Source: Legionella drozanskii LLAP-1 (GTDB lineage Bacteria; Pseudomonadota; Gammaproteobacteria; Legionellales; Legionellaceae). Taken from it: DNA of 64,000 nt. Made by a program: the position numbers and the translations under genes. Shown here piece by piece: positions 1 to 64,000 of this stretch (positions within the stretch are counted from its first letter, which is position 1; every line of letters starts with the position of its first letter). The stretch covers positions 665,342 to 729,341 of the forward strand of contig NZ_LNXY01000027.1 in NCBI RefSeq assembly GCF_001467585.1. The letters run 5' to 3'. The notes under the pieces were generated by a model. That model saw only the letters and a list, made by a program, of their open reading frames with translations, searched no databases and was not told where the DNA came from.

Positions 1-24
1 CCGGGGCCTAGTAGTAAATCAATC

Positions 25-288
25 TTAGTTTTCTACTGCATTAATTTTGACGAATTTGCGATTTTTGGTGCCTTTGATGGTGAACTCTACAATTCCGGTC
101 ACTAAAGCATATAAAGTGTGATCACGTCCACAACCTACGCCTTCACCAGCATGAAAACGTGTGCCGCGCTGACGAACAAGGATTTCACCTGCATTAACCA
201 TTTGGCCACCATAGCGCTTAACGCCAAGGTACTTAGGATTCGAGTCGCGGCCATTACGTGTACTACCGCCTGCCTTTTTATGAGCCAT
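25..288 (-). CDS. rpmA: 50S ribosomal protein L27
   Basis: Large-subunit protein L27, near the peptidyl-transferase centre. The 87-residue length and the N-terminus [16 protein letters not shown] followed by a conserved GVKRYGG segment are diagnostic. It lies 15 bp downstream of rplU in the same direction, the usual rplU-rpmA pair. The next gene in most proteobacteria is obgE, which would lie off the left edge of this window and cannot be checked. No N-terminal cleavable extension is present. Confidence 0.98.
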
Positions 289-303
289 TTCTTTCCCCTC
301 TTA

Positions 304-612
304 CTAACCGATCGAAGTAATTTTTACTTGCGTATAATATTGTCGATGACCCATTTGCTTCATATGGTGCTTACGACGACGAAACTTAATAATTTTCACT
401 TTCTTGTGGCGACCATGCGCAATCACTTCGGCTTTAACCGCGGCTTTTGCAACAAATGGAGTACCCCAAGTCATCTTATCACCATCAGCAAGCATGAGGA
501 CTTCAGAAAAACTGATTTCGTTACCTACATCATCGGACATTAATTCTAACTTTAGAATATCACCTTCTTTTACGCGATATTGCTTACCGCCCGCCTTAAT
601 TACAGCATACAT
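304..612 (-). CDS. rplU: 50S ribosomal protein L21
   Basis: L21 binds 23S rRNA in the large subunit. The 102-residue product starts MYAVIKAGGKQYRV and has the KVKIIKFRRRKHHMKQMGHRQ core near residues 70-90, both classic L21 signatures at normal family length. It is the first gene of the rplU-rpmA operon and has a good sigma-70-type promoter about 50 bp upstream. It is divergent from rplY. Confidence 0.98.
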   Translation of the reverse strand: MYAVIKAGGKQYRVKEGDILKLELMSDDVGNEISFSEVLMLADGDKMTWGTPFVAKAAVKAEVIAHGRHKKVKIIKFRRRKHHMKQMGHRQYYTQVKITSIG

Positions 613-664
613 AGCTATTCTCCAACTCGCCTGAATGGCTTTTACGAATTCAATAAAGTGGCAT

Positions 665-693
665 ATTCTATGAAATTACGCCAATGACTTCAA
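665..693 (-). promoter_or_regulatory. Probable sigma-70 promoter of rplU-rpmA
   Basis: On the minus strand the sequence reads TTGAAG, a 17-bp spacer, then TAGAAT, which is close to the consensus with ideal spacing. The expected transcription start leaves a leader of roughly 45 nt before rplU. On the other strand a -10-like TATACT (712-717) may serve rplY, so two divergent promoters probably abut here. Prediction by eye. Confidence 0.6.
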
Positions 694-794
694 GTTGATT
701 TTAAAATATTGTATACTTCGCCACCCTATCTGTATTAGGGAACCTTGTTCCTGGTCGCGGGACAACGCGTTTTTACTCATTATGGAGACTGCTA

Positions 795-1469
795 ATGTCA
801 ACAATAGTTTTAGAAGCTGAAACAAGAAAAGATATGGGGAAAGGTGCGAGCCGCCGCCTACGTCGTCTTGAAAATAAAGTACCTGCTGTTTTATACGGCG
901 GAGACAAAAAACCCCAATCAATTCATTTATTGCACAATAAAGTAATAAAAGCGCTAGAAAGCGAGAGCATTTACTCTAGTGTTTTTGATTTACATGTTGA
1001 TGGTAAAGTAGAACATGTCATTCTAAAAGATCTGCAACGTCATCCCTACAAACCCGTTATTATGCATATGGACCTGCAACGTGTTGGCGCGAAAGATGTA
1101 TTGGTAATACACATTCCTCTTCATTTTATCAATGAGCAAACATCGAAAGGCGTTAAAGCAGGTGGCATAATTTCTCACACAATGAATCAAGTTGAAGTGC
1201 GTTGTCAGGCAAAAAACCTTCCTGAATTCATTGAAGTAGATATGGCCGAAGTAGAAATGAATGACGTCCTTCACCTTTCTGACCTTAAACTTCCTAAAGG
1301 TGCGCAACTCACAATTGATGTGAAAGATGGCAGCCATGATTTACCGGTTGTAAGTATTCATGCCCCTAAAGTTGCTGTTGTGGAAGAAGAAGTAGCTGCT
1401 CCTGCCGCTTCAGAAGAAACAGAAACTGAAGTCGCACCAGAAGAAAACGAAGAGAAAGGCGCTGAATAA
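795..1469 (+). CDS. rplY: 50S ribosomal protein L25, long CTC form
   Basis: Binds 5S rRNA in the large subunit. The 224 residues correspond to the long L25/Ctc form: an N-terminal 5S-binding domain (about residues 1-95, including GKGASRRLRR) and a C-terminal beta domain (about 96-190), then an acidic Ala/Glu-rich tail. E. coli has only the short single-domain form. The gene leads an rplY-pth-ychF arrangement that is common in gammaproteobacteria. Its leader of about 75 nt contains a short hairpin near 748-765. Confidence 0.96.
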   Translation: MSTIVLEAETRKDMGKGASRRLRRLENKVPAVLYGGDKKPQSIHLLHNKVIKALESESIYSSVFDLHVDGKVEHVILKDLQRHPYKPVIMHMDLQRVGAKDVLVIHIPLHFINEQTSKGVKAGGIISHTMNQVEVRCQAKNLPEFIEVDMAEVEMNDVLHLSDLKLPKGAQLTIDVKDGSHDLPVVSIHAPKVAVVEEEVAAPAASEETETEVAPEENEEKGAE

Positions 1470-1486
1470 CGCGTTTCTTAGAAGTG

Positions 1487-1504
1487 TATGGGCCGAAAGG
1501 CCCA
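1487..1504 (+). terminator. GAAA-tetraloop hairpin after rplY
   Basis: Perfect 7-bp stem ATGGGCC/GGCCCAT closed by a GAAA (GNRA) loop, between the rplY stop and pth. There is no T-tract, so it is more likely an attenuating or RNA-stabilising hairpin inside the operon than a full terminator. Confidence 0.4.
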
Positions 1505-1523
1505 TCATTGAACGAGCCCTCCT

Positions 1524-2093
1524 ATGGCAATTAAACTTATTATCGGCCTACGCAATCCCGGATCTGCCTATGAGCATACTCGACATAATGCGGGTGGATG
1601 GTTTGTAGAAACTTTAACGCAGCGTCATAATGGCTCGTTTAAAGTAGAAAAAAAACTGCATGGTGAAGTAGCGAGTTTTACAATTAATACTATTTCCTGT
1701 AAGACCTTACTTCCTTTGACTTTTATGAATCATAGTGGATTAGCGACTAGAGAAATCGCTCAGTTTTATCGCATTATTCCTGATGAAATCTTAGTTGTAC
1801 ATGATGAACTGGACTTACCTCCAGGAAGAATAAAGATTAAAACAGGCGGTGGGCATGGCGGACATAATGGCCTTAGGGACATTATTGCCCAATTAGGCAG
1901 TTCTGAATTTCACCGTTTACGAGTAGGAATTGGCCATCCTGGTCATAGAGACTTAGTATTAAATTTTGTGTTGGGAAAGCCATCCCAGCACGATAGGCAA
2001 TTAATGTTTGACGCAATCGATCGTGGCATAGCGGTGATTCCTACCCTTTTGACAGGCAATATTGCCGGGGCTATGAATTTATTAAACGGTTAG
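1524..2093 (+). CDS. pth: Peptidyl-tRNA hydrolase
   Basis: Hydrolyses the ester bond of peptidyl-tRNAs dropped from ribosomes and recycles tRNA. The 189 residues match the family length. Visible signatures are GLRNPGSAYEHTRHNAGGWF (N-terminal loop with the catalytic His in TRHNAG), the FMNHSG segment, DELDLPPG and the GGHGGHNGLR loop. It lies 54 bp after rplY and 43 bp before ychF, the common gammaproteobacterial order. Confidence 0.97.
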   Translation: MAIKLIIGLRNPGSAYEHTRHNAGGWFVETLTQRHNGSFKVEKKLHGEVASFTINTISCKTLLPLTFMNHSGLATREIAQFYRIIPDEILVVHDELDLPPGRIKIKTGGGHGGHNGLRDIIAQLGSSEFHRLRVGIGHPGHRDLVLNFVLGKPSQHDRQLMFDAIDRGIAVIPTLLTGNIAGAMNLLNG

Positions 2094-2136
2094 ATGAATA
2101 TTCTACCGATCTATATGTGATTTTGTGAGGTGCACA

Positions 2137-3228
2137 ATGGGATTTAAATGTGGAATAGTAGGCTTACCCAATGTTGGTAAATCAACTCTCTTCAATGCAT
2201 TAACTAAAGCAGGTATTGAAGCTGCAAACTATCCTTTTTGTACCATTGAACCGAACGTCGGTATTGTTACGGTGCCTGACCCACGTCTTGACGCTTTGAG
2301 TGAAATCGTTAAACCGCAACAGGTCGTTCCGGCTACGATGCAATTTGTGGACATTGCGGGACTTGTTAAAGGAGCAGCCAAAGGTGAGGGATTAGGCAAT
2401 CAATTTTTAGCCAATATTCGCGAAACAGATGCGATTGCTCACGTAGTGCGTTGTTTTGACAATTCAGACGTTGTTCACGTTGAAGGTCGGGTTGATCCCT
2501 TAAGTGACATCGAAGTTATTAATACAGAATTAGCACTGGCTGATATGGAAACTGTTGAAAAGGCGCTTAATAAGGCAGGTAAAAACAGTAAAAGCGGTAA
2601 TAAAGAAGCCCTTTTTGAAAAACAAATGCTTGAAAAAATAAAAACGCATTTAGATGCAGGCTTTCCAGTACGTACTTTGCCACTCACAACAGAAGAACAA
2701 TCGCTTTCTCGTCGATTATTTCTACTCACCGCAAAACCTGTACTTTATATTGCTAATGTTGATGATAATGGCTATGAAAATAATCCTTATTTAGACAAAG
2801 TAACTGCTCTTGCTCAACAAGAAAAGGCTTCTATAGTAGCTCTGAGTGCAGCGACAGAAGCTGAGTTGGTCGACTTAGATGAGGCAGATCGTAAAGAATT
2901 TATGGATGACTTAGGTCTTGATGAACCGGGATTACATCGAGTCATTCGTGCAGGCTATGAGCTTTTAGGCTTACAAACTTATTTCACAGCTGGAGTCAAA
3001 GAAGTTCGCGCTTGGACTGTACACAAAGGCGCCACAGCACCTCAAGCCGCTTCGGTTATTCATACTGATTTTGAAAAAGGATTTATTCGAGCTGAAGTCA
3101 TTGCCTATGATGCATTCATCACTTATGGAGGAGAACAAGGTGCCAAGGAAGCAGGAAAATTACGTCTTGAAGGAAAAGAATACCTTGTTTGTGATGGCGA
3201 TGTAATGCATTTTCGATTTAATGTTTAA
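2137..3228 (+). CDS. ychF: Redox/translation-associated P-loop ATPase YchF (OLA1 family)
   Basis: Ribosome-associated Obg-like ATPase. The P-loop GLPNVGKST is at residues 8-16, the DIAGLVKGA switch follows, and a TGS domain closes the protein (363 residues). The ATG at 2137 gives the conserved [11 protein letters not shown] start and is preceded by GTGAGGTG. An upstream in-frame ATG at 2125 would add four unlikely residues. The base-specificity motif, NxxE in E. coli YchF, reads NVDD here, a conservative change. Pairing with pth is standard. Confidence 0.96.
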
Positions 3229-3311
3229 GGCTTTTTTTCACTATGGACTACTCTCTAATCATACTGTACAATGTCTTCCCTATTACAAGGCAGATGATTT
3301 AGAGGTTTACC

Positions 3312-4412
3312 TTGTCATTCATTACAACAACATTCTTTGGCGCCCATGGAAGTGGAAAAACTTCCCTAATTTATCGTTTGAAAAGCGGTCGATTTGTTTC
3401 GGATGAAGAGCGCAGATATACAAGGGATTATCCTGAAGACAATTCTCCTGTCTATTATACTACTGTACACATTGATGAAAGCAGCAGGCTTAAGATTTGG
3501 GATATATCAGAATCGGATAAAGTACCTCCGCAGTATATTCCAGAATTAAAAAAAGCTTACCTAAAAGATTGCCAGGTCTGTGTGTATGCCCTTGATTTAT
3601 CAAAAAATTTCGACGAAGAAGCCTTTGCTGTCGATATTAAATTGATAAAAGAAACATCTCCAGATACAGCGATAGTCTTAGTAGGATGCAAAAGCGATTT
3701 GCAGGAAACTCGAAAAATCGATGATGCATTATTACACAAGATCCAAAAAAAATATGATATTCCTTATGAACCCATTATTACTTCAGCCCTCAAAGATGAG
3801 AAGGTACAAGAATTATTTACTACCATTACTCAAATTGGACAATATCAAAAAGCAAAAAACTACGTCAATCCTCATACGCAGCGCAAACCTAGCTGGCTTC
3901 ATAGACCCACATTGACGGAGATGAAAGCGCTCCTCAAACCTAATTTACCATTTTACGAAGCCGTAACTAATCTTGAGACTTTAATTCAAGAATTACCCTT
4001 GCAGCAAAGACAGGTAATTGAAGATGCGCTCGTAGAATTACTCATTGGCTTGCACAACTCTGAACAAGATAAGAAAGAGGTCATCGAAACCTTCGTCAAT
4101 AAGTGCAGTACAGCCTTGCAAGAAGCCAGCGCACTCGGCGTAGCAAAAAGCATCATTACAAAAGTAAGCCAAGGTATTCTCGTTGTTGCAGCCGCGTCTA
4201 CAGTAACAGTGTTGCTTGGTTCATTAATTTTTGGCCTAGGTATAGGTACATTAATCATTGGGAGTCTTATAGGAGCAGGAATAGGATATCATTTAGTGAG
4301 CCAAGGATTCTTCAAATCGCCTATTAATCGAGCATTTGACGAACTTATTGGAGCGATTGATATCAATAGTAATTTTATTGAAGACACTACTTTAACGTCG
4401 CTTGGAAGTTAA
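3312..4412 (+). CDS. Rab/Ras-like small GTPase with C-terminal membrane hairpin; putative effector
   Basis: Residues 1-175 resemble a eukaryotic Rab/Ras GTPase: P-loop GAHGSGKT (10-17), a switch II start at WDIS (63-66), a G4-like VGCKSDL (124-130) and a G5-like TSALK (158-161). Two motifs are degenerate: DxxGQ is DISES and N of NKxD is Cys, so hydrolysis and guanine specificity may be altered. Residues about 205-280 look helical, and about 285-335 form two Gly-rich hydrophobic segments. There is no prenylation Cys, so the hairpin could replace a lipid anchor. Start is TTG with AGAGG upstream. Rab-like proteins occur among Legionella effectors; secretion here is inferred. Confidence 0.72.
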   Translation: MSFITTTFFGAHGSGKTSLIYRLKSGRFVSDEERRYTRDYPEDNSPVYYTTVHIDESSRLKIWDISESDKVPPQYIPELKKAYLKDCQVCVYALDLSKNFDEEAFAVDIKLIKETSPDTAIVLVGCKSDLQETRKIDDALLHKIQKKYDIPYEPIITSALKDEKVQELFTTITQIGQYQKAKNYVNPHTQRKPSWLHRPTLTEMKALLKPNLPFYEAVTNLETLIQELPLQQRQVIEDALVELLIGLHNSEQDKKEVIETFVNKCSTALQEASALGVAKSIITKVSQGILVVAAASTVTVLLGSLIFGLGIGTLIIGSLIGAGIGYHLVSQGFFKSPINRAFDELIGAIDINSNFIEDTTLTSLGS

Positions 4413-4446
4413 AAAATTCATTGCATGATTTAATGAGTAAACATTA

Positions 4447-5025
4447 ATGGATAAAACCTCTCTTTATCTAAAATCGCTAAATCTCAATTCATACCAATTA
4501 CTCCATAATTCCGTTTTTATTAAAGACGAACAAGGGCGCTATTTATGGGCTAATGATTTTTTTGTGCATCAATCCGCAGGTCATAAATCCATCAGCGAAA
4601 TTGTTAACAAAAATGATTATGATTTTTCCTGGCAAATCTATGCTGATGAGCTGAGGATTAATGATCAACTGCTACTTGAGCACCGGCAAAGTATTAGCGT
4701 CTATGAAAAAATTGTCCGTTATGATGGCCAGCAGGTGGATATTCTGACTCGAAAATGTCCCCTATTCGATCAACATCAAACTCTCATCGGTTTAATTGGT
4801 TTTTGTATTGAATTACCAAAACCAAGGAAACTTAATCTACTTAGTCCAAGAGAGCAAATCTGCCTCCACTATTTGTCTCAAGGACTAACCTATAAACAAA
4901 TAGCAAAGGAATTAAACCTCTCGCCTCGTACAGTGGAAACCTACATCAACTCTGCTAAATCGAAGTTAGGCATTGAAACAAAAGCGCAATTGATTGGCGA
5001 ATATTTCAGAGCTAAATCTCCGTGA
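4447..5025 (+). CDS. PAS-like sensor / LuxR-type HTH transcriptional regulator
   Basis: The 192-residue product has a PAS-like N-terminus (about 20-120; VFIKDEQGRYLWAND and a DYDFSW turn) and a C-terminal LuxR/GerE helix-turn-helix (about 130-185) with LSPREQ, LTYKQIAKELNLS and RTVETYI. It probably binds DNA in response to a small ligand or redox cue sensed by the PAS fold. There is no receiver domain or phospho-acceptor Asp. It starts 34 bp after the Rab-like gene. The target is unknown; the divergence-free position upstream of the avidin-family gene makes that gene a candidate. Confidence 0.8.
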   Translation: MDKTSLYLKSLNLNSYQLLHNSVFIKDEQGRYLWANDFFVHQSAGHKSISEIVNKNDYDFSWQIYADELRINDQLLLEHRQSISVYEKIVRYDGQQVDILTRKCPLFDQHQTLIGLIGFCIELPKPRKLNLLSPREQICLHYLSQGLTYKQIAKELNLSPRTVETYINSAKSKLGIETKAQLIGEYFRAKSP

Positions 5026-5136
5026 TTTTACGGATAGCTTCTCCTGATCGTATCGATTATTATTCCTATGCTTCAACTTGAAGCCTCAGTGAATCGTGCT
5101 TCATCTGGGTAACTTTAAAGTAATAAGGATTAGATT

Positions 5137-5550
5137 ATGAGAGTTAAACATATCGGATATGCAGCAGCGTTGAGTCTTGCGATTCTAAGTCAAACAGGAT
5201 TTTCTGCTCAAGAAACCATGGTTTTTAAGAATAATCATGGATCTACTCTAGAAATTACAGTCAACGAGGATGACAGTGTTCAAGGTTTTTTCACTACAAC
5301 AGTGGCTACCAAAGATTGCCAACAAGTGGTTGGTCAAAAAAGACCTGTGGTTGGTTTTTTAACAGGCAATGCCTTAACGCTAAGTATCTACTATCCGAGT
5401 TGCGGTTCTGCCCTAAGTATTATTGGTAACTTAAAAAAGGACAACAAGATAATCGATAGCACTTGGGTGGCTACGCATCAAGTTGATCCTACTAAAGATG
5501 CTCTCAGTGCTCGATTTATCGGCCATAACAAGTACAAACGAATTTCTTAA
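5137..5550 (+). CDS. Exported avidin/streptavidin-family protein, divergent binding site
   Basis: A 137-residue protein with a signal peptide (about 1-24, cleavage after FSA). The mature part follows the avidin strand pattern: NNHGST (strand 1-2 loop), QGFFTTT, SCGSALS, IDSTW and a final FIGHNKYKRI, comparable to streptavidin GHDTF. Cys61 and Cys89 sit where dimeric avidins such as rhizavidin have a loop disulfide. By eye alignment, Asn32, Ser36, Ser91 and Trp110 match streptavidin N23, S27, S88 and W108, but Y43, W79, T90 and D128 become Phe52, Tyr85, Leu93 and Asn131. Biotin affinity is therefore doubtful. The family call is my reading of the motifs. Confidence 0.72.
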   Translation: MRVKHIGYAAALSLAILSQTGFSAQETMVFKNNHGSTLEITVNEDDSVQGFFTTTVATKDCQQVVGQKRPVVGFLTGNALTLSIYYPSCGSALSIIGNLKKDNKIIDSTWVATHQVDPTKDALSARFIGHNKYKRIS

Positions 5551-5554
5551 AAGC

Positions 5555-5779
5555 TTACAGCGGAGCTTTAGTTCTTTCAGCAATTAAAGCCCCCCTAAGA
5601 AAATGCAACGATGGATCAAGCCAGGGGAATTCCGGTCGGGCGTAGCAACTGTCTTGAGGATATAGTCCATTATCAAAGTGAATCCCCGCGGCTACCAGGG
5701 GCTTTCTAGCCCTATTTAAAATGGACCCGGTGGCCCAAGCAACAGGGATTCGCCAGACGATTGCGCAAGGAAATATTGA
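5555..5779 (-). pseudogene. Gene remnant, C-terminal fragment of an unidentified protein
   Basis: The minus strand stays open for 74 codons to a TAA, with protein-like composition (for example FDNGLYPQDSCYARPEF and PWLDPSLHFLRG) but no ATG, GTG or TTG start. A stop codon precedes it. It lies between two short exported-protein genes. The likeliest explanation is the 3' end of a decayed gene. I do not recognise the parent family. Confidence 0.4.
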
Positions 5780-5837
5780 TTAAAAGAAAAACAACTATAT
5801 AATTGTGCAATTCTTAATTTTACTTTGAGAAAAACAA

Positions 5838-6092
5838 ATGAAAAAACTCTTTCTTGCTTTAGCCCTAACTCCTTCACTCTTGTCCGCAGCTAACATCCAG
5901 ATACCTTATACACAATTAGCACCGAGCAAAGATCCGCACTGGGAACAAATTACAGCGCCGGATTATGGTACTTGGACTGGATCTGCAGTTATGCATCGAG
6001 CCGCAGTACCACACGGTTGGCTAATTACCACAGGATTTCATGATGTAACGGTTGTTTTTGTTCCAGATGAAAACCATGAATGGCTAAAGTAA
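5838..6092 (+). CDS. Small exported protein, 84 residues, unknown function
   Basis: Starts MKKLFLALALTPSLLSAA, a clear Sec signal peptide with cleavage near residue 18, leaving about 66 mature residues rich in Trp, His and Pro. There is no Cys, so no lipobox. A purine-rich TTTGAGAAA lies just upstream of the ATG. It is followed 42 bp later by a YdcF-type gene in the same direction. I do not recognise a family. Confidence 0.65.
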   Translation: MKKLFLALALTPSLLSAANIQIPYTQLAPSKDPHWEQITAPDYGTWTGSAVMHRAAVPHGWLITTGFHDVTVVFVPDENHEWLK

Positions 6093-6134
6093 CTCAACTC
6101 TGCAATAAATAAAATAGACGAATTTGGAGCAAGC

Positions 6135-6785
6135 TTGATAAAGCACCTAATAACACTCTGGAATTATCATCAAATGCATCATGAAATTAATACAGAAGCA
6201 GATTGTATTATTGGCTTGGGTAGTTATGATTTATCTGTAGTAGATCGATGCGTGGAGTTATATCGCAATAAGCTCGCTCCAAAATTGTTATTTTGTGGCA
6301 AATTTGGCAATTGGACTAAGGGGCTATGGGAAAAAACAGAAGCGGAAACTTTTGCAAACCGAGCGATTGAAATGGGAGTTCCTCCAGAAGATATTTTGAT
6401 TGAAAAAGAATCAACCAATACTGGTGAAAATATCAAATTTTCTCGCGCTATTTTAGCAGCTGAAGCTAATAACACAAAAAAAATTGTGATTATTGCGAAA
6501 CCCAACAGCGAACGCAGAGCTTATGCGACTTGCAAGAAAGTATGGCCAGCAGTTGAGTTAGTCGTTAGCAGCACACGCAAGAATTTAGAGCAACTTCCCC
6601 CGGTACAATTGGAAAATTTAACCCATGAAATGGTTGGCGATCTGCAACGGATAATCCACTACCCAGAATTAGGGTACCAAATTCCCCAAAACATACCTGA
6701 TGAAGTCATGTATGCCTATAATTCTCTTATCGAGCTCGGATATACTGGGCATTTGATGAAAGCAGCATTAGTAAACTGCCCATAA
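6135..6785 (+). CDS. YdcF/SanA/ElyC-type DUF218 protein
   Basis: The 216 residues show the DUF218 pattern: CIIGLGSYD (about 25-33), a VELYRNKLAPKLLFCGK strand, EAETFANRAIEMGVP, the conserved EKESTNTGENIKFSR block (about 95-109) and a KIVIIAKPNSERRA strand. E. coli relatives act in envelope homeostasis or bind nucleotides, and the substrate here is unknown. No N-terminal membrane segment is present, so it is cytosolic. Start is TTG with TTTGGAGC upstream. The 3' end overlaps the convergent hydrolase by 59 bp. Confidence 0.82.
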   Translation: MIKHLITLWNYHQMHHEINTEADCIIGLGSYDLSVVDRCVELYRNKLAPKLLFCGKFGNWTKGLWEKTEAETFANRAIEMGVPPEDILIEKESTNTGENIKFSRAILAAEANNTKKIVIIAKPNSERRAYATCKKVWPAVELVVSSTRKNLEQLPPVQLENLTHEMVGDLQRIIHYPELGYQIPQNIPDEVMYAYNSLIELGYTGHLMKAALVNCP

Positions 6786-7632
6786 ATTCAAAACTAATCT
6801 GCGCTACCGGTATTGGATCGTCCATGTGGACATGATGACTGCCATCAACTTCATAGATTGATAAGTCTTTTATTGTTTGCGCTCTACTTTGAAATAACTC
6901 ATCCGGATAGAAAACACCTTGTTTAGCACGAATAAGACCTACTGGCACTTCAATAGCAGATAACATTTCTCTCAATTCATCTTCGCAAGGAAGGGTTGAA
7001 CTGAGACAGCGTAATCGTTGGTCAAAGTTCCAATGCCATCCGTATTTAGTTTTAATTGTTCCTCGTTCAACCAAAGCCTGTGCCGCCTGGTAGCTAATAT
7101 TTCCAATTTTCATCCTATCTTGAATAGCTGAGTTTTGATCAGGAAATAAAGTACGTTGCTTTGAGTTATAAAACAAATAAGTTTCAATGTCATGTTGGAA
7201 ATAATTCATTCTCTGTTCAATAAAATTGACAGTCGGTCCTAAAATATCAAGAAAAATCATTCGCCCTACTTGCTGCGGCCGGGCAATCGCAATGGTAGTT
7301 GCTAATAGTGAACCAAGTGAGTGAGCAATGATATCAAAAGAGTTCCAGCCTAATTCTTTGATTAAATGCAACATTAAATAAGCGTCGTTTTTCCAGTGAG
7401 GCATCACGCCCTCAGGGTAGGAACTTGAAAATCCTGTGCCGGGGTAATCAACAGCAACCAATTGTCTATCAGGAAATAATGGAGCCAAAAAATCGAAACT
7501 TGCTGCATTATCCATTTTGCCATGCAAACATAGCACTGGTTTTGGAGATTTTGCATTCCAAATTTTTAAACCAATGGTAAAGCCTGGAATTTTGATACTT
7601 TTTTCTTCCCAAATTTTCACCTGTAAACCCAC
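6727..7632 (-). CDS. Alpha/beta-fold hydrolase
   Basis: A 301-residue alpha/beta hydrolase. The oxyanion segment is LCLHGKMDNAASF, the nucleophile elbow is AHSLGS (GxSxG class) and the catalytic His lies in GSHHVHMDDP near the C-terminus. The substrate is unknown. It is paralogous to the plus-strand gene at 58156: both share HGxxDNAxSF, FDxxxHSLGS/LLGHSMGA and HHVHM. The start is GTG at 7632, or GTG four codons later. There is no signal peptide. Confidence 0.82.
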   Translation of the reverse strand: MGLQVKIWEEKSIKIPGFTIGLKIWNAKSPKPVLCLHGKMDNAASFDFLAPLFPDRQLVAVDYPGTGFSSSYPEGVMPHWKNDAYLMLHLIKELGWNSFDIIAHSLGSLLATTIAIARPQQVGRMIFLDILGPTVNFIEQRMNYFQHDIETYLFYNSKQRTLFPDQNSAIQDRMKIGNISYQAAQALVERGTIKTKYGWHWNFDQRLRCLSSTLPCEDELREMLSAIEVPVGLIRAKQGVFYPDELFQSRAQTIKDLSIYEVDGSHHVHMDDPIPVAQISFEFMGSLLMLLSSNAQYIRAR

Positions 7633-7742
7633 CCTAGTTGCTAAAACCTCATCCTGCGAAGTGAATTATAAATCTCAGCATTGGAATTAACTACAAGTAT
7701 TTATCGTATAGTCTGGCAAAATTTACAGTTTTGTTAAACTTG

Positions 7743-7771
7743 TTGACTAAATAGAAACAATTAACTATCTT
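7743..7771 (+). promoter_or_regulatory. Probable sigma-70 promoter of the carbonic anhydrase gene
   Basis: TTGACT, 17-bp spacer, TATCTT. Predicted start about 45 nt ahead of the ATG at 7823, on the same strand. Prediction by eye. Confidence 0.5.
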
Positions 7772-7822
7772 TGCACATAGTCACTTTGGTCATTGCTAAG
7801 AATAATTAAAAGAGAGCAAGCT

Positions 7823-8890
7823 ATGTTAATTAGATTAATTGCGAGAGCATTAAAATTTCAAAGGGAAACCGTTCCTGAAATGGAAGATAGGTTTATAGAA
7901 TTAAGTACAGGGCAAAAGCCTCCTGTTCTTTTCTTTGCCTGTTCTGATTCTCGTATTGATCCTCTCCTTATGACTGGCTCAAAACTTGGTGAGTTATTTT
8001 CCTCGCGTAATATCGGTAATCTTATTCCGCCCTATTCCGCTAATGAAAAAAGTGTTGCAGCTATCATTGAGTATGCTCTGAGCAAAACGCCGACAAAAGA
8101 CATTATTGTTTGTGGTCATTCCAATTGTGGTGCAATGGCAGGCTTATTAACACCCGGGATTGAAAACCAATTACCCGCTGTATCGTCATGGATTGGCTAC
8201 TCCCATTCTGTACTTAAAAACATGGAGAAAGCAGGAGAGATTACAGGTGATTTTCCAACAGATGTATTAGAATTGACTAAAAGAAACGCTCTGGCGCAAC
8301 TGGAAAATTTAAAAACTTATCCGCTTGTGGCTGAAAAGTTCGAGCGTGAGGAATTAGATTTGCACGTCTGGTATTTTGACATTAAAACAGGTACCGTCAG
8401 TGTTTATTCAGAACAGCAAAAAGATTTTATTTCGCTAGAAAATGCTTTGCCACTTGCTATTGAGAAGAGAAGAAAACGTATTGTCAGCGAAGTTGCAATG
8501 AGCTATCTGGCCCAATTTACTAACCCTCAAACTGCAAAAGATTACCAATATGTAACAAGAGTTTTATCTTTGCTCGCTACTGATTTAAGATCAATTTGGC
8601 CGCAAATCAAAGCTCAGGTTAGATTAGAACTTTGGAAGGAATTAGCCGATCTCTACACAGACCCACTTGATCCTAAGTTCACCAGCGTGGTTGAACAGGG
8701 TAGCACGATTAGGCTAGAGAATTTAAAGGACTTCCAAAGAAATATAAGCGAATCGCCTGGTTATCACCAATTCTGTAGCAAATTCATCCATCGCAATTTG
8801 TTGTTCAAACCTGCTCTACCCACTCTACCTATGACAATAACTCTACCAAGCACAGTTTATAACGAGTTTTTGAATAATTATCCTAAATAA
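7823..8890 (+). CDS. Beta-class carbonic anhydrase with about 150-residue C-terminal extension
   Basis: Interconverts CO2 and bicarbonate. Numbered from the ATG at 7823, the zinc site is Cys40 (ACSDSR), His99 and Cys102 (GHSNCG), with the Asp42-Arg44 dyad intact. The canonical domain ends near residue 205. A further 150 residues, mostly predicted helix, continue to 355 and match nothing I recognise; ordinary beta enzymes are about 200-220 long. The ATG at 7823 has AGAGAGC upstream and is preferred to the in-frame TTG at 7793. Confidence 0.9.
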   Translation: MLIRLIARALKFQRETVPEMEDRFIELSTGQKPPVLFFACSDSRIDPLLMTGSKLGELFSSRNIGNLIPPYSANEKSVAAIIEYALSKTPTKDIIVCGHSNCGAMAGLLTPGIENQLPAVSSWIGYSHSVLKNMEKAGEITGDFPTDVLELTKRNALAQLENLKTYPLVAEKFEREELDLHVWYFDIKTGTVSVYSEQQKDFISLENALPLAIEKRRKRIVSEVAMSYLAQFTNPQTAKDYQYVTRVLSLLATDLRSIWPQIKAQVRLELWKELADLYTDPLDPKFTSVVEQGSTIRLENLKDFQRNISESPGYHQFCSKFIHRNLLFKPALPTLPMTITLPSTVYNEFLNNYPK

Positions 8891-9014
8891 GATTAGATAC
8901 TACTTGCTGCGGAAGAGTTTTGTAATCGTAGTTAGGGAGAGGAGAAAAATTGGAGGGGAACTCTTAGCTTGTAACGAGGGTTTGTTTAAAATTCCTCGTT
9001 GCAACTAAGTTACT

Positions 9015-10262
9015 CTAAGTTAGAGTTGTACTTCGAGTCTGGGGGGATTCTTCTAATTGTTCAATCTTAATCTTATTGAGTGAATTACCACTATCAATAT
9101 AAGCAAAAGCATGAGAAAAATCACGTAGTTCCATTTTAAAAGTTGAGTGAGAAGTGGTAGACAGGACGAGGCTAACATTTCCTTTGCTATCAACAACTTC
9201 TTTAGCCTGACGACCGCCGGGTAAGAAAAACTGAGTAATCAACCGATCTTCTGCATAAGGATTACGCAAAATCACAAATTTTCGATGGGTGATTTTACTC
9301 TCAGTAAAACCTAGCACTGCATAACTGTGCTGGGCAATCAAGCCTTCAGGCGGCTTCGCTTTGGGCGAAGCAATTATGGGCTGTTGTGCTCTATGCGTTT
9401 CTACTAAAGTGGTATAAAGTGCTAATTCATCTTTACAATAATGGGTTGCTCCAGGTAAAAGTTCATTTTTAAGCAGCCACTGTTTGACCGCTAATATTGC
9501 CTCCACTGGGGCATCCTTAGATTTTTTCTGCTGGCAATCTATAAAATTGAGAACCTCTTCTTCAAAAAGAATGTCTTTCCCTGCAAGTAATTTTTTCCAA
9601 CTTTCTGGATCTTTAGCCACCCAATCCCACCATTCTTTTAATAAGCATTTATCCTCTAAAAAAATGTATTTTATTAGCATAACCTGCGTAGCCAGCTTAT
9701 CGTAGGGTTTTAATAAAAAGATAAATGAATAAATGTCCTCACCCGAACACCCATAAATTTTTTTGTTATATAATTCTTCGAGGGTAGTGCGAGATTGGAC
9801 TGAGGGTGCAATGTAGTTGTCAAAACCACCAAGAAAGGTGCGAAGTGCAGTTCTAGCATCACCCGATTTCAAAGTCTTATCATAATCACCACTCATCAAG
9901 GCCACATAGGCTTTCTCAAAAAATCTCACCCATAAAGCCCCCGAACTTAAAAGCCCCCAATTGGTAGGTAGCGATTTTTCAATCGCTATCCATATTGGCT
10001 TATCATCCTTAAAAAAATGGACATGAATTTTGTCGGATTTTTCAATGAGTAATTGGCGGATATAGTTCTCTCCCCCTGGTAAAGTAAGAATGGCATTGAT
10101 TACTGATAGTAGATAACAATTACCCGTATTCCCGCCTTGTTTTACTTGATCGACAGTTAATCGTGATGGGTAGATAGACTCTATTGTTTTTGCATGGCTA
10201 ATAGAGAAAAAAAATCGCCCTCCTTTGGGATTTGGAGCGTCTAAAATACTATAGGGCATCAT
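9015..10262 (-). CDS. Calpain-like (family C2) cysteine protease; putative effector
   Basis: A 415-residue protein with the calpain protease core. The catalytic Cys49 is in KQGGNTGNCYLLS (calpain: QGxxGDCW), with the oxyanion Gln at 42. A calpain-typical WVRFFEKAYVALMSGDY follows, then LGGF. His312 is in HSYAVLGF and Asn334 in LRNPYAE, completing the triad. There is no signal peptide, and no EF-hand or C2 module. The tail EQLEESPQTRSTTLT is polar with a Glu pair, like Dot/Icm translocation signals. It is monocistronic. Calpain-type enzymes are mainly eukaryotic, so transfer and an effector role are plausible. Confidence 0.8.
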   Translation of the reverse strand: MMPYSILDAPNPKGGRFFFSISHAKTIESIYPSRLTVDQVKQGGNTGNCYLLSVINAILTLPGGENYIRQLLIEKSDKIHVHFFKDDKPIWIAIEKSLPTNWGLLSSGALWVRFFEKAYVALMSGDYDKTLKSGDARTALRTFLGGFDNYIAPSVQSRTTLEELYNKKIYGCSGEDIYSFIFLLKPYDKLATQVMLIKYIFLEDKCLLKEWWDWVAKDPESWKKLLAGKDILFEEEVLNFIDCQQKKSKDAPVEAILAVKQWLLKNELLPGATHYCKDELALYTTLVETHRAQQPIIASPKAKPPEGLIAQHSYAVLGFTESKITHRKFVILRNPYAEDRLITQFFLPGGRQAKEVVDSKGNVSLVLSTTSHSTFKMELRDFSHAFAYIDSGNSLNKIKIEQLEESPQTRSTTLT

Positions 10263-10473
10263 TTAATATTGTTTGATCAATAATGGGTCTAATTTTACTA
10301 AAAACCAACCAACTGGAAAATAGGTGAATAGAAAAATAACCGAGAAAAAAGGTTTTTTTTTGTAAATAACATGGCCATCCTCTTTTAAAAGCACAAATAG
10401 CCCTACTTCGAGCTATAGAACTTGTAGCATTCATATGATGAAAATATGTCTTTTTTGAGAAATAAATATACAT

Positions 10474-10578
10474 TTAATCTATACTAAATAAACCTTGAGG
10501 TGCATTTTTAATGCTATCAGCAATTAATTTTTCAACATGCGCTTGGAGGTTATGGACAATTTGAATAAGGACATCTTG
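10474..10578 (-). pseudogene. Possible decayed ORF end in the 400-bp gap before the diguanylate cyclase gene
   Basis: The minus strand reads 34 protein-like codons (including VHNLQAHVEKLIADS and a final FSID) to a TAA. It is preceded in frame by a stop and, before that, by another plausible coding stretch. It may be a small gene remnant. The remainder of 10263-10662 is AT-rich with no gene I can support. Confidence 0.22.
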
Positions 10579-10662
10579 TTATAAACATTTTTTACGAGGT
10601 ATGCCAACTGAATTTATGGATATGGCAAGTAGAAATGAATTAGAAATACACAGGAAAAACGA

Positions 10663-11826
10663 ATGTACTTATTCAAACACATAGTGGAATGGTTTGGTAA
10701 CAATAGCACTCCGCATATCGGTTATAGTCGTCAATACCGATTAATTAATGCAGTCAGTGTTGAGCTTATAATCCTTGGTCTTTTCCTAATTTACATTCAT
10801 AGCACCTGGCATCTTTGGCGCTTAGTTTATCTTATCAGCGCAGCTTGTATTCTCGCTGCGATCAATCTTGTTATTCTTAAAAAAACTAAAAATACTATCT
10901 TCTGTGGTCATGTGTTGACTCTTCTTGTTTTAATCTCTACAACCTTGGCAAACTGCTGGATGGGAGGCATAGCTACTTCTTACTTTGGATGGTTTTATGT
11001 CATCCCTATCCTTGCTGCAGCTGTAATAGGCTGGTCTGGTTTATTAATCTATGCCTCCATTGCCCTATTCATGGTCGTTTTTTTCGCAACAACAACAGTC
11101 ATACCTGTCTACGAATTATCTGCCTCAGACTTTTTATTAATGGGATTTATAAATCGATTCTTTTCGTTATTTGTCATCACAACCACTTTATATACTGTTC
11201 TTCGGGAAAACATGCAGTACGAAAAAATGCTTCACGAACACAATTATTTATTGCAGGCAGATAAAGATAAATTTCATTATCTTGCCCGCTATGACACTCT
11301 AACTAATTTACCCAACCGCTCTTATTTCAACGCTTATTTACAGAATGTTCTTGAATCAGCCAAAGCGAAAGGACATTGCGTTACCGTCTTTTTTATGGAT
11401 TTTGATGGCTTAAAAGCAGTGAATGATCATTATGGACATGAAGCCGGCGATGCTTTACTGGCTGAAGGAGGTAAGCGTATGCAAGCTTGTCTCAGAGAAA
11501 ATGACTTTCTCGCCAGACTAGGAGGCGATGAGTTCACCGCCGTCGTCAATCACCTTGAAAAAGACAAAATACCCAAGTCTATTGCAGGGCGTATTATCGA
11601 GGAATTTAATAGACCTTTTGTGATTAACGGTACAGAAGTTAATTGCAAGGTCAGTATTGGCTTAGCGACTTATCCCCATGACACTCGAAATGCTGATGCG
11701 CTGATTGCCAAGGCCGATCAAGCAATGTATACCGCTAAACACCTTGGAGGTAATACCTATCATAAGAATAAACGAACAAAAAAAATGTTTTATAACGAAT
11801 ATTCCATGCCGCGTTCAAAAAACTAA
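10663..11826 (+). CDS. Membrane-bound diguanylate cyclase (GGDEF)
   Basis: Makes cyclic di-GMP from two GTP. The 387 residues contain about six hydrophobic segments (roughly 25-185), a short helical linker and a GGDEF domain (about 210-370) beginning YDTLTNLPNRSYF. The active-site motif GGDEF (287-291) is intact, and an RxxD I-site (RENDF, 277-280) lies five residues before it, so product inhibition is expected. No EAL domain. A perfect hairpin follows 10 bp after the stop. Confidence 0.92.
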   Translation: MYLFKHIVEWFGNNSTPHIGYSRQYRLINAVSVELIILGLFLIYIHSTWHLWRLVYLISAACILAAINLVILKKTKNTIFCGHVLTLLVLISTTLANCWMGGIATSYFGWFYVIPILAAAVIGWSGLLIYASIALFMVVFFATTTVIPVYELSASDFLLMGFINRFFSLFVITTTLYTVLRENMQYEKMLHEHNYLLQADKDKFHYLARYDTLTNLPNRSYFNAYLQNVLESAKAKGHCVTVFFMDFDGLKAVNDHYGHEAGDALLAEGGKRMQACLRENDFLARLGGDEFTAVVNHLEKDKIPKSIAGRIIEEFNRPFVINGTEVNCKVSIGLATYPHDTRNADALIAKADQAMYTAKHLGGNTYHKNKRTKKMFYNEYSMPRSKN

Positions 11827-11835
11827 CCTTAACCT

Positions 11836-11860
11836 ACTTCTCCTCAATATGAGGAGAAGT
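11836..11860 (+). terminator. Hairpin between the diguanylate cyclase gene and ispB
   Basis: Perfect 10-bp stem ACTTCTCCTC/GAGGAGAAGT with a 5-nt AATAT loop. It lacks a T-tract, so termination may be weak or factor-assisted. Confidence 0.4.
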
Positions 11861-11963
11861 CTACCGGAGTCCTCTGATATTTTCTCATTTGCCCTAGTTT
11901 ACGAACTTGACATTAATCGAGCCCCCCCTTAGCATTCATAGATTCCCTGAATGAGGATTAACA

Positions 11964-12932
11964 ATGACGGTAGACCGTTTAAAAACGCTAGTGAGTGATG
12001 ATTTCGATGCGGTTAATGCTCTCATTATTAACAAAATTCAATCGCAAATTGGTTTAATTGATGATTTAGCCCATCATATTGTACAAAGTGGTGGTAAGCG
12101 CCTACGTCCTTTACTAGTGCTTCTAGCGAGCCATGCATGCCATTATAAGGGTAAAGATCACATCACACTGGCTGCGATGATTGAGTTTTTTCATACGGCA
12201 ACCTTATTACATGATGATGTCGTCGATGAATCCACCTTAAGACGCGGACGCGAAACTGCCAATGAGATTTGGGGTTCCAAGGCGAGCATTCTTGTCGGTG
12301 ATTATCTTTTTACACAATCCGTGCAACTTATGGTAAGTGTTAATCATTCACAAATTCTTCGCTTATTAGCAGATACCTCACATCAAATTAGTTGCGGGGA
12401 AGTAAAACAGCTTGTCAATCGCCATAACTTCTCGTTGTCAATCGAAGATTATTTTGATGTTATTCGCTCCAAAACTGCCCTGTTATTTGCTACTTCAGCC
12501 TCAATCGGAGCTTTATTAGCACATGCAGGTGAAACAGTAGAACAAAGCTTATATGCCTACGGTCTTCATTTGGGTAATGCCTTCCAGCTGATTGATGATG
12601 CTCTAGACTATTGCTCAGATGCAAAAACAATTGGCAAAAACATTGGCGACGATTTAGCTGATGGTAAAGCTACTCTACCCTTGCTGCACGCCCTGCAACA
12701 CGGTACATCAGCGCAGCAACAATTGATAAGAGACAGTCTTCGCGAAGGAAGTTTGCAGCATTTGACAGAAATCCTTGAAGCGATTGAGGCCACTAAAGCA
12801 ATAGAATTCACGAGAAACTACGCCGCACAAGAGGTAGATCGCGCATTATCTGCCTTAGAAATTCTACCCAATACAGTCTATAAAGACGCATTAATAGAAC
12901 TTGCCCATTTTTCTCTGAAACGGGATCACTAA
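11964..12932 (+). CDS. ispB: Octaprenyl (polyprenyl) diphosphate synthase
   Basis: Trans-prenyltransferase that builds the side chain of ubiquinone. The 322 residues carry GGKRLRP (43-49), the first Asp-rich motif HDDVVDE with DDxxD at 84-88, and a second FQLIDDALDY motif near 210. Together these identify a long-chain polyprenyl synthase. Chain length (C40) is assumed from gammaproteobacterial relatives. The tRNA-Pro gene follows 44 bp downstream. Confidence 0.93.
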   Translation: MTVDRLKTLVSDDFDAVNALIINKIQSQIGLIDDLAHHIVQSGGKRLRPLLVLLASHACHYKGKDHITLAAMIEFFHTATLLHDDVVDESTLRRGRETANEIWGSKASILVGDYLFTQSVQLMVSVNHSQILRLLADTSHQISCGEVKQLVNRHNFSLSIEDYFDVIRSKTALLFATSASIGALLAHAGETVEQSLYAYGLHLGNAFQLIDDALDYCSDAKTIGKNIGDDLADGKATLPLLHALQHGTSAQQQLIRDSLREGSLQHLTEILEAIEATKAIEFTRNYAAQEVDRALSALEILPNTVYKDALIELAHFSLKRDH

Positions 12933-12976
12933 TTAGAGTAGGTTGTTCCCTCCGGCAAGCCGAAGGATAAATTAAT

Positions 12977-13053
12977 CGGAGTGTAGCTCAGCCTGGTAGA
13001 GCACTGTCTTCGGGAGGCAGGGGTCGCAGGTTCAATTCCTGTCACTCCGACCA
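12977..13053 (+). tRNA. tRNA-Pro (anticodon CGG)
   Basis: A 77-nt cloverleaf: acceptor CGGAGTG/CACTCCG, D-arm GCTC...GAGC, anticodon stem CTGTC/GGCAG with loop TTCGGGA (anticodon CGG, decodes CCG), T-arm GCAGG-TTCAATT-CCTGT, discriminator A and encoded CCA. It resembles E. coli tRNA-Pro(CGG). Two lineage-specific-looking genes follow it. Confidence 0.97.
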
Positions 13054-13191
13054 TTGAGCAAACTTTGAGTCATTAGCTTAGGTTCAAACTAATTCAAGAT
13101 GATTACTCACAGCAAATGATAGAGAATTATTTGATGGTTATGAATTGTTCAATTATAATCCCCTACAATCCAATACCCTAAGTTCATTCCA

Positions 13192-13863
13192 ATGCAAATA
13201 GCAGAAATACGTCAGCAAATTGAAATAAGCCCAGACGAAAAAGATTCTAAGATTAAAGAAGCCGTCTTTGCTGATCTGTCAGATGTAATTAAGAGTTATC
13301 AAGATCTTATTGATTTAATAGACCTATATCCAACTGAAAAAGATTATCGCATCAAAGATTTTATTTTTGCTAACCTGGTGAAATTTCTGAGATATGAGCA
13401 GGATGTTGATGCGCTAATTGCGTTGTACCCTGAGCAACAGAATTATCTCATTAAAGAGTTCACGCTTCAAAATACCCAAAGGGTACTTCAAGCTGCATCT
13501 GCTCTTCAAAGTCATACCGAAAGAGTACTTACAGCTGGAACTACTCTTGAAAATGCATTAGAACAAATTGATAGAAATATATATGCTCCAACTCAATCAG
13601 TAGAGATAAATTACCCTCCAACCACCCACACCAATATTAGCATGCAGATTTTAGGTGGATTCATTGCTGCCCTTGGTGTTGCTGCAGTAGCTATCGCCTT
13701 TACAGCATTAAATGCAGCTACTTTAGGGATTCCAGGATTGGTAGTGGCAGGTTTGGGAGCAGCCGCTATTTTAGGCGGAGTTGGATTATTTGCTTTTGGT
13801 AGCAAAAAACAAGAAGCACCTGTTGACGAATTGCTTTCAAACGATTTTTTTAATTATAAATAA
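13192..13863 (+). CDS. Repeat-containing membrane-hairpin protein, unknown; possible effector
   Basis: No recognised family. Residues about 12-110 contain three tandem copies of a roughly 33-residue unit (pattern YPxEKDYxIKxFxFAxLxxxL...DLIxL), probably helical hairpins. Residues about 147-205 are two Gly/Ala-rich hydrophobic segments separated by a short turn, followed by a polar 20-residue tail. There is no signal peptide. Soluble repeats plus a C-terminal hairpin is a common layout in Legionella effectors that sit on host membranes. The ATG lacks a strong ribosome-binding site. Location is just downstream of a tRNA gene. Confidence 0.6.
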   Translation: MQIAEIRQQIEISPDEKDSKIKEAVFADLSDVIKSYQDLIDLIDLYPTEKDYRIKDFIFANLVKFLRYEQDVDALIALYPEQQNYLIKEFTLQNTQRVLQAASALQSHTERVLTAGTTLENALEQIDRNIYAPTQSVEINYPPTTHTNISMQILGGFIAALGVAAVAIAFTALNAATLGIPGLVVAGLGAAAILGGVGLFAFGSKKQEAPVDELLSNDFFNYK

Positions 13864-14079
13864 ACTCTGTTCTACATCTACTAATTAGCCTTGAGACGTC
13901 TCCATCAAGGCTACACTTACTAAAATGCAAAAAGCATCTATCTTAGGTACAGCCCTTAGGGCAGTTGCTCTTGTCCAATCCAATATTCATTATTTTAGGT
14001 TAGAGAAAAAGCAAAGAACCATAACCTCCGGCCCTAACCATTGATGCGTGAATTTATATCTATCAGATCATATTGTGAA

Positions 14080-14099
14080 CTTAATATTCATTTAATGTT
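14080..14099 (+). promoter_or_regulatory. PmrA-box-like tandem site
   Basis: CTTAATATT, two bases, TTTAATGTT. The Legionella PmrA element, as I remember it, is a tandem cTTAATatT with a 2-bp gap; the first half here is perfect and the second has two mismatches. A TACAAT -10-like hexamer follows at 14107-14112, and the next gene starts at 14151. PmrA controls many Dot/Icm effector genes. Confidence 0.5.
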
Positions 14100-14150
14100 G
14101 TGATTGTACAATATGTTCAATTCACCAAAAATTGAACATTAGAGGCAAAA

Positions 14151-15056
14151 ATGAAACTCCAAAATATACAAGCTTTATTAAGCAATAGCCGTAACCCAAC
14201 TTTAACAAAACTTGATCCAGCCTATAGAAAAGAGAAAAAAACTGAAAAATTAATTTCAACATTTTGGGCTGACTTATCTCAAGCACATTTAAAATCGGAT
14301 TCATTTTTTCAAACATTCGACACAGGGCATTTTCGCCGTCGATATTTCAACGAAAATGAACAATATCGACACACTTTATCCATGAATGGAAAAGGAAAAT
14401 TCATTAATAAAAAGGGAAGCCTAGTAAATGGCACCTATCTTTACGTAGTAGGAAAAAATTCAGAGCTAATAGCTGTCCCGAATCAAAAAAACTTACATCA
14501 CTCCTTTGCAGCTAATGGTAAAAAAACGAAAGGAGCTGGCTTCATGGTTTTTGAGGATGGGGTTTTAAAAGTTATTGATAACAATAGCGGGCACTATAAA
14601 CCAACTGTTGAACAAATGATGGAGTTGTTGTCAGCTATTTGCCAGACTGTTCCTAACGAGGTGACTTTTGTTGATTACAGTCATGTGAAAGATGGAATGA
14701 TTTACAAATGCCAGGTAAAGGATTTGATTTATATTATTGAAAAAGGTGGAACCTTGGAGGATGTTGCGGAGATGGCAGTTAAAGAAGCTTATAGTGAGCA
14801 AAAGCGGCCTAACAATAAATTCATAAAAACTCGTTTTCAATCTGTAAAAGATACTGAAAGAAATTTAAGACAAAGTTTAGCTTATCGCTTGGAAAGCGAT
14901 GGAGAAGCTGATGAAAGTGGTTATACCTATGATATAGCAGACGCTGATGACTTTAATATTTCAGAAGTTGGCAATGCATCGGATACAAGTTTACCTCCAA
15001 ACATTGGCGGGGATTCGGATGACGAAGAAAACTCGATGCAAGCGCGGATGCGTTAA
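14151..15056 (+). CDS. GHYKP-motif protein with acidic C-terminus; putative effector
   Basis: A 301-residue soluble protein. The central part (about 85-150) contains YLYVVGKNSELI, NLHHSFAANGK, FEDGVLKVIDNNSGHYKPT. This HHS...GxL..I...SGHYxPT pattern resembles a module that I recall from plant IQM calmodulin-binding proteins and some bacterial toxins or effectors; this is a weak recollection. The last 50 residues are strongly acidic (many Asp/Glu), then end QARMR. A PmrA-like box lies 50 bp upstream and the ATG follows GAGGCAAAA. Function unknown. An effector role is inferred. Confidence 0.6.
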   Translation: MKLQNIQALLSNSRNPTLTKLDPAYRKEKKTEKLISTFWADLSQAHLKSDSFFQTFDTGHFRRRYFNENEQYRHTLSMNGKGKFINKKGSLVNGTYLYVVGKNSELIAVPNQKNLHHSFAANGKKTKGAGFMVFEDGVLKVIDNNSGHYKPTVEQMMELLSAICQTVPNEVTFVDYSHVKDGMIYKCQVKDLIYIIEKGGTLEDVAEMAVKEAYSEQKRPNNKFIKTRFQSVKDTERNLRQSLAYRLESDGEADESGYTYDIADADDFNISEVGNASDTSLPPNIGGDSDDEENSMQARMR

Positions 15057-15333
15057 CACTATGAGGGCTTGATTCCTTTTTATTGCTCAGGCCCGTTTCT
15101 AATTATTCTTCAGTTGAGTGGCAAACTAATTGAGTTTCGTCAAATTTTTTCAGAACTATACATACTTTATTAATACCCACTCCCCGCAGCCCTCACTGCC
15201 ATAAGTTGCGTCATCGTAAGTGAAGGCCCCCATTTTCGCATCCTCTCAAAACTCATCATAGTGCGATAAACAGGTACCATCGGGAGTTAGCTGGAGCTAG
15301 ACCGCCAACCCCAGGTGCAACAGCGCAAAATAA

Positions 15334-16614
15334 TTAAGAGGCTTGAATTAACTTAAGTCCTTGTAAATAAGGCTGTAATGCCTGAGGAATATGGATATTT
15401 CCTTCTTTATCTTGATAATTTTCTAAAATCGCAACTAAAGTTCGGCCGACAGCAAGTCCAGAACCATTGAGAGTATGGACTAACTCTGTTTCCTTTGTTT
15501 CTGGGTGTCTATAGCGCGCTTTCATTCGTCGAGCTTGATAAGCTTCCGCATTTGAGCAAGAAGAAATTTCTCTATATCTATTTTGACTCGGTAACCAAAC
15601 TTCTAGATCGTAAGTTTTTGCTGCACTAGCACCCATATCTCCAGAGCATAAAGTGACTACACGGTAAGCTAAATTTAAACGCTGCAAAATAACTTCTGCA
15701 TGTTGTACTATACGTTCAAGCGCTTCATAAGATGTTTCTGGAGTAGTTACCCAAACAAGTTCAACTTTTTCAAATTGATGCTGTCTAATCATTCCCTTAG
15801 TATCTTTACCGTAGGAACCTGCCTCAGAACGAAAACAGGGTGAGTGGCAAACATGGCGAATAGGTAACGACTCTATGGGTAAAATGGTATCGCGCACGGT
15901 ATTGGTCACTGAAATTTCGGAGGTTGAAATCAGATAATAATCTTGTTCACCTCTGAGTTTAAATAAATCATCTTCAAATTTTGGCAACTGCCCTGTACCT
16001 AATAAACTATCAGCGTTAACAATGTAAGGTACGTAGATTTCTTGGTAATTATGTTCCTGAGTATGAATATCCAACATAAATTGAATCAAAGCGCGATGAA
16101 GTCGAGCAATCTGCCCTTTCATAACGACAAAACGGGAACCAGTGATTTTTGCGGCCAAACCAAAATCCATTTCACCAAGCGCCTCACCTAATTCATCATG
16201 AGATTTCACTGGAAAATCAAAACTGGGTATAGTGCCCCAACGTCTAAGCTCTACATTATCATTCTCATTATTACCCATGGGCACCGATTCATGAGGTAAA
16301 TTCGGCAAACTTAATGTTATTATCTCTAATTGCTGTAAAACTTCTTCAAGCTCTACTTTTTTAGCATCTAATTCTTGCCCAAGACGATTGACTTCATCAC
16401 GCATAGGCTCAATATCTTCACCACGCGCTTTCGCTTGGCCAATCGCTTTAGAACGCTGATTGCGTTCGTTTTGCAGGGCTTGAGTAGCCACTTGCAATGC
16501 CTTCCTTTTGTCTTCGAGCAAGATAAATGCATCAATATCAAAAACAAAGCCACGTCGTTTTAGTTGTTCAGCCACATATTGTGGATTATCGCGCAATAAT
16601 TGAGCATCTAACAT
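15334..16614 (-). CDS. serS: Serine--tRNA ligase
   Basis: Class II synthetase charging tRNA-Ser. The 426 residues comprise an N-terminal coiled-coil arm (about 30-105) and the catalytic core, with motif 2 [14 protein letters not shown] (about 257-270) and motif 3 [20 protein letters not shown] near 385-404. Length is normal. It ends the minus-strand envelope cluster, 2 bp beyond lpxA, where lpxB sits in many other species. Confidence 0.97.
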
Positions 16615-16616
16615 AA

Positions 16617-17387
16617 TTACCTCACAATACCTCGAGTTGATTCATTCAATGCATCAATCATGAGTATTACTTCAGGACAATCATTTTGCATGAGCTCCAA
16701 TTCCGCTACAGCTTGTTGAACGGTCAATCCTTTGCGGAAAATGATTTTATAAGCACGTCGCAACTGTTCAACAGCTGACACTGAAAATCCTCTGCGGCGT
16801 AAGCCTACTGTATTTAAACCACAAGCTGAAGTGGTATGTCCTGCAATCATGACATAGGGCAATACATCTTTGTTGATATAAGTTGCCCGTGCAATAAAAG
16901 CATAAGCGCCCACATGACAAAATTGATGTATAGCAGCATAGGCACCAATAATTGCAAAGTCATGAACAATGACATGCCCAGAAAGTGCTGAATAATTTAT
17001 CATAGTGACATTATTACCAACCACACAATCATGACCAATATGAGCATAGGCCATTAAGTAATTTTGATTACCAATGCGAGTAATGCCACCGCCCTTCACT
17101 GTACCGCGGCTAATCATGCAATACTCACGAATAATATTATTGTCCCCAATTTCTAAACGAGTTGGCTCACCTTTATAAGTGATATCTTGCGGCTCATCAC
17201 CAACTGAGGCAAATTGGAAAATCTTATTATTTTTCCCAATCACAGTTGGACCTTGAATTACCACATGGGGGCCAATCCAAGTACCTTCACCAATTTCAAC
17301 TCCGGCACCAATTACAGAGCCTGGACCTATTGATACCCCTGCTGCCAATTTGGCGGTGGGATGGATCATCGCACGTTCATCTATCAC
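16617..17387 (-). CDS. lpxA: Acyl-ACP--UDP-N-acetylglucosamine O-acyltransferase
   Basis: First step of lipid A synthesis, cytosolic: O-acylates UDP-GlcNAc. The 256 residues form hexapeptide left-handed beta-helix repeats (about 1-190) and a helical tail with GLRRRGFS. The catalytic-His region reads [10 protein letters not shown]. Its 5' end overlaps the fabZ 3' end by 11 bp, so the two are translationally coupled. No lpxB follows. A second lpxA copy elsewhere is known from L. pneumophila but cannot be checked here. Confidence 0.96.
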
Positions 17388-17835
17388 TTTTTATTTCCTT
17401 TGCTGCACTCATTAAGTCTGCGGAGCAGGCTAGTTTGTCACCGACAAAAGCTTCGCCATGCATACGCCAAAAATCGCGTTTTTGACCAACAAATTTAACT
17501 TCTAAACGTAATTGATCGCCAGGAGTCACGACTTGTTTAAATTTGGCATTATCAATACCCGCAAAAAAATACAAAAACTCATGTCCTTCTTTAGGAGAGC
17601 GCGATAAATTAGATAATATCGCGCTTGCTTGCGCCAAAGCTTCAAGCATTAGCACTCCAGGCATGATGGGATTTCCTGGGAAATGCCCATTAAAAAAAGG
17701 TTCGTTGATAGTTACATTTTTTGTAGCAATCAAATAATCGAATGGGGCGTACTCCAAAACTCGATCCACTAAAAGAAATGGATAACGATGTGGCAACATT
17801 TCAAGAATTTTGATTATATCAACGGATTCAGTCAT
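17377..17835 (-). CDS. fabZ: (3R)-hydroxyacyl-ACP dehydratase
   Basis: Dehydrates beta-hydroxyacyl-ACP in type II fatty acid synthesis. The 152-residue hot-dog protein has LPHRYPFLLVDRV, the catalytic-His region FNGHFPGNPIMPGVLMLEA and the downstream Glu. It competes with LpxA and LpxD for 3-hydroxyacyl-ACP, which explains its place between them. A gap of about 110 bp separates it from lpxD. Confidence 0.96.
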   Translation of the reverse strand: MTESVDIIKILEMLPHRYPFLLVDRVLEYAPFDYLIATKNVTINEPFFNGHFPGNPIMPGVLMLEALAQASAILSNLSRSPKEGHEFLYFFAGIDNAKFKQVVTPGDQLRLEVKFVGQKRDFWRMHGEAFVGDKLACSADLMSAAKEIKSDR

Positions 17836-17945
17836 ACATTAGTTCTCACTACATTCATAATTCTATCGCTTCCTCATACGACCCAGGTTAAAAAGAACCC
17901 GCAAACTCACTCTTAAACAAGCTGAATTCATGGGATCCCTTCATG

Positions 17946-18995
17946 TTAATTCTGAGAGATATGTTCCATATTTTTTTTGTTATATTCTTTTTCCAGTCTT
18001 GCGAGCCGAATAATGTAATCATCAAGACGGCGAAAACGCGCGGCATTACGACGCCATTGCTGGTGCTCACTCACTATAATTCCCGAAGAATAAACGCCGG
18101 CTTTAGACAGTGATTTACTTACCGTTGACATTCCAGTGATAACGACATCATCCGCCAAATGCACATGAGCAGCAATACAACTAGCACCACCAACTATACA
18201 ATCTGCACCAATCTGCGTATAAGCACCAATCGCCGCACATCCAGCAATTGCGGTATTTTTACCGATGGTTACATCATGAGCAATATGAACCAAATTATCA
18301 ATATGTACGCCTTCACCAATATACGTGTCGCCCAAGGAACCTCTTGCAACAACAGTATTTGCACCAAGCTGAACATAATCTGCGATCACTACGCCGCCAA
18401 CTGCTGCACCACTATGCCAACGCCCTTGCTTCTTTATACTATTGAAAGGAGCAGCACCAAGGATGACACCATTTTCAATCACCACATGAGCACCTAACTT
18501 CGAACCACTATGAATATAAACACCACTTCCAATCGTAGAATACGGCCCTATATTCACTCCCTCTTCAATTACACAATTTGCTGCTATTTTTACACCATCA
18601 CCCAACTTCACTGAATCAGCAATAACAGTATTAGCTCCTACAGCAATCTGTTCTCCCAACAGAGCAGCAGGAGAAATAGAGGCTTTGGGATGGATACCTT
18701 CATGATGATTAATTGCCAGCGCAAACAGATCTGCAGCAATAGCCATACTCTCTAAGGGATTAGCAACAACGATGGAATTTACTGGACAGTAATGAACATG
18801 CCCAGCTGTTAACAACACCACGCCAGCTTGAGTTTTATCCAACAACTGTAACATCACTAAATTGTCAAAGTAAGTTAGATCGGAACTTGTAGCACGACTC
18901 AGAGACGCTACACCCCTGATAGATTGCTCGGCATTACTATGCAAGCAACCATCAAGGTGGTGTGCTAATTCGGCAAGGGTGTACACAGATTTCAC
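17946..18995 (-). CDS. lpxD: UDP-3-O-acylglucosamine N-acyltransferase
   Basis: Third lipid A step: N-acylates UDP-3-O-acyl-GlcN. The 349 residues start with a short uridine-binding domain (about 1-100), continue as a hexapeptide beta-helix (about 105-300; catalytic His in NLVHIAHDVTIG) and end in a charged helical tail. Starts 5 bp after skp. Length is normal for the family. Confidence 0.95.
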   Translation of the reverse strand: MKSVYTLAELAHHLDGCLHSNAEQSIRGVASLSRATSSDLTYFDNLVMLQLLDKTQAGVVLLTAGHVHYCPVNSIVVANPLESMAIAADLFALAINHHEGIHPKASISPAALLGEQIAVGANTVIADSVKLGDGVKIAANCVIEEGVNIGPYSTIGSGVYIHSGSKLGAHVVIENGVILGAAPFNSIKKQGRWHSGAAVGGVVIADYVQLGANTVVARGSLGDTYIGEGVHIDNLVHIAHDVTIGKNTAIAGCAAIGAYTQIGADCIVGGASCIAAHVHLADDVVITGMSTVSKSLSKAGVYSSGIIVSEHQQWRRNAARFRRLDDYIIRLARLEKEYNKKNMEHISQN

Positions 18996-19000
18996 ACTGA

Positions 19001-19498
19001 TTAGCTAATTTGTTTGATCACGTTTTCAGTAATATCTAGCTTCTCAGAACTAAAGGGAGCTGCATCCTTTTGTAAAACGATGTCATATTTATCAGTATCA
19101 GCAACTTTGGCAATCGCTTTACGAATTTTGCTATAGAGCTCTTCCATTGCTTCATTGTGAGCTGTGCTTAATTCTTGTTGATATTGTTGACCTTCTCTTT
19201 CAAAAGTTTGTTGTGTAGCAAGAATCTTTTTCTCCATATCCTTTTTTTGTGACTCGCTCATAATAGAGCCATCACGTTTAAATTTTTCCATGTCTTGCTT
19301 TAAACCTTCTTCCATGGCGACTAATTTGTCACGACGGGGTTTAAAATCTTTTTCTAGTTTTTGCTGAATTGTTTTCATCTGACTAGAAGTTTGCATAATC
19401 TTCTGCAAATCAACTACGCCGATTTTTGCTTCTGCAAAGGCATTAAAACCAACTAAGCTCAACATCAACGAGATTATAATCCCACTCACACGCTTCAT
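19001..19498 (-). CDS. skp: Periplasmic chaperone Skp/OmpH
   Basis: Holds unfolded outer-membrane proteins in transit to BAM. The 165 residues have a signal peptide (about 1-22, cleavage near AFAEA) and a long charged coiled-coil region (about 40-125), as in the jellyfish-shaped Skp trimer. It lies directly downstream of bamA, the conserved position. Confidence 0.93.
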   Translation of the reverse strand: MKRVSGIIISLMLSLVGFNAFAEAKIGVVDLQKIMQTSSQMKTIQQKLEKDFKPRRDKLVAMEEGLKQDMEKFKRDGSIMSESQKKDMEKKILATQQTFEREGQQYQQELSTAHNEAMEELYSKIRKAIAKVADTDKYDIVLQKDAAPFSSEKLDITENVIKQIS

Positions 19499-19619
19499 TT
19501 TTATTGCTCTCCTAATTAAAAGATCCTGATGCTATCACAGATCATCGTAGGTTGCGATAATTGTGAAAAGCTCTATCGTAAATTTTCTTTATCGAATAAG
19601 AGCTTGCTCTCATTTCACC

Positions 19620-21935
19620 TTAAAAGCCAGATGACAAGGTAAATTGGAATACCTGCTCATCATCAAAACGTTGCTTGTTTAAGGGCTTAGCTAAGCTAAA
19701 TGCCAAAGGTCCAAAAGGTGAACGCCACTCTACAGACACACCAGCTGAATAACGCAAAGGCCCAGAATCGATACCTGTCAAGAAGGTCGGCATACGACTC
19801 GCATAAACGTTACCCGCATCAGCAAAGATTGTTGTCCTGACGGTATCTCTACTCAAGGGATAGGGCAAAATAAGTCCTGCACTAGCATTCAACAAGAAGT
19901 TTCCTCCTAAAGCATTAAAGTTATTATCTTTAGGTCCTAGGGAATAGCTGTCATAACCACGTACTTGCCCTGGGTAAGCAATACCACCTGCATAATAGTT
20001 TTCGAAGAAAGGCAAGCCATCTCGGTTAAAGGTATTTCCATAACCAACATTTCCTAATGCAGTTAAAATAAATCCTCGCAACAGAGGTTGGTAGAAGCGA
20101 GTCATATAGGATGCTTTGTAATAAGACAATGACTTAGCTGATGCAGGTAAGGCAACTAAAACGTTCGCTTGCTGGTTCCATCCTCGTGTTGGATAAGGCA
20201 TTTGATCATAAGTATTGCGGCTCCAACCTGAGCTTAAGCGGATCTCATGGAAATTACGGCCATGCAAAAGTGCGAAATTGCGAATCTGCTCTACGAAACC
20301 AACGGATTTAATTCGTAAATCCTGATAACCATAGCCTAATTGCAAACTACTGAATTCGCTAAGAAGAATATTATAGCTGACATCGGCTCCAAAACGATCG
20401 GCAGAGTACACGCTAATGTCTTTTAGCCGCTTCGGATCAATGGTTTGGTAATACAGGTTAATACCACGCCCAACACCCGTTTTGGTGTAAAAAGGATTAT
20501 AGTAATTAAAAGAATAATCTTTACCCCAATAGCTTGCGTTGAAACCTACTCCTACAGAACGACCTGTACCCATAAAGTTATGTTGATTAAACGCAGCATT
20601 AAATTGAGGACCGTTTGTTCCATATCCCAAAGAAGCGGTCGCTTCTGCAGAGGGGGCCTCTTCGATTTCCACATCCAAATCAACCTGGTTATTTGCACCA
20701 GGAACTGGGGTTGTTTTCACATTAACATTCTTTAAATAACCCAAAAGACGCATTTGTCTTTCAGACTCTTTAATATTGTGCAGTGATAGCAAGGAACCTT
20801 CATTTTGACGGATAACATTTCGTAATACATAATCCGCTGTTTTAGTATTACCATGGAAATTTATTCGTCGAACATACACATGACGTCCAGGCTCAACAAT
20901 GAAGGTAATAAATACTGTTTTATTTTTTTCGTCAATACGTGGTTCAGCATTAATTGCAGGAAACCCATAACCGATGTCTCCCAGTGCTAAACCCATTGCA
21001 GAAATCGATTCAGTCACTTTCTTTCTTGAAAACACTTCACCTTGTTTGACTTGAACTAACGAATCAATTTTCCCTTTTGGTAAAATGGTTTTACCAATGA
21101 CTGAATAGCCGGAAAAACGGTATTGCGGACCTTCTTCTATATGAATATTAATAAAAACATCTTTCTTATCAGGAGATAATAAAACCTGCGAAGAGACTAT
21201 TCTAAATTTCAAATATCCACGATCGAGATAAAACGAGCGCAAGGATTCCAGGGATGCATCCATCGCTGCTTTGGAATACTGATCTTTTTTAGTAAGGTAG
21301 GTAAAGATGCTTGAAGTCGATAAAGACATCTGCGGCATCAACTCACTGCTTGTAAAATCGTGGTTGCCAATAAACTTAATCTCTTTGATGCGCGAAACAC
21401 GGCCTTCCGAAATTGTCGCGTTAATTGCAACGCGGTTTTCAGTGAGATTTTTTACGCTAGTTTCAATGCGAGCATTATATTTACCTCGTGCATTGTAAGC
21501 TTGTTTTAGCTCTTTTTCTAAGCGCTCTAGCGACGAGCGCTGAAAGACACGACCCTTCACTAAACCAAGTTGTTTTAGCAGTTCTTTCATCTTCTCGCTG
21601 GGAATTTCTTTATTCCCTGCGACGGTTACCGAACCAATGGTTGCTCGCTCTACCACATTAACAATCAGTGTATTTCCCTGTCTTTCAAGTTCAACTGATT
21701 GGAAAAAACCGGTATCGTACAAAGCTCGAATAATTTGCGCCGTAGAAGCAGGTCCTACCTCTTCACCCACCTGAACAGGCAGATAGTTTAATACAGTACC
21801 GGCGCTAACTCGCTGTAACCCGGTAATTTTGATATCACGTACTATAAATTCATTTGCTGCACTAACTTGTATTGACCAAGTTAACATTGTCGAACAACAA
21901 ATACCCAATAAAATTTTTCTACTGACTTTTTTCAT
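19620..21935 (-). CDS. bamA: Outer membrane protein assembly factor BamA
   Basis: Core of the BAM complex that inserts beta-barrel proteins. The 771 residues have a signal peptide (about 1-26), five POTRA repeats (about 28-425), and a C-terminal barrel with the conserved VRGYDSYSLGP loop (the VRGF/Y motif of lid loop 6) and terminal aromatic residue (SSGF). Sits between rseP and skp as usual. Confidence 0.97.
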   Translation of the reverse strand: MKKVSRKILLGICCSTMLTWSIQVSAANEFIVRDIKITGLQRVSAGTVLNYLPVQVGEEVGPASTAQIIRALYDTGFFQSVELERQGNTLIVNVVERATIGSVTVAGNKEIPSEKMKELLKQLGLVKGRVFQRSSLERLEKELKQAYNARGKYNARIETSVKNLTENRVAINATISEGRVSRIKEIKFIGNHDFTSSELMPQMSLSTSSIFTYLTKKDQYSKAAMDASLESLRSFYLDRGYLKFRIVSSQVLLSPDKKDVFINIHIEEGPQYRFSGYSVIGKTILPKGKIDSLVQVKQGEVFSRKKVTESISAMGLALGDIGYGFPAINAEPRIDEKNKTVFITFIVEPGRHVYVRRINFHGNTKTADYVLRNVIRQNEGSLLSLHNIKESERQMRLLGYLKNVNVKTTPVPGANNQVDLDVEIEEAPSAEATASLGYGTNGPQFNAAFNQHNFMGTGRSVGVGFNASYWGKDYSFNYYNPFYTKTGVGRGINLYYQTIDPKRLKDISVYSADRFGADVSYNILLSEFSSLQLGYGYQDLRIKSVGFVEQIRNFALLHGRNFHEIRLSSGWSRNTYDQMPYPTRGWNQQANVLVALPASAKSLSYYKASYMTRFYQPLLRGFILTALGNVGYGNTFNRDGLPFFENYYAGGIAYPGQVRGYDSYSLGPKDNNFNALGGNFLLNASAGLILPYPLSRDTVRTTIFADAGNVYASRMPTFLTGIDSGPLRYSAGVSVEWRSPFGPLAFSLAKPLNKQRFDDEQVFQFTLSSGF

Positions 21936-22109
21936 TCTTATATTACGTCCAGCACAGATAATCTTATTTCTGGAATCAAAGGAATTATCCCAAGAATCCA
22001 GCGAGAAATAAATTGCAACCTTTTATAGGAACTGACCGACCCTGTCAAGAAATTGAATAAGACCTTACCTGGCTGTATACTTCAACTTAGTTCAGTTTAT
22101 CGATTATTA

Positions 22110-23462
22110 TCAATTAGTTAAGCGCGATATATCGTTACTTAACGCCAATAACATTAATCCCATTAACACCATCAATCCTAAATAAATACCTACCGATTTT
22201 ACATTATCCGAAAGTGGCCTACCTCGAATCACTTCAATAACACAGTACAACAAATGCCCACCATCCAGCATAGGAATAGGCAATAAATTTAAGACACCTA
22301 AACTAATGCTAACCAATGCTAAAAATGATAAATAATAGGTTAATCCGCTACGAGCTGATTCACCAGCACCTTGTGCAATACCTACCGGACCACTAATACT
22401 CTGCAATGCCAATTTGCCGGTTACAAAACGTCCAATCAGCGAGAAGGTAGCGCCTGTAAGTTCAGCGGTTTGGGTAAAAGCCGTTCCGATGGCTTGCAAT
22501 GGTCGCTGACGCTCCGTGCGTAACCATTGAGCAGGCCAATCCACTTTTTCTGAACGAAGACCTAGAAAACCCTCTTTCTTGCCATTATTAAGCTTGGATC
22601 CGATACGTAAACTAACAGATTGAGTTTCACCCTTCCTGCTAATAACAAGCGCTAATTGCTCATCAGGATGCTGCCTTACATACTCTACCAAATCCAACCA
22701 ATCATCTACAGGTTTATTATTAATTTGTTTAACCACATCTCCTACCTGTAAACCCGCTGTATTGGCAGGTGATTCTTTTACTATTTCACCAATGACAGGG
22801 GGGATGTTCGGAATAAAGGGTTTTATACCTAAGCTTTTTAAAGGATCAGGTTTTTTAGGATCCAATTCCCAATTAGCGAGAGGCAAGGATAGGGTTTTCA
22901 TTTGGCCGTTAGGTAATGATTTTACCGTCAGTGAAACTGTTTTATCGCTTCCGAGCAAAGGCATCAAGGCAAATTGAAAATCACGCCAACTATTTATTTT
23001 CTTGTCATCCATCTCCACAATTTCTTGTTTAGGCTCTAAACCTGCCATTGCAGCAATGCTACCCGCTTTCACCCCATCGATCATTGGTGCTAATGATTTA
23101 ATACCAATGACTAGTACTAGCCATAAAGCGACAAAAGCAAAAATAAAATTAAATAACGGGCCGGCCACAATAATGGCAATTCGCGCCCAAACAGATTGAT
23201 TGTTAAATGCCAGATGGCGCTCTTTAGCCGGAACCTCTCCTTCAGCCTCGTCTAACATTTTCACGTAGCCACCCAAGGGGAGCAATGACCATACATACTC
23301 CGTCCCATGTTTGCCGTGCCAACGCGCTAAAACTTTTCCAAAACCAAAAGAAAAACGTAAAACCTTAACGCCACAGAGACGAGCCACCAAAAAATGACCA
23401 TATTCGTGCACTGTGATTAAGAGTAATAACGCCAGGAAAAAATAAAGTAGGGTTGCAACCAT
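22110..23462 (-). CDS. rseP: Site-2 intramembrane zinc protease RseP
   Basis: Inner-membrane protease that cleaves anti-sigma factors and remnant signal peptides. The 450 residues carry the HEYGH zinc motif near residue 19, two PDZ domains (about 110-300) and the third zinc-ligand segment NLLPIPMLDGGHLL (about 392-405). Four transmembrane segments are expected. It starts 2 bp after cdsA. Confidence 0.96.
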   Translation of the reverse strand: MVATLLYFFLALLLLITVHEYGHFLVARLCGVKVLRFSFGFGKVLARWHGKHGTEYVWSLLPLGGYVKMLDEAEGEVPAKERHLAFNNQSVWARIAIIVAGPLFNFIFAFVALWLVLVIGIKSLAPMIDGVKAGSIAAMAGLEPKQEIVEMDDKKINSWRDFQFALMPLLGSDKTVSLTVKSLPNGQMKTLSLPLANWELDPKKPDPLKSLGIKPFIPNIPPVIGEIVKESPANTAGLQVGDVVKQINNKPVDDWLDLVEYVRQHPDEQLALVISRKGETQSVSLRIGSKLNNGKKEGFLGLRSEKVDWPAQWLRTERQRPLQAIGTAFTQTAELTGATFSLIGRFVTGKLALQSISGPVGIAQGAGESARSGLTYYLSFLALVSISLGVLNLLPIPMLDGGHLLYCVIEVIRGRPLSDNVKSVGIYLGLMVLMGLMLLALSNDISRLTN

Positions 23463-23464
23463 AG

Positions 23465-24262
23465 TTATAATCCCGGGTTTAGAAAAACCAACCCACAGTA
23501 AAATAAAGGTAACGCCGCGATTAAACTATCTAATCGATCAAGTATTCCGCCATGCCCTGGCAATATATGCCCAGTATCTTTAATATTAGTCCGCCTTTTT
23601 AGCATGGAAATAAATAAATCACCTAGGACGGAAATTAATGCAGTGAGGACTGCGATTAAGAACCAATTTACTATCCCCTGAGGCTGGAAATAAAAATAAC
23701 CAGCTAATGCCACTAACATCGAGAGCAAAAATCCACCTAGCACGCCTTGTATTGTTTTACCTGGACTCACCAAAGGAATTAATTTGTGTTTTCCCCATTG
23801 CTTACCTGCTAAATACGCACCGATATCTGCGGCCCAAATTAGACAAAACAAATAAACCACTAAGTTTTTACCCTCATATCCATGATAAAGCCTCAGCATG
23901 CTTTGCGCAAATAAGGGAAGCAGAAAAAGTCCGGCAAGAAATACAATCCATGAATGCCCCCAAATACGCTGAGATTTAGGAAAATTGAGCACAGCGATTA
24001 AAATAGCAACCCAAACTAGCATCCCGGACAATAACCAATAATAAAAACCCAGATGATTTAGCCAGGTAAAAGCTAGCAAAAGAATCACAAAGACTATTTT
24101 CAACCATAACTGCTTAACAGGGATTAAAAATAACCACTCTAAACCACAAGCAACTAGCAATAGCAGAATCAAATCTATAAAAATCCAGTTTTTTGCATAA
24201 TAAATTATGAATAAAACGAGCGGTACAAGCACTAAGGTGGTTAATAACCTTTGTCTAAACAT
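23465..24262 (-). CDS. cdsA: Phosphatidate cytidylyltransferase
   Basis: Converts phosphatidic acid and CTP to CDP-diacylglycerol, feeding pssA (at 53448) and PgsA. The 265-residue polytopic protein ends with the CDS signature [13 protein letters not shown] followed by [12 protein letters not shown]. It overlaps uppS by 8 bp. Confidence 0.95.
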
Positions 24263-24998
24263 GGTCAGCCTCTTTTAATTGCTGCGAAGTTTTACCATAG
24301 CGTCTTTCTCTTCGACTAAAACTAGCTAATGCTTTTTGAAATTCATTAGCATCGAAATCAGGCCAATGAACATCAGCAAAATACAATTCAGTATAAGCCA
24401 GCTGCCATAGGAAAAAGTTAGAAATTCGCTGTTCTCCGCTAGTGCGGATGAATAAATCTGGATCTATTAACTCGGCTGTGCTTAAGGCCTGAGCTAACAT
24501 ACCCTCATCAATCTCATCAACAGACAACTCACCAGCTTCTACTTTTTTTGCAATTGTTTTTGTCGCTTGAACTAAATCCCATTTGCCGCCATAGTTGACA
24601 ACGATATTTAAAGTTAATCGGTTATTTGCTTCAGTCAGTTTTTCTGCAGCGGACATTTGCTCACAAAGTGCTGATGATAAAGCGGCTCGATCCCCTGTAA
24701 AGCACAAACGAACACCATGTTGATGTAACTCTCGTACCTCATGGCCTAAGGCTTCTATAAAAAGTTGCATAAGAAACTCAACTTCATTTTCAGGTCTTGA
24801 CCAATTTTCACTACTAAAAGCAAATAAACTGAGAACTGGTATTTCGCTTTGCAAACAACAGCGAATTACTGACTTGACCGATTCAACGCCAGCACGATGA
24901 CCTTCAACGCGCAATAAACCTCGGCTTTGTGCCCAACGCCCATTCCCATCCATTACTATGGCAATATGTTGGGGTAAGATATCATTCAACCCATTCAT
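24255..24998 (-). CDS. uppS: Di-trans,poly-cis-undecaprenyl diphosphate synthase
   Basis: Makes the C55 carrier lipid for peptidoglycan and O-antigen. The 247 residues show the cis-prenyltransferase signatures [27 protein letters not shown] and [11 protein letters not shown]. It appears to be the first gene of the minus-strand envelope operon: the upstream neighbour ends about 130 bp away. Confidence 0.97.
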
Positions 24999-25126
24999 CC
25001 AACAAATAATAAAAGGTCATTAGTCTAACCGCTTTGGAGCAAAATATTAAGTACCAGATGATGGCTATTCCTAATCTCTCAATAGAAATTGTTAATGTCG
25101 AGGGAATACAAGAGTAATACTGTCAA

Positions 25127-25579
25127 CTAAAAACCATTCGAACTATAAGTATAAGAACCAGAGATTACATCCCAGGAAAGATCCTCGTGTAAGATTGTTA
25201 GCAGGTTGGGATTTTCATCATCGTTTAAGAAAGATATAAATTTATCTTTAACCCTGTCAGGGCTTGAATTAGTTGGATCAGTTTTCTTAGAAAACCATCG
25301 TAGGTAGAAATTATTTAATACCTCCTCATCGACAGCTTTGATGGTTAGGTCTCTATTTTCAGAGTCGCATTTTTTACATAAATAATTAAGTATTACGCTG
25401 GCGACCCCTTTATGCTGATATTCTTCTTTAGTTTCAATCCATTGTAATGCTAAACGTTCAGGAGCTAAGCTTATAATAGCAGTACAAACCTCTGTACCTT
25501 TAAAGTTTGCAATTATATGAAACTGTTGTTCATCGATTTTCTTTTCTTTAATAATTAGATCTAACACAATTTCACCCAT
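25127..25579 (-). CDS. GNAT-like N-acetyltransferase
   Basis: A 150-residue protein with a GNAT core: the WIETKEEYQHKGVASVILNY stretch (about 48-67) provides the acetyl-CoA motif A (QxKGxA), preceded by paired strands. The C-terminal 45 residues (from about 105) are an extra polar region that ends SGSYTYSSNGF. The substrate is unknown. It is monocistronic between uppS and another orphan gene. Confidence 0.6.
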   Translation of the reverse strand: MGEIVLDLIIKEKKIDEQQFHIIANFKGTEVCTAIISLAPERLALQWIETKEEYQHKGVASVILNYLCKKCDSENRDLTIKAVDEEVLNNFYLRWFSKKTDPTNSSPDRVKDKFISFLNDDENPNLLTILHEDLSWDVISGSYTYSSNGF

Positions 25580-25737
25580 AAATAATCAACAAGTCAGAAT
25601 CTAATTATATAACATTCAACAGAATGTGCTTATTTTGGCAAAAATATACATAAAATATTCAAAGAGTGCCCGAGGAGTTAAAAGGCTTCAATTATTTTAG
25701 CTGTTTTGAAGTAGGATTTAGTATTTAAACTTGGTTA

Positions 25738-26982
25738 TTAAGGCCTTAGCAATTCATCACTATGACTATCATCAATTTTAATTGCTTCTTTCAATTGTCG
25801 ATATAATTTTCCTAACTCTCCTTGCTCAACAATCTTTTGATCTGCTGTATCAGTAGCAATCCTATTACTACGCTGATACTCATCTAGAAGCTGTTGACTA
25901 ACATTCCGTTTTTGGGTGGCCGAATGCCCGCCGAAGAAAGAACCCCAAAGATGCTCATATTCTATACCCAATTCAACTCTTTGCTGGTAGGTATAGTTTA
26001 ATTGTCTAATCTGTTCAATTATTCTTTCAACTGCGTTTTCTTGTAACCCAACATCAATAGGATGCTCAGAAGCAAATTTGGTTGCTGCCTGCAATGCTTT
26101 GTCAGAAGTAAATTTAGCAGCGTTTTTTACTATCGGGCTGGCTCTTAATGCCTTTACACTGATCTCTTCATCTTCTTTATGCAGCAAGCCAACAGCCTGG
26201 CCGATCATTGTTGCGACATAACGCCCACAATTAACCGTATCAAAGTACCCTTGGTAAATATCTCTGGGATCGATGAGTTGACTTCCGTGCATATCAATTG
26301 GGTCACCTTGAGCAACTCGAAGCCTAATATGGTTGACACCAAAAACTCCATCCAATCGTCCTTTGCCAACTTCAGGGATGAGATGGGTTATCTTAATCGA
26401 TTCATCAATAATTTCTTGTTCTTTCAACCTAGTAATTATTGAACTGGCAGAATTTTCTGGGGTTTTTCCCTTGGTGGTGTCAACTGTAGCATGAACAATA
26501 ATTAAACGTTTTCCTATCAATTTATAACTACTATTGGCAATAGGGCATAATAAATCGTATAAGCTAGTAAATCGCTCAAAACCCAATACATCGGATAATA
26601 AATCTGCTTGAAGAATCTCAAGATCCTGCTCCTCAATATCTTCCTGAGCTTTCAACTTGCTATAAAATTCTTTTTTATGAGCATCTCGAATTTTACGAAT
26701 TTTGCGATCAATCATACTTTGCTGTTCTAAAGTATAATTTTTTTTATTCGTAAAATTTTCAAGTATTTCTTGCCACTGTCTTGCCAAACAATAGGCTGCA
26801 TGAGCTTGTTTCCAACCTTGCCTACTTTGGGTAATTAATATATTTTTGTCGCCTAGAGTAGACGTAAATCCTTCAAAAATTGGTTTCGGATAATAAAGTC
26901 GAACCTCATCTTCTTCATATAGAGCCTCTACCAAACATCTATTCAGATCGGATGCACTCAAACGCCCTTGCTCGTCTGCCAT
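25738..26982 (-). CDS. Unrecognised 414-residue soluble protein; possible effector
   Basis: No family recognised, no signal peptide or membrane segment. A highly charged helical part (about 85-130) precedes a more globular middle. There, NHIRLRV, LIDP and FDTVNCGRYVATMIG recall the His-Asp-Cys order of clan CE cysteine proteases and acetyltransferases (Ulp1, YopJ), but the Asp-to-Cys distance (14 residues) is too short for those families, so this is only a hint. The C-terminus is Lys/Glu/Asp-rich (DDSHSDELLRP), as in many Dot/Icm substrates. Lies alone between uppS/GNAT and rhlE. Confidence 0.55.
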   Translation of the reverse strand: MADEQGRLSASDLNRCLVEALYEEDEVRLYYPKPIFEGFTSTLGDKNILITQSRQGWKQAHAAYCLARQWQEILENFTNKKNYTLEQQSMIDRKIRKIRDAHKKEFYSKLKAQEDIEEQDLEILQADLLSDVLGFERFTSLYDLLCPIANSSYKLIGKRLIIVHATVDTTKGKTPENSASSIITRLKEQEIIDESIKITHLIPEVGKGRLDGVFGVNHIRLRVAQGDPIDMHGSQLIDPRDIYQGYFDTVNCGRYVATMIGQAVGLLHKEDEEISVKALRASPIVKNAAKFTSDKALQAATKFASEHPIDVGLQENAVERIIEQIRQLNYTYQQRVELGIEYEHLWGSFFGGHSATQKRNVSQQLLDEYQRSNRIATDTADQKIVEQGELGKLYRQLKEAIKIDDSHSDELLRP

Positions 26983-27587
26983 ACTGTTACTACCTCAAAG
27001 GAACTATTTATAAATATCTCATGCTTATATTAACACATTATGAATACTAATTGGCCCTTTGTCGCGTCTCTTTTAAACTAGTCGCAATAAATTCAAACAA
27101 GGTTACCAAGAAAGAGGCGTCACCGATTCCTATCTCTAAGTGAAAAAGGATGATGATGCCATTCCTCATAGATCAAAACAGTTGTTTCTCATAATATTTT
27201 GGAATTTAGTATTAACTTCTACAGAGTAAGGCAAGGCATGCCAATATTTTGCATTCTCCTAATGGTATTACTGGCACAGTAGATTGAGCTTTCTTTATCT
27301 TTCAAAGTGGCAGCTCTTGATGCACAGCAAGCCGATATAGCTCCTGCTCTCTGGCTCTAATTTTGACTGCAACTCTAAGTATCCTCGCTATTAGCTCTAA
27401 GATTGAGATACAATAAATTTCCTGGTATCTCAAATCCATGATATAATTGATCAAAAATCAACCATACTGAATTAGGTATGACTGCCGATAACCTTGTTTA
27501 TAACTCCCTAAATCGTCATCTCGCACAGAGCTTAGGATAAAAAAACTGATGGTAATCTATTAACAAATATTTATAAGGAAAAATAAC
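26983..27587. other. 605-bp AT-rich gap without a supported gene
   Basis: All six frames are broken. Minus-strand pieces of about 30-45 codons look faintly protein-like but are interrupted by stops. A 7-bp inverted repeat GAGATAC/GTATCTC (27405-27431) has no T-tract. The last 100 bp presumably hold the rhlE promoter and leader. Confidence 0.5.
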
Positions 27588-28835
27588 ATGAGTTTTGCAT
27601 TATTGGGTTTAATAGACCCCCTACTCCGTGCCGTTAGCGAATTAGGCTATCTTGAGCCCTCACCCATTCAAAAACAGGCGATCCCTGCGATCTTAAGTGG
27701 TAAGGATGTGCTGGCCTCAGCTCAGACGGGAACAGGCAAAACAGCTGGTTTTGTCTTGCCTATTTTACAAAAATTAATAGATAAACCCCGTTCAAAAAAT
27801 AACCGAACTAGGGTTTTGATAGTTACCCCAACACGCGAATTAGCTGCTCAAGTTCATGAAAGTATTGTTCAATATGGACGCCATTTGTCGCTACGCTCCG
27901 CTGTAGTTTTTGGTGGAGTAAAAATCAATCCACAAATGATGAAATTGCGTGGTGGCGTAGAGCTATTAGTAGCAACACCTGGACGATTATTGGATTTACA
28001 CCAACAACGAGCTATCCAATTTGATGAAGTAGACACCATGGTATTAGATGAAGCAGACCGTATGCTTGATATGGGTTTTATTCATGACATAAAGCGCATT
28101 ATTAAACTACTGCCTGCAAATCGCCAAAATCTCATGTTTTCTGCTACCTTTTCTGAAGAAATACGTTCCCTTGTGAAAGGTATATTAAAGGAACCTATAG
28201 CCATTGACGTAGCACCACGCAATACAACTGCAGCTGCCGTAAAACAGATAGTTCATCCCGTGGATAAAAGCCGCAAATCAGATTTATTAAGCCATTTAAT
28301 CCATAAAAATAAATTGGGACAAACACTGGTGTTTTCTCGAACCAAACATGGAGCAAACAAATTAGTTAAACAATTAGCTCAAGACCACATCCATGCCGCA
28401 GCTATTCATGGCAATAAATCACAATCACAACGCACCAAGGTTCTGGCTGAATTTAAATCTGGGGAGTTACATATTTTAGTTGCAACAGATATTGCAGCCC
28501 GTGGTATTGATATTGATCAACTACCTTGTGTTATCAATTTTGATCTTCCTCAGGTTGCCGAAGACTATGTACATCGCATTGGCCGTACAGGCCGAGCTGG
28601 CGCTTCGGGAGAGGCAATTTCTTTAGTGAGTGCTGATGAAGTGCAGCAATTACATGCAATAGAGCGATTGATTAAGCATAAATTAAATCGAGTTGAAATT
28701 GAAGACTTTGAACCCAATCACAATCTCCCTCATAGTGCATCGCCCACTCAAACTAAAAAATCCTTTCCTCACAAAAATAGAACAGCCGTCGTTGCGAAAA
28801 AAGCTCAGAAACAACGGTTCGGCAAGCCTGCTTAA
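27588..28835 (+). CDS. rhlE: DEAD-box RNA helicase, RhlE type
   Basis: ATP-dependent RNA unwinding, ribosome assembly or RNA decay. The 415 residues have the Q motif (SPIQKQAIP), motif I AQTGTGKT, Ia [29 protein letters not shown] and [13 protein letters not shown] basic tail (about 365-415; [18 protein letters not shown]) follows, as in RhlE. The leader before the ATG contains AAGGAAAAATAAC. A good terminator hairpin follows at 28998. Confidence 0.93.
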
Positions 28836-28997
28836 GGGGTAGGCTTGAATCTTGGATAGCGTTTTGATTTGAGTGTAGATTGCGTGAAAATGGTGCTGAT
28901 AAAACGCATTTAAACGCAAACTGTGAACAACTATATACACTCTGGCGTGAACGCTTACTAATAGACAAGTTGTTGTATAGAGTACCATTTCGCCTGG

Positions 28998-29028
28998 CCC
29001 CTCTTTCCATTCCCGGAAGAGGGGTTTT
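28998..29028 (+). terminator. Rho-independent terminator downstream of rhlE
   Basis: Stem CCCCTCTT/AAGAGGGG (8 bp) with an 11-nt loop, then TTTT. It lies about 160 bp beyond the stop. That 160-bp stretch and the 200 bp after the hairpin hold no supported gene. Confidence 0.7.
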
Positions 29029-29238
29029 ATAGTTGGGCTTAACCTAGCTTTGACCTCTCAGTTTGAGAAAGTTTTTCTAGTGTAGATTGATAACCCTTTG
29101 TATTTAATTGACTCAATCAATATTTCTTTAAACGCTCGATTGTTTATCGCAATCTATAATAATTCTGGTATAAATTTCTCTGTTAAAGACTCCACTTAGA
29201 ACTAGCTTCATCCTAGCTATTTTTTTGTTTTAATTTTT

Positions 29239-29266
29239 TTGCGTGCTATATGCGCTATAGTATACA
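29239..29266 (+). promoter_or_regulatory. Probable promoter of the DUF4169 gene
   Basis: TTGCGT, 16-bp spacer, TATACA, ending 24 bp before the ATG. Prediction by eye. Confidence 0.4.
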
Positions 29267-29290
29267 AAACCTGATTTAAAAGAGATTTCC

Positions 29291-29476
29291 ATGGTAGAGA
29301 TTATTAATCTTAATAAAAAAAGAAAGGCTAAAATTCGTTTGGAGAAAGAAAAAAAAGCTTCCGAAAATCGTATTAAATTCGGAAGGACAAAACAAGAAAA
29401 GCAGGTAGAGAAACAAAAGAATGAACACAATGAACAACATCTCGATGGACACAAGTTGGATAAAAAAGAGGAATAA
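29291..29476 (+). CDS. DUF4169-family small basic protein
   Basis: 61 residues, almost half of them Lys/Glu/Arg/Asp, predicted as one long helix. The pattern V-E-I-I-N-LNKKRKAK near the start, NRIKFGRTKQEK in the middle and HLDGHKLD at the end matches my recollection of DUF4169, which I associate mainly with Alphaproteobacteria. Function unknown. It has its own promoter-like sequence and stands alone, convergent with fusA2. Confidence 0.72.
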   Translation: MVEIINLNKKRKAKIRLEKEKKASENRIKFGRTKQEKQVEKQKNEHNEQHLDGHKLDKKEE

Positions 29477-29589
29477 AGGAAGACTTATTTTGAGCTTTAA
29501 TAATCGAATGGTGTTTTCAAAGTATAAAAGACTGTTTAACCGTTTTACAAATTATTTTTAAGGTTTGCTTGAGCTGATTGTTATCTTTT

Positions 29590-29624
29590 AAAAGCTCCAT
29601 CAGAATAAACGGACGGAGCTTTTT
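29590..29624 (-). terminator. Terminator of fusA2, possibly bidirectional
   Basis: Perfect 9-bp stem AAAAGCTCC/GGAGCTTTT with a 16-nt loop. The A-rich and T-rich ends supply a T-run in either direction, so it can serve both fusA2 (minus) and the DUF4169 gene (plus). Confidence 0.7.
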
Positions 29625-29638
29625 AAAAGTTGACTATC

Positions 29639-31729
29639 TTACTTAGCAGCTGCGGCTTTCTTTTCTTTTTCTTTGGCAATCACTGCTTCAGCTACACTGG
29701 CTGGACAAGGAGAATAGTGAGAGAACTCCATTGAGAATTGACCACGTCCAGAGGTAAGGGTACGCAAGGTAGAGATGTAACCAAACATTTCTGAAAGAGG
29801 AACATCGGCTTTAATGCGGACACCTGCTGCACTAGGCTCCTGGCCTGAGATCATGCCGCGACGACGGTTCAAATCACCAATCACATTCCCTACATCTTCT
29901 TCTGTACTATAAACGTCAACCTTCATAATTGGCTCAAGCAATTGTGGGCCAGCTTTTGGTATTGATTGACGAAAAGCCCCTTTTGCAGCAATTTCAAACG
30001 CAATTGCTGAAGAGTCAACGGCATGGTAACCACCATCGGTGAGGTTAACCACAACGTCCAATACAGGGAAACCTGCTAAAGTACCTGTGCCCATCATTGA
30101 GCGAAAACCTTTCTCAATTGCTGGGAAGAATTCTTTAGGGACATTTCCACCCACGACGGATGTAAGGAAAGTGAAGCCTGTGTTTGGTTCGCCTGGTTGA
30201 ATAGTGTAGTCAATTTTACCGTATTGACCAGCACCACCTGATTGTTTCTTGTGGGTATAGCTGTCTTGAATAGATTTGGTAATGGTTTCGCGATAAGCAA
30301 CCTGTGGTTGGCCTACAATTAATTCAACGTCGTAAGTACGTTTCAGAATATCCACTTTAATATCAAGATGTAATTCACCCATACCACGAAGAATGGTTTC
30401 ACCTGAATCTTCATCAGTTTCAACTCTAAACGTTGGATCTTCTGCAACCATTTTACCAATAGCAATACTCATTTTTTCAGTAGAGCCCTTATCTTTTGGC
30501 GCGACTGCAATAGAGATAACTGGCTCAGGGAAAACCATCGCTTCAAGTGTACACTCGTGATTAGGACTGCAAAGGGTGTGGCCGGTGCGAACGTTTTTCA
30601 TACCTACGATAGCTATAATGTCGCCTGCTTCAGCACTATGTAATTCATTACGTTCATTTGCTTGCATCTCAACCATACGGCCGACACGTTCAGTTTTACC
30701 GGTAAAGGAGTTAAGAATAGTATCCCCTTTATTTAGTTTTCCTGAATAGATGCGTATGAATGTTAGCGCACCAAAACGGTCATCCATAATTTTAAATGCC
30801 AAGGCGCGAAATGGCTCATCAGGAGAAACGATAGCGAATTGACCGTTTGGCTCACCTTCAGCATCGGTCAAAGGCTGTGGATTAACCTCATGGGGAGCAG
30901 GCAAATAGTCAACTACTGCATCTAATAATAGCTGCATCCCTTTGTTTTTAAAGGCCGAACCGCAATAAGTTGGGAAAAAGGCTAATTCAAGCGTTCCTTT
31001 ACGGATACAACGCTTAATGTCTTCTATTGAAGGCTCTTCTCCTTCTAAATAAGCCATTAGCAAATCATCATCCATCTCAAGCGCTGTTTCAATTAATTGT
31101 GCGCGATACGTTTCAACGTCGTCATGCATATCGGCTGGTACGTCAGTAACCGTGTAATTTTCTGGCTGACCAGTTTCGTCCCAAACATAAGCTTTACGGG
31201 TTAATAAATCGACAACACCTACGAAACTATCTTCAAAGCCGATGGGCAAAGTCATGATTAAAGGATTTGCACCCAATACTTTTTTAATTTGCTCAGTTAC
31301 TTTCAAGAAGTTCGCGCCGATACGGTCAAGCTTGTTGACGAAAATCAAACGAGATACTTTTGAATTGTTCGCATAGCGCCAGTTAGTTTCTGACTGAGGC
31401 TCAACACCGCCAGAACCACAGAATACCCCGATGCCGCCATCGAGTACCTTCAGTGAACGATATACCTCTACAGTGAAGTCAACGTGGCCTGGAGTATCGA
31501 TTACGTTGAAGCGAGTACCTTTCCAGAAACAGCTCACCGCTGCTGATTGAATGGTAATACCGCGCTCCGCTTCCTGTTCCATAAAGTCGGTTGTTGATTC
31601 ACCTTCGTGAACCTCACCCATTTTGTGGATTCTACCGGTGAGCTTAAGAATACGTTCGGTAGTGGTGGTTTTTCCGGCATCTACGTGAGCAAAGATACCA
31701 ATATTTCTGTACAAGTTTAAGTCAGCCAT
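29639..31729 (-). CDS. fusA2: Elongation factor G, second-copy (EF-G2) type
   Basis: Translocation or ribosome-recycling GTPase. The 696 residues have G1 AHVDAGKTT (14-22), G3 DTPGH, G4 NKLD and all EF-G domains to the C-terminus. It stands alone rather than in an rpsL-rpsG-fusA-tuf operon. Details such as [21 protein letters not shown] separate it from canonical FusA and match the second EF-G I recall from Vibrio and Shewanella. A -10-like TATAAT lies about 40 nt before the start (31771-31776, minus). Whether the canonical copy exists elsewhere cannot be seen here. Confidence 0.9.
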
Positions 31730-32048
31730 AGCACTCTTCTAAAATTCAAATGAATAAAAAATTGTCACATATTATACAGTATTTTAATCGGATTTGCAGC
31801 AAAACTTATGCGATTAATCTTTTTTTATATTATTTCGTTTATTAGTTTACTGCTAAACAATAAAATATAGTCAATTTTACGCCTTTTTAGTTCCTTTTTA
31901 AACATATAGACAACTATTGATCGCTTTTAAATTCTTATTATTAAAATAATATTGACCATTCACAATCGTATCAACAAACCGATAAAATTTAGCTCACTAC
32001 TTCATTTTGATTGGGTATATAATCAAACTTTTTATTCAAGAGAATAGT

Positions 32049-33596
32049 ATGCGTAAAAATACACCCCTCGTCTTAATGATTCTTGACGGCTGGGGTTACC
32101 GTAAAGAAAATGAGCATAACGCAATTTCTGCGGCCCATACTCCTCAATGGGATGAATGGTGGGCAACTCGCCCGCATATTTTACTCTCAGCTTCAGGACC
32201 TCAGGTCGGTTTACCAGATGAGCAAATGGGAAATTCTGAAGTGGGTCATATGCACATTGGCGCAGGCCGCATTATTAATCAAGATTTTACCCGTATTAAT
32301 GCAGCCATTACTCAGGATGAATTTAATCACAATGCCGTTTTGGTTCAGATGATTGAGGACATGAAAGCAAGTGGCAAAGTCCTTCATGTGATGGGCTTGT
32401 TCTCTCCTGGTGGCGTTCATAGCCATGAAAATCATTTATTTGCCTTTCTTGCCCTCTGTGCGAAACTGGCATTCAATCGAGTTTGCCTGCATTTATTCCT
32501 CGATGGCCGCGATACGCCACCGCAAAGTGCCTTAGACAGCTTTGCCCGGCTTGAAAAGCAACTGGAGCTTTATCCCGTAGCCTCAGTTACATCAATTAGC
32601 GGTCGTTATTTTGCGATGGATCGTGATCAACACTGGGAGAGAATAGCGCCTGTTTATCATTTATTAACGGAAGGTAAAAGTAGTTATCATTTTGATACCG
32701 CAGAAGAAGCAATTCGATCTTTTTACGCAGAAAAGAAATTCGATGAATTCATTCCACCAACTCTGATTGGTAAAAGCCAAAGCATTGAAGATGGCGATTC
32801 TCTCTTCTTTTTCAATTTCCGTGCTGACCGTGCTCGCCAATTAACCAAAGCCTTTATTGACAAAAACTTCAATAGTTTTATTCAGTCAAGACAACCTTCT
32901 CTTGCTCATTTCGTCAGCATGACGCAATATGCAAAAAGTTTAGACACTGAATCAGCCTTCCCTACTATGAACTTAAACAATACCTTGGGCGAAGTGATTG
33001 CGGCCAATGGATTAAGCCAATTACGTATTGCTGAAACAGAAAAATATGCTCATGTAACTTTTTTCTTCAATGGCGGCTCAGAACAAGTTTTCCCCAATGA
33101 AGATCGAATTCTTGTTCCCTCGCCCCGGGTTGCTACTTATGATTTACTTCCCGAAATGAGTGCACCAGAACTGACGCGTGCACTAGTAGACGCCATTCAT
33201 AGTGAAGCTTATGATGTCATTATTTGTAATTATGCAAACGCAGATATGGTTGGCCATAGCGGTGATTTTAATGCAACGATAAAAGCCATTGAGTGTTTAG
33301 ATCAATGCATGCATGAGGTATGGGAAGCTTTAGTAGATACGGGAGGCGCTTTGTTAATTACTGCTGATCATGGCAATGCGGAATCAATGTATGATGAAAC
33401 AACTAATCAAGCCCATACTGCTCATACTTGTCAACCAGTTCCCTTGCTTTTTGTAGGTGGCGATTGGCAATTTAACAAATCCAAGGGAAACTTAATCGAT
33501 ATTGCCCCTACTATTTTGGCTTTATTAGGTATTCAGCCGCCCGATGAAATGACAGGCAGCGTATTATTGGCAGAAACTCATGATCTCCCGAATTAG
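32049..33596 (+). CDS. gpmI: 2,3-bisphosphoglycerate-independent phosphoglycerate mutase
   Basis: Mn-dependent interconversion of 3- and 2-phosphoglycerate. From the ATG at 32049 it is 515 residues, normal for iPGM. Signatures are LMILDGWGYR at the N-terminus, GNSEVGHMHIGAGR with the catalytic Ser, and TADHGNAESM plus HTAHTCQPVPLL metal ligands. The in-frame start at 32007 would add 14 residues not seen in the family. The 3' end overlaps the next gene by 17 bp. The preceding 320 bp is AT-rich with no gene. Confidence 0.96.
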   Translation: MRKNTPLVLMILDGWGYRKENEHNAISAAHTPQWDEWWATRPHILLSASGPQVGLPDEQMGNSEVGHMHIGAGRIINQDFTRINAAITQDEFNHNAVLVQMIEDMKASGKVLHVMGLFSPGGVHSHENHLFAFLALCAKLAFNRVCLHLFLDGRDTPPQSALDSFARLEKQLELYPVASVTSISGRYFAMDRDQHWERIAPVYHLLTEGKSSYHFDTAEEAIRSFYAEKKFDEFIPPTLIGKSQSIEDGDSLFFFNFRADRARQLTKAFIDKNFNSFIQSRQPSLAHFVSMTQYAKSLDTESAFPTMNLNNTLGEVIAANGLSQLRIAETEKYAHVTFFFNGGSEQVFPNEDRILVPSPRVATYDLLPEMSAPELTRALVDAIHSEAYDVIICNYANADMVGHSGDFNATIKAIECLDQCMHEVWEALVDTGGALLITADHGNAESMYDETTNQAHTAHTCQPVPLLFVGGDWQFNKSKGNLIDIAPTILALLGIQPPDEMTGSVLLAETHDLPN

Positions 33597-34743
33597 GCAA
33601 TGGTTAAGTTCTAACAAAAACTTGAAATTTCTGGGAAGAACACCTCATCTAGAGATGCTGCTTGTCATTGGTCTTTTTCTATTTGCTCCCCTTTGTTCTT
33701 GGTCTGAAAACTCCTCAGTCAATCAAACTAAGAGTAAACTGAGACAACTTGATGAACAAATTGGTAAACTCAGGCAAACCTTAACCTCCGCAAACGATCG
33801 ACGCGGTCTATTAAATAAAGAACTTGCTGGTACAGAAAAACAAATAGGTGAAGGAGTCCATCTGCTGCGTAACATTCAGCAAGGTATGAATTCAAAACAA
33901 CAAAAAATCAATACTCTCCAGCAGCATGTGAATGATTTAAATAACCAACTGCACGCTCAACAGCAATTACTCTCTGAACATATTCGCACTCGCTATAAAA
34001 TGGGTGAATATCAACCCTTAAAATGGTTACTTAGCCAAGATGATCCTTACTCCATTAGCCGCCTGCTTACTTTTCATCAATATTTAGTACGATCGCGGCA
34101 AAACATTATTGATCAAATTGATTCGACTAAACGCAATCTGACGCTCAATCAAGAAACCTTAAAAGATGAATTGAATAGTCAACGTCAACTACAACAGCAA
34201 CTCAACAAGCATCAACAAGAACTTGAGCAAAATAAAAATTATCATCAGGCCGTTATTCAAACACTTAATAATGAGATTCAAACTAAACAATTGACTTTGT
34301 CTGAATACGAACGAAACAAAAAGAATTTATCGCAACTCCTTAAAACTTTGGCTCAACAGAGTATTACCCAAGTTAAGCAACCCTTTACTCAGATGCGCAA
34401 AAAGTTGCCTAGGCCGGTTCGTGTTGAAGCCTTACAAAAAATGAACCAGGGAGTGACATTTTTTGCCGGAGAAGGAACATCTGTAACCGCCGTTTATCCA
34501 GGCAAAGTTGTTTTTAGCGATTGGCTAAACGGCTATGGATTATTAATAATTCTTGATCATGGTCAGGGCTTCATGACTTTGTATGCTCATAATCAATCGT
34601 TATTTAAACATAAAGGCGCAACCGTCCTTCAGGGAGAACAAATTGCTACAGTCGGCCACAGCGGCGGATTGAAGCAAAACGGACTATACTTCGAAGTGAG
34701 ACATCGTGGCAAAGCAATCCCTCCGCTAGATTGGTTAACTTAA
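33580..34743 (+). CDS. EnvC-like murein hydrolase activator (degenerate LytM/M23)
   Basis: Periplasmic activator of division amidases. The 387 residues have an N-terminal hydrophobic export segment (about 20-42), a long coiled coil (about 45-265, very Gln/Asn rich) and a LytM domain (about 285-387). The zinc ligands of active M23 enzymes are incomplete: TLYAHNQSL and EVRHRGK replace the HxH pattern, as in E. coli EnvC, so it probably activates rather than cleaves. Translationally coupled to gpmI and followed by ctpA, as in other gammaproteobacteria. Confidence 0.87.
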   Translation: MISRIRQWLSSNKNLKFLGRTPHLEMLLVIGLFLFAPLCSWSENSSVNQTKSKLRQLDEQIGKLRQTLTSANDRRGLLNKELAGTEKQIGEGVHLLRNIQQGMNSKQQKINTLQQHVNDLNNQLHAQQQLLSEHIRTRYKMGEYQPLKWLLSQDDPYSISRLLTFHQYLVRSRQNIIDQIDSTKRNLTLNQETLKDELNSQRQLQQQLNKHQQELEQNKNYHQAVIQTLNNEIQTKQLTLSEYERNKKNLSQLLKTLAQQSITQVKQPFTQMRKKLPRPVRVEALQKMNQGVTFFAGEGTSVTAVYPGKVVFSDWLNGYGLLIILDHGQGFMTLYAHNQSLFKHKGATVLQGEQIATVGHSGGLKQNGLYFEVRHRGKAIPPLDWLT

Positions 34744-34841
34744 GATTGCCCCTGGCACTTATATTGCAATATAGAAAACACGATACCGGAAAAAGCTGGC
34801 CCGCCTAAGCAGCGTCGCCAAACTTAGCCAAGGAGAATAGT

Positions 34842-36167
34842 ATGCACAAGAGACGGTTTTATGTTGGGGCCATGGCAACAATAGTTACTACAGCCTTAAT
34901 TTTTCCGGCGCAAGCATTTCCTGCCGAGGATCAAAGTGGAACAAAACAAATTCCTATGGAAGATGTACAACGTTTCTCCAATGCGATTGGCGAAATTAAA
35001 AAATATTACGTTAAACCCGTCGATGATAAAGAATTATTTGATAACGCTATTCGCGGTATGTTGAGTGGACTAGACCCTCATTCTACTTACCTGGACGAAG
35101 ATTCCTTTAAGGAATTACAAACTTCAACTTCTGGTGAATTTGGTGGCCTTGGTATCGAAGTCACTATGGAAGATGGCGTCGTCAAAGTGGTTACTCCTTT
35201 AGTTGACACCCCTGCTTTCAAAGCAGGTATTAAAGCAGGTGATTACATCATCAAACTGGGTCCTAAATCGGTGCAAGGAATCAGCTTAAAAGATGCTGTT
35301 GAATTAATGCGCGGCAAAGAAGGTACTACTCTTGATCTAACAATCCTACGTAAGGGTCAAAATAAACCGCTTATTTTTTCTCTAGTACGTGAAAAAATTA
35401 TGATTAAGAGTGTTAAAAGTAAAATGCTCGATGATGGTTATGGCTATGTTCGCCTCACTCAATTCCAGGCGATGACAGGTCAAGACATGGAAAAAGCAAT
35501 TGCCCAACTTAAACAACAATCGGGTGGTAATTTAAAAGGACTGATTCTGGACTTAAGAAATAACCCAGGCGGACTTTTAGATTCTGCAATTCAAGTGTCT
35601 GACTCATTCCTCGCTAATGATAAAGATGGTAAACCAGAAATGATTGTTTATACGCAAGGACGTCTGCCGGGCTCAAAATTTACTGCCCTAACGACGAACT
35701 CTAATGATATTTTAAACAAAGCACCGATGGTCGTACTGATTAATAACGGCTCCGCTTCTGCTTCTGAAATCGTTGCTGGTGCGCTGAAGGATAATAAACG
35801 AGCGGTCATCCTTGGAACACAAAGTTTTGGTAAAGGTTCAGTACAAACTGTGCTACCACTTGATGAGAAACGGGGAATTAAGTTAACAACGGCTCTGTAC
35901 TATACCCCATCCGGCACTTCAATCCAGGCTAAAGGTATTACTCCTGATATCGTCGTGGAGGAAATTGATGTACCTAAAGCTGCGCCTAAAACAGATGCCT
36001 TTGCCGGTTTCAGCGAAGCAGATTTGAGTGGCCACTTAATGAATAAAAGCGAAGAGCAAGCAACAAGTAATAATACAATAAAAGATGACGACACTTTATT
36101 GCATGAAGACTATCAATTGTATGCCGCTCTTACGATTCTAAAAGGTTTATCCGTCGCTCACCGATAA
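34842..36167 (+). CDS. ctpA: C-terminal processing peptidase (S41)
   Basis: Periplasmic serine protease of the Prc/CtpA family. The 441 residues have a signal peptide (about 1-28), a PDZ domain (about 105-185; GEFGGLGIEV) and the S41 core. The catalytic Ser is in NNGSASASEI and Lys in SFGKGSVQ. Shorter than E. coli Prc. Last gene of the gpmI-envC-ctpA set; a strong double hairpin follows. Confidence 0.93.
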   Translation: MHKRRFYVGAMATIVTTALIFPAQAFPAEDQSGTKQIPMEDVQRFSNAIGEIKKYYVKPVDDKELFDNAIRGMLSGLDPHSTYLDEDSFKELQTSTSGEFGGLGIEVTMEDGVVKVVTPLVDTPAFKAGIKAGDYIIKLGPKSVQGISLKDAVELMRGKEGTTLDLTILRKGQNKPLIFSLVREKIMIKSVKSKMLDDGYGYVRLTQFQAMTGQDMEKAIAQLKQQSGGNLKGLILDLRNNPGGLLDSAIQVSDSFLANDKDGKPEMIVYTQGRLPGSKFTALTTNSNDILNKAPMVVLINNGSASASEIVAGALKDNKRAVILGTQSFGKGSVQTVLPLDEKRGIKLTTALYYTPSGTSIQAKGITPDIVVEEIDVPKAAPKTDAFAGFSEADLSGHLMNKSEEQATSNNTIKDDDTLLHEDYQLYAALTILKGLSVAHR

Positions 36168-36172
36168 TCAAT

Positions 36173-36247
36173 CACCCTCCATAAACTGCACACTATCTCC
36201 TCGGAATTGGGGAGATAGTGTGAAGGACAAAGGAGGGTGTTTTTTTT
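36173..36247 (+). terminator. Nested double-hairpin terminator after ctpA
   Basis: The outer stem is CACCCTCC (36173-36180) with GGAGGGTG (36232-36239), followed by eight T residues. Inside lies a second perfect 12-bp stem CACACTATCTCC (36189-36200) with GGAGATAGTGTG (36211-36222). The T-run after the outer stem suits termination of plus-strand transcripts. Confidence 0.8.
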
Positions 36248-36324
36248 ACTCTAAAACCATTCTTGTTTGTTGACATGAATTATTTATGAGATAATTGCCA
36301 TCCAACCAATCTCCCTGTGCTTTT

Positions 36325-37845
36325 ATGAAACTGTTTAGAATAAGCTCCTTCGTCACTCTATTGCTCATCCATTCCTTTACGAATGCCACTGTGAGCAGCT
36401 ATTTCGATAGTATCAAAAATCAGCCTAATGCCTTATACAGCTTTCTAAAAAATATGCCAAAAGGAGGGGAGTTACATTATCACTTGGCAGGTGGCGCCTA
36501 CCCTGAAACCATGCTTGCCCTTGCTGCGCAGGGTGATTATTGTTTAGATAAAAAAACCATGACGATGACTAAGATGGTAGAGCAGCGTTGTCGTGACGTA
36601 TCTGGAAAAGAATTGAGCAATTATCCTGAGCTCTATGCACAAACTATCCGTGCCTGGTCTCTTAAGGATTTTATAGAGGGTCAGGAGTCAAATCATGACC
36701 ATTTTTTTGCGAGTTTTTATAAATTTATGCCTTTGGTTGCTGATTATAGACCACAGCTTCTTGCAGAAATCATGCAACGCGCGGCTAGCCAACATGAGCT
36801 TTATTTAGAAATTATGATTTTGCCAGACAATGCAAAATCAACTCAGTTTTCACCGTCAACGATTAGCCCCGATCTATTTTCTCGAGCCCAACAACAATTA
36901 CTTGAAAATCCAGATTTTATTAAAAATATAGAATACACTGGCAAAGAAGCCAGTCGAATTTTAAAACAAGCTCGACAAGATTTGGATTGCAGTACCAATC
37001 CACAACAGGATGTTTGCCGAATAAAGGTCAAATTTCAATATTATATTTTGCGTGAACAGCCTATAGAAAAAGTATTTGCGCAAGCCCTGAATGGTTTTGC
37101 CGTAGCTGAGCGCTCTGAAGATATCGTTGGGGTTAACTTAGTGCAAGCTGAAGACGGCATTATTTCTCTACGTGATTATCGTCAGCAAATGCAGGTTTTT
37201 AATTTTTTACATGAAGCTTATCCGAAGGTTCATATTGCCTTGCATGCGGGTGAACTAGCTCCACCAGCAGTCGTTCCCGAAAATTTACGCTTCCACATTC
37301 GTGATGCAATTACTATAGGTCAGGCAGAACGAATAGGTCATGGTGTTGATATTGCTTTCGAAAACGATGCTGAAAAATTATTCCAGATCATGGCGCAAAA
37401 AGGAACTGCGGTTGAAATTAACCTCATCAGCAATCAAAAATTACTCCATATCTCAGGCTCACAGCACCCCCTAAATGACTATCTAAATCATAAAGTACCT
37501 GTTGTCTTATCGACCGATGATGAAGGCTTATTGCGAACCGATCTCACCCAACAATATGTTGAAGCCACACTAAAGCATGGCTTGGATTATCCTAGGTTAA
37601 AAATGATAAGTCGAAATGCAATTACATATAGTTTTTTACCAGGGCAAAGTATATGGGCCAACGCCAATCAAGGACTCCCAGTTGAGTCGTGTATAGAACT
37701 CGATAGCCCAGCATGTCGTCTTTTTATAAAAAAGAATGAAAAAGCGCGCCTGCAACGTGTCCTTGAAAAAGAGTTTAGGGGATTTGAAAACCTCTATAAT
37801 TCATCTCAGGCTCAGGAAGCTCCTCTCCGAGAAGTGACTCATTAG
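36325..37845 (+). CDS. Exported adenosine deaminase (ADGF/CECR1-like)
   Basis: Deaminates adenosine to inosine. From the ATG at 36325 it has 506 residues with a signal peptide (about 1-21), unlike the cytosolic 330-residue Add. Zinc ligands are His51 and His53 (ELHYHLAGG), the HAGE and GHG motifs and STDDEG. The insertion-rich N-terminal half and export recall eukaryotic secreted ADGF enzymes. A TTG at 36295 would extend the protein and hide the signal. The 3' end overlaps the convergent hydrolase gene by 71 bp. It could scavenge host purines (inference). Confidence 0.88.
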   Translation: MKLFRISSFVTLLLIHSFTNATVSSYFDSIKNQPNALYSFLKNMPKGGELHYHLAGGAYPETMLALAAQGDYCLDKKTMTMTKMVEQRCRDVSGKELSNYPELYAQTIRAWSLKDFIEGQESNHDHFFASFYKFMPLVADYRPQLLAEIMQRAASQHELYLEIMILPDNAKSTQFSPSTISPDLFSRAQQQLLENPDFIKNIEYTGKEASRILKQARQDLDCSTNPQQDVCRIKVKFQYYILREQPIEKVFAQALNGFAVAERSEDIVGVNLVQAEDGIISLRDYRQQMQVFNFLHEAYPKVHIALHAGELAPPAVVPENLRFHIRDAITIGQAERIGHGVDIAFENDAEKLFQIMAQKGTAVEINLISNQKLLHISGSQHPLNDYLNHKVPVVLSTDDEGLLRTDLTQQYVEATLKHGLDYPRLKMISRNAITYSFLPGQSIWANANQGLPVESCIELDSPACRLFIKKNEKARLQRVLEKEFRGFENLYNSSQAQEAPLREVTH

Positions 37846-38692
37846 ATAGGTGAACTGTCTTTGCTTTTCGTTCTAGGGTTGCGGCATGATTTTCCAAAAT
37901 AGTGACACACCTGTCGGCTAAGTAACTATTATGCATGATTGATAAATGGCCCACATCCTCAATAACGATGAGTGACTTTGGATTTTTTTCGACATATTCA
38001 GTTAAATAGCAATAACTAGGCTCTACGATCTTATCGCGTCGGGCTAAAATAAAATGATAGCTAGCCTGTGATTCCATTACCTCTTTTGCCACTTTTTTCA
38101 AATAGTCGCAACCAATAGCCATTTGACCCACGGAAGTAGAGGCTGAGGTGAGCGGTGGAAGGGCCAAATAAGAACCGCGATAAGGAGTACAGACATTAAT
38201 AACGAAGTGCACTTTAATATCGCCTTCATTCTTTCCTGCTACTTGTGCATCCACTTGCTGAGCATCGAGCCCGCCTCTAGAATGACCTAAAAAACCAACA
38301 TCACTATGACCATTCGTTATAATTTTTTGATAAATCTGCATCCCTTGTTCTTGAATAGAAACCCCTTCAAACCGATTGTCAAAAGTCACATTACAAATAG
38401 CATAGACATAGCTTGGAAGTTTTAGCAGTATATTAATAATGAAGTCATTGAAACCGTCGGGATAATCCGCTGTACCGTGAATAAGGTAAAGGACAATTCC
38501 TTTCTCGCTGAGAACAGATCTGCCTTTTTCAGGTGCTTTAAAATTAGGATTAAGATATAACATGTCATCAGAGCTGGATGTAATCCATTGCAGAGAATGC
38601 TTAATGGCACCAGCATCGATTGGAAGCAAATTGATTATTTGCTGTTTCGTCGGCAACATACCCACAAGTTTATCCCAACTACTACTGTACAT
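37775..38692 (-). CDS. Alpha/beta hydrolase-like protein; possible effector
   Basis: A 305-residue protein with an alpha/beta-hydrolase core: VLYLIHGTADYPDGF (oxyanion strand), nucleophile elbow FLGHSRGGLD (about 134-143), Asp in ARRDKIVEP and His in DVGHLSIM. No signal peptide, so cytosolic or translocated. The tail SLLGEELPEPEMNYRGFQIP is Glu-rich, as in Dot/Icm signals. Substrate unknown. A leader with GGAGGTGAG precedes the ATG. The gene is convergent with, and overlaps, the adenosine deaminase gene. Confidence 0.72.
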   Translation of the reverse strand: MYSSSWDKLVGMLPTKQQIINLLPIDAGAIKHSLQWITSSSDDMLYLNPNFKAPEKGRSVLSEKGIVLYLIHGTADYPDGFNDFIINILLKLPSYVYAICNVTFDNRFEGVSIQEQGMQIYQKIITNGHSDVGFLGHSRGGLDAQQVDAQVAGKNEGDIKVHFVINVCTPYRGSYLALPPLTSASTSVGQMAIGCDYLKKVAKEVMESQASYHFILARRDKIVEPSYCYLTEYVEKNPKSLIVIEDVGHLSIMHNSYLADRCVTILENHAATLERKAKTVHLSNESLLGEELPEPEMNYRGFQIP

Positions 38693-38823
38693 AACTCACC
38701 TCCATTGTGATTCTTTTTATAACAAAATGATAAATATTTATTTATGTTACTCGTTTAATTCGTTGATGGCAAAAAAATTAATAAATTGAGTGGGGTCAGA
38801 GCTAGCTAATATAAGAAAGGTAA

Positions 38824-38842
38824 GGTGGGCCAAGGCCCAACC
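38824..38842. repeat. GGCC-centred imperfect palindrome
   Basis: GGTGGGCC-AA-GGCCCAACC, just downstream of purA. It is the same GGTTGGGCC/GGCCCAACC palindrome that forms the ends of the element at 47609-47906, with one T lost from the left arm. No T-tract. Confidence 0.6.
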
Positions 38843-38849
38843 TATTGAT

Positions 38850-40356
<1,507 letters not shown>

Positions 40357-40510
40357 ATCTAGCCACTCCAATAAAAAAGGGTTAAGCGCACTTAACCCGA
40401 TTTTCAGCAAAATCAATAATTATAATTAGGCTCTATCAACATTTCTACTATTTTGCACGAAAACACATGATTTTCTCTGTTAAATTCGAAATTCAGGTGT
40501 CTTAGCTCAA

Positions 40511-41428
40511 TTAGTGAGCCTGATTTTTAACATTTGTATTAGAACCAGTCAAAGCATGCTTAAAATAATCAAAAAAACTAGAACTTTGATCAAGCACGAA
40601 TAAATCTTGTTTATTATTAAAACTACCTTCATAAGCTTTTAAGCTATGATAAAAACTAAAGAAATCTTTATTTTGACTATAAGCAGCTGAGTAAATAGCT
40701 GCCGCTTCAGCCTGACCACGCGCGCGAATCATTTGTCCTTCACTTTTTGCTTTGGCGAGCATTACAGTAACCTGTGCGTCAGCTGCAGCTTGAATGGCTT
40801 CTGCAGCGGCATTTCCATCCGCGCGATGACGATTAGCGATCTTCTGCATATCCGCACGCATGCGTTGATAGATAGCATTACTAGTGTTTTCAGGTAGCTC
40901 AATTCCTTTAATACGCACATCAACGACAGAAATACCTAATCCGGCCGCTCGCTGCTCTGCATTGCCACGTAAAGACTCCATGACATCATCACGCCCTCCT
41001 GAAACCACTTCAGAAATGGTGCGTTTACCAAATTCAGCGCGTAAAGAGGTATTTAATTGCTGTTCAAGCAGAATTTCAGCCTTCAGCATATTGCCCCCCG
41101 TTGCTTTGTAATAACGGGCTAAATCATCCATTCGCCATTTGACATAATAATCCACAATAACGTCTTTCTTTTCTTTAGTGACGATGCGCGACGATTTAAT
41201 ATCCATGGTAAGAATGCGTGTATCAAAAATACGTACGTTCTCAATAAATGGAGTCTTAATATGTAAACCCGGCCCCAGCACTAAGGCATTGCCTGCTTTA
41301 TCATTTACTAAACGGCCTAAGCGAAGCAAAATACCATGCTGCCCCTGAGTAATAGTAAATACACTCGCTAATACTATCATCAGTATGATAAATGCCAGGA
41401 TGCTTAATATTGTCTTTGTTGCATTCAT
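40511..41428 (-). CDS. hflC: HflC, regulator of FtsH protease
   Basis: SPFH/prohibitin-family protein that, with HflK, forms the cage around FtsH in the inner membrane. The 305 residues have one N-terminal membrane anchor (about 8-28), the SPFH domain and a helical region rich in Ala. Starts 3 bp after hflK. Confidence 0.95.
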   Translation of the reverse strand: MNATKTILSILAFIILMIVLASVFTITQGQHGILLRLGRLVNDKAGNALVLGPGLHIKTPFIENVRIFDTRILTMDIKSSRIVTKEKKDVIVDYYVKWRMDDLARYYKATGGNMLKAEILLEQQLNTSLRAEFGKRTISEVVSGGRDDVMESLRGNAEQRAAGLGISVVDVRIKGIELPENTSNAIYQRMRADMQKIANRHRADGNAAAEAIQAAADAQVTVMLAKAKSEGQMIRARGQAEAAAIYSAAYSQNKDFFSFYHSLKAYEGSFNNKQDLFVLDQSSSFFDYFKHALTGSNTNVKNQAH

Positions 41429-41431
41429 TTA

Positions 41432-42592
41432 CTAATTTCCTCCTGGGCCACTACTATATGTTCTTCTACTAAAATCACGGCTACTTACTGCCAAGCTCTC
41501 AGCTTCAGAGCCTGTTGTCGGTTTAGGATTACCATTTGCGGCTCCCGCCATAGCAGCGGCTTTAGGCAGCAAGTTATCCGTATTTGCCAATTTATCGAGT
41601 GGTAAGTACAAGATATTATTGGCTTTATTATCGACAATAATCGTAGAGCTGTTACTTAAAACCTGCTGCATCATATCCAAATACATACGTTGAGAAGTGA
41701 CCACTGGCGCTTGCACATATTGCGGTAGCAAAGCCAAAAATTCAGCGACCTCTCCTTTAGATCGAAGTACAACTTGCTGAGCAAACGCTTGAGCTTCTTC
41801 AATGATTCGTCTGGCATTTCCCTCGGCGATAGGAACAACACGTGCTTGATAAGCGAATGCTTGTTCTTTAAATCGCTTTTCATCCTCTTGCGCTTTAATC
41901 GCATCATCAAACGCATCTTGCACATTTTCAGGAGCACGAGCAGGTTGGGGCGATACGTTTACAATCACAATGCCTGTTTTATATTTCTCAAGAATTCGAG
42001 TCAGCGAGTCTTGAACATTAGCTCCCCAAGCTTCACGGCCCTCGGTGATAATTTGATCCAAGGTTGTCGTTCCAACAACCTGGCGCAACGCACTTGAAGT
42101 GGCCTGCTGCAAACTTTCCTGTGGATCGGCAACATTGAATAAATAGGCTTGTAAATCACCGATGCGATACTGCACTGCTAAGGAAACGGATACGAGATTT
42201 TCATCTTTGGTTAACATTTGAGCTGAATAAGAATAATCCGAAACTCGCTCTACATTTTTTACAATTTTTGAAAAAATAATACGAGGAATCCAATGTGGTC
42301 CAGGACCCACTGTATCAACATATTTGCCAAAACGAAGAATTGCAGCCTGTTCACCTTCGTCAACAATAAAGATTCCGGACAAGGCCCATAAGATAAAAAT
42401 AATTAAAGCAGCCATCAGGATCAATAATCCGCCACTTCTATTCGTGGGAGGAGAGTCATCAGATTTATTTGAACCACCAAAAAAAGTTTTCTTTAGTTTT
42501 TCTTGAAAACGTTTTAATGCTTCATCTAAATCAGGTGGCTGATTTTTTCCACTCCATGGATCTTTGCCTTTATCTGGCTCATTCCAACCCAT
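41432..42592 (-). CDS. hflK: HflK, regulator of FtsH protease
   Basis: Partner of HflC. The 386 residues begin with MGWNEPDKGKDPWSGK, the Gly/Pro-rich HflK N-terminus, followed by a single membrane segment (about 53-75), an SPFH domain, an Ala-rich coiled coil and a Gly/Ser-rich tail. First gene of hflK-hflC-DUF2065-purA; no hfq-hflX upstream, the next gene being an ankyrin protein. Confidence 0.96.
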   Translation of the reverse strand: MGWNEPDKGKDPWSGKNQPPDLDEALKRFQEKLKKTFFGGSNKSDDSPPTNRSGGLLILMAALIIFILWALSGIFIVDEGEQAAILRFGKYVDTVGPGPHWIPRIIFSKIVKNVERVSDYSYSAQMLTKDENLVSVSLAVQYRIGDLQAYLFNVADPQESLQQATSSALRQVVGTTTLDQIITEGREAWGANVQDSLTRILEKYKTGIVIVNVSPQPARAPENVQDAFDDAIKAQEDEKRFKEQAFAYQARVVPIAEGNARRIIEEAQAFAQQVVLRSKGEVAEFLALLPQYVQAPVVTSQRMYLDMMQQVLSNSSTIIVDNKANNILYLPLDKLANTDNLLPKAAAMAGAANGNPKPTTGSEAESLAVSSRDFSRRTYSSGPGGN

Positions 42593-42705
42593 TATCTCCC
42601 CCCGCCTTTTACACAGAAAACTAGAATTCTATGGGGTATGCTTAGTTTAAGCAAGTAAATGACTAATATACCCATCAACTGCAATGCTATTTAAGACTAT
42701 CTCTA

Positions 42706-44178
42706 TCAAAATGGATTAAATAAATTCTCGTGAGTGGGGGTAGGTTCTCCATACATTGCATTAATTACTGTTCGTGTGGTCGTTGTCTCATTGCCTACTT
42801 TTCCTGAGTACTCACGCACCTGGTCAATGTTTGTACACTCACCTAAAGTCAAATTTCGATACATGGTGCTTGCTGGGTTTCTAAAAAGTCCACAAGTAAC
42901 ACCATAACGCCAAGTAAACTGTGCAAATTCACGCTCCCATGGCTTATAATCCAATTCTTCTCCATTTAAATTAATTTCTTCTCTTTGCTCACTAGCCTGG
43001 TCTTCGGCCGATATTTCTTCATTTGAACGATTCGTTGCGATCGACTCTAGGGGTTGAAATTCATTGTGTATAAAAGCAGGAGGTATATTTGATTCAGGAC
43101 CATCGTATACTAAGGCTTCGACTCGAAACGCTTCGTCGCAATTTAGTCCCAATAAATGCCATATCCATTGCAAGGAGGAATAGCGCCAAAAAAGGTGCAG
43201 CCAGGTGTTCGCATAAATAATATCGTGTAAAGGATTGTTTTTATCATGGCAAGCCCGAACAAATAAGACAGCAGAATTTCCTGATTGTTTCTTGTATTCT
43301 TTCACCTGATCGATTAATGCAAAACGATTTTTTATTAATAAGCTTCTGAAGCCTTCATCTCGAGGCGCTTTAGCGCCATGACAAAGCAACATGGCAATGC
43401 CATATAAAGCCTCTTGTGGTTTTTCCTGATTTTTTAAGCGCTTACAAAGCAAATCAATGGCCCTATCAGATTCACTATTTTCAGCTTGCAGATCTAAACA
43501 ATTTTTGCCCGCAGTTGCAAATAACAAAACTTCTAATGATTTTATTGTGCCTAACCGAGCGGCGAGTAACAGCGGCGTTTCTCTTAATCGACCGCAGGGG
43601 TTATCGACGATGGCACCATTCTCAAGCAAATAATAAGTTGCCTCGGGAAAATTAGTTGCCACTGCTTGATGCAAGGGTTGTATTGTTAGGGTTTGACCCT
43701 GGACTAGTATTTGATTTGGCGCATTCACATCAATTTTAAATCCGCGCCGAAGAAGAGTACTTAAAATTGAGGCATTTCCGGTACTTATAGCCCGAGATAA
43801 TAGGGTCCGACCAGTAATAAGCTCAGGGAAATCTAATTCGACTTTTCGCCGAGCTTCGCTTTCCTCATCCGAGTCCTGAAAAAAAAGTGGAAACAAATCT
43901 AATTTCTTCAATCTCAATAACAAATGGATTGAGCAATCTAAGTTAAAATCTGCCCCCATAGAAAGAAGCATTTTTATATGGTTTTTCCTACAGGGCTTTC
44001 CCAATCCTACCTCATGAATATGAATGAGATAATTGAGTACTGTAATTTGCTCAGTCTCTTTAAAAAGAAATCTTCGCTCAAAAAAATTTTTATCAGCTGA
44101 TGCTTCCTTATGGATAAACGCTTCAAAAACCTTTTCCCCTAACTCGATAGCCCGCTCTAACTCTGCAAAAGATTTCAT
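42706..44178 (-). CDS. Ankyrin-repeat protein, probable Dot/Icm effector
   Basis: A 490-residue soluble protein with several ankyrin-type repeats, clearest in TGRTLLSRAISTGNASILS (about 136-154), PLHQAVATNFPEATYYLLENGA (split across a turn) and ETPLLLAARLGTIKSLEVLL. The C-terminal half (about 270-490) contains no recognised domain, is rich in Trp and acidic residues, and ends PTHENLFNPF. Legionella species encode many ankyrin effectors. One near hflK in L. pneumophila (AnkC/LegA12, from memory) may be the ortholog, but I did not verify it. Monocistronic between hflK and trmB. Confidence 0.75.
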   Translation of the reverse strand: MKSFAELERAIELGEKVFEAFIHKEASADKNFFERRFLFKETEQITVLNYLIHIHEVGLGKPCRKNHIKMLLSMGADFNLDCSIHLLLRLKKLDLFPLFFQDSDEESEARRKVELDFPELITGRTLLSRAISTGNASILSTLLRRGFKIDVNAPNQILVQGQTLTIQPLHQAVATNFPEATYYLLENGAIVDNPCGRLRETPLLLAARLGTIKSLEVLLFATAGKNCLDLQAENSESDRAIDLLCKRLKNQEKPQEALYGIAMLLCHGAKAPRDEGFRSLLIKNRFALIDQVKEYKKQSGNSAVLFVRACHDKNNPLHDIIYANTWLHLFWRYSSLQWIWHLLGLNCDEAFRVEALVYDGPESNIPPAFIHNEFQPLESIATNRSNEEISAEDQASEQREEINLNGEELDYKPWEREFAQFTWRYGVTCGLFRNPASTMYRNLTLGECTNIDQVREYSGKVGNETTTTRTVINAMYGEPTPTHENLFNPF

Positions 44179-44236
44179 AAACTAAGTCCTCTTTCTTACA
44201 ACAATAGGTTAAGCATTTGCATGAAGAAATCAGTCA

Positions 44237-44917
44237 TTATTTTTGAACTTGTTTGGTATAAATTAAGTCCCACACTCCGTGACCTAAGCGATTTCCTCGT
44301 TGTTCAAATTTAGTTAATGGTCTTGTATTAGGTCGTGGTGAAAATCCACCATCAGCCTGTGTATTTATTAATAACGTTTCCTGCGACAAAACAGTTTGCA
44401 TATGCTCTGCGTAATCTTGCCAATCTGTAGCACAATGAATAAAACCACCGACTTGAAGTCGGTCTACTAATAATTTAATAAATTCGGATTGGACTAAGCG
44501 CCGCTTATGATGGCGTTTTTTATGCCAAGGATCGGGAAAGAAAATTTGGATCCCCGCTAAAGAATCACTCATAAAATAGTGTTTAAACACCTCTACCGCA
44601 TCATGAGAAACAACTCTTACATTAGTCATTTCCTGATCGTGCAAATCGGCAACCAAACTTCCCACGCCTGCTCTATGCACCTCAATACCGATAAAATTAA
44701 GCTCAGGTTGTTGTTGCGCCATGGCAACTAAAGAAGCGCCCATACCAAAACCAATCTCAACGACTGTTTTAGCCTCTCTTTTAAAGACTGCCGACAAATC
44801 CCATGGCGTACTGGGCAAAGCTAATTCATAATCACTAAGAAAATGGTCTAAGGCCAACTGTTGTCGATTGCTTACTCTACCGCCGCGTAAAACAAAGCTC
44901 TTAATGGTTCGTTGCAT
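44237..44917 (-). CDS. trmB: tRNA (guanine-N7)-methyltransferase
   Basis: Makes m7G46 in tRNA using SAM. The 226 residues have the SAM motif EIGFGMGASLV (about 56-66), GIEVHRAGVG, and the TrmB signature FFPDPWHKKRHHKRR. Normal length. Divergent from rpmB across about 330 bp. A TATAAT-type -10 on the minus strand (44944-44949) probably belongs to it. Confidence 0.96.
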   Translation of the reverse strand: MQRTIKSFVLRGGRVSNRQQLALDHFLSDYELALPSTPWDLSAVFKREAKTVVEIGFGMGASLVAMAQQQPELNFIGIEVHRAGVGSLVADLHDQEMTNVRVVSHDAVEVFKHYFMSDSLAGIQIFFPDPWHKKRHHKRRLVQSEFIKLLVDRLQVGGFIHCATDWQDYAEHMQTVLSQETLLINTQADGGFSPRPNTRPLTKFEQRGNRLGHGVWDLIYTKQVQK

Positions 44918-45094
44918 GGTTCTACTCTCTTTGATTTGAGCAGATTATACTCATTTATATTTATTTTGCGATCATTTAAACTCTAAGTGGAAAAAATTTA
45001 TGCAAATTCCTGTAAATTAGATGTGAGGAGCTCCCTTTCTGCTTTGTTTTTTATCTTTTTTCACGATCAAAATGACAGGAAAGAAGATAAGATC

Positions 45095-45123
45095 TTGCAT
45101 AATTCGGCGTTTTTTGCTATAAA
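45095..45123 (+). promoter_or_regulatory. Probable sigma-70 promoter of rpmB-rpmG
   Basis: TTGCAT, 17-bp spacer, TATAAA, giving a leader of about 120 nt before rpmB. Strong match by eye. The rest of the 332-bp trmB-rpmB gap shows no gene. Confidence 0.65.
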
Positions 45124-45248
45124 ACCGCACTTGTATTCACACCCGACTGATTTGTCTGGCTTGTGTTGGAAATTCGCAATAACACAAGACGCGATGTCCC
45201 GATTTATACAAAGCTGACTTAAATCTACGAACACTTTGGAGTAACAAT

Positions 45249-45485
45249 ATGTCAAGAGTATGTCAGGTTACTGGTAAGCGACCAGCAACAGGCAATAATG
45301 TCTCTCACGCTAATAACAAAACTAAGCGACGCTTTTTACCTAATATTAAACGGCATCGTTTTTGGGTTGAAGAAGAAAAAAGATTCGTATGCCTGAAGGT
45401 AAGTACCAAAGGTATGCGTATTATTGATAAACTAGGAATTAAAGCTGTTCTCGAAATGCTTCGAGCTAAAGGCGAAAAAGTTTAA
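45249..45485 (+). CDS. rpmB: 50S ribosomal protein L28
   Basis: 78 residues beginning [20 protein letters not shown], the L28 signature, with [17 protein letters not shown] precedes the start by 7 nt. It is followed 17 bp later by rpmG, the usual pair. Confidence 0.98.
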
Positions 45486-45502
45486 TTTATTGAGGAAATA
45501 CC

Positions 45503-45667
45503 ATGGCCGCTGTTACTGTTAAAGTCAAAATGGAATCAACCGCTGGTACCGGTTACTACTACACTACCACCAAGAATCCACGTAATCATCCGGAAAAAAT
45601 GGAATTAAAAAAATACGATCCCGTGATTCGTAAGTACGTTATTTTTAAAGAGAAAAAAGTTAAGTAA
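45503..45667 (+). CDS. rpmG: 50S ribosomal protein L33
   Basis: 54 codons: starts [20 protein letters not shown], contains [20 protein letters not shown] and ends KEKKVK. This is the short L33 without the zinc-binding Cys pairs. TGAGGAA precedes the ATG. The second gene of the rpmB-rpmG operon. Confidence 0.97.
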
Positions 45668-45676
45668 TATCAATAG

Positions 45677-45707
45677 AGTCATCTCGAGCGCCTAGCAAGA
45701 GATGACT
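45677..45707 (+). terminator. Hairpin after rpmG
   Basis: Perfect 9-bp stem AGTCATCTC/GAGATGACT with a 13-nt loop, 10 bp after the rpmG stop. The T-tract is weak (TAT). Confidence 0.55.
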
Positions 45708-45864
45708 TATACGCTTAAAATACCTCCTCTAAATCCCAAGCAGATAGACTTAAAAACCAATACGATCGCGTTTTGGTTATGAATTGTGCCAAATTCCTAC
45801 TGGATAATCCCCCCGAATCGGTTAAACTTAAGAAAAGGCGAGGAAAATAACAAAGAGGATTTGC

Positions 45865-47259
45865 ATGAAACCGTCGTTGCAACTGAATATCAATCAACAT
45901 CTAACGCTTACCCCACAACTACAACAAGCCATTCGTCTGCTTCAATTATCCACACTAGATTTGCAACAGGAGATCCAACAAGTCGTTGAATCTAATCCCA
46001 TGCTCGAAATCACTCCTAATGAGGAGAAAGAAGAAAATCGGCAAGAAACCAAACAAAGTACTGATGAATTTGCCGATTTCCAATGGTCACAGCTTTACAA
46101 CAATTCCAGCAAGAGAACTAATTTTGATGAGCTGGATTTTAACTATGAAAACCTCTATTCGACTACGACCAATTTACAAGATCATTTACGGTGGCAATTA
46201 GATTTGACGCCGATGAGTGATGTTGATCGAGTTATCGCCACCTCCATTATTGATGCGATTGATGATGACGGCTTTCTTACTTTGTCATTATTCGAATTAC
46301 ATGCAAGTTTAGACAGTGAAACACATCCCTTAGATATGGAAGAAATAGAAGCGGTCCGTCATCGTTTGCAACATTTTGATCCAGTTGGCTGCGCTTCTTA
46401 TAATTTAGCTGAAACCTTGTTAATTCAACTAAAGCAACTCCCTATTGCTAATGCTGATGTGAATTTAGCAAAACGAATTATTCACGATGATATTGCCTTG
46501 CTCGGTCAACACAACTATCGACAGCTAATGAAAAACCATCAATCCAATGAAATACATCTGGATAAGGCACTGCAAATTATTCAACGCTTAAACCCCAAAC
46601 CCGGCAACTTAATTCAACAAGAAGTTACCGAATACATTGTTCCTGACATTACCGTAAAAAAAATTAATGGTAGCTGGCAAGCCACCTTAAATCCGAATAC
46701 CCTACCGCGGCTGAGTATTAATAATCACTATGCATCGCTTATTCAACGAGCAGACAATAGTGCTGATAATCAATTCTTGAAAAATAATTTACAAGAAGCT
46801 CGTTGGTTTTTGAAAAGTATTCAAAGCCGACAAGAAACTTTACTCAAAGTCGCTCGATGTATTGTAGAGTATCAACAAGACTTTTTAGAACATGGTGAAG
46901 AAGCAATGAAGCCGCTTATCTTAAATGACGTGGCCCTTGCTTTAGATATGCATGAGTCGACTATTTCTCGAGTCACCACACAGAAATTTATGCATACCCC
47001 TCGAGGAGTCTTTGAGTTAAAATACTTTTTCTCAAGCCATGTGGCTACAGCGAGTGGCGGAGAATGTTCATCCACAGCGATTCGTGCAGTCATTAAGAAA
47101 TTGATTGCGGCAGAAAATCGGAAAAAACCGTTGAGTGATAGTAAAATCGCCCAGTTAATTGGTGAGCAAGGTATTAAAGTCGCACGCCGGACTGTTGCCA
47201 AATACCGCGAAGCAATGGGTATCGCCCCGTCCAATGAACGTAAAACAATCCGTAGTTAG
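45865..47259 (+). CDS. rpoN: RNA polymerase sigma-54 factor
   Basis: Alternative sigma factor for enhancer-dependent promoters (flagella, nitrogen and other regulons). The 464 residues have the Gln-rich activator-binding region I (LQLNINQHLTLTPQLQQAIR), an acidic region II, core-binding and HTH regions, and the RpoN box ARRTVAKYRE (about 440-449). It is followed by hpf, a conserved neighbour. Confidence 0.96.
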   Translation: MKPSLQLNINQHLTLTPQLQQAIRLLQLSTLDLQQEIQQVVESNPMLEITPNEEKEENRQETKQSTDEFADFQWSQLYNNSSKRTNFDELDFNYENLYSTTTNLQDHLRWQLDLTPMSDVDRVIATSIIDAIDDDGFLTLSLFELHASLDSETHPLDMEEIEAVRHRLQHFDPVGCASYNLAETLLIQLKQLPIANADVNLAKRIIHDDIALLGQHNYRQLMKNHQSNEIHLDKALQIIQRLNPKPGNLIQQEVTEYIVPDITVKKINGSWQATLNPNTLPRLSINNHYASLIQRADNSADNQFLKNNLQEARWFLKSIQSRQETLLKVARCIVEYQQDFLEHGEEAMKPLILNDVALALDMHESTISRVTTQKFMHTPRGVFELKYFFSSHVATASGGECSSTAIRAVIKKLIAAENRKKPLSDSKIAQLIGEQGIKVARRTVAKYREAMGIAPSNERKTIRS

Positions 47260-47285
47260 ATTACTTTTTTTTGAAGGAGAACGTT

Positions 47286-47582
47286 ATGCAGATCAACTTC
47301 ACAGGTCATAATATCGAAGTCACCGCCGCTTTGAGATCTTATGCTCAGGATAAATTGAATAAACTAGAAAAACATTTCGATAAAATCACTTCCATTCATG
47401 TGATATTCGATGTAGAAAAACTAAGTCAGGTTGTCGAAGCCTCTGTCATGATTGCAAAAGGCGAATTGTATGCGCGCTCCGAATCCGAAGACATGTATGC
47501 ATCAATCGATTCTTTAATTGACAAATTAGATAGACAGTTGATAAAGCATAAAGAAAAAATCCGCGATCATCATCGCGATTAA
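47286..47582 (+). CDS. hpf: Short ribosome hibernation-promoting factor (HPF/YhbH)
   Basis: Binds the 30S decoding region of stationary-phase ribosomes. The 98 residues (from the ATG at 47286, AAGGAG 8 nt upstream) begin MQINFTGHNIEVTAALR and continue with the beta-alpha HPF fold. No dimerisation domain, so the short form. It belongs to the rpoN-hpf-ptsN set. The repeat element begins 27 bp after its stop. Confidence 0.93.
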   Translation: MQINFTGHNIEVTAALRSYAQDKLNKLEKHFDKITSIHVIFDVEKLSQVVEASVMIAKGELYARSESEDMYASIDSLIDKLDRQLIKHKEKIRDHHRD

Positions 47583-47608
47583 CGCCATCTAATCTGAGTC
47601 AAGTAGTG

Positions 47609-47906
47609 GGTTGGGCCTTGGCCCTGAGGTATCGTCACTTTTTTTGAATAATATTTCGAGCCAAATCCAGTATTTTACTGAACCATGCAGCCTGAGGAGG
47701 AGCGTCAGCGACGTCTCGAAGGCCTGTCCTGAGGTACTCGAAAGGGCCTGTCCTGAGGCAGCACCAAGGCTTCGAGACAGCGCTACGCGCACCCGAGCAT
47801 CCTGAGGCTCTCGAAGGACTCAGCCCGAACGGAGTGAGCTACTGATTGGAGCAACAGCTATTTTTGTTCAAACAAAAGTGACGATACCACAGGCCAAGGC
47901 CCAACC
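47609..47906. mobile_element. MITE-like element with about 40-bp terminal inverted repeats and a GC-rich repeat core
   Basis: The left end (47609-47650) reads GGTTGGGCCTTGGCC, then a GGTATCGTCACTTTT block. The right end (47864-47906) is its inverted copy with a few mismatches and one indel. Between them is a GC-rich block (about 47690-47835) unlike its AT-rich surroundings, with two copies of GGCCTGTCCTGAGG 24 bp apart and several CTCGAAGG/CTTCGAG palindromes of a type I recall from repeats in many bacteria. It encodes no transposase. No clear target-site duplication. The whole 298 bp could fold as one long hairpin. Confidence 0.7.
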
Positions 47907-48009
47907 TTCCACGGAATTGGATATGAACTGTTAATGATTATTCTTCTCTGCTTGTCAGCAAAGTTTAAGACACGTTAAAATACTTTAGCTCTTATTATGG
48001 TCAGTAAAT

Positions 48010-48474
48010 ATGCATATTAGTCAACTAATCAATGTAAACACCGTTTATATTGACAGTATTTCACAAAGCAAAATGGCTGTACTTCTAAAGCTCAGCCAAT
48101 TAGTCAGTCAAAATCATCCCCATCTTAATCCGCAAGAATTATTTGATGCTTATTGGAAACGAGAATGTTTAGGAAGTACTGCGATAGGTCAAGGAGTTGC
48201 AATCCCACATATTCGCACAGCCGCATTAATCAAACCGCAAGGCTGCGTGATCCGATTATTAAATCCGGTTGATTTTGGGGCAGAAGATAAACAGCCCATC
48301 GATTTAATTATTGGTCTATTGGTTCCGCAGGAACAAGTTGATCAGCATCTAAAAATACTCGCTGCAATCATTAAGCAATTCAGCATTTCTTCTTTTCGTG
48401 AGGCTTGTCGGCGGATAAATGAACAGGAAGAATTTTATAATTTATTAATTTCAGCAGAAGAGTTGCCTGCTTAA
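48010..48474 (+). CDS. ptsN: PTS IIA-like nitrogen-regulatory protein
   Basis: Phosphoryl acceptor of the nitrogen PTS, regulating K+ and nitrogen or stress responses. The 154 residues match EIIA-Ntr, with the phosphorylated His67 in GVAIPHIR and the DLIIGLLVP strand. It normally follows hpf closely; here the two are 427 bp apart because of the inserted repeat element. No rapZ or hprK is seen nearby. Confidence 0.93.
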   Translation: MHISQLINVNTVYIDSISQSKMAVLLKLSQLVSQNHPHLNPQELFDAYWKRECLGSTAIGQGVAIPHIRTAALIKPQGCVIRLLNPVDFGAEDKQPIDLIIGLLVPQEQVDQHLKILAAIIKQFSISSFREACRRINEQEEFYNLLISAEELPA

Positions 48475-48504
48475 TGTAAGTTGAGTCAAGACCCAACTTA
48501 CATT
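48473..48504 (+). terminator. Strong palindrome at the ptsN 3' end
   Basis: Perfect 11-bp stem AATGTAAGTTG/CAACTTACATT with a 10-nt spacer, overlapping the ptsN stop codon. The spacer and inner stem read TTGAGTC..GACCCAA, a degenerate version of the GGCC-centred palindromes at 38824 and 47609. Lacks a T-run. Lies between convergent genes. Confidence 0.5.
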
Positions 48505-48532
48505 CAACAATGCAATAACGCCAGCCTATTTA

Positions 48533-51500
48533 CTAACAGGTAGCTGTTGAAACTGGGGTAGGTTCCTGAGTACGTTGGTCACTAGTTATACTGCGTTTAC
48601 TAGCTGCTCCCCAATGTCCATCTCTTGATAGCTTCGCACTTGATTCACTATTCCTCCATTGACCCACTTCTACAGGAACCTTTTCTCCCTCATGCTTGTC
48701 TTGGTGATCCTCATCCTTTTTCACAGTGACAGCTGTTTTCTTTGAGTTTGAAGCCGTTGATTCTTCTACAACGACGACCTTAATCTGTTTTTCCTTCCTA
48801 AAATCACGCTTGGCATGAGGCCCATGCTCATAATCATCCTTATCATTTGCCGAGCTACTCAGTCCTTTATCTAATTGAAGTTCCAGTTTAGGCTTAACAA
48901 AACTCACCATCCGGTTACGACTTGGATCCCCTTCACGAATCATTGGGACATCAGGACCCTCTACCTCATAACCCAAGCCGTACTCTTCCAGCAATGCCTT
49001 CCAGTGAGACATAGGGCGGAAATTCCTTCTCTCTGTCATTTCTTCTTTCAAAGAAGCGCCTGTGACTGCATTAAACACAGTGTGAGCCATATGAGCCATG
49101 CTCATTGAAGTTTCACCATACTCTACATCGTGATCAACCAGTAAGAAATGACCTCCTTCACGCAATACTCGCCTTACTTCAGTTAAAAAGGCTTCTAGTT
49201 CATCGTCAGGGAAATGATGCAGACCCACATAGCAAGTAATCACGTCTGCACTGTCTTCTGGTAAATCAGCAAGTGCGAGATGGGGTTTATTGTAATCTAA
49301 CTTTCTATAGTCATCGTTAGGTCTGGGGTATCCAGTCTGAATATAGTCAGTCAAAGAAGGATCATTTTCATGAATCGCCACAATAGGCCCTGTGACTTGG
49401 TAATTCGCTTTAAATCCCCCAACAAAACGAGCAGGATAACCAATTTCTACTAACCCATTAATTTCAGTCATCTCTGAAGGCAATATGGCCTTAGCCTGGC
49501 GAGCCAGATCAGTTTTAATGGCCGAGAGTGAACTTAGGATATGGCGGAAATCACCTATTGCAGAAGGCATGATTTCTGGTAAACGATTGCATAATTCTTG
49601 GTAAATCTCAGCATGAGTATCGTTATAGGTCATAATGTCTTCGAGCAAGGCGAAAAATTTATCCGCATCGACACGCTGGAGGACATTTTTCAAGAAACCA
49701 GCAAATTCTTCTTTGTTCTCTTCAGACTCCATAATCACTTTAAAATGATTAACTTCTGTCTGAGGAGCGAGGTATTTTTGATAAAGTCCACTCGAGAAAA
49801 CCCCTTCAGGATCAACTTCTTGCTTAAGCGCTTGCACTTTGGCTTGAGCATCTGGATAAGCGCGGTCAAAATCATCTGGAGAAGAGACTTGTTGATAAGG
49901 CAAATAATAGCTTCCACCTCGCTCTACTGCCATATGCTGGGCTTCTCGTAACCATTTTTTCGCCTTTATAATTTCACTGGGCTCAAGCGATTGGTTAAAA
50001 CATAAAACCACTGCAAAGCGATCTCCTGCTCTTGCATAAGATAAGGGTGATTGGTGTGTTTCTTGATTATGTTTAACAAAACGTACAGAAGCATTAAGCA
50101 AAGGCACGCCGTTTGTCATCAACAATTGCCCTAATTCTGCTAAAAAGCCGTCGAGTTCATCCCCTGGTAAGAAGTACTCCTGCAACCACTCCGCCTCAGA
50201 CACTGAAGGATTAAACATCGCATTAATGGGGGGTTGCATAATCTCATTGGTGGTCGTTGCCGGCGCATTATTGGCTAAAACGCGATCACGCTCGCTTTCC
50301 CAATAGTATTTGCGTACATAAGGAATTCGTCGGGCAAGATTAATCATCACCTGATTAAAGCGCGTGCCACGGTTGCCTTCCTGTTGCAGATTAGGAGTAA
50401 CACAAATCTCGTCCTCTTCTTCTTTAATCCGCTCCTTTCGTTTGGAGCGAGGACGTAGTTCCTCTTCTTTTTCAACGCTATCGTCTTTTTGTTTTCCTTT
50501 TTCTAAACGAGCTTTGTGAGCTTCATCTTCAACTGGGCCATAGGGACTTGGGTCTTTCACATAATCAACTGCGACACCAGCGCCTAGTAAATTCTTTGGA
50601 TCTAAGGACAAGCGATATAAGTGCATGTGCACGTTATCATTGTGCTGAACTTTCTGCTGAAAATGCTCAACATATTGAGCAGGCGCTACCTCTACTCCAC
50701 GCTCATAAAGTTTCTCATTTTTAATCAACTTCAACTTCACTTGGGTAATAACACCATAAAGGCCGAATCCACTGGTAAGGTGATGGAATAACTCGTCCTC
50801 CGGCGTTAAGGTATGTTGCTTGCCCTGGGCATCCACAAAATCTATTTCCAAAATAGAATCAGCCAGTGTTCCAGTTATATTCCAACCATGAATATCCGTT
50901 CCTATAGAGCCGCCTACTGAAAACACATTAGAAGCCTGCATGAATTGTAATGCTAAACCTAACTTGTTAGCCTCATTTTGCAAATCAGCCCAACGTACGG
51001 CCGCACTAACCGTTGCTACGCCTTCTTCTGCATCGATAGAAATAGGACCACCTCTTAGCTGCAACTGACTCAGATCAACCACTACAGCACCTTTACCTCC
51101 CTCCGGCAGAAACTGTTTACCTTGACTGAGACCCGCTCCTATAGGCATTACTTTTTTGCCAGCTTCAGCTGCTTCAGTAATGATGCTTTGCAACTCCCTA
51201 ACCGTTGTTGGTCGCTCAAATTCTGCTTCCTCATCATGATGGTAGCCACCACCCGCAGTGACACCCTTCTGCGACGTTTTTTCTGGAGTAAAATAAAAAG
51301 CCACCAGCTTTGGACTAATTAAACCAATTAACGAGGCAAAAATGGCATAGAGGTTTTTACTAAAAATAGTGGTGTACTTTTTTTGCTGAGCGAGACGTTG
51401 ATCTTGTAAATTATCAGCAACAAAAAATGTACTAAAGGAAAAACGAATGCCTAAAGCGCCGGAGACCAGTATATCAACCAGCGTCAATGGCAGGAATAAA

Positions 51501-51655
51501 GTCAAAAATATTGCTCTCACTTTAAAAAACTGCCAGGCTTTACTGAAAAAACCTTTTGAATTCGCCAAATAGGCTCTATCAATCATTCCTGCGGGCCATG
51601 AGTTTAAACGGCCGAGCTCGGGTAATGAATTAAACATTTCTTTCAATTTCGACAT
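48533..51655 (-). CDS. FAD-dependent oxidase / SAM-methyltransferase fusion, membrane-anchored
   Basis: 1040 residues. Residues 1-125 hold two hydrophobic segments (about 48-72 and 102-122). Residues about 147-312 form a PCMH-type FAD-binding domain (PIGAGLSQGK, FSVGGSIGTDIHG). A variable part and a C-terminal oxidase lobe ending DPEGVFSSGLYQKYL (about residue 640) follow, as in sugar-lactone or sterol oxidoreductases. Residues about 740-920 resemble a class I methyltransferase (DVITCYVGLHHFPDDE, EVRRVLREGGHFLLVD), although its glycine loop (EIGYPARFVGG) is atypical. The last 120 residues are low-complexity and charged. Reaction unknown. It is the second gene of a two-gene unit, 12 bp after 51668-52870. 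Confidence 0.72.
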   Translation of the reverse strand: MSKLKEMFNSLPELGRLNSWPAGMIDRAYLANSKGFFSKAWQFFKVRAIFLTLFLPLTLVDILVSGALGIRFSFSTFFVADNLQDQRLAQQKKYTTIFSKNLYAIFASLIGLISPKLVAFYFTPEKTSQKGVTAGGGYHHDEEAEFERPTTVRELQSIITEAAEAGKKVMPIGAGLSQGKQFLPEGGKGAVVVDLSQLQLRGGPISIDAEEGVATVSAAVRWADLQNEANKLGLALQFMQASNVFSVGGSIGTDIHGWNITGTLADSILEIDFVDAQGKQHTLTPEDELFHHLTSGFGLYGVITQVKLKLIKNEKLYERGVEVAPAQYVEHFQQKVQHNDNVHMHLYRLSLDPKNLLGAGVAVDYVKDPSPYGPVEDEAHKARLEKGKQKDDSVEKEEELRPRSKRKERIKEEEDEICVTPNLQQEGNRGTRFNQVMINLARRIPYVRKYYWESERDRVLANNAPATTTNEIMQPPINAMFNPSVSEAEWLQEYFLPGDELDGFLAELGQLLMTNGVPLLNASVRFVKHNQETHQSPLSYARAGDRFAVVLCFNQSLEPSEIIKAKKWLREAQHMAVERGGSYYLPYQQVSSPDDFDRAYPDAQAKVQALKQEVDPEGVFSSGLYQKYLAPQTEVNHFKVIMESEENKEEFAGFLKNVLQRVDADKFFALLEDIMTYNDTHAEIYQELCNRLPEIMPSAIGDFRHILSSLSAIKTDLARQAKAILPSEMTEINGLVEIGYPARFVGGFKANYQVTGPIVAIHENDPSLTDYIQTGYPRPNDDYRKLDYNKPHLALADLPEDSADVITCYVGLHHFPDDELEAFLTEVRRVLREGGHFLLVDHDVEYGETSMSMAHMAHTVFNAVTGASLKEEMTERRNFRPMSHWKALLEEYGLGYEVEGPDVPMIREGDPSRNRMVSFVKPKLELQLDKGLSSSANDKDDYEHGPHAKRDFRKEKQIKVVVVEESTASNSKKTAVTVKKDEDHQDKHEGEKVPVEVGQWRNSESSAKLSRDGHWGAASKRSITSDQRTQEPTPVSTATC

Positions 51656-51667
51656 GAATCTACTCCC

Positions 51668-52870
51668 TTAAAAATTATGAATGAATCTGACTTCAGCACC
51701 TTGCTCGTCAAATTCGTCTAAAGTTTCTTCTAATTTCATAACAGGAACATCGAATAAACACACTTGGCGTGTTTTGTCATGAATCCTGTCACCATAGGTG
51801 TACAATGGTGTAGCGTCTGTAGCCCTAGCCCTAGTGTTGAGGGTTTCAATTTTATGTTCTAATTGCTCTTCAACCCCTGCATCCTCATCTGCAGACCCGG
51901 TGACCACGCATTTCACCTGTACCCGATCCTGTCCTGCAATTTTTTTCACATGAATCTCTTGATCGGCTAAAGCACGGATAACGGGTTGAAAAAGAGCATA
52001 ACGCGGTGTTCTTAAACGAGCATAAACATAAGTGGATGAACTTTCTTGTTCTTGAGAGTTATCCATTTTCTTCCTGGCATATACCTCGTTATCGACAATT
52101 GAAACTTCTAGATCCTGGCCAATCTCATCGTCACTAAGATGGTCTTTTAACTGTCCATTAGCTTGTGCTAATAAATCCCTAAATTGTGCTTTAGCATCTT
52201 TCTTCCTATTTACACCCTCTGCACGATACTTGACGATGATATCGGTTACGGGTTCAACAATATTGGTGTCTTGATGAAACCAATAACTTAAAGGTTTAGA
52301 AATCCAGCGTCTTGCCCAAAGCTCGATCGATAACGATTTCCAAGTGAACCAATCAACCCAAGTTTTGTTTTCGCAAGAGTTATAAGCTTCTGCTAAGGCC
52401 GCACGATTTTCTTTGTAATGATGATCATAAAACGGAATCGTTTGTAAATCTTGAGCATAGCTCTCAAAATAAGCAGCAACTTTTTGTTGCATCTCCGAGT
52501 TATTATCTTTTTTCAAAAAAGGATAAAGTATAAGAGAAATCAATCCCTTAGGAATCATTTCCAGAGTAGTAAAAAGCGTAATGAAGATATCCATTACCAT
52601 GTATTCGGAAGTTAATATGTTCCAAGCACTATCGTATTCTCTTGCTACTGAATAAGAGTTATAAAATACCCGCCATAAGTCAGCAACTTGACGAAAATAA
52701 GGAAATTGAAATATAGAATTATTTTCTCGTAAAAACGCAGCAAGCTCTTCGGCCATTTCAACGTTACGCCATTCGGGACCAGTCATAAAACTCTGATATT
52801 GATAGCGCGGATAGCTTGCTTTTGCTATTGTTTTTAGCTTTTCGTCCAATCGTTTTACATACCTTCCCAT
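51668..52870 (-). CDS. Unrecognised partner of the FAD/methyltransferase fusion
   Basis: A 400-residue protein with a basic N-terminus (MGRYVKRLDEKLKT), one hydrophobic stretch near residues 92-120 (FITLFTTLEMIPKGLISLILYPF), an aromatic-rich helical middle with many Trp, and a C-terminal mixed alpha/beta half (from about 245). No family recognised. Only 12 bp separates it from the downstream fusion gene, so they are surely co-transcribed and probably work together at a membrane. A PmrA-like tandem site lies 40 bp upstream and AGGAGAAG precedes the ATG. Confidence 0.65.
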   Translation of the reverse strand: MGRYVKRLDEKLKTIAKASYPRYQYQSFMTGPEWRNVEMAEELAAFLRENNSIFQFPYFRQVADLWRVFYNSYSVAREYDSAWNILTSEYMVMDIFITLFTTLEMIPKGLISLILYPFLKKDNNSEMQQKVAAYFESYAQDLQTIPFYDHHYKENRAALAEAYNSCENKTWVDWFTWKSLSIELWARRWISKPLSYWFHQDTNIVEPVTDIIVKYRAEGVNRKKDAKAQFRDLLAQANGQLKDHLSDDEIGQDLEVSIVDNEVYARKKMDNSQEQESSSTYVYARLRTPRYALFQPVIRALADQEIHVKKIAGQDRVQVKCVVTGSADEDAGVEEQLEHKIETLNTRARATDATPLYTYGDRIHDKTRQVCLFDVPVMKLEETLDEFDEQGAEVRFIHNF

Positions 52871-52910
52871 GTCTTCTCCTATGAATTAATCGCTGAAATT
52901 ATCTTGAATA

Positions 52911-52930
52911 AAGCTTAAAATAGTATTAAG
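52911..52930 (-). promoter_or_regulatory. Weak PmrA-like tandem site upstream of the two-gene unit
   Basis: On the minus strand CTTAATACT, two bases, TTTAAGCTT. The first half is one mismatch from cTTAATatT; the second is poor (about 6 of 9). A GATAAT -10-like hexamer follows downstream. AT-rich sequence makes chance matches likely. The rest of the 290-bp gap (52871-53160) shows nothing else. Confidence 0.25.
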
Positions 52931-53160
52931 TGAGAGAATAAATATTAAAAAAATGCATTCAAGTGCGCAAAATGTTATCACATTAATTAATTAATAACCA
53001 ACACTATTTTTTTAGTCATCACTCTTTTAAAACTCTTCCTCGCTAAGAAGCAATTTGATAATTCTTTACTATAAAAAAACACCTGCTTTTTTGTGCTAAT
53101 AATGAACAACTAGGGCTTTAACCATTGTAGAAAATTACAGCACATGCTAAATTGCTCGCC

Positions 53161-53430
53161 ATGATAGAAACTAAAATTAAAATTATCAATAAATTGGGTT
53201 TGCACGCTCGAGCTTCTGCGAAATTCGTATCGACCACTGCACGATTTTCCAGTCATATTGAGATCACCAAGGATTCTCAAACTGTAAATGGCAAAAGTAT
53301 CATGGGTGTCATGATGCTTGCTGCCAATAAAGGCAGCGAATTGACTTTGTCTATAGAAGGACCCGATGAGGTCGAAATGGAAAAGGCTGTTGTTGCATTG
53401 ATCAATGACTGCTTTGGCGAACCTGAATAA
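53161..53430 (+). CDS. HPr-family phosphocarrier (NPr-like)
   Basis: 89 residues starting MIETKIKIINKLGLHARAS, with the phosphoacceptor His15 in GLHARAS and a regulatory-Ser-like region GKSIMGVMML. It passes phosphate from enzyme I or EI-Ntr to EIIA. With ptsN 4.7 kb away and no sugar permease gene in view, a nitrogen-PTS role (NPr, ptsO) is likelier than sugar uptake. An in-frame TTG at 53152 is possible but the ATG fits the family. Confidence 0.9.
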   Translation: MIETKIKIINKLGLHARASAKFVSTTARFSSHIEITKDSQTVNGKSIMGVMMLAANKGSELTLSIEGPDEVEMEKAVVALINDCFGEPE

Positions 53431-53447
53431 ACCCTCGTGCAACTTAA

Positions 53448-54200
53448 TTAAGGCTGCTTTTCCTTCGCAAGCTGTTTGCGTTGTTTACGCATACGGTGCA
53501 AAGCAACTAAGGTTTGCAATGGCCCCGATAAGGCGTAAATTAGCGCGCTCATAAATAAGACCAAGGAAGGATAAACCGCAATTGCGACAAACAAAATGAT
53601 CATCAGCAAGAGATAGAGAAACGGGACTTTTCCCTTGAAATCAACTTCCTTAAAACTGTAATAACGTATATTACTCACCATGAGCACCGCAGCAATCACA
53701 GCAATGATCGCTGTTATGATAGCAATGGCAAAATGTTCCAGTTGATTTTGATAACAAAACCAACAAAATGAAGACACAATAGCTGCTGCCGGGGGGCAAG
53801 CAAGGCCCTGGAAATAGCGCTTGTCAGCGACTGCGAGCTGAGTATTAAAACGCGCTAAGCGCAAAGCCACCGCTGCAGTGAACATAAACGCAACCAGCCA
53901 GCCAATTTTACCTAGTTTGTGAAGATTCCAACTGTACATTAATAAAGCAGGCGCCACACCAAAAGTCACCATGTCAGAGAGGCTGTCGTATTCACCACCA
54001 AATGCTGTTTGAGTATTAGTTAAGCGCGCGATACGTCCATCCAAACCATCAGCAATCATGCCAATGAAAATGGCAACTGCCGCTACTTCGTATTGCGCTT
54101 TTAGTGAAGCAACAATAGAGTAAAACGCAGCAAATAAACTGGCTGTAGTAAATAGGTTTGGTAATAAGTAAATCCCAGAATGACTTTCTTTTTGACTCAC
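53448..54200 (-). CDS. pssA: CDP-diacylglycerol--serine O-phosphatidyltransferase
   Basis: Inner-membrane enzyme making phosphatidylserine, the precursor of phosphatidylethanolamine. The 250-residue polytopic protein carries the CDP-alcohol phosphotransferase motif DG-x2-GR-x8-G-x3-D-x3-D (DGLDGRIARLTN...GGEYDSLSD) near residues 48-72. This is the Bacillus-type integral membrane form, unlike E. coli PssA. Confidence 0.93.
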   Translation of the reverse strand: MSQKESHSGIYLLPNLFTTASLFAAFYSIVASLKAQYEVAAVAIFIGMIADGLDGRIARLTNTQTAFGGEYDSLSDMVTFGVAPALLMYSWNLHKLGKIGWLVAFMFTAAVALRLARFNTQLAVADKRYFQGLACPPAAAIVSSFCWFCYQNQLEHFAIAIITAIIAVIAAVLMVSNIRYYSFKEVDFKGKVPFLYLLLMIILFVAIAVYPSLVLFMSALIYALSGPLQTLVALHRMRKQRKQLAKEKQP

Positions 54201-54325
54201 AGCTTATGCCCACCGTAAATTTAATCAGCTACATGCTAACATAATAGTCTACTTACTCGCCATTGTTTCGTTGTTTCAGCAAGATGGTGCTATAATAGGC
54301 ATACTGATTTTTAAATGCATCAATC

Positions 54326-54607
54326 ATGGCTGATTCTGAAGATAAAAAAATTATTATCGAAGGCATTACCCCTCAGGGTAAAGCTTTCCGTCCTAGCGAC
54401 TGGGCAGAACGCATGAGTGGCTCTATGGCAAGCTTTAAAAATAGACGAATTCATTATTCCCCCCTTCTGCAACCGAGTGTAAATACCGAAGGTTATAAAT
54501 GCGTTTTACTCGATCCTAAACTGAAAGAATCAAGCCCCCAAGTCTACAAAGCAATTATCGATTTCGCTAGGGCAAATAATCTTAAAATTTGTGGAGAAGA
54601 AGAATAA
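54326..54607 (+). CDS. DUF3579-family small protein
   Basis: 93 residues: IIIEGITPQGKAFRPSDWAERMSG near the start and KCVLLDPKL later match DUF3579 as I recall it, a family of unknown function found mainly in beta- and gammaproteobacteria. No signal or membrane segment. Convergent with dotV; divergent from pssA. Confidence 0.82.
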   Translation: MADSEDKKIIIEGITPQGKAFRPSDWAERMSGSMASFKNRRIHYSPLLQPSVNTEGYKCVLLDPKLKESSPQVYKAIIDFARANNLKICGEEE

Positions 54608-54690
54608 CCTAAGACCTATTTTCATTTCGCTTGTGCTGAAATGGCTTGATTTTTGAGGCCAATATGGTAGAAAGGGAGAGTAAACAAGTC

Positions 54691-55233
54691 TTAGAATCCT
54701 TGACTGTTTTTTAAAGTCATCGTCAATGATTCCAAATGCCCCATGACCGTATTTAAAAAAGCAGCCGTCCCCTGGAAATTCACCGCTAAAATGCCAGCAA
54801 AAAGAAAAGCCAGTCCTTTAGGCCCGTGCTGCACGCCAGGACTACTTGCGCCTACCAATAAAACACAGCCGCGAATGAACCAAATAACTCCAGCAGTTTG
54901 AATGATTAACCCCATAGAACTGTAGATATTGTAAGGATTGTAATCCGTATAGGAGAGGACATTACCTACGCCAAAGGTCGAGTTCGCGAGAAGACTAACA
55001 GCCGATGGCAGAAAGACCAATGCAGCACCTCCTAATAAAAAAGCGAGAGGTCCAAACATTTTTTCCTGAGACTGTTTTCCTGCTGACTCCCCTATTTTCT
55101 TAAATTTTGCTATCGCTACCAAAAAAAAAGCAATACCAATAAGGTAGGCAAAACCTGAAATAAGATGTTGAACAGGAAACAATGATCGGCTCAAATTGCC
55201 GAGCATTGCAACAATATCAGTGGTACTATTCAT
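54691..55233 (-). CDS. dotV: IcmC/DotE/DotV-family Dot/Icm type IVB secretion membrane protein
   Basis: A 180-residue inner-membrane protein with four hydrophobic segments (about 22-42, 62-84, 105-128, 135-157), short loops and a polar tail. The spacing and segments such as FGPLAFLLGGAALVFLPS and GLIIQTAGVIWFIRGCVLLVG match the IcmC/DotE and DotV proteins of the Legionella secretion complex. As a solitary gene outside the icm regions it is most likely DotV, which in L. pneumophila also lies near pssA and proA (from memory). The symbol is therefore by context. Confidence 0.75.
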   Translation of the reverse strand: MNSTTDIVAMLGNLSRSLFPVQHLISGFAYLIGIAFFLVAIAKFKKIGESAGKQSQEKMFGPLAFLLGGAALVFLPSAVSLLANSTFGVGNVLSYTDYNPYNIYSSMGLIIQTAGVIWFIRGCVLLVGASSPGVQHGPKGLAFLFAGILAVNFQGTAAFLNTVMGHLESLTMTLKNSQGF

Positions 55234-55326
55234 AGTCTAATTATATACTCAATTGTTACGCTACTCTTGCAATGCAGAATTTTTCCCCTATATTAGTAGG
55301 TTTTCTAAAATACGTTGTAATCAATT

Positions 55327-56067
55327 ATGCAAGTCAGTACCTTTCCTATTATTCTAGAAGAAGCTTATATGCTCTCTTCTTACGTAAAACATTTCGTTTT
55401 TAAAGCGGAAAAATCACCACCCTTTAACTACGCTCCTGGTCAATTTATTACCATTCATTTTGAGCGCGAGGGTAAAGTTTTAAAACGTAGCTACAGTATC
55501 GCTAATGTGCCGACGCAAAACAATCTTATTGAATTCGCGGCAGGTTATGTTGAGGGGGGCCCAGGTACTGAATTATTATTTAACCTAAACCCTGGGGATC
55601 AAATCAATATTAATGGTCCTTTTGGGCGTTTAATTCTTAAAGACGAGATGCCCAGACGCTATATCTTAGTAGCAACGAGTACGGGTGTAACCCCTTATCG
55701 TTCAATGATAGAAGAGTTAAAGCGCCGTTTACAAGCCAATCCTGAATTACGTGTAGTCATATTGCAAGGCGTTCAGAAGAATAGCGATGTCCTATATGCT
55801 GAAGAATTTATTCGCTTAGCCACTCAATACCCACAAGTTAGCTTTCGTGCTCATTTGAGTCGTGCCAACGAGGATTTAAAACAACATGAGTTCCCGGGAT
55901 ACGTCCAAAGCGCCTTTCCTGAGCTTAAACTTAACCCAGAAGAAGACATGATTTATTTATGTGGGAATCCAGGTATGATTGACGAGTCCTTTAATTACTT
56001 AAAAGAACAGGGCTTTAGCCTGCAACAAATTATCCGCGAGAAATATATTTCAGGACCATCGAAATAA
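55327..56067 (+). CDS. Ferredoxin--NADP(+) reductase-like flavoprotein
   Basis: Electron transfer between NAD(P)H and ferredoxin or flavodoxin. The 246 residues have the FAD-binding RSYSIAN motif (about 57-63), a nucleotide-binding ATSTGVTPYRSM segment (about 117-128) and CGNPGMIDE, with an aromatic-free polar C-terminus. No 2Fe-2S domain. The exact physiological partner is not clear. Confidence 0.85.
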   Translation: MQVSTFPIILEEAYMLSSYVKHFVFKAEKSPPFNYAPGQFITIHFEREGKVLKRSYSIANVPTQNNLIEFAAGYVEGGPGTELLFNLNPGDQININGPFGRLILKDEMPRRYILVATSTGVTPYRSMIEELKRRLQANPELRVVILQGVQKNSDVLYAEEFIRLATQYPQVSFRAHLSRANEDLKQHEFPGYVQSAFPELKLNPEEDMIYLCGNPGMIDESFNYLKEQGFSLQQIIREKYISGPSK

Positions 56068-56136
56068 TTGCGCCGCTGTCTAAACAGCCAATATACTAAA
56101 CCGTTTATTATGTAAGTCACTAGGAGAATGAATATT

Positions 56137-57147
56137 ATGCATTACGAGGAACTATCAGTCACGATGGAGCTTTTATTACAGGATGGCAAAGGCATTTTAG
56201 CGGCTGACGAAAGTGGAGGCACCATCGGTAAGCGATTTGACTCAATTGGTATCGAAAATACTGAAGAAAATCGCCGTGACTATCGCGTTTTACTGGCAAC
56301 TACTCCTGATTTAGAGCAATACGTCAATGGGGTTATTTTATTTGAAGAAACCTTTGATCATAAAGATGAAAATGGAACAGCGGTTGCTGAACTATTCGCT
56401 AAGAAAGGGATTGTCCCGGGGATTAAAGTCGATAAAGGGTTAGTTGACCTAGCTAACACAGCTAATGAAAAAGTAACTCAAGGTTTGGATGGTTTAGCTG
56501 AGCGTTTACAACACTTCAAAAAACTCGGCGCAAAATTCGCAAAATGGAGAAATGTTTACTCTATTTCTGAATTCACCCCCAGTTTAACTGCTATTAAAGC
56601 AGGCTCTGAAATGCTCGCTCGTTACGCTGCAATCTGCCAAGCAGAAGGCATTGTTCCAATTGTTGAGCCCGAAGTACTTATGGATGGCGATCATTCTATT
56701 GAACATTGTGCTGAAGCTTGCGAAATGGTTCTGCATGAGCTCTTCAACTCACTCTTCATTCATCAAGTTGAGCTAGAACACATTGTTCTTAAGCCAAGCA
56801 TGATAACGAGCGGTAAAAGCGCAAACCCATTTAGTCCACCCGAAGATGTGGCTGATTTCACCATTAGTGTTTTCCGTAACAATGTACCTGCAGCGGTACC
56901 GACAATTAATTTCCTTTCTGGCGGACAAACTCCAGAACAAGCAACCGCTAACCTCAATGCAATTAATAGTGCTGGCTATCAACCTTGGAACTTAAGTTTT
57001 TCTTATGGACGCGCACTACAAGAAGATTGTTTAAAAGCTTGGGGAGGCAAAGCTGAAAATATTAAAGCCGCACAAGATGCTCTGTTAAAACGTGCTCGTT
57101 TAAATAGCGCTGCTTGTTTTGGCGAATATAAGAGTAATATGGAATAA
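56137..57147 (+). CDS. Fructose-bisphosphate aldolase, class I
   Basis: Glycolysis and gluconeogenesis: splits fructose-1,6-bisphosphate by Schiff base, metal-free. It is close to the animal/plant class I family: ADESGGTIGKRF, the Schiff-base Lys in IVLKPSM (Lys222 counted from the ATG at 56128), EPEV and GGQTPEQA. Two ATGs are possible; GGAG stands 2 bp before the first and about 9 bp before 56137, which makes MHYEEL the better start (336 residues). Class I enzymes are patchily distributed in bacteria. Confidence 0.92.
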   Translation: MHYEELSVTMELLLQDGKGILAADESGGTIGKRFDSIGIENTEENRRDYRVLLATTPDLEQYVNGVILFEETFDHKDENGTAVAELFAKKGIVPGIKVDKGLVDLANTANEKVTQGLDGLAERLQHFKKLGAKFAKWRNVYSISEFTPSLTAIKAGSEMLARYAAICQAEGIVPIVEPEVLMDGDHSIEHCAEACEMVLHELFNSLFIHQVELEHIVLKPSMITSGKSANPFSPPEDVADFTISVFRNNVPAAVPTINFLSGGQTPEQATANLNAINSAGYQPWNLSFSYGRALQEDCLKAWGGKAENIKAAQDALLKRARLNSAACFGEYKSNME

Positions 57148-57159
57148 TTTGTATATTTC

Positions 57160-57198
57160 ATTCGTAGCAACTGTCTTTTCAAGACAGTTGCTACGAAT
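57160..57198. terminator. 18-bp perfect palindrome between convergent genes
   Basis: ATTCGTAGCAACTGTCTT, a 3-nt loop, then its exact complement, 12 bp after the aldolase stop and just before the end of the convergent gene at 57206. Very stable hairpin readable in both directions; no T-tract. Probably a bidirectional transcript end or a repeat unit. Confidence 0.6.
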
Positions 57199-57205
57199 AA
57201 TCCAC

Positions 57206-57970
57206 TCATATAAACTCAAACCGAGCCAATAAAGGCACATGATCTGACAACATCCGCCAGGGCTTTCCTTGCAGACACTGAACATCAGCAACTTCCATTC
57301 CTCGATAATAAATACGGTCAACGCAAAATGCTGGTTTGATTGCGGGAAAAGAACGAGCATGCCGTCCTTCTAAGCTAAAAAAGGCTTCTTTAATACCTAA
57401 TTCATCAGCCAAAATTGACGACAAATGGTGACGCCAATCATTAAAATCACCCGCCATTAATAATGGTTCATGTTCAGGCACCGCTTCAGCGATTCGCTGG
57501 ATTAGAGCTCGACATTGCGAGATTCGCTCGGCTTTGAATAAACCCAGATGCACACACAGTAAATGCACGGTGATTGGCGTTGCTTCTTCAACTTTTATTT
57601 GGCCATGCAAGATAGATCGTGAAGCACGATTCATGGAAGATAAATTAATATTCTCAAACCGATCAAAGGCGAACTTACTTAAAATGGCATTGCCATGATG
57701 ACCTGATTGATAAATCGCATTTTTTGCATAAAGGAAATGGGGCCAAATTTTTTCTGCAATATATTCAAATTGCGGTAAATCAGGCCAAGCATTGATCCGT
57801 TTTTCTCGGCGGCGGTGCTCTCCTTGCACTTCTTGCAGAAAAACAAAATCAGGATTTAGACTAGATAAAGCCTCTCGCATCTCTGGTAATAAAAAGCGAA
57901 CCTTGCCAAGGCCGAATCCCTTATGAATATTATAAGTTATCAGAGATAGGCTGCGTCGCGATTGCTGCAT
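57206..57970 (-). CDS. Endonuclease/exonuclease/phosphatase-family protein
   Basis: A 254-residue metal-dependent EEP fold. Motifs are LITYNIHKG (N-terminal Asn), FLQEVQG with the metal Glu, LLMAGDFNDWRHH (Asp/Asn), DRIYYRG and the catalytic SDHVPLLARF at the C-terminus. No signal peptide. The family includes DNases and lipid phosphatases, so substrate is open. Confidence 0.85.
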   Translation of the reverse strand: MQQSRRSLSLITYNIHKGFGLGKVRFLLPEMREALSSLNPDFVFLQEVQGEHRRREKRINAWPDLPQFEYIAEKIWPHFLYAKNAIYQSGHHGNAILSKFAFDRFENINLSSMNRASRSILHGQIKVEEATPITVHLLCVHLGLFKAERISQCRALIQRIAEAVPEHEPLLMAGDFNDWRHHLSSILADELGIKEAFFSLEGRHARSFPAIKPAFCVDRIYYRGMEVADVQCLQGKPWRMLSDHVPLLARFEFI

Positions 57971-58155
57971 ATCGTTAATAATTATGGGTTACATATCCTA
58001 GCATATCATTTTTTATTCATGTCTGTCGTCTTGAATGTTTAGCTCTGGAGCAAACTATGATCAAGCTAGTTCTTGACACCAAGCGCCAGTCCCGACGACA
58101 AAGCGCTTTAACATGAGTTATCATTTATAAATAATAGTCCATTACACCAATTATA

Positions 58156-59001
58156 ATGAATGCATCAACTATCGCTATCCCGGGATTTATTATCGCTTAT
58201 CGGACTTGGGGAGAGCCTGATTTACCGCCTCTTATTGCACTACATGGATGGCTTGATAATGCCAACTCCTTTGCTTTATTGGCCCCCTACTTAGCCAAAC
58301 AATTTCATATTGTCGCTATTGATTTACCTGGGCATGGTCTTTCATCTCATCTACCTGAAGGCTGTTATTACCATTTTACCGACGGTATTTTTAACATCCT
58401 CCAAATTACCAAAGCTTTAGATTTCAAGCGCTATCATTTACTAGGTCATTCCATGGGTGCTTGTTTAGCAAGTCTCATTGCAGGGGTTGTGCCTGAGCAA
58501 ATTCTTTCCATGGCTTTAATAGAGGCTCTGGGTCCTTTCGCTAATCCTGAAGAAGATTGCTGCGAACAATTGGCTAACTATGCTCGACAAACCTATAAAA
58601 CATTTGAGCAAGAAACAAAACCTTATCCATCAATGGAGTTAGCCATACAGGCTCGAGCGAAGCGTGGGTATTTAGCCCAAGAATATGTCTCTATTCTTGG
58701 CCAGCGTGGAGTTCAACGAAAAAACAATAGTTTTTATTGGCAACACGATAGGCGTTTGCTCATGTCAACTCCTTTGCGTCTGACTGAAAATCAAGTGTTA
58801 TCCTGTTTAAATAATATCCGCACAAAAAGCTGTTTAATCTGGGCTGATAAGGGTTTTGATTTCAATCAAGAAAGCATAAAACGGCGTGAGGCAGCAGTAA
58901 AAAATTTAGAGGTGTATCATCTTGAAGGGGGACATCACGTTCACATGGAACATCCAGACACTGTCGCGCAGTGCCTGGAAGAATTTTATAAAATACCCTA
59001 A
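58156..59001 (+). CDS. Alpha/beta-fold hydrolase
   Basis: 281 residues with IALHGWLDNANSFALL (oxyanion region), nucleophile elbow LLGHSMGAC and catalytic His in GGHHVHMEHP. Resembles the minus-strand hydrolase at 6727 along its length, so the two are paralogs. Related to serine hydrolase-like (SERHL) proteins. Its last 4 bp overlap the end of convergent proA. Substrate unknown. Confidence 0.85.
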   Translation: MNASTIAIPGFIIAYRTWGEPDLPPLIALHGWLDNANSFALLAPYLAKQFHIVAIDLPGHGLSSHLPEGCYYHFTDGIFNILQITKALDFKRYHLLGHSMGACLASLIAGVVPEQILSMALIEALGPFANPEEDCCEQLANYARQTYKTFEQETKPYPSMELAIQARAKRGYLAQEYVSILGQRGVQRKNNSFYWQHDRRLLMSTPLRLTENQVLSCLNNIRTKSCLIWADKGFDFNQESIKRREAAVKNLEVYHLEGGHHVHMEHPDTVAQCLEEFYKIP

Positions 59002-60644
59002 CCGATATCTGTACAAGAACTATAGTTAACAGCAACAGCGTCCAGCGATTTTTTCACATCATCAACTGAAAAACCTAGATCGTGTGTCGCATGAAGCACC
59101 CCACAACCTGCTTCATCAAAGGTTGTATAAGGACTCCAATAATCCATGTTTGCTTTCACCATGACATCAAACGATTTTCGTGGGTTCCAATTCGTGGTGG
59201 TTGATATTAAATAATACAGTCGATTAAAAACACCACTGGAGTAATGCACATCCAATCCATCATAATACTGATCAGTTGAATCAATGGAAAGCCCATCTCG
59301 GCTAGGATGATCCATGTAACGCAGCGGTTCATCAGACTTCATGATTTCTTCACCAATTAACCAACTGTTTTTACCAGTAGAGTAGAACTCGGCTGCTTGA
59401 GCAGCCATATCTGAAAACGACTCATTCAAACCACCAGAATGCCCTGTATACACAAGATTTGAATGTTGCTCAGTAAATCCATGACTAATTTCATGCGCAC
59501 CAATTCCTAAAGAAACTAAAGGATATAAGCTAGAATCCCCATCCCCAAAAGTCATTTGCTTACCATCCCAATAGGCATTATCGTAGCCCTCACCATAATG
59601 AACTCGCATTACTAGCTGCATTGGCTTCCCTCTTTTGGATAGCACTTCAACATCATACCAATCATGGTACATATGTTTAATGACATAGCCCGAGTATAAG
59701 GCGTCATTCGTGGGCGAGAAGGCTCCATTTTCTCTGTCATAGCCATCGCCCTTGTAACCCATCCAAAAAGTGAGCGGATTCGTTTCCTGAGATTTTTTGC
59801 ACTTAAATTTCATTGCCCCATTCAAAGAAACATATTTATGGTGCATGTCAACAACCTTAACTGAATTATTTTCCATGTAGCAGTTTTTCAGCAATCGATC
59901 ATAGGTTACATCCAATAAAGGATAGTCCTTACCAAAGAGATATTGACTCGTTTTAGTGTTTCCTCCATAACCCATCCCTTTCACTGGAATACGCAGCGGG
60001 TTGTTGAGCTCATTGAGTTGCGCTGTTTTAATATCATTCCACTGCATAAACGGTTTATAGGTTTTTGCATCAATAATTGCCGTAGGTCTTTCAGGTATTT
60101 GATGATCATGACGAATATAAACACTCACCCGATAAGCCCAATGAGCCTGATGTTGTTTATCAATATAAACAACAGGAGTCACATGCTCTTCACTCAGATC
60201 CATATCGGCATATTGTGCTTTAAATTGTTGCAATGCGAGAGGTGCATTTTTAACAAAATCAGCGATTGGCTGACCTAATTCAGTTTGTAAACCACGATAT
60301 AAAGTACCATTCATCCATACATTATCCTGCGCAGTCAACAAATGATTTGCGGTATTCTTGGTATGCATAATGGCATAACCGCCAAAGACCTCAAACCCCA
60401 AATATTCTTGTTGCATACGAATATGGGTAATTTGGTTCTTATCCGTCCGCTGTTGGATAAATTGCAAAGTATCTGGGGAAACCACAGAAGTTTGCATCAT
60501 ACCCGGTAAAGCGAGTTGAAATTGCAGTTGAATCGCTTTAAACGATTGTTGCTGCAGAGGTACTGGTTCAGCTGCTTGCGCATTTGTAACCATAGATAAC
60601 GCTAAACTAGCCGCTAAGGTCGATAAATAGGAATTTGATTGCAT
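58998..60644 (-). CDS. proA: Secreted zinc metalloproteinase ProA/Msp (M4 family)
   Basis: Major secreted protease of Legionella, a thermolysin relative exported by type II secretion. The 548-residue preproprotein has a signal peptide (about 1-24), a propeptide (to about 205) and the catalytic domain with HEISH (384-388), Glu408 in GGLNESFSD and the second active-site His near 467 (DVHYSSGVF). Two Cys near the C-terminus may form a disulfide. AGGAGAAA precedes the ATG. Length is close to L. pneumophila ProA. Confidence 0.93.
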   Translation of the reverse strand: MQSNSYLSTLAASLALSMVTNAQAAEPVPLQQQSFKAIQLQFQLALPGMMQTSVVSPDTLQFIQQRTDKNQITHIRMQQEYLGFEVFGGYAIMHTKNTANHLLTAQDNVWMNGTLYRGLQTELGQPIADFVKNAPLALQQFKAQYADMDLSEEHVTPVVYIDKQHQAHWAYRVSVYIRHDHQIPERPTAIIDAKTYKPFMQWNDIKTAQLNELNNPLRIPVKGMGYGGNTKTSQYLFGKDYPLLDVTYDRLLKNCYMENNSVKVVDMHHKYVSLNGAMKFKCKKSQETNPLTFWMGYKGDGYDRENGAFSPTNDALYSGYVIKHMYHDWYDVEVLSKRGKPMQLVMRVHYGEGYDNAYWDGKQMTFGDGDSSLYPLVSLGIGAHEISHGFTEQHSNLVYTGHSGGLNESFSDMAAQAAEFYSTGKNSWLIGEEIMKSDEPLRYMDHPSRDGLSIDSTDQYYDGLDVHYSSGVFNRLYYLISTTTNWNPRKSFDVMVKANMDYWSPYTTFDEAGCGVLHATHDLGFSVDDVKKSLDAVAVNYSSCTDIG

Positions 60645-61052
60645 TAAACTTTCTCCTTAATATGCATGTGGCAAACTCTTCCGGGAGTGGCCCAGTTGTA
60701 CTACCTGTTCGGCTAAACCAGTACAATACAGCAACAAAAAGAGGCCCATGTTGATTTTTAGCGCAAAAAATACAGCGCGTGCTAAGCCTTAGGAGACAAT
60801 CTACGCGTATTTGCACTATTAAAATCAAACAAATGGGACTATTCTTGTTGGATTGAACCAGCCCACTACATCCAATGTTATGTAAAGCCTGGTAACAACA
60901 TAATTGGAACTTACCCGTTGAGTTTGAATTCCCGAATTTAAGGCAAGCAATTATCCTGAGGTTGGCCTTACCTAAAATTCGCGATGCAATCCTACAGGTA
61001 TTTTACAAACTAGCATAGTTTTTCTTTTATTTGAACTTTCAATTTGATCTTT
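60645..61052. other. Intergenic region upstream of proA and tsaC, no supported gene
   Basis: About 410 bp between divergent genes. It must hold the proA promoter and leader. I see no ORF, tRNA or convincing operator; several short GC-rich inverted pieces exist near 60670-60710. Confidence 0.5.
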
Positions 61053-61081
61053 TTGACGAATAAAGAGGTTAACTATTTAAT
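61053..61081 (+). promoter_or_regulatory. Probable sigma-70 promoter of the Sua5-type tsaC gene
   Basis: TTGACG, 17-bp spacer, TTTAAT, ending 43 bp before the ATG. Prediction by eye. Confidence 0.5.
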
Positions 61082-61124
61082 TTTTATGCATAAATTTTTA
61101 TTCTAATCACGAAATTGGAGCAAT

Positions 61125-62081
61125 ATGAGTACCATCACAACCAATATTGAATTAGCTATTTCTGAATTAAGTCAAGGCAATATTGTGGCTATACCCACCG
61201 AAACAGTCTATGGTCTTGCAGGAAATGCTGAAGATGAACAAGCTATTCGAAAAATTTATGCAATGAAAAATAGACCTTTGAATCATCCTTTAATAATGCA
61301 TGTGGCCGAGGGTTGGGATTTATCTCGATGGGTTGACAATATTCCTGATTATGCTCAGATTTTAATGAAAAATTTCTGGCCTGGCCCTCTTACACTGGTA
61401 ATGAAGTCTAAAGCAGGTGGTTTTTGCCCACTGATAACAGGAGGCCAAGATACCATTGCCCTGCGTTGTCCTAAGCACCCCCTAGCACAGACGCTTTTAC
61501 AAAAACTTGGCTTTCCATTAGTCGCTCCTTCAGCCAATCCTTTTGGAAAAATTAGCCCAACCACCGCTGAACATGTTCAACACAGCTTTAAGCAAGAGGA
61601 ACTTTTAATTCTTGACGGCGGACGCAGCCAAGTAGGCATTGAATCAACGATTGTGGCTGCTATTCAACCTGAGGGATATGAAATTCTACGTCATGGTTCC
61701 ATCGATGAATTGCAAATTAACGCCGTTTTATCTACAAAACAATTAAAAATCGCAAGCCAGCTTAGAGCGCCTGGTCGCTTAGCTAGCCATTATCAACCCG
61801 AAAAACCTCTCTATTGCTTTCTTGACAGCACCGCAATAAAGCAATTTTGTCAACAAACACCCGATCCTGTTTATGTGATTTCCTTTTCTAAAATACCAGA
61901 GATAGTCAGCAACTTGTCTTATCAGCTACCCGATTCGCCCGAGAAAGCCGCTTTTGAACTGTACCATCAACTTCGACAGGCCGATAAGTCAAAAGCCAAA
62001 TTAATTGCAATTGAGTTACCACCAGAAGCAGAACAATGGCTAGGAATTAGGGAACGTATTTTAAAGGCAGGGTATCGCTAA
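61125..62081 (+). CDS. L-threonylcarbamoyladenylate synthase, Sua5 type
   Basis: Makes threonylcarbamoyl-AMP for the t6A37 tRNA modification. The 318 residues exceed the approximately 190 of short TsaC and fit the two-domain Sua5 form: YrdC domain (about 5-205; IPTETVYGLAGNA, KNRPLNHPL, SANPFGKISPT) plus a C-terminal Sua5 domain from about residue 215 (linker APGRLASHYQPEKPL). GGAG lies 6 bp before the ATG. Confidence 0.92.
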   Translation: MSTITTNIELAISELSQGNIVAIPTETVYGLAGNAEDEQAIRKIYAMKNRPLNHPLIMHVAEGWDLSRWVDNIPDYAQILMKNFWPGPLTLVMKSKAGGFCPLITGGQDTIALRCPKHPLAQTLLQKLGFPLVAPSANPFGKISPTTAEHVQHSFKQEELLILDGGRSQVGIESTIVAAIQPEGYEILRHGSIDELQINAVLSTKQLKIASQLRAPGRLASHYQPEKPLYCFLDSTAIKQFCQQTPDPVYVISFSKIPEIVSNLSYQLPDSPEKAAFELYHQLRQADKSKAKLIAIELPPEAEQWLGIRERILKAGYR

Positions 62082-62532
62082 ACTAATGTAGGATGTGCTT
62101 TGGTACAAATCCGTCAGGTTGAGGGGATTTCCCTCTCCTCAACCCTCTCCTGCGAAAAACATAATCCTACTCGTCAATTTGATTCACTTCCTCACCCGCG
62201 CAAGGAATCTGAATAATTGCATCATGCTTATCGCGGGAAAGGGCTAATAGATAGCTGAGAAACCTCAGAGTTCTAACAGGTAGTTTTTAGCCTACAAGAT
62301 TGAGAATATTTGTTACGTACATTATGAAAATAAACTCTATCCCCTGTTTTTTTATGAAAAGATAGCCTAATCAAATTTGGAAGGGATCTCCGTTTTTTTC
62401 CGCTAAAAAATATTAATTAAGATGATCTATGAAACTTCCGGCTATCATGCTGAGATCATGCCGAGATCATCGTACATCTAGACATTATTGCAAAGATCAG
62501 GCAGAATCCGAGGAATTTGGGTAAACCAGTAT
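62082..62532. other. 450-bp gap with a hairpin, no supported gene
   Basis: Contains a 7-bp stem GTTGAGG/CCTCAAC (62118-62143) just after tsaC without T-run, probably a weak terminator. The remaining sequence is AT-rich and presumably carries the aroQ-accB-accC promoter. Not otherwise interpretable. Confidence 0.5.
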
Positions 62533-62973
62533 ATGATGAAAAAAATACTTGTTCTGCACGGGCCAAATTTGAATCGTCTTGGAATACGCGAGCCTTCAGT
62601 CTATGGCTCAACAACTCTCGAAGAAGTCAATGCATTTCTTAGGAAAGAAGCTAAAGAGGCAGGCTTTGAACTGAACTCTAAACAAAGTAACTCCGAAGCG
62701 GAGATTATTGATATTATTCACCAAGCGATTGATAATAAAATAGATTATTTTATTATCAATCCCGCAGCGTTTACCCATACTAGCATTGCTATTCGTGATG
62801 CTTTAACTGCTGTAGCTATTCCCTTTATTGAGGTTCACATCAGCAACATTTATGCGCGCGAAGTGTTTCGTCATCATTCTTACTTTTCTGACATTGCCCG
62901 AGGGGTAATTTGTGGGCTTGGTGTTAAGGGTTATTCCTTGGCATTGCAAGCAATCATAGAAGAATTTAATTAA
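62533..62973 (+). CDS. aroQ: 3-dehydroquinate dehydratase, type II
   Basis: Third step of the shikimate pathway. The protein begins (M)[16 protein letters not shown], the family start, with the active-site [16 protein letters not shown] and FIEVHISN loops; 146 residues from 62533 (an ATG at 62536 is equally possible). Upstream in-frame codons from 62488 are not family-like. aroQ-accB-accC is a common gammaproteobacterial order. Confidence 0.96.
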
Positions 62974-62989
62974 TAGAGAGTTATTATCG

Positions 62990-63457
62990 ATGGATATTCG
63001 TAAAATTAAAAAATTGATCGAATTACTTGAGGAAACAGGGATTTCTGAAATTGAAATCAAAGAGGGCGAAGAGTCAGTTCGTTTAAGCCGTCACCATTAC
63101 ACGATGGAAGCACCTGCTCAAATGCGTTATGCAGTGCCCCAACCTGCGTCACACCCGGCAGTAGCTCAGGTCGTTGCTCCCGCAGAAAGTTCAGAGACTA
63201 AAAGTGGAACAGGCAAAAACGGCCATAAAGTACGCTCGCCAATGGTAGGAACCATGTACACTTCGCCCTCACCTGACGCACCGCCTTTTGTCACCATTGG
63301 TCAAAATGTGAAAGTGGGTGATACCTTATGTATTGTCGAAGCCATGAAGATGTTTAACGAAATTGAAGCAGATCGCACCGGTAAAGTGGTGGATGTTTTA
63401 GTCGCTAATGGTGATCCGATTGAATATGATCAACCCCTATTTATTATCGAAGAATAA
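62990..63457 (+). CDS. accB: Biotin carboxyl carrier protein of acetyl-CoA carboxylase
   Basis: 155 residues: N-terminal helical region, a Pro/Ala-rich linker (about 45-75) and the biotinyl domain with the thumb (SPSPDAPPF) and biotinylated Lys120 in [12 protein letters not shown]. Starts 16 bp after aroQ and ends 11 bp before accC. Confidence 0.97.
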
Positions 63458-63468
63458 AGGGTATATTA

Positions 63469-64000
63469 ATGCTCAATAAAATTGTTATCGCCAACCGTGG
63501 CGAAATTGCACTTCGTATATTACGGGCTTGTAAAGAATTAGGCATTCAAACGGTGGCCGTGCATTCGGATGTGGATAAAGATTTATTACACGTCCGACTA
63601 GCCGACGAAACTGTTTGCATCGGTCCTGCGAGCTCGCAAAAAAGTTATTTAAACATTCCAGCCATTATTTCCGCTGCGGAAATCACTGATGCAGTCGCTA
63701 TTCATCCTGGCTATGGATTCTTAGCAGAAAATGCTGATTTTGCTGATATTGTTGAGCAAAGCGGTTTCCGTTTTATCGGCCCAAGAGGCGATACCATTCG
63801 TTTGATGGGAGATAAAGTCTCTGCTATTGCAGCCATGAAAAGAGCCGGCGTACCTTGCGTTCCAGGCTCTGATGGTCCCTTACTTGATGATGATAACCAC
63901 AATCTCGAGTTAGCTCGGCGTATTGGTTTTCCAGTCATCATTAAAGCGGCTGGCGGCGGCGGCGGTCGGGGTATGCGAGTTGTCCATAACGAGGCAAACT
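63469..64000 (+). CDS. accC: Biotin carboxylase subunit of acetyl-CoA carboxylase (partial, right edge)
   Basis: Carboxylates biotin on AccB using bicarbonate and ATP. The first 177 codons are in the window: [40 protein letters not shown] and the ATP-grasp glycine loop [14 protein letters not shown] at the edge. About 270 residues lie outside. Co-transcribed with accB. Confidence 0.97.

What the first reader, a model, noticed from the sequence alone, without database searches (positions are those of the whole stretch)
48533..52870. FAD-oxidase/methyltransferase fusion plus unknown partner, a possible new membrane-associated modification pathway
One 1040-residue protein joins a two-segment membrane anchor, a PCMH/FAD oxidase and a methyltransferase-like domain; a second 400-residue protein of unknown family is co-transcribed 12 bp upstream. 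Both contain hydrophobic segments. A lipophilic substrate (sterol, isoprenoid or lactone) that is oxidised then methylated is an attractive guess. The pair sits between ptsN and an HPr gene, which suggests insertion into a conserved module.
Basis: partly seen in the sequence, partly recalled or inferred. Interest (0 to 1): 0.75.

Follow-up and report, generated by a model that had tools for sequence, protein, structure and literature searches.

The report
Unnamed oxidase–methyltransferase–partner membrane module
A membrane-anchored enzyme that joins an oxidase to a methyltransferase travels with an undescribed partner protein in some Legionella and in scattered bacteria of other phyla, and neighbouring genes elsewhere hint, without proving it, that it chemically modifies membrane lipids.

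Summary
In a Legionella genome (nearest named relative in the scan: L. nautarum) a 400-residue protein and a 1040-residue fusion lie 12 bp apart on the minus strand between ptsN and an HPr gene. The fusion has two membrane segments, a FAD oxidase related to DprE1 and lactone oxidases, and a Methyltransf_11 domain with an unusual but conserved SAM loop (EIGxxGR). The partner matches no Pfam or NCBIfam family.

The pair is neither unique nor core. It sits at this site in 3 of 20 genus genomes examined and elsewhere in 5 more (fusion broken in one); a distant, divergent pair is in another. One genome scan gave 79 loci in eight or more labelled phyla: partner beside the oxidase/methyltransferase in 57, a GNAT domain instead in 16, 6 cut by contig ends. 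All three parts share one open frame in two loci. In unnamed Pseudomonadota outside the class, partner and an oxidase of the same subfamily occur without the methyltransferase, so oxidase plus partner is the wider core.

Neighbours in some non-Legionella loci (MFS-PlsC-AMP-binding proteins, alpha/beta hydrolases, DUF805) favour a membrane-lipid substrate; substrate and reaction are inferred. A sound, unnamed module; its chemistry is open.

The parts
51668..52870 (-). Partner protein, 400 aa, undescribed family; first gene of the pair
   Evidence: no Pfam/NCBIfam match above cut-off; family alignment A4 of 53 rows, a Pfam hit at E <= 0.01 in only 1 of 53
48533..51655 (-). Fusion protein, 1040 aa: membrane hairpin, FAD oxidase, methyltransferase, variable tail
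51440..51526 (-). Membrane segment 1 (residues 44-72)
   Evidence: Kyte-Doolittle window of 19
51296..51352 (-). Membrane segment 2 (residues 102-120)
50807..51214 (-). FAD_binding_4 domain (residues 148-283); nearest curated model DprE1, below its cut-off
49766..50368 (-). Oxidase C-terminal half (about residues 430-630), lactone-oxidase-like, with conserved QEYF and YLPYQ motifs
48899..49723 (-). Helical stretch and class I methyltransferase domain (about residues 645-919)
49427..49447 (-). Non-canonical SAM loop EIGYPAR (residues 737-743); family consensus EIGxxGR
   Evidence: E737 and G739 in 58 of 58 rows, R743 in 57 of 58, G742 in 57 of 58, the window being the exception
48533..48898 (-). 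Low-complexity tail of about 121 residues; long tails are found in the Legionella-type copies
   Evidence: shorter ends elsewhere
48010..48474 (+). ptsN (PTS EIIA-2), left neighbour of the insertion
53152..53430 (+). HPr gene, right neighbour of the insertion

Best explanation
The two genes are the Legionella form of an unnamed, patchily distributed bacterial module: a FAD oxidase related to DprE1 and lactone oxidases that works with a dedicated partner protein, often with a class I methyltransferase and a membrane component (Legionella hairpin, or DUF805 elsewhere). Proposed working: the hairpin holds the fusion at the cytoplasmic face of the inner membrane; the flavin domain dehydrogenates a membrane-borne substrate and passes electrons to oxygen or another acceptor; the methyltransferase methylates the same substrate before or after; the partner binds or presents the substrate or completes the oxidase. 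Most likely substrate: a phospholipid, its acyl chain or another membrane lipid. Shown: domain anatomy, conserved pairing, single-frame fusions of the parts, oxidase plus partner without methyltransferase elsewhere, recurrent lipid-type neighbours in some lineages. Inferred: a physical complex, the cytoplasmic side, the substrate, the order of steps, the electron acceptor.
For: Pairing: 57 of 79 scanned loci have the partner (20 upstream on the same strand, 36 downstream on the same strand, 1 on the opposite strand, none over 700 bp away), the 16 loci with a GNAT domain lack it, and the other 6 are cut by contig ends. One open frame holds oxidase, methyltransferase and partner in L094 (3070 aa) and L123 (1140 aa), methyltransferase and partner in L116 (685 aa). 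In an order of 53 genomes, partner and methyltransferase occur in the same 2 genomes, which are also L119 and L138 of the 79. Elsewhere in the phylum, 13 of 14 partner regions fetched hold an oxidase that matches the FAD profile over most of its length, E 6e-58 to 7.5e-81. Membrane link: Legionella hairpin in 21 of 79 loci, DUF805-like in 33 of 79, in one frame with the oxidase in 12. Lipid link: MFS proteins with PlsC and/or AMP-binding domains (LplT/Aas-like; these names are recalled) near L083, L090, L091, L101, L103, L128 and L142, MFS alone at L102, a fragment at L108; alpha/beta hydrolases in Comamonadaceae, Lysobacteraceae, Spirochaetota and other Pseudomonadota loci; a patatin beside L085.
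Against: None of these lipid-type neighbours lies beside the window's own pair. 6 of the 9 LplT-type loci are one family, Comamonadaceae (labels), so independent cases are few, and no chance rate was computed. The partner starts with a hydrophobic segment in 24 of 34 non-Legionella rows but in 0 of 19 Legionella-type rows, so its compartment may differ. The nearest solved relatives of the oxidase act on sugars and sugar lactones. 18 of 20 partner-bearing genomes of the phylum sample gave no methyltransferase match, and L194 shows the partner with neither oxidase nor methyltransferase in 14 kb.
Confidence: 0.42

Rival explanations
1. The oxidase acts on a sugar or sugar lactone, perhaps lipid-linked as in DprE1, and the methyltransferase decorates the product; the membrane anchor reflects a polyprenyl-linked substrate rather than a phospholipid.
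For: Best solved relatives of the 58-row profile are DprE1 chains (E 8.7e-33), then galactonolactone dehydrogenase and xylitol oxidase; the DprE1 and FAD-linked oxidoreductase models are matched by 58 of 58 members at E <= 1e-10.
Against: The DprE1 cut-off is not met by the window (84 of 500 bits); where DprE1 has YTAKD the family has YLPYQ, with Y584, L585, Y587 and Q588 in 58 of 58 rows; the two recurrent neighbour families outside the module are an acyltransferase/MFS protein and a hydrolase. I did not search the loci for sugar genes as such.
Confidence: 0.25
2. Oxidation is the whole function: the methyltransferase-like domain no longer methylates and only binds or regulates, as its altered SAM loop and its absence in other Pseudomonadota suggest.
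For: Motif I is EIGxxGR instead of the usual GxGxG (recalled); in the window the Pfam and NCBIfam models match only after that loop; 18 of 20 partner-bearing genomes in the phylum sample gave no methyltransferase match.
Against: In the relatives L104, L114 and L127 Pfam methyltransferase models align from their first positions, loop included; loop residues, TC-[YF]-x-G-[LF]-HH and the later DHD and HTxFN stretches are near-invariant in 58 rows, which suggests an active site under selection.
Confidence: 0.18
3. The Legionella copies have become membrane effectors: their disordered tail is a Dot/Icm signal and the enzyme works on host membranes.
For: The 26 Legionella-type copies examined have 25-125 residues after the methyltransferase, against 2-9 in 23 other rows; membrane effectors with a cytoplasm-facing C-terminal signal are described in PMC11602083 (passages read).
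Against: Only 3 of 25 tails have three or more E in five residues within the last 30, and the window's does not; some other copies also have tails, about 26 residues in L132 and 17 in L137; the partner has no such tail; related modules occur in bacteria of other phyla.
Confidence: 0.08

Closest known systems
DprE1, decaprenylphosphoryl-beta-D-ribose oxidase
   Same: FAD_binding_4 fold; flavin loop, HG motif and the C-terminal YP...K...DP stretch align
   Different: Far below the curated cut-off; YLPYQ replaces YTAKD; fused to a methyltransferase and tied to an unknown partner
Sugar 1,4-lactone oxidases / L-galactonolactone dehydrogenase (TIGR01678, TIGR01679, TIGR01676)
   Same: Same flavin-domain superfamily; the first two models are matched by 57 and 58 of 58 members at E <= 1e-10, the third by 28
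   Different: The window is below the curated cut-offs; the ALO C-terminal domain is below cut-off in the window
BfaA/BfaB, 10-methyl stearic acid synthesis (PMC5660069; passages and section 16 read)
   Same: A FAD oxidoreductase and a SAM methyltransferase encoded side by side and both needed for one lipid modification
   Different: Separate proteins; BfaB is of the cyclopropane-synthase type (recalled), a family absent from the Pfam hits of our fusion at E up to 1; the passages read mention no unknown partner
Furan fatty acid pathway UfaM/UfaD/UfaO (PMC7380195; passages read)
   Same: Methylation plus oxidation of phospholipid acyl chains by neighbouring genes
   Different: UfaD resembles phytoene dehydrogenases and UfaO has DUF1365; neither is among the Pfam hits of our pair

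Membership tests
FAD_binding_4 (PF01565) flavoproteins | Score above Pfam gathering cut-off | tested here: met
   77.9 bits against 26.4
DprE1 (NF053785) | Score above curated equivalog cut-off | tested here: not met
   Window 83.7 bits against 500
ALO, D-arabinono-1,4-lactone oxidase C-terminal domain (PF04030) | Score above cut-off | tested here: not met
   Window 13.5 bits against 23.1; met in the relatives L094, L116 and L127, not in L099 and L104
Class I SAM methyltransferases (Methyltransf_11, PF08241) | Score above cut-off | tested here: met
   33.7 bits against 21.2
Class I SAM methyltransferases | Canonical GxGxG motif I (recalled as the usual loop) | tested here: not met
   Family consensus EIGxxGR; Pfam models still align across it in L104, L114 and L127
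BfaAB/TmsAB 10-methyl fatty acid system | Methyltransferase of the cyclopropane-synthase family (recalled) | tested here: not met
   No such family among the Pfam hits at E up to 1
BfaAB/TmsAB 10-methyl fatty acid system | 10-methyl fatty acid product | not testable with these tools
   Needs lipid analysis
Furan fatty acid pathway | DUF1365 protein UfaO | tested here: not met
   No DUF1365 match in fusion or partner; the rest of the genome was not searched
Dot/Icm translocated substrate | C-terminal acidic (E-block) signal | tested here: inconclusive
   3 of 25 Legionella-type tails by a simple rule of mine, window not among them
Partner in any described family | Match above cut-off in Pfam or NCBIfam, or a solved relative | tested here: not met
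   Pfam: 1 of 53 members with a hit at E <= 0.01, Rgp1 at 0.0017; NCBIfam: none for the window's partner, other members not scanned; best PDB match of the profile E 0.09

The most novel reading that the evidence does not exclude
A new, broadly distributed membrane-modification system built on an undescribed protein family: oxidase and partner form the conserved core, the methyltransferase with an unusual SAM-loop form is an add-on, a GNAT domain can take the partner's place, and the product is a lipid not yet described.
Probability: 0.3. Interest if true: 0.8.

Novelty: new variant of a known kind. Interest (0 to 1): 0.52.

Why it matters
It gives a recurrent but unnamed gene module a definition that can be searched for: a new protein family (partner), the flavin oxidase subfamily that goes with it, and a methyltransferase with an unusual conserved SAM loop. 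If the lipid reading is right, a so far unseen modified membrane lipid exists in scattered bacteria of several phyla, and a first test is a simple lipid profile in harmless hosts.

Tried and rejected
Viral origin: one scan of viral contigs with A1 gave 26 pattern matches and no relative. Plasmid origin: 18 plasmid records matched, all below 60% identity and none over 80% of the query; the Legionella lytica plasmid hit covers 47% of the query, in the oxidase part, at 24.5%. A core role of the pair in the ptsN region: rejected, because the pair sits elsewhere in five other genus genomes and the ptsN-HPr gap holds other frames or a short spacer in 15 of 20. The idea that the partner never occurs without the methyltransferase: rejected. 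The idea that it always has the oxidase beside it: 13 of 14 fetched regions do, L194 does not. EgtB/EgtD-like neighbours of three relatives (Pfam-tested in L029 only) are divergently transcribed and were not seen at the other genus sites read, so I do not use them. Literature: the listings showed no paper on this fusion or partner; the module has no name to search by, so absence from print is not shown. The exclusion between partner and GNAT is striking (57 and 16 loci, none with both) but rests on few evolutionary events: 14 of the 16 have GNAT and oxidase in one frame, and the GNAT rows of the tree fall in one group that also holds one partner-bearing lineage, L119; L129, outside that group, has a separate GNAT gene just behind the methyltransferase, where the partner would be.

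Full report
WHAT IS THERE. The window lies in a 3.56-Mb genome of 34 contigs. The nearest named relative of the fusion in the scan is L. nautarum (L066, 78%). Pfam finds FAD_binding_4 and Methyltransf_11 above cut-off in the fusion and nothing above cut-off in the partner. NCBIfam's best model for the fusion is DprE1, far below its cut-off. Two membrane segments lie at residues 44-72 and 102-120 of the fusion; the window's partner has none by the same measure.

SITE AND SPREAD IN THE GENUS. Of 22 genus genomes held (G000 included), 9 have a partner match: 8 clear ones and a weak one in G003. The fusion is beside it in G000, G014, G001, G016, G021, G012 and G008, and in a short divergent form in G003; in G019 the fusion is broken while the partner is open. 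I examined the ptsN-HPr interval in 20 genomes (the window, two relatives with the pair, 17 others; G003 and G010 were not fetched): the pair in 3, a spacer of 65 to about 300 bp in 6 (L149 prints 313 because its HPr hit is in two pieces), other open frames in 9, no ptsN hit in 2. So the interval is variable and the pair is a lineage-specific insert there. In G016, G019 and G021 the pair lies instead beside EgtB/EgtD-like genes (Pfam-tested in L029 only) and, by eye, rRNA-like sequence.

SPREAD BEYOND. One scan of genome contigs with A3 found 97 relatives and kept the best 80, 79 distinct loci; its two patterns both lie in the methyltransferase part, so oxidase-partner pairs without it could not be found that way. 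Of the 79: 79 match the methyltransferase profile and 77 the FAD profile (profiles built partly from the same loci), 57 the partner, 16 a GNAT N-terminus, 33 a DUF805-like profile, 21 the Legionella hairpin. No locus has both GNAT and partner. The 22 without partner are 16 GNAT loci and 6 cut at contig ends (L068, L085, L087, L093, L122, L133). The partner lies upstream on the same strand in 20 loci, all Legionella-type, downstream in 36, and on the opposite strand in L102. Pfam confirms GNAT in L088 and L127, and DUF805 in L099, L104, L114, L125, L143, L142 and L182; the others rest on my profiles. Labels place the loci in Pseudomonadota, Bacteroidota, Spirochaetota, Chlamydiota, Verrucomicrobiota, Planctomycetota, Elusimicrobiota and Vulcanimicrobiota; many are metagenome bins, whose labels I could not check. 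L094 joins oxidase, methyltransferase and partner in one 3070-residue frame, L123 in 1140 residues, L116 methyltransferase and partner. In L123 the linker looks by eye like a kept signal peptide.

OXIDASE PLUS PARTNER IS THE WIDER CORE. In the order of G141 partner and methyltransferase occur in the same 2 of 53 genomes; these two are also loci L119 and L138. In a class sample the methyltransferase query of G003 matched 3 of 369 genomes at E <= 1e-15. In a phylum sample of 398 genomes the partner matched in 20 (E <= 1e-6), the methyltransferase in only G000 and G688 (E <= 1e-20); three partner matches, G688, G639 and G492, are partial. I fetched 14 of the 18 regions: 13 hold an oxidase that matches our FAD profile, E 6e-58 to 7.5e-81, several with twin-arginine-like starts by eye; L194 holds none in 14 kb, even at E up to 1. 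Two small membrane proteins beside them are DUF4383 by a narrow margin. So the partner mostly goes with the oxidase, and the methyltransferase is optional. A quick tree of 102 FAD domains puts the Legionella-type rows and the Chlamydiota row together (support 99), but it has long branches and an arbitrary root.

MOTIFS. A5 holds the window and 57 of the 79 loci; split, broken, cut and masked copies were left out. Over its 58 rows H256, G257, E493, Y584, L585, Y587, Q588, E737, G739, T807, G811, H813, H814, H842, H858, F861 and N862 are in all; R743 and G742 are in 57 each, the window having A742. EIGxxGR replaces the usual GxGxG (recalled). In the window the curated models align only after this loop, but in L104, L114 and L127 Pfam models align across it. 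The best solved relatives of the methyltransferase are YcgJ-like (E 1.7e-7).

NEIGHBOURS. Clustering the neighbours of the 79 loci gave two families found in 9 loci each outside the module: an MFS protein with PlsC and/or AMP-binding domains (LplT/Aas-like, names recalled; 6 of the 9 are Comamonadaceae) and an alpha/beta hydrolase. Single-sequence searches over 96 loci then gave 15 hydrolase relatives besides the query (L112 weak; L193 some genes away) and one further weak MFS/acyl-type match at L115. Pfam confirms the domains in the examples tested. A patatin gene lies just behind L085. They point to lipids but name no substrate, no chance rate was computed, and none lies beside the window's own pair.

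TOPOLOGY PUZZLE. The partner starts with a hydrophobic signal or anchor in 24 of 34 non-Legionella rows of A4 and in 0 of 19 Legionella-type rows; 8 of those 19 have one weak internal segment. Some N-termini were trimmed by me, so 24 is a lower bound. A SAM methyltransferase must sit in the cytoplasm (established knowledge), so in one clade partner and oxidase may face different sides, or the segment is an anchor of another topology. Unsolved.

VERDICT. Observation confirmed, interpretation partly supported. The module is real and unnamed in the libraries searched; its chemistry is inferred from neighbours and folds.

Noticed in passing
window 47609-47906: A repeat of about 290 bases with inverted ends between hpf and ptsN (15-base perfect terminal pair); at least 14 further copies at 79-90% identity in the same genome, three in a row on contig C20 (its list was cut). 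Looks like a miniature mobile element.
   Followed up: partly
ptsN-HPr interval in 20 genus genomes (L145-L161, L025, L026, window): The interval is an insertion-prone site: open frames of about 180-205 residues with an NIA(A/S)(L/I)RWL start in six genomes, a 141-residue secreted-looking protein in two, other frames or short spacers elsewhere.
   Followed up: partly
L198, L199, L200, L201, L202: Stand-alone, exported-looking oxidases that match the same flavin profile, without methyltransferase or partner match; in L200 an alpha/beta-hydrolase-like gene overlaps the oxidase's stop.
   Followed up: partly
79 loci; L129 3088-3678: Partner and GNAT exclude each other (57 and 16 loci, none with both). 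In L129 a separate GNAT gene sits just behind the methyltransferase, where the partner would be, suggesting replacement.
   Followed up: partly
window 48533-48898 and Legionella-type relatives: Poorly conserved tails of 25-125 residues rich in serine and acidic residues by eye, many with a short LF-type motif by eye.
   Followed up: partly
L190 and L197: Catalase-peroxidase-like and OxyR-like genes near the oxidase-partner pair in two genomes of one genus, by eye from the sequences; they would fit hydrogen peroxide release.
   Followed up: no
window 42706-44178 and 54691-55233: An ankyrin-repeat protein (Pfam) and a small membrane protein that resembles an Icm/Dot component (by eye, recalled; no Pfam match above cut-off) flank the region.
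   Followed up: no
L083 9210-9961: Behind a complete Legionella-type fusion lie two further frames with oxidase and methyltransferase matches, which look like a decayed second copy.
   Followed up: no
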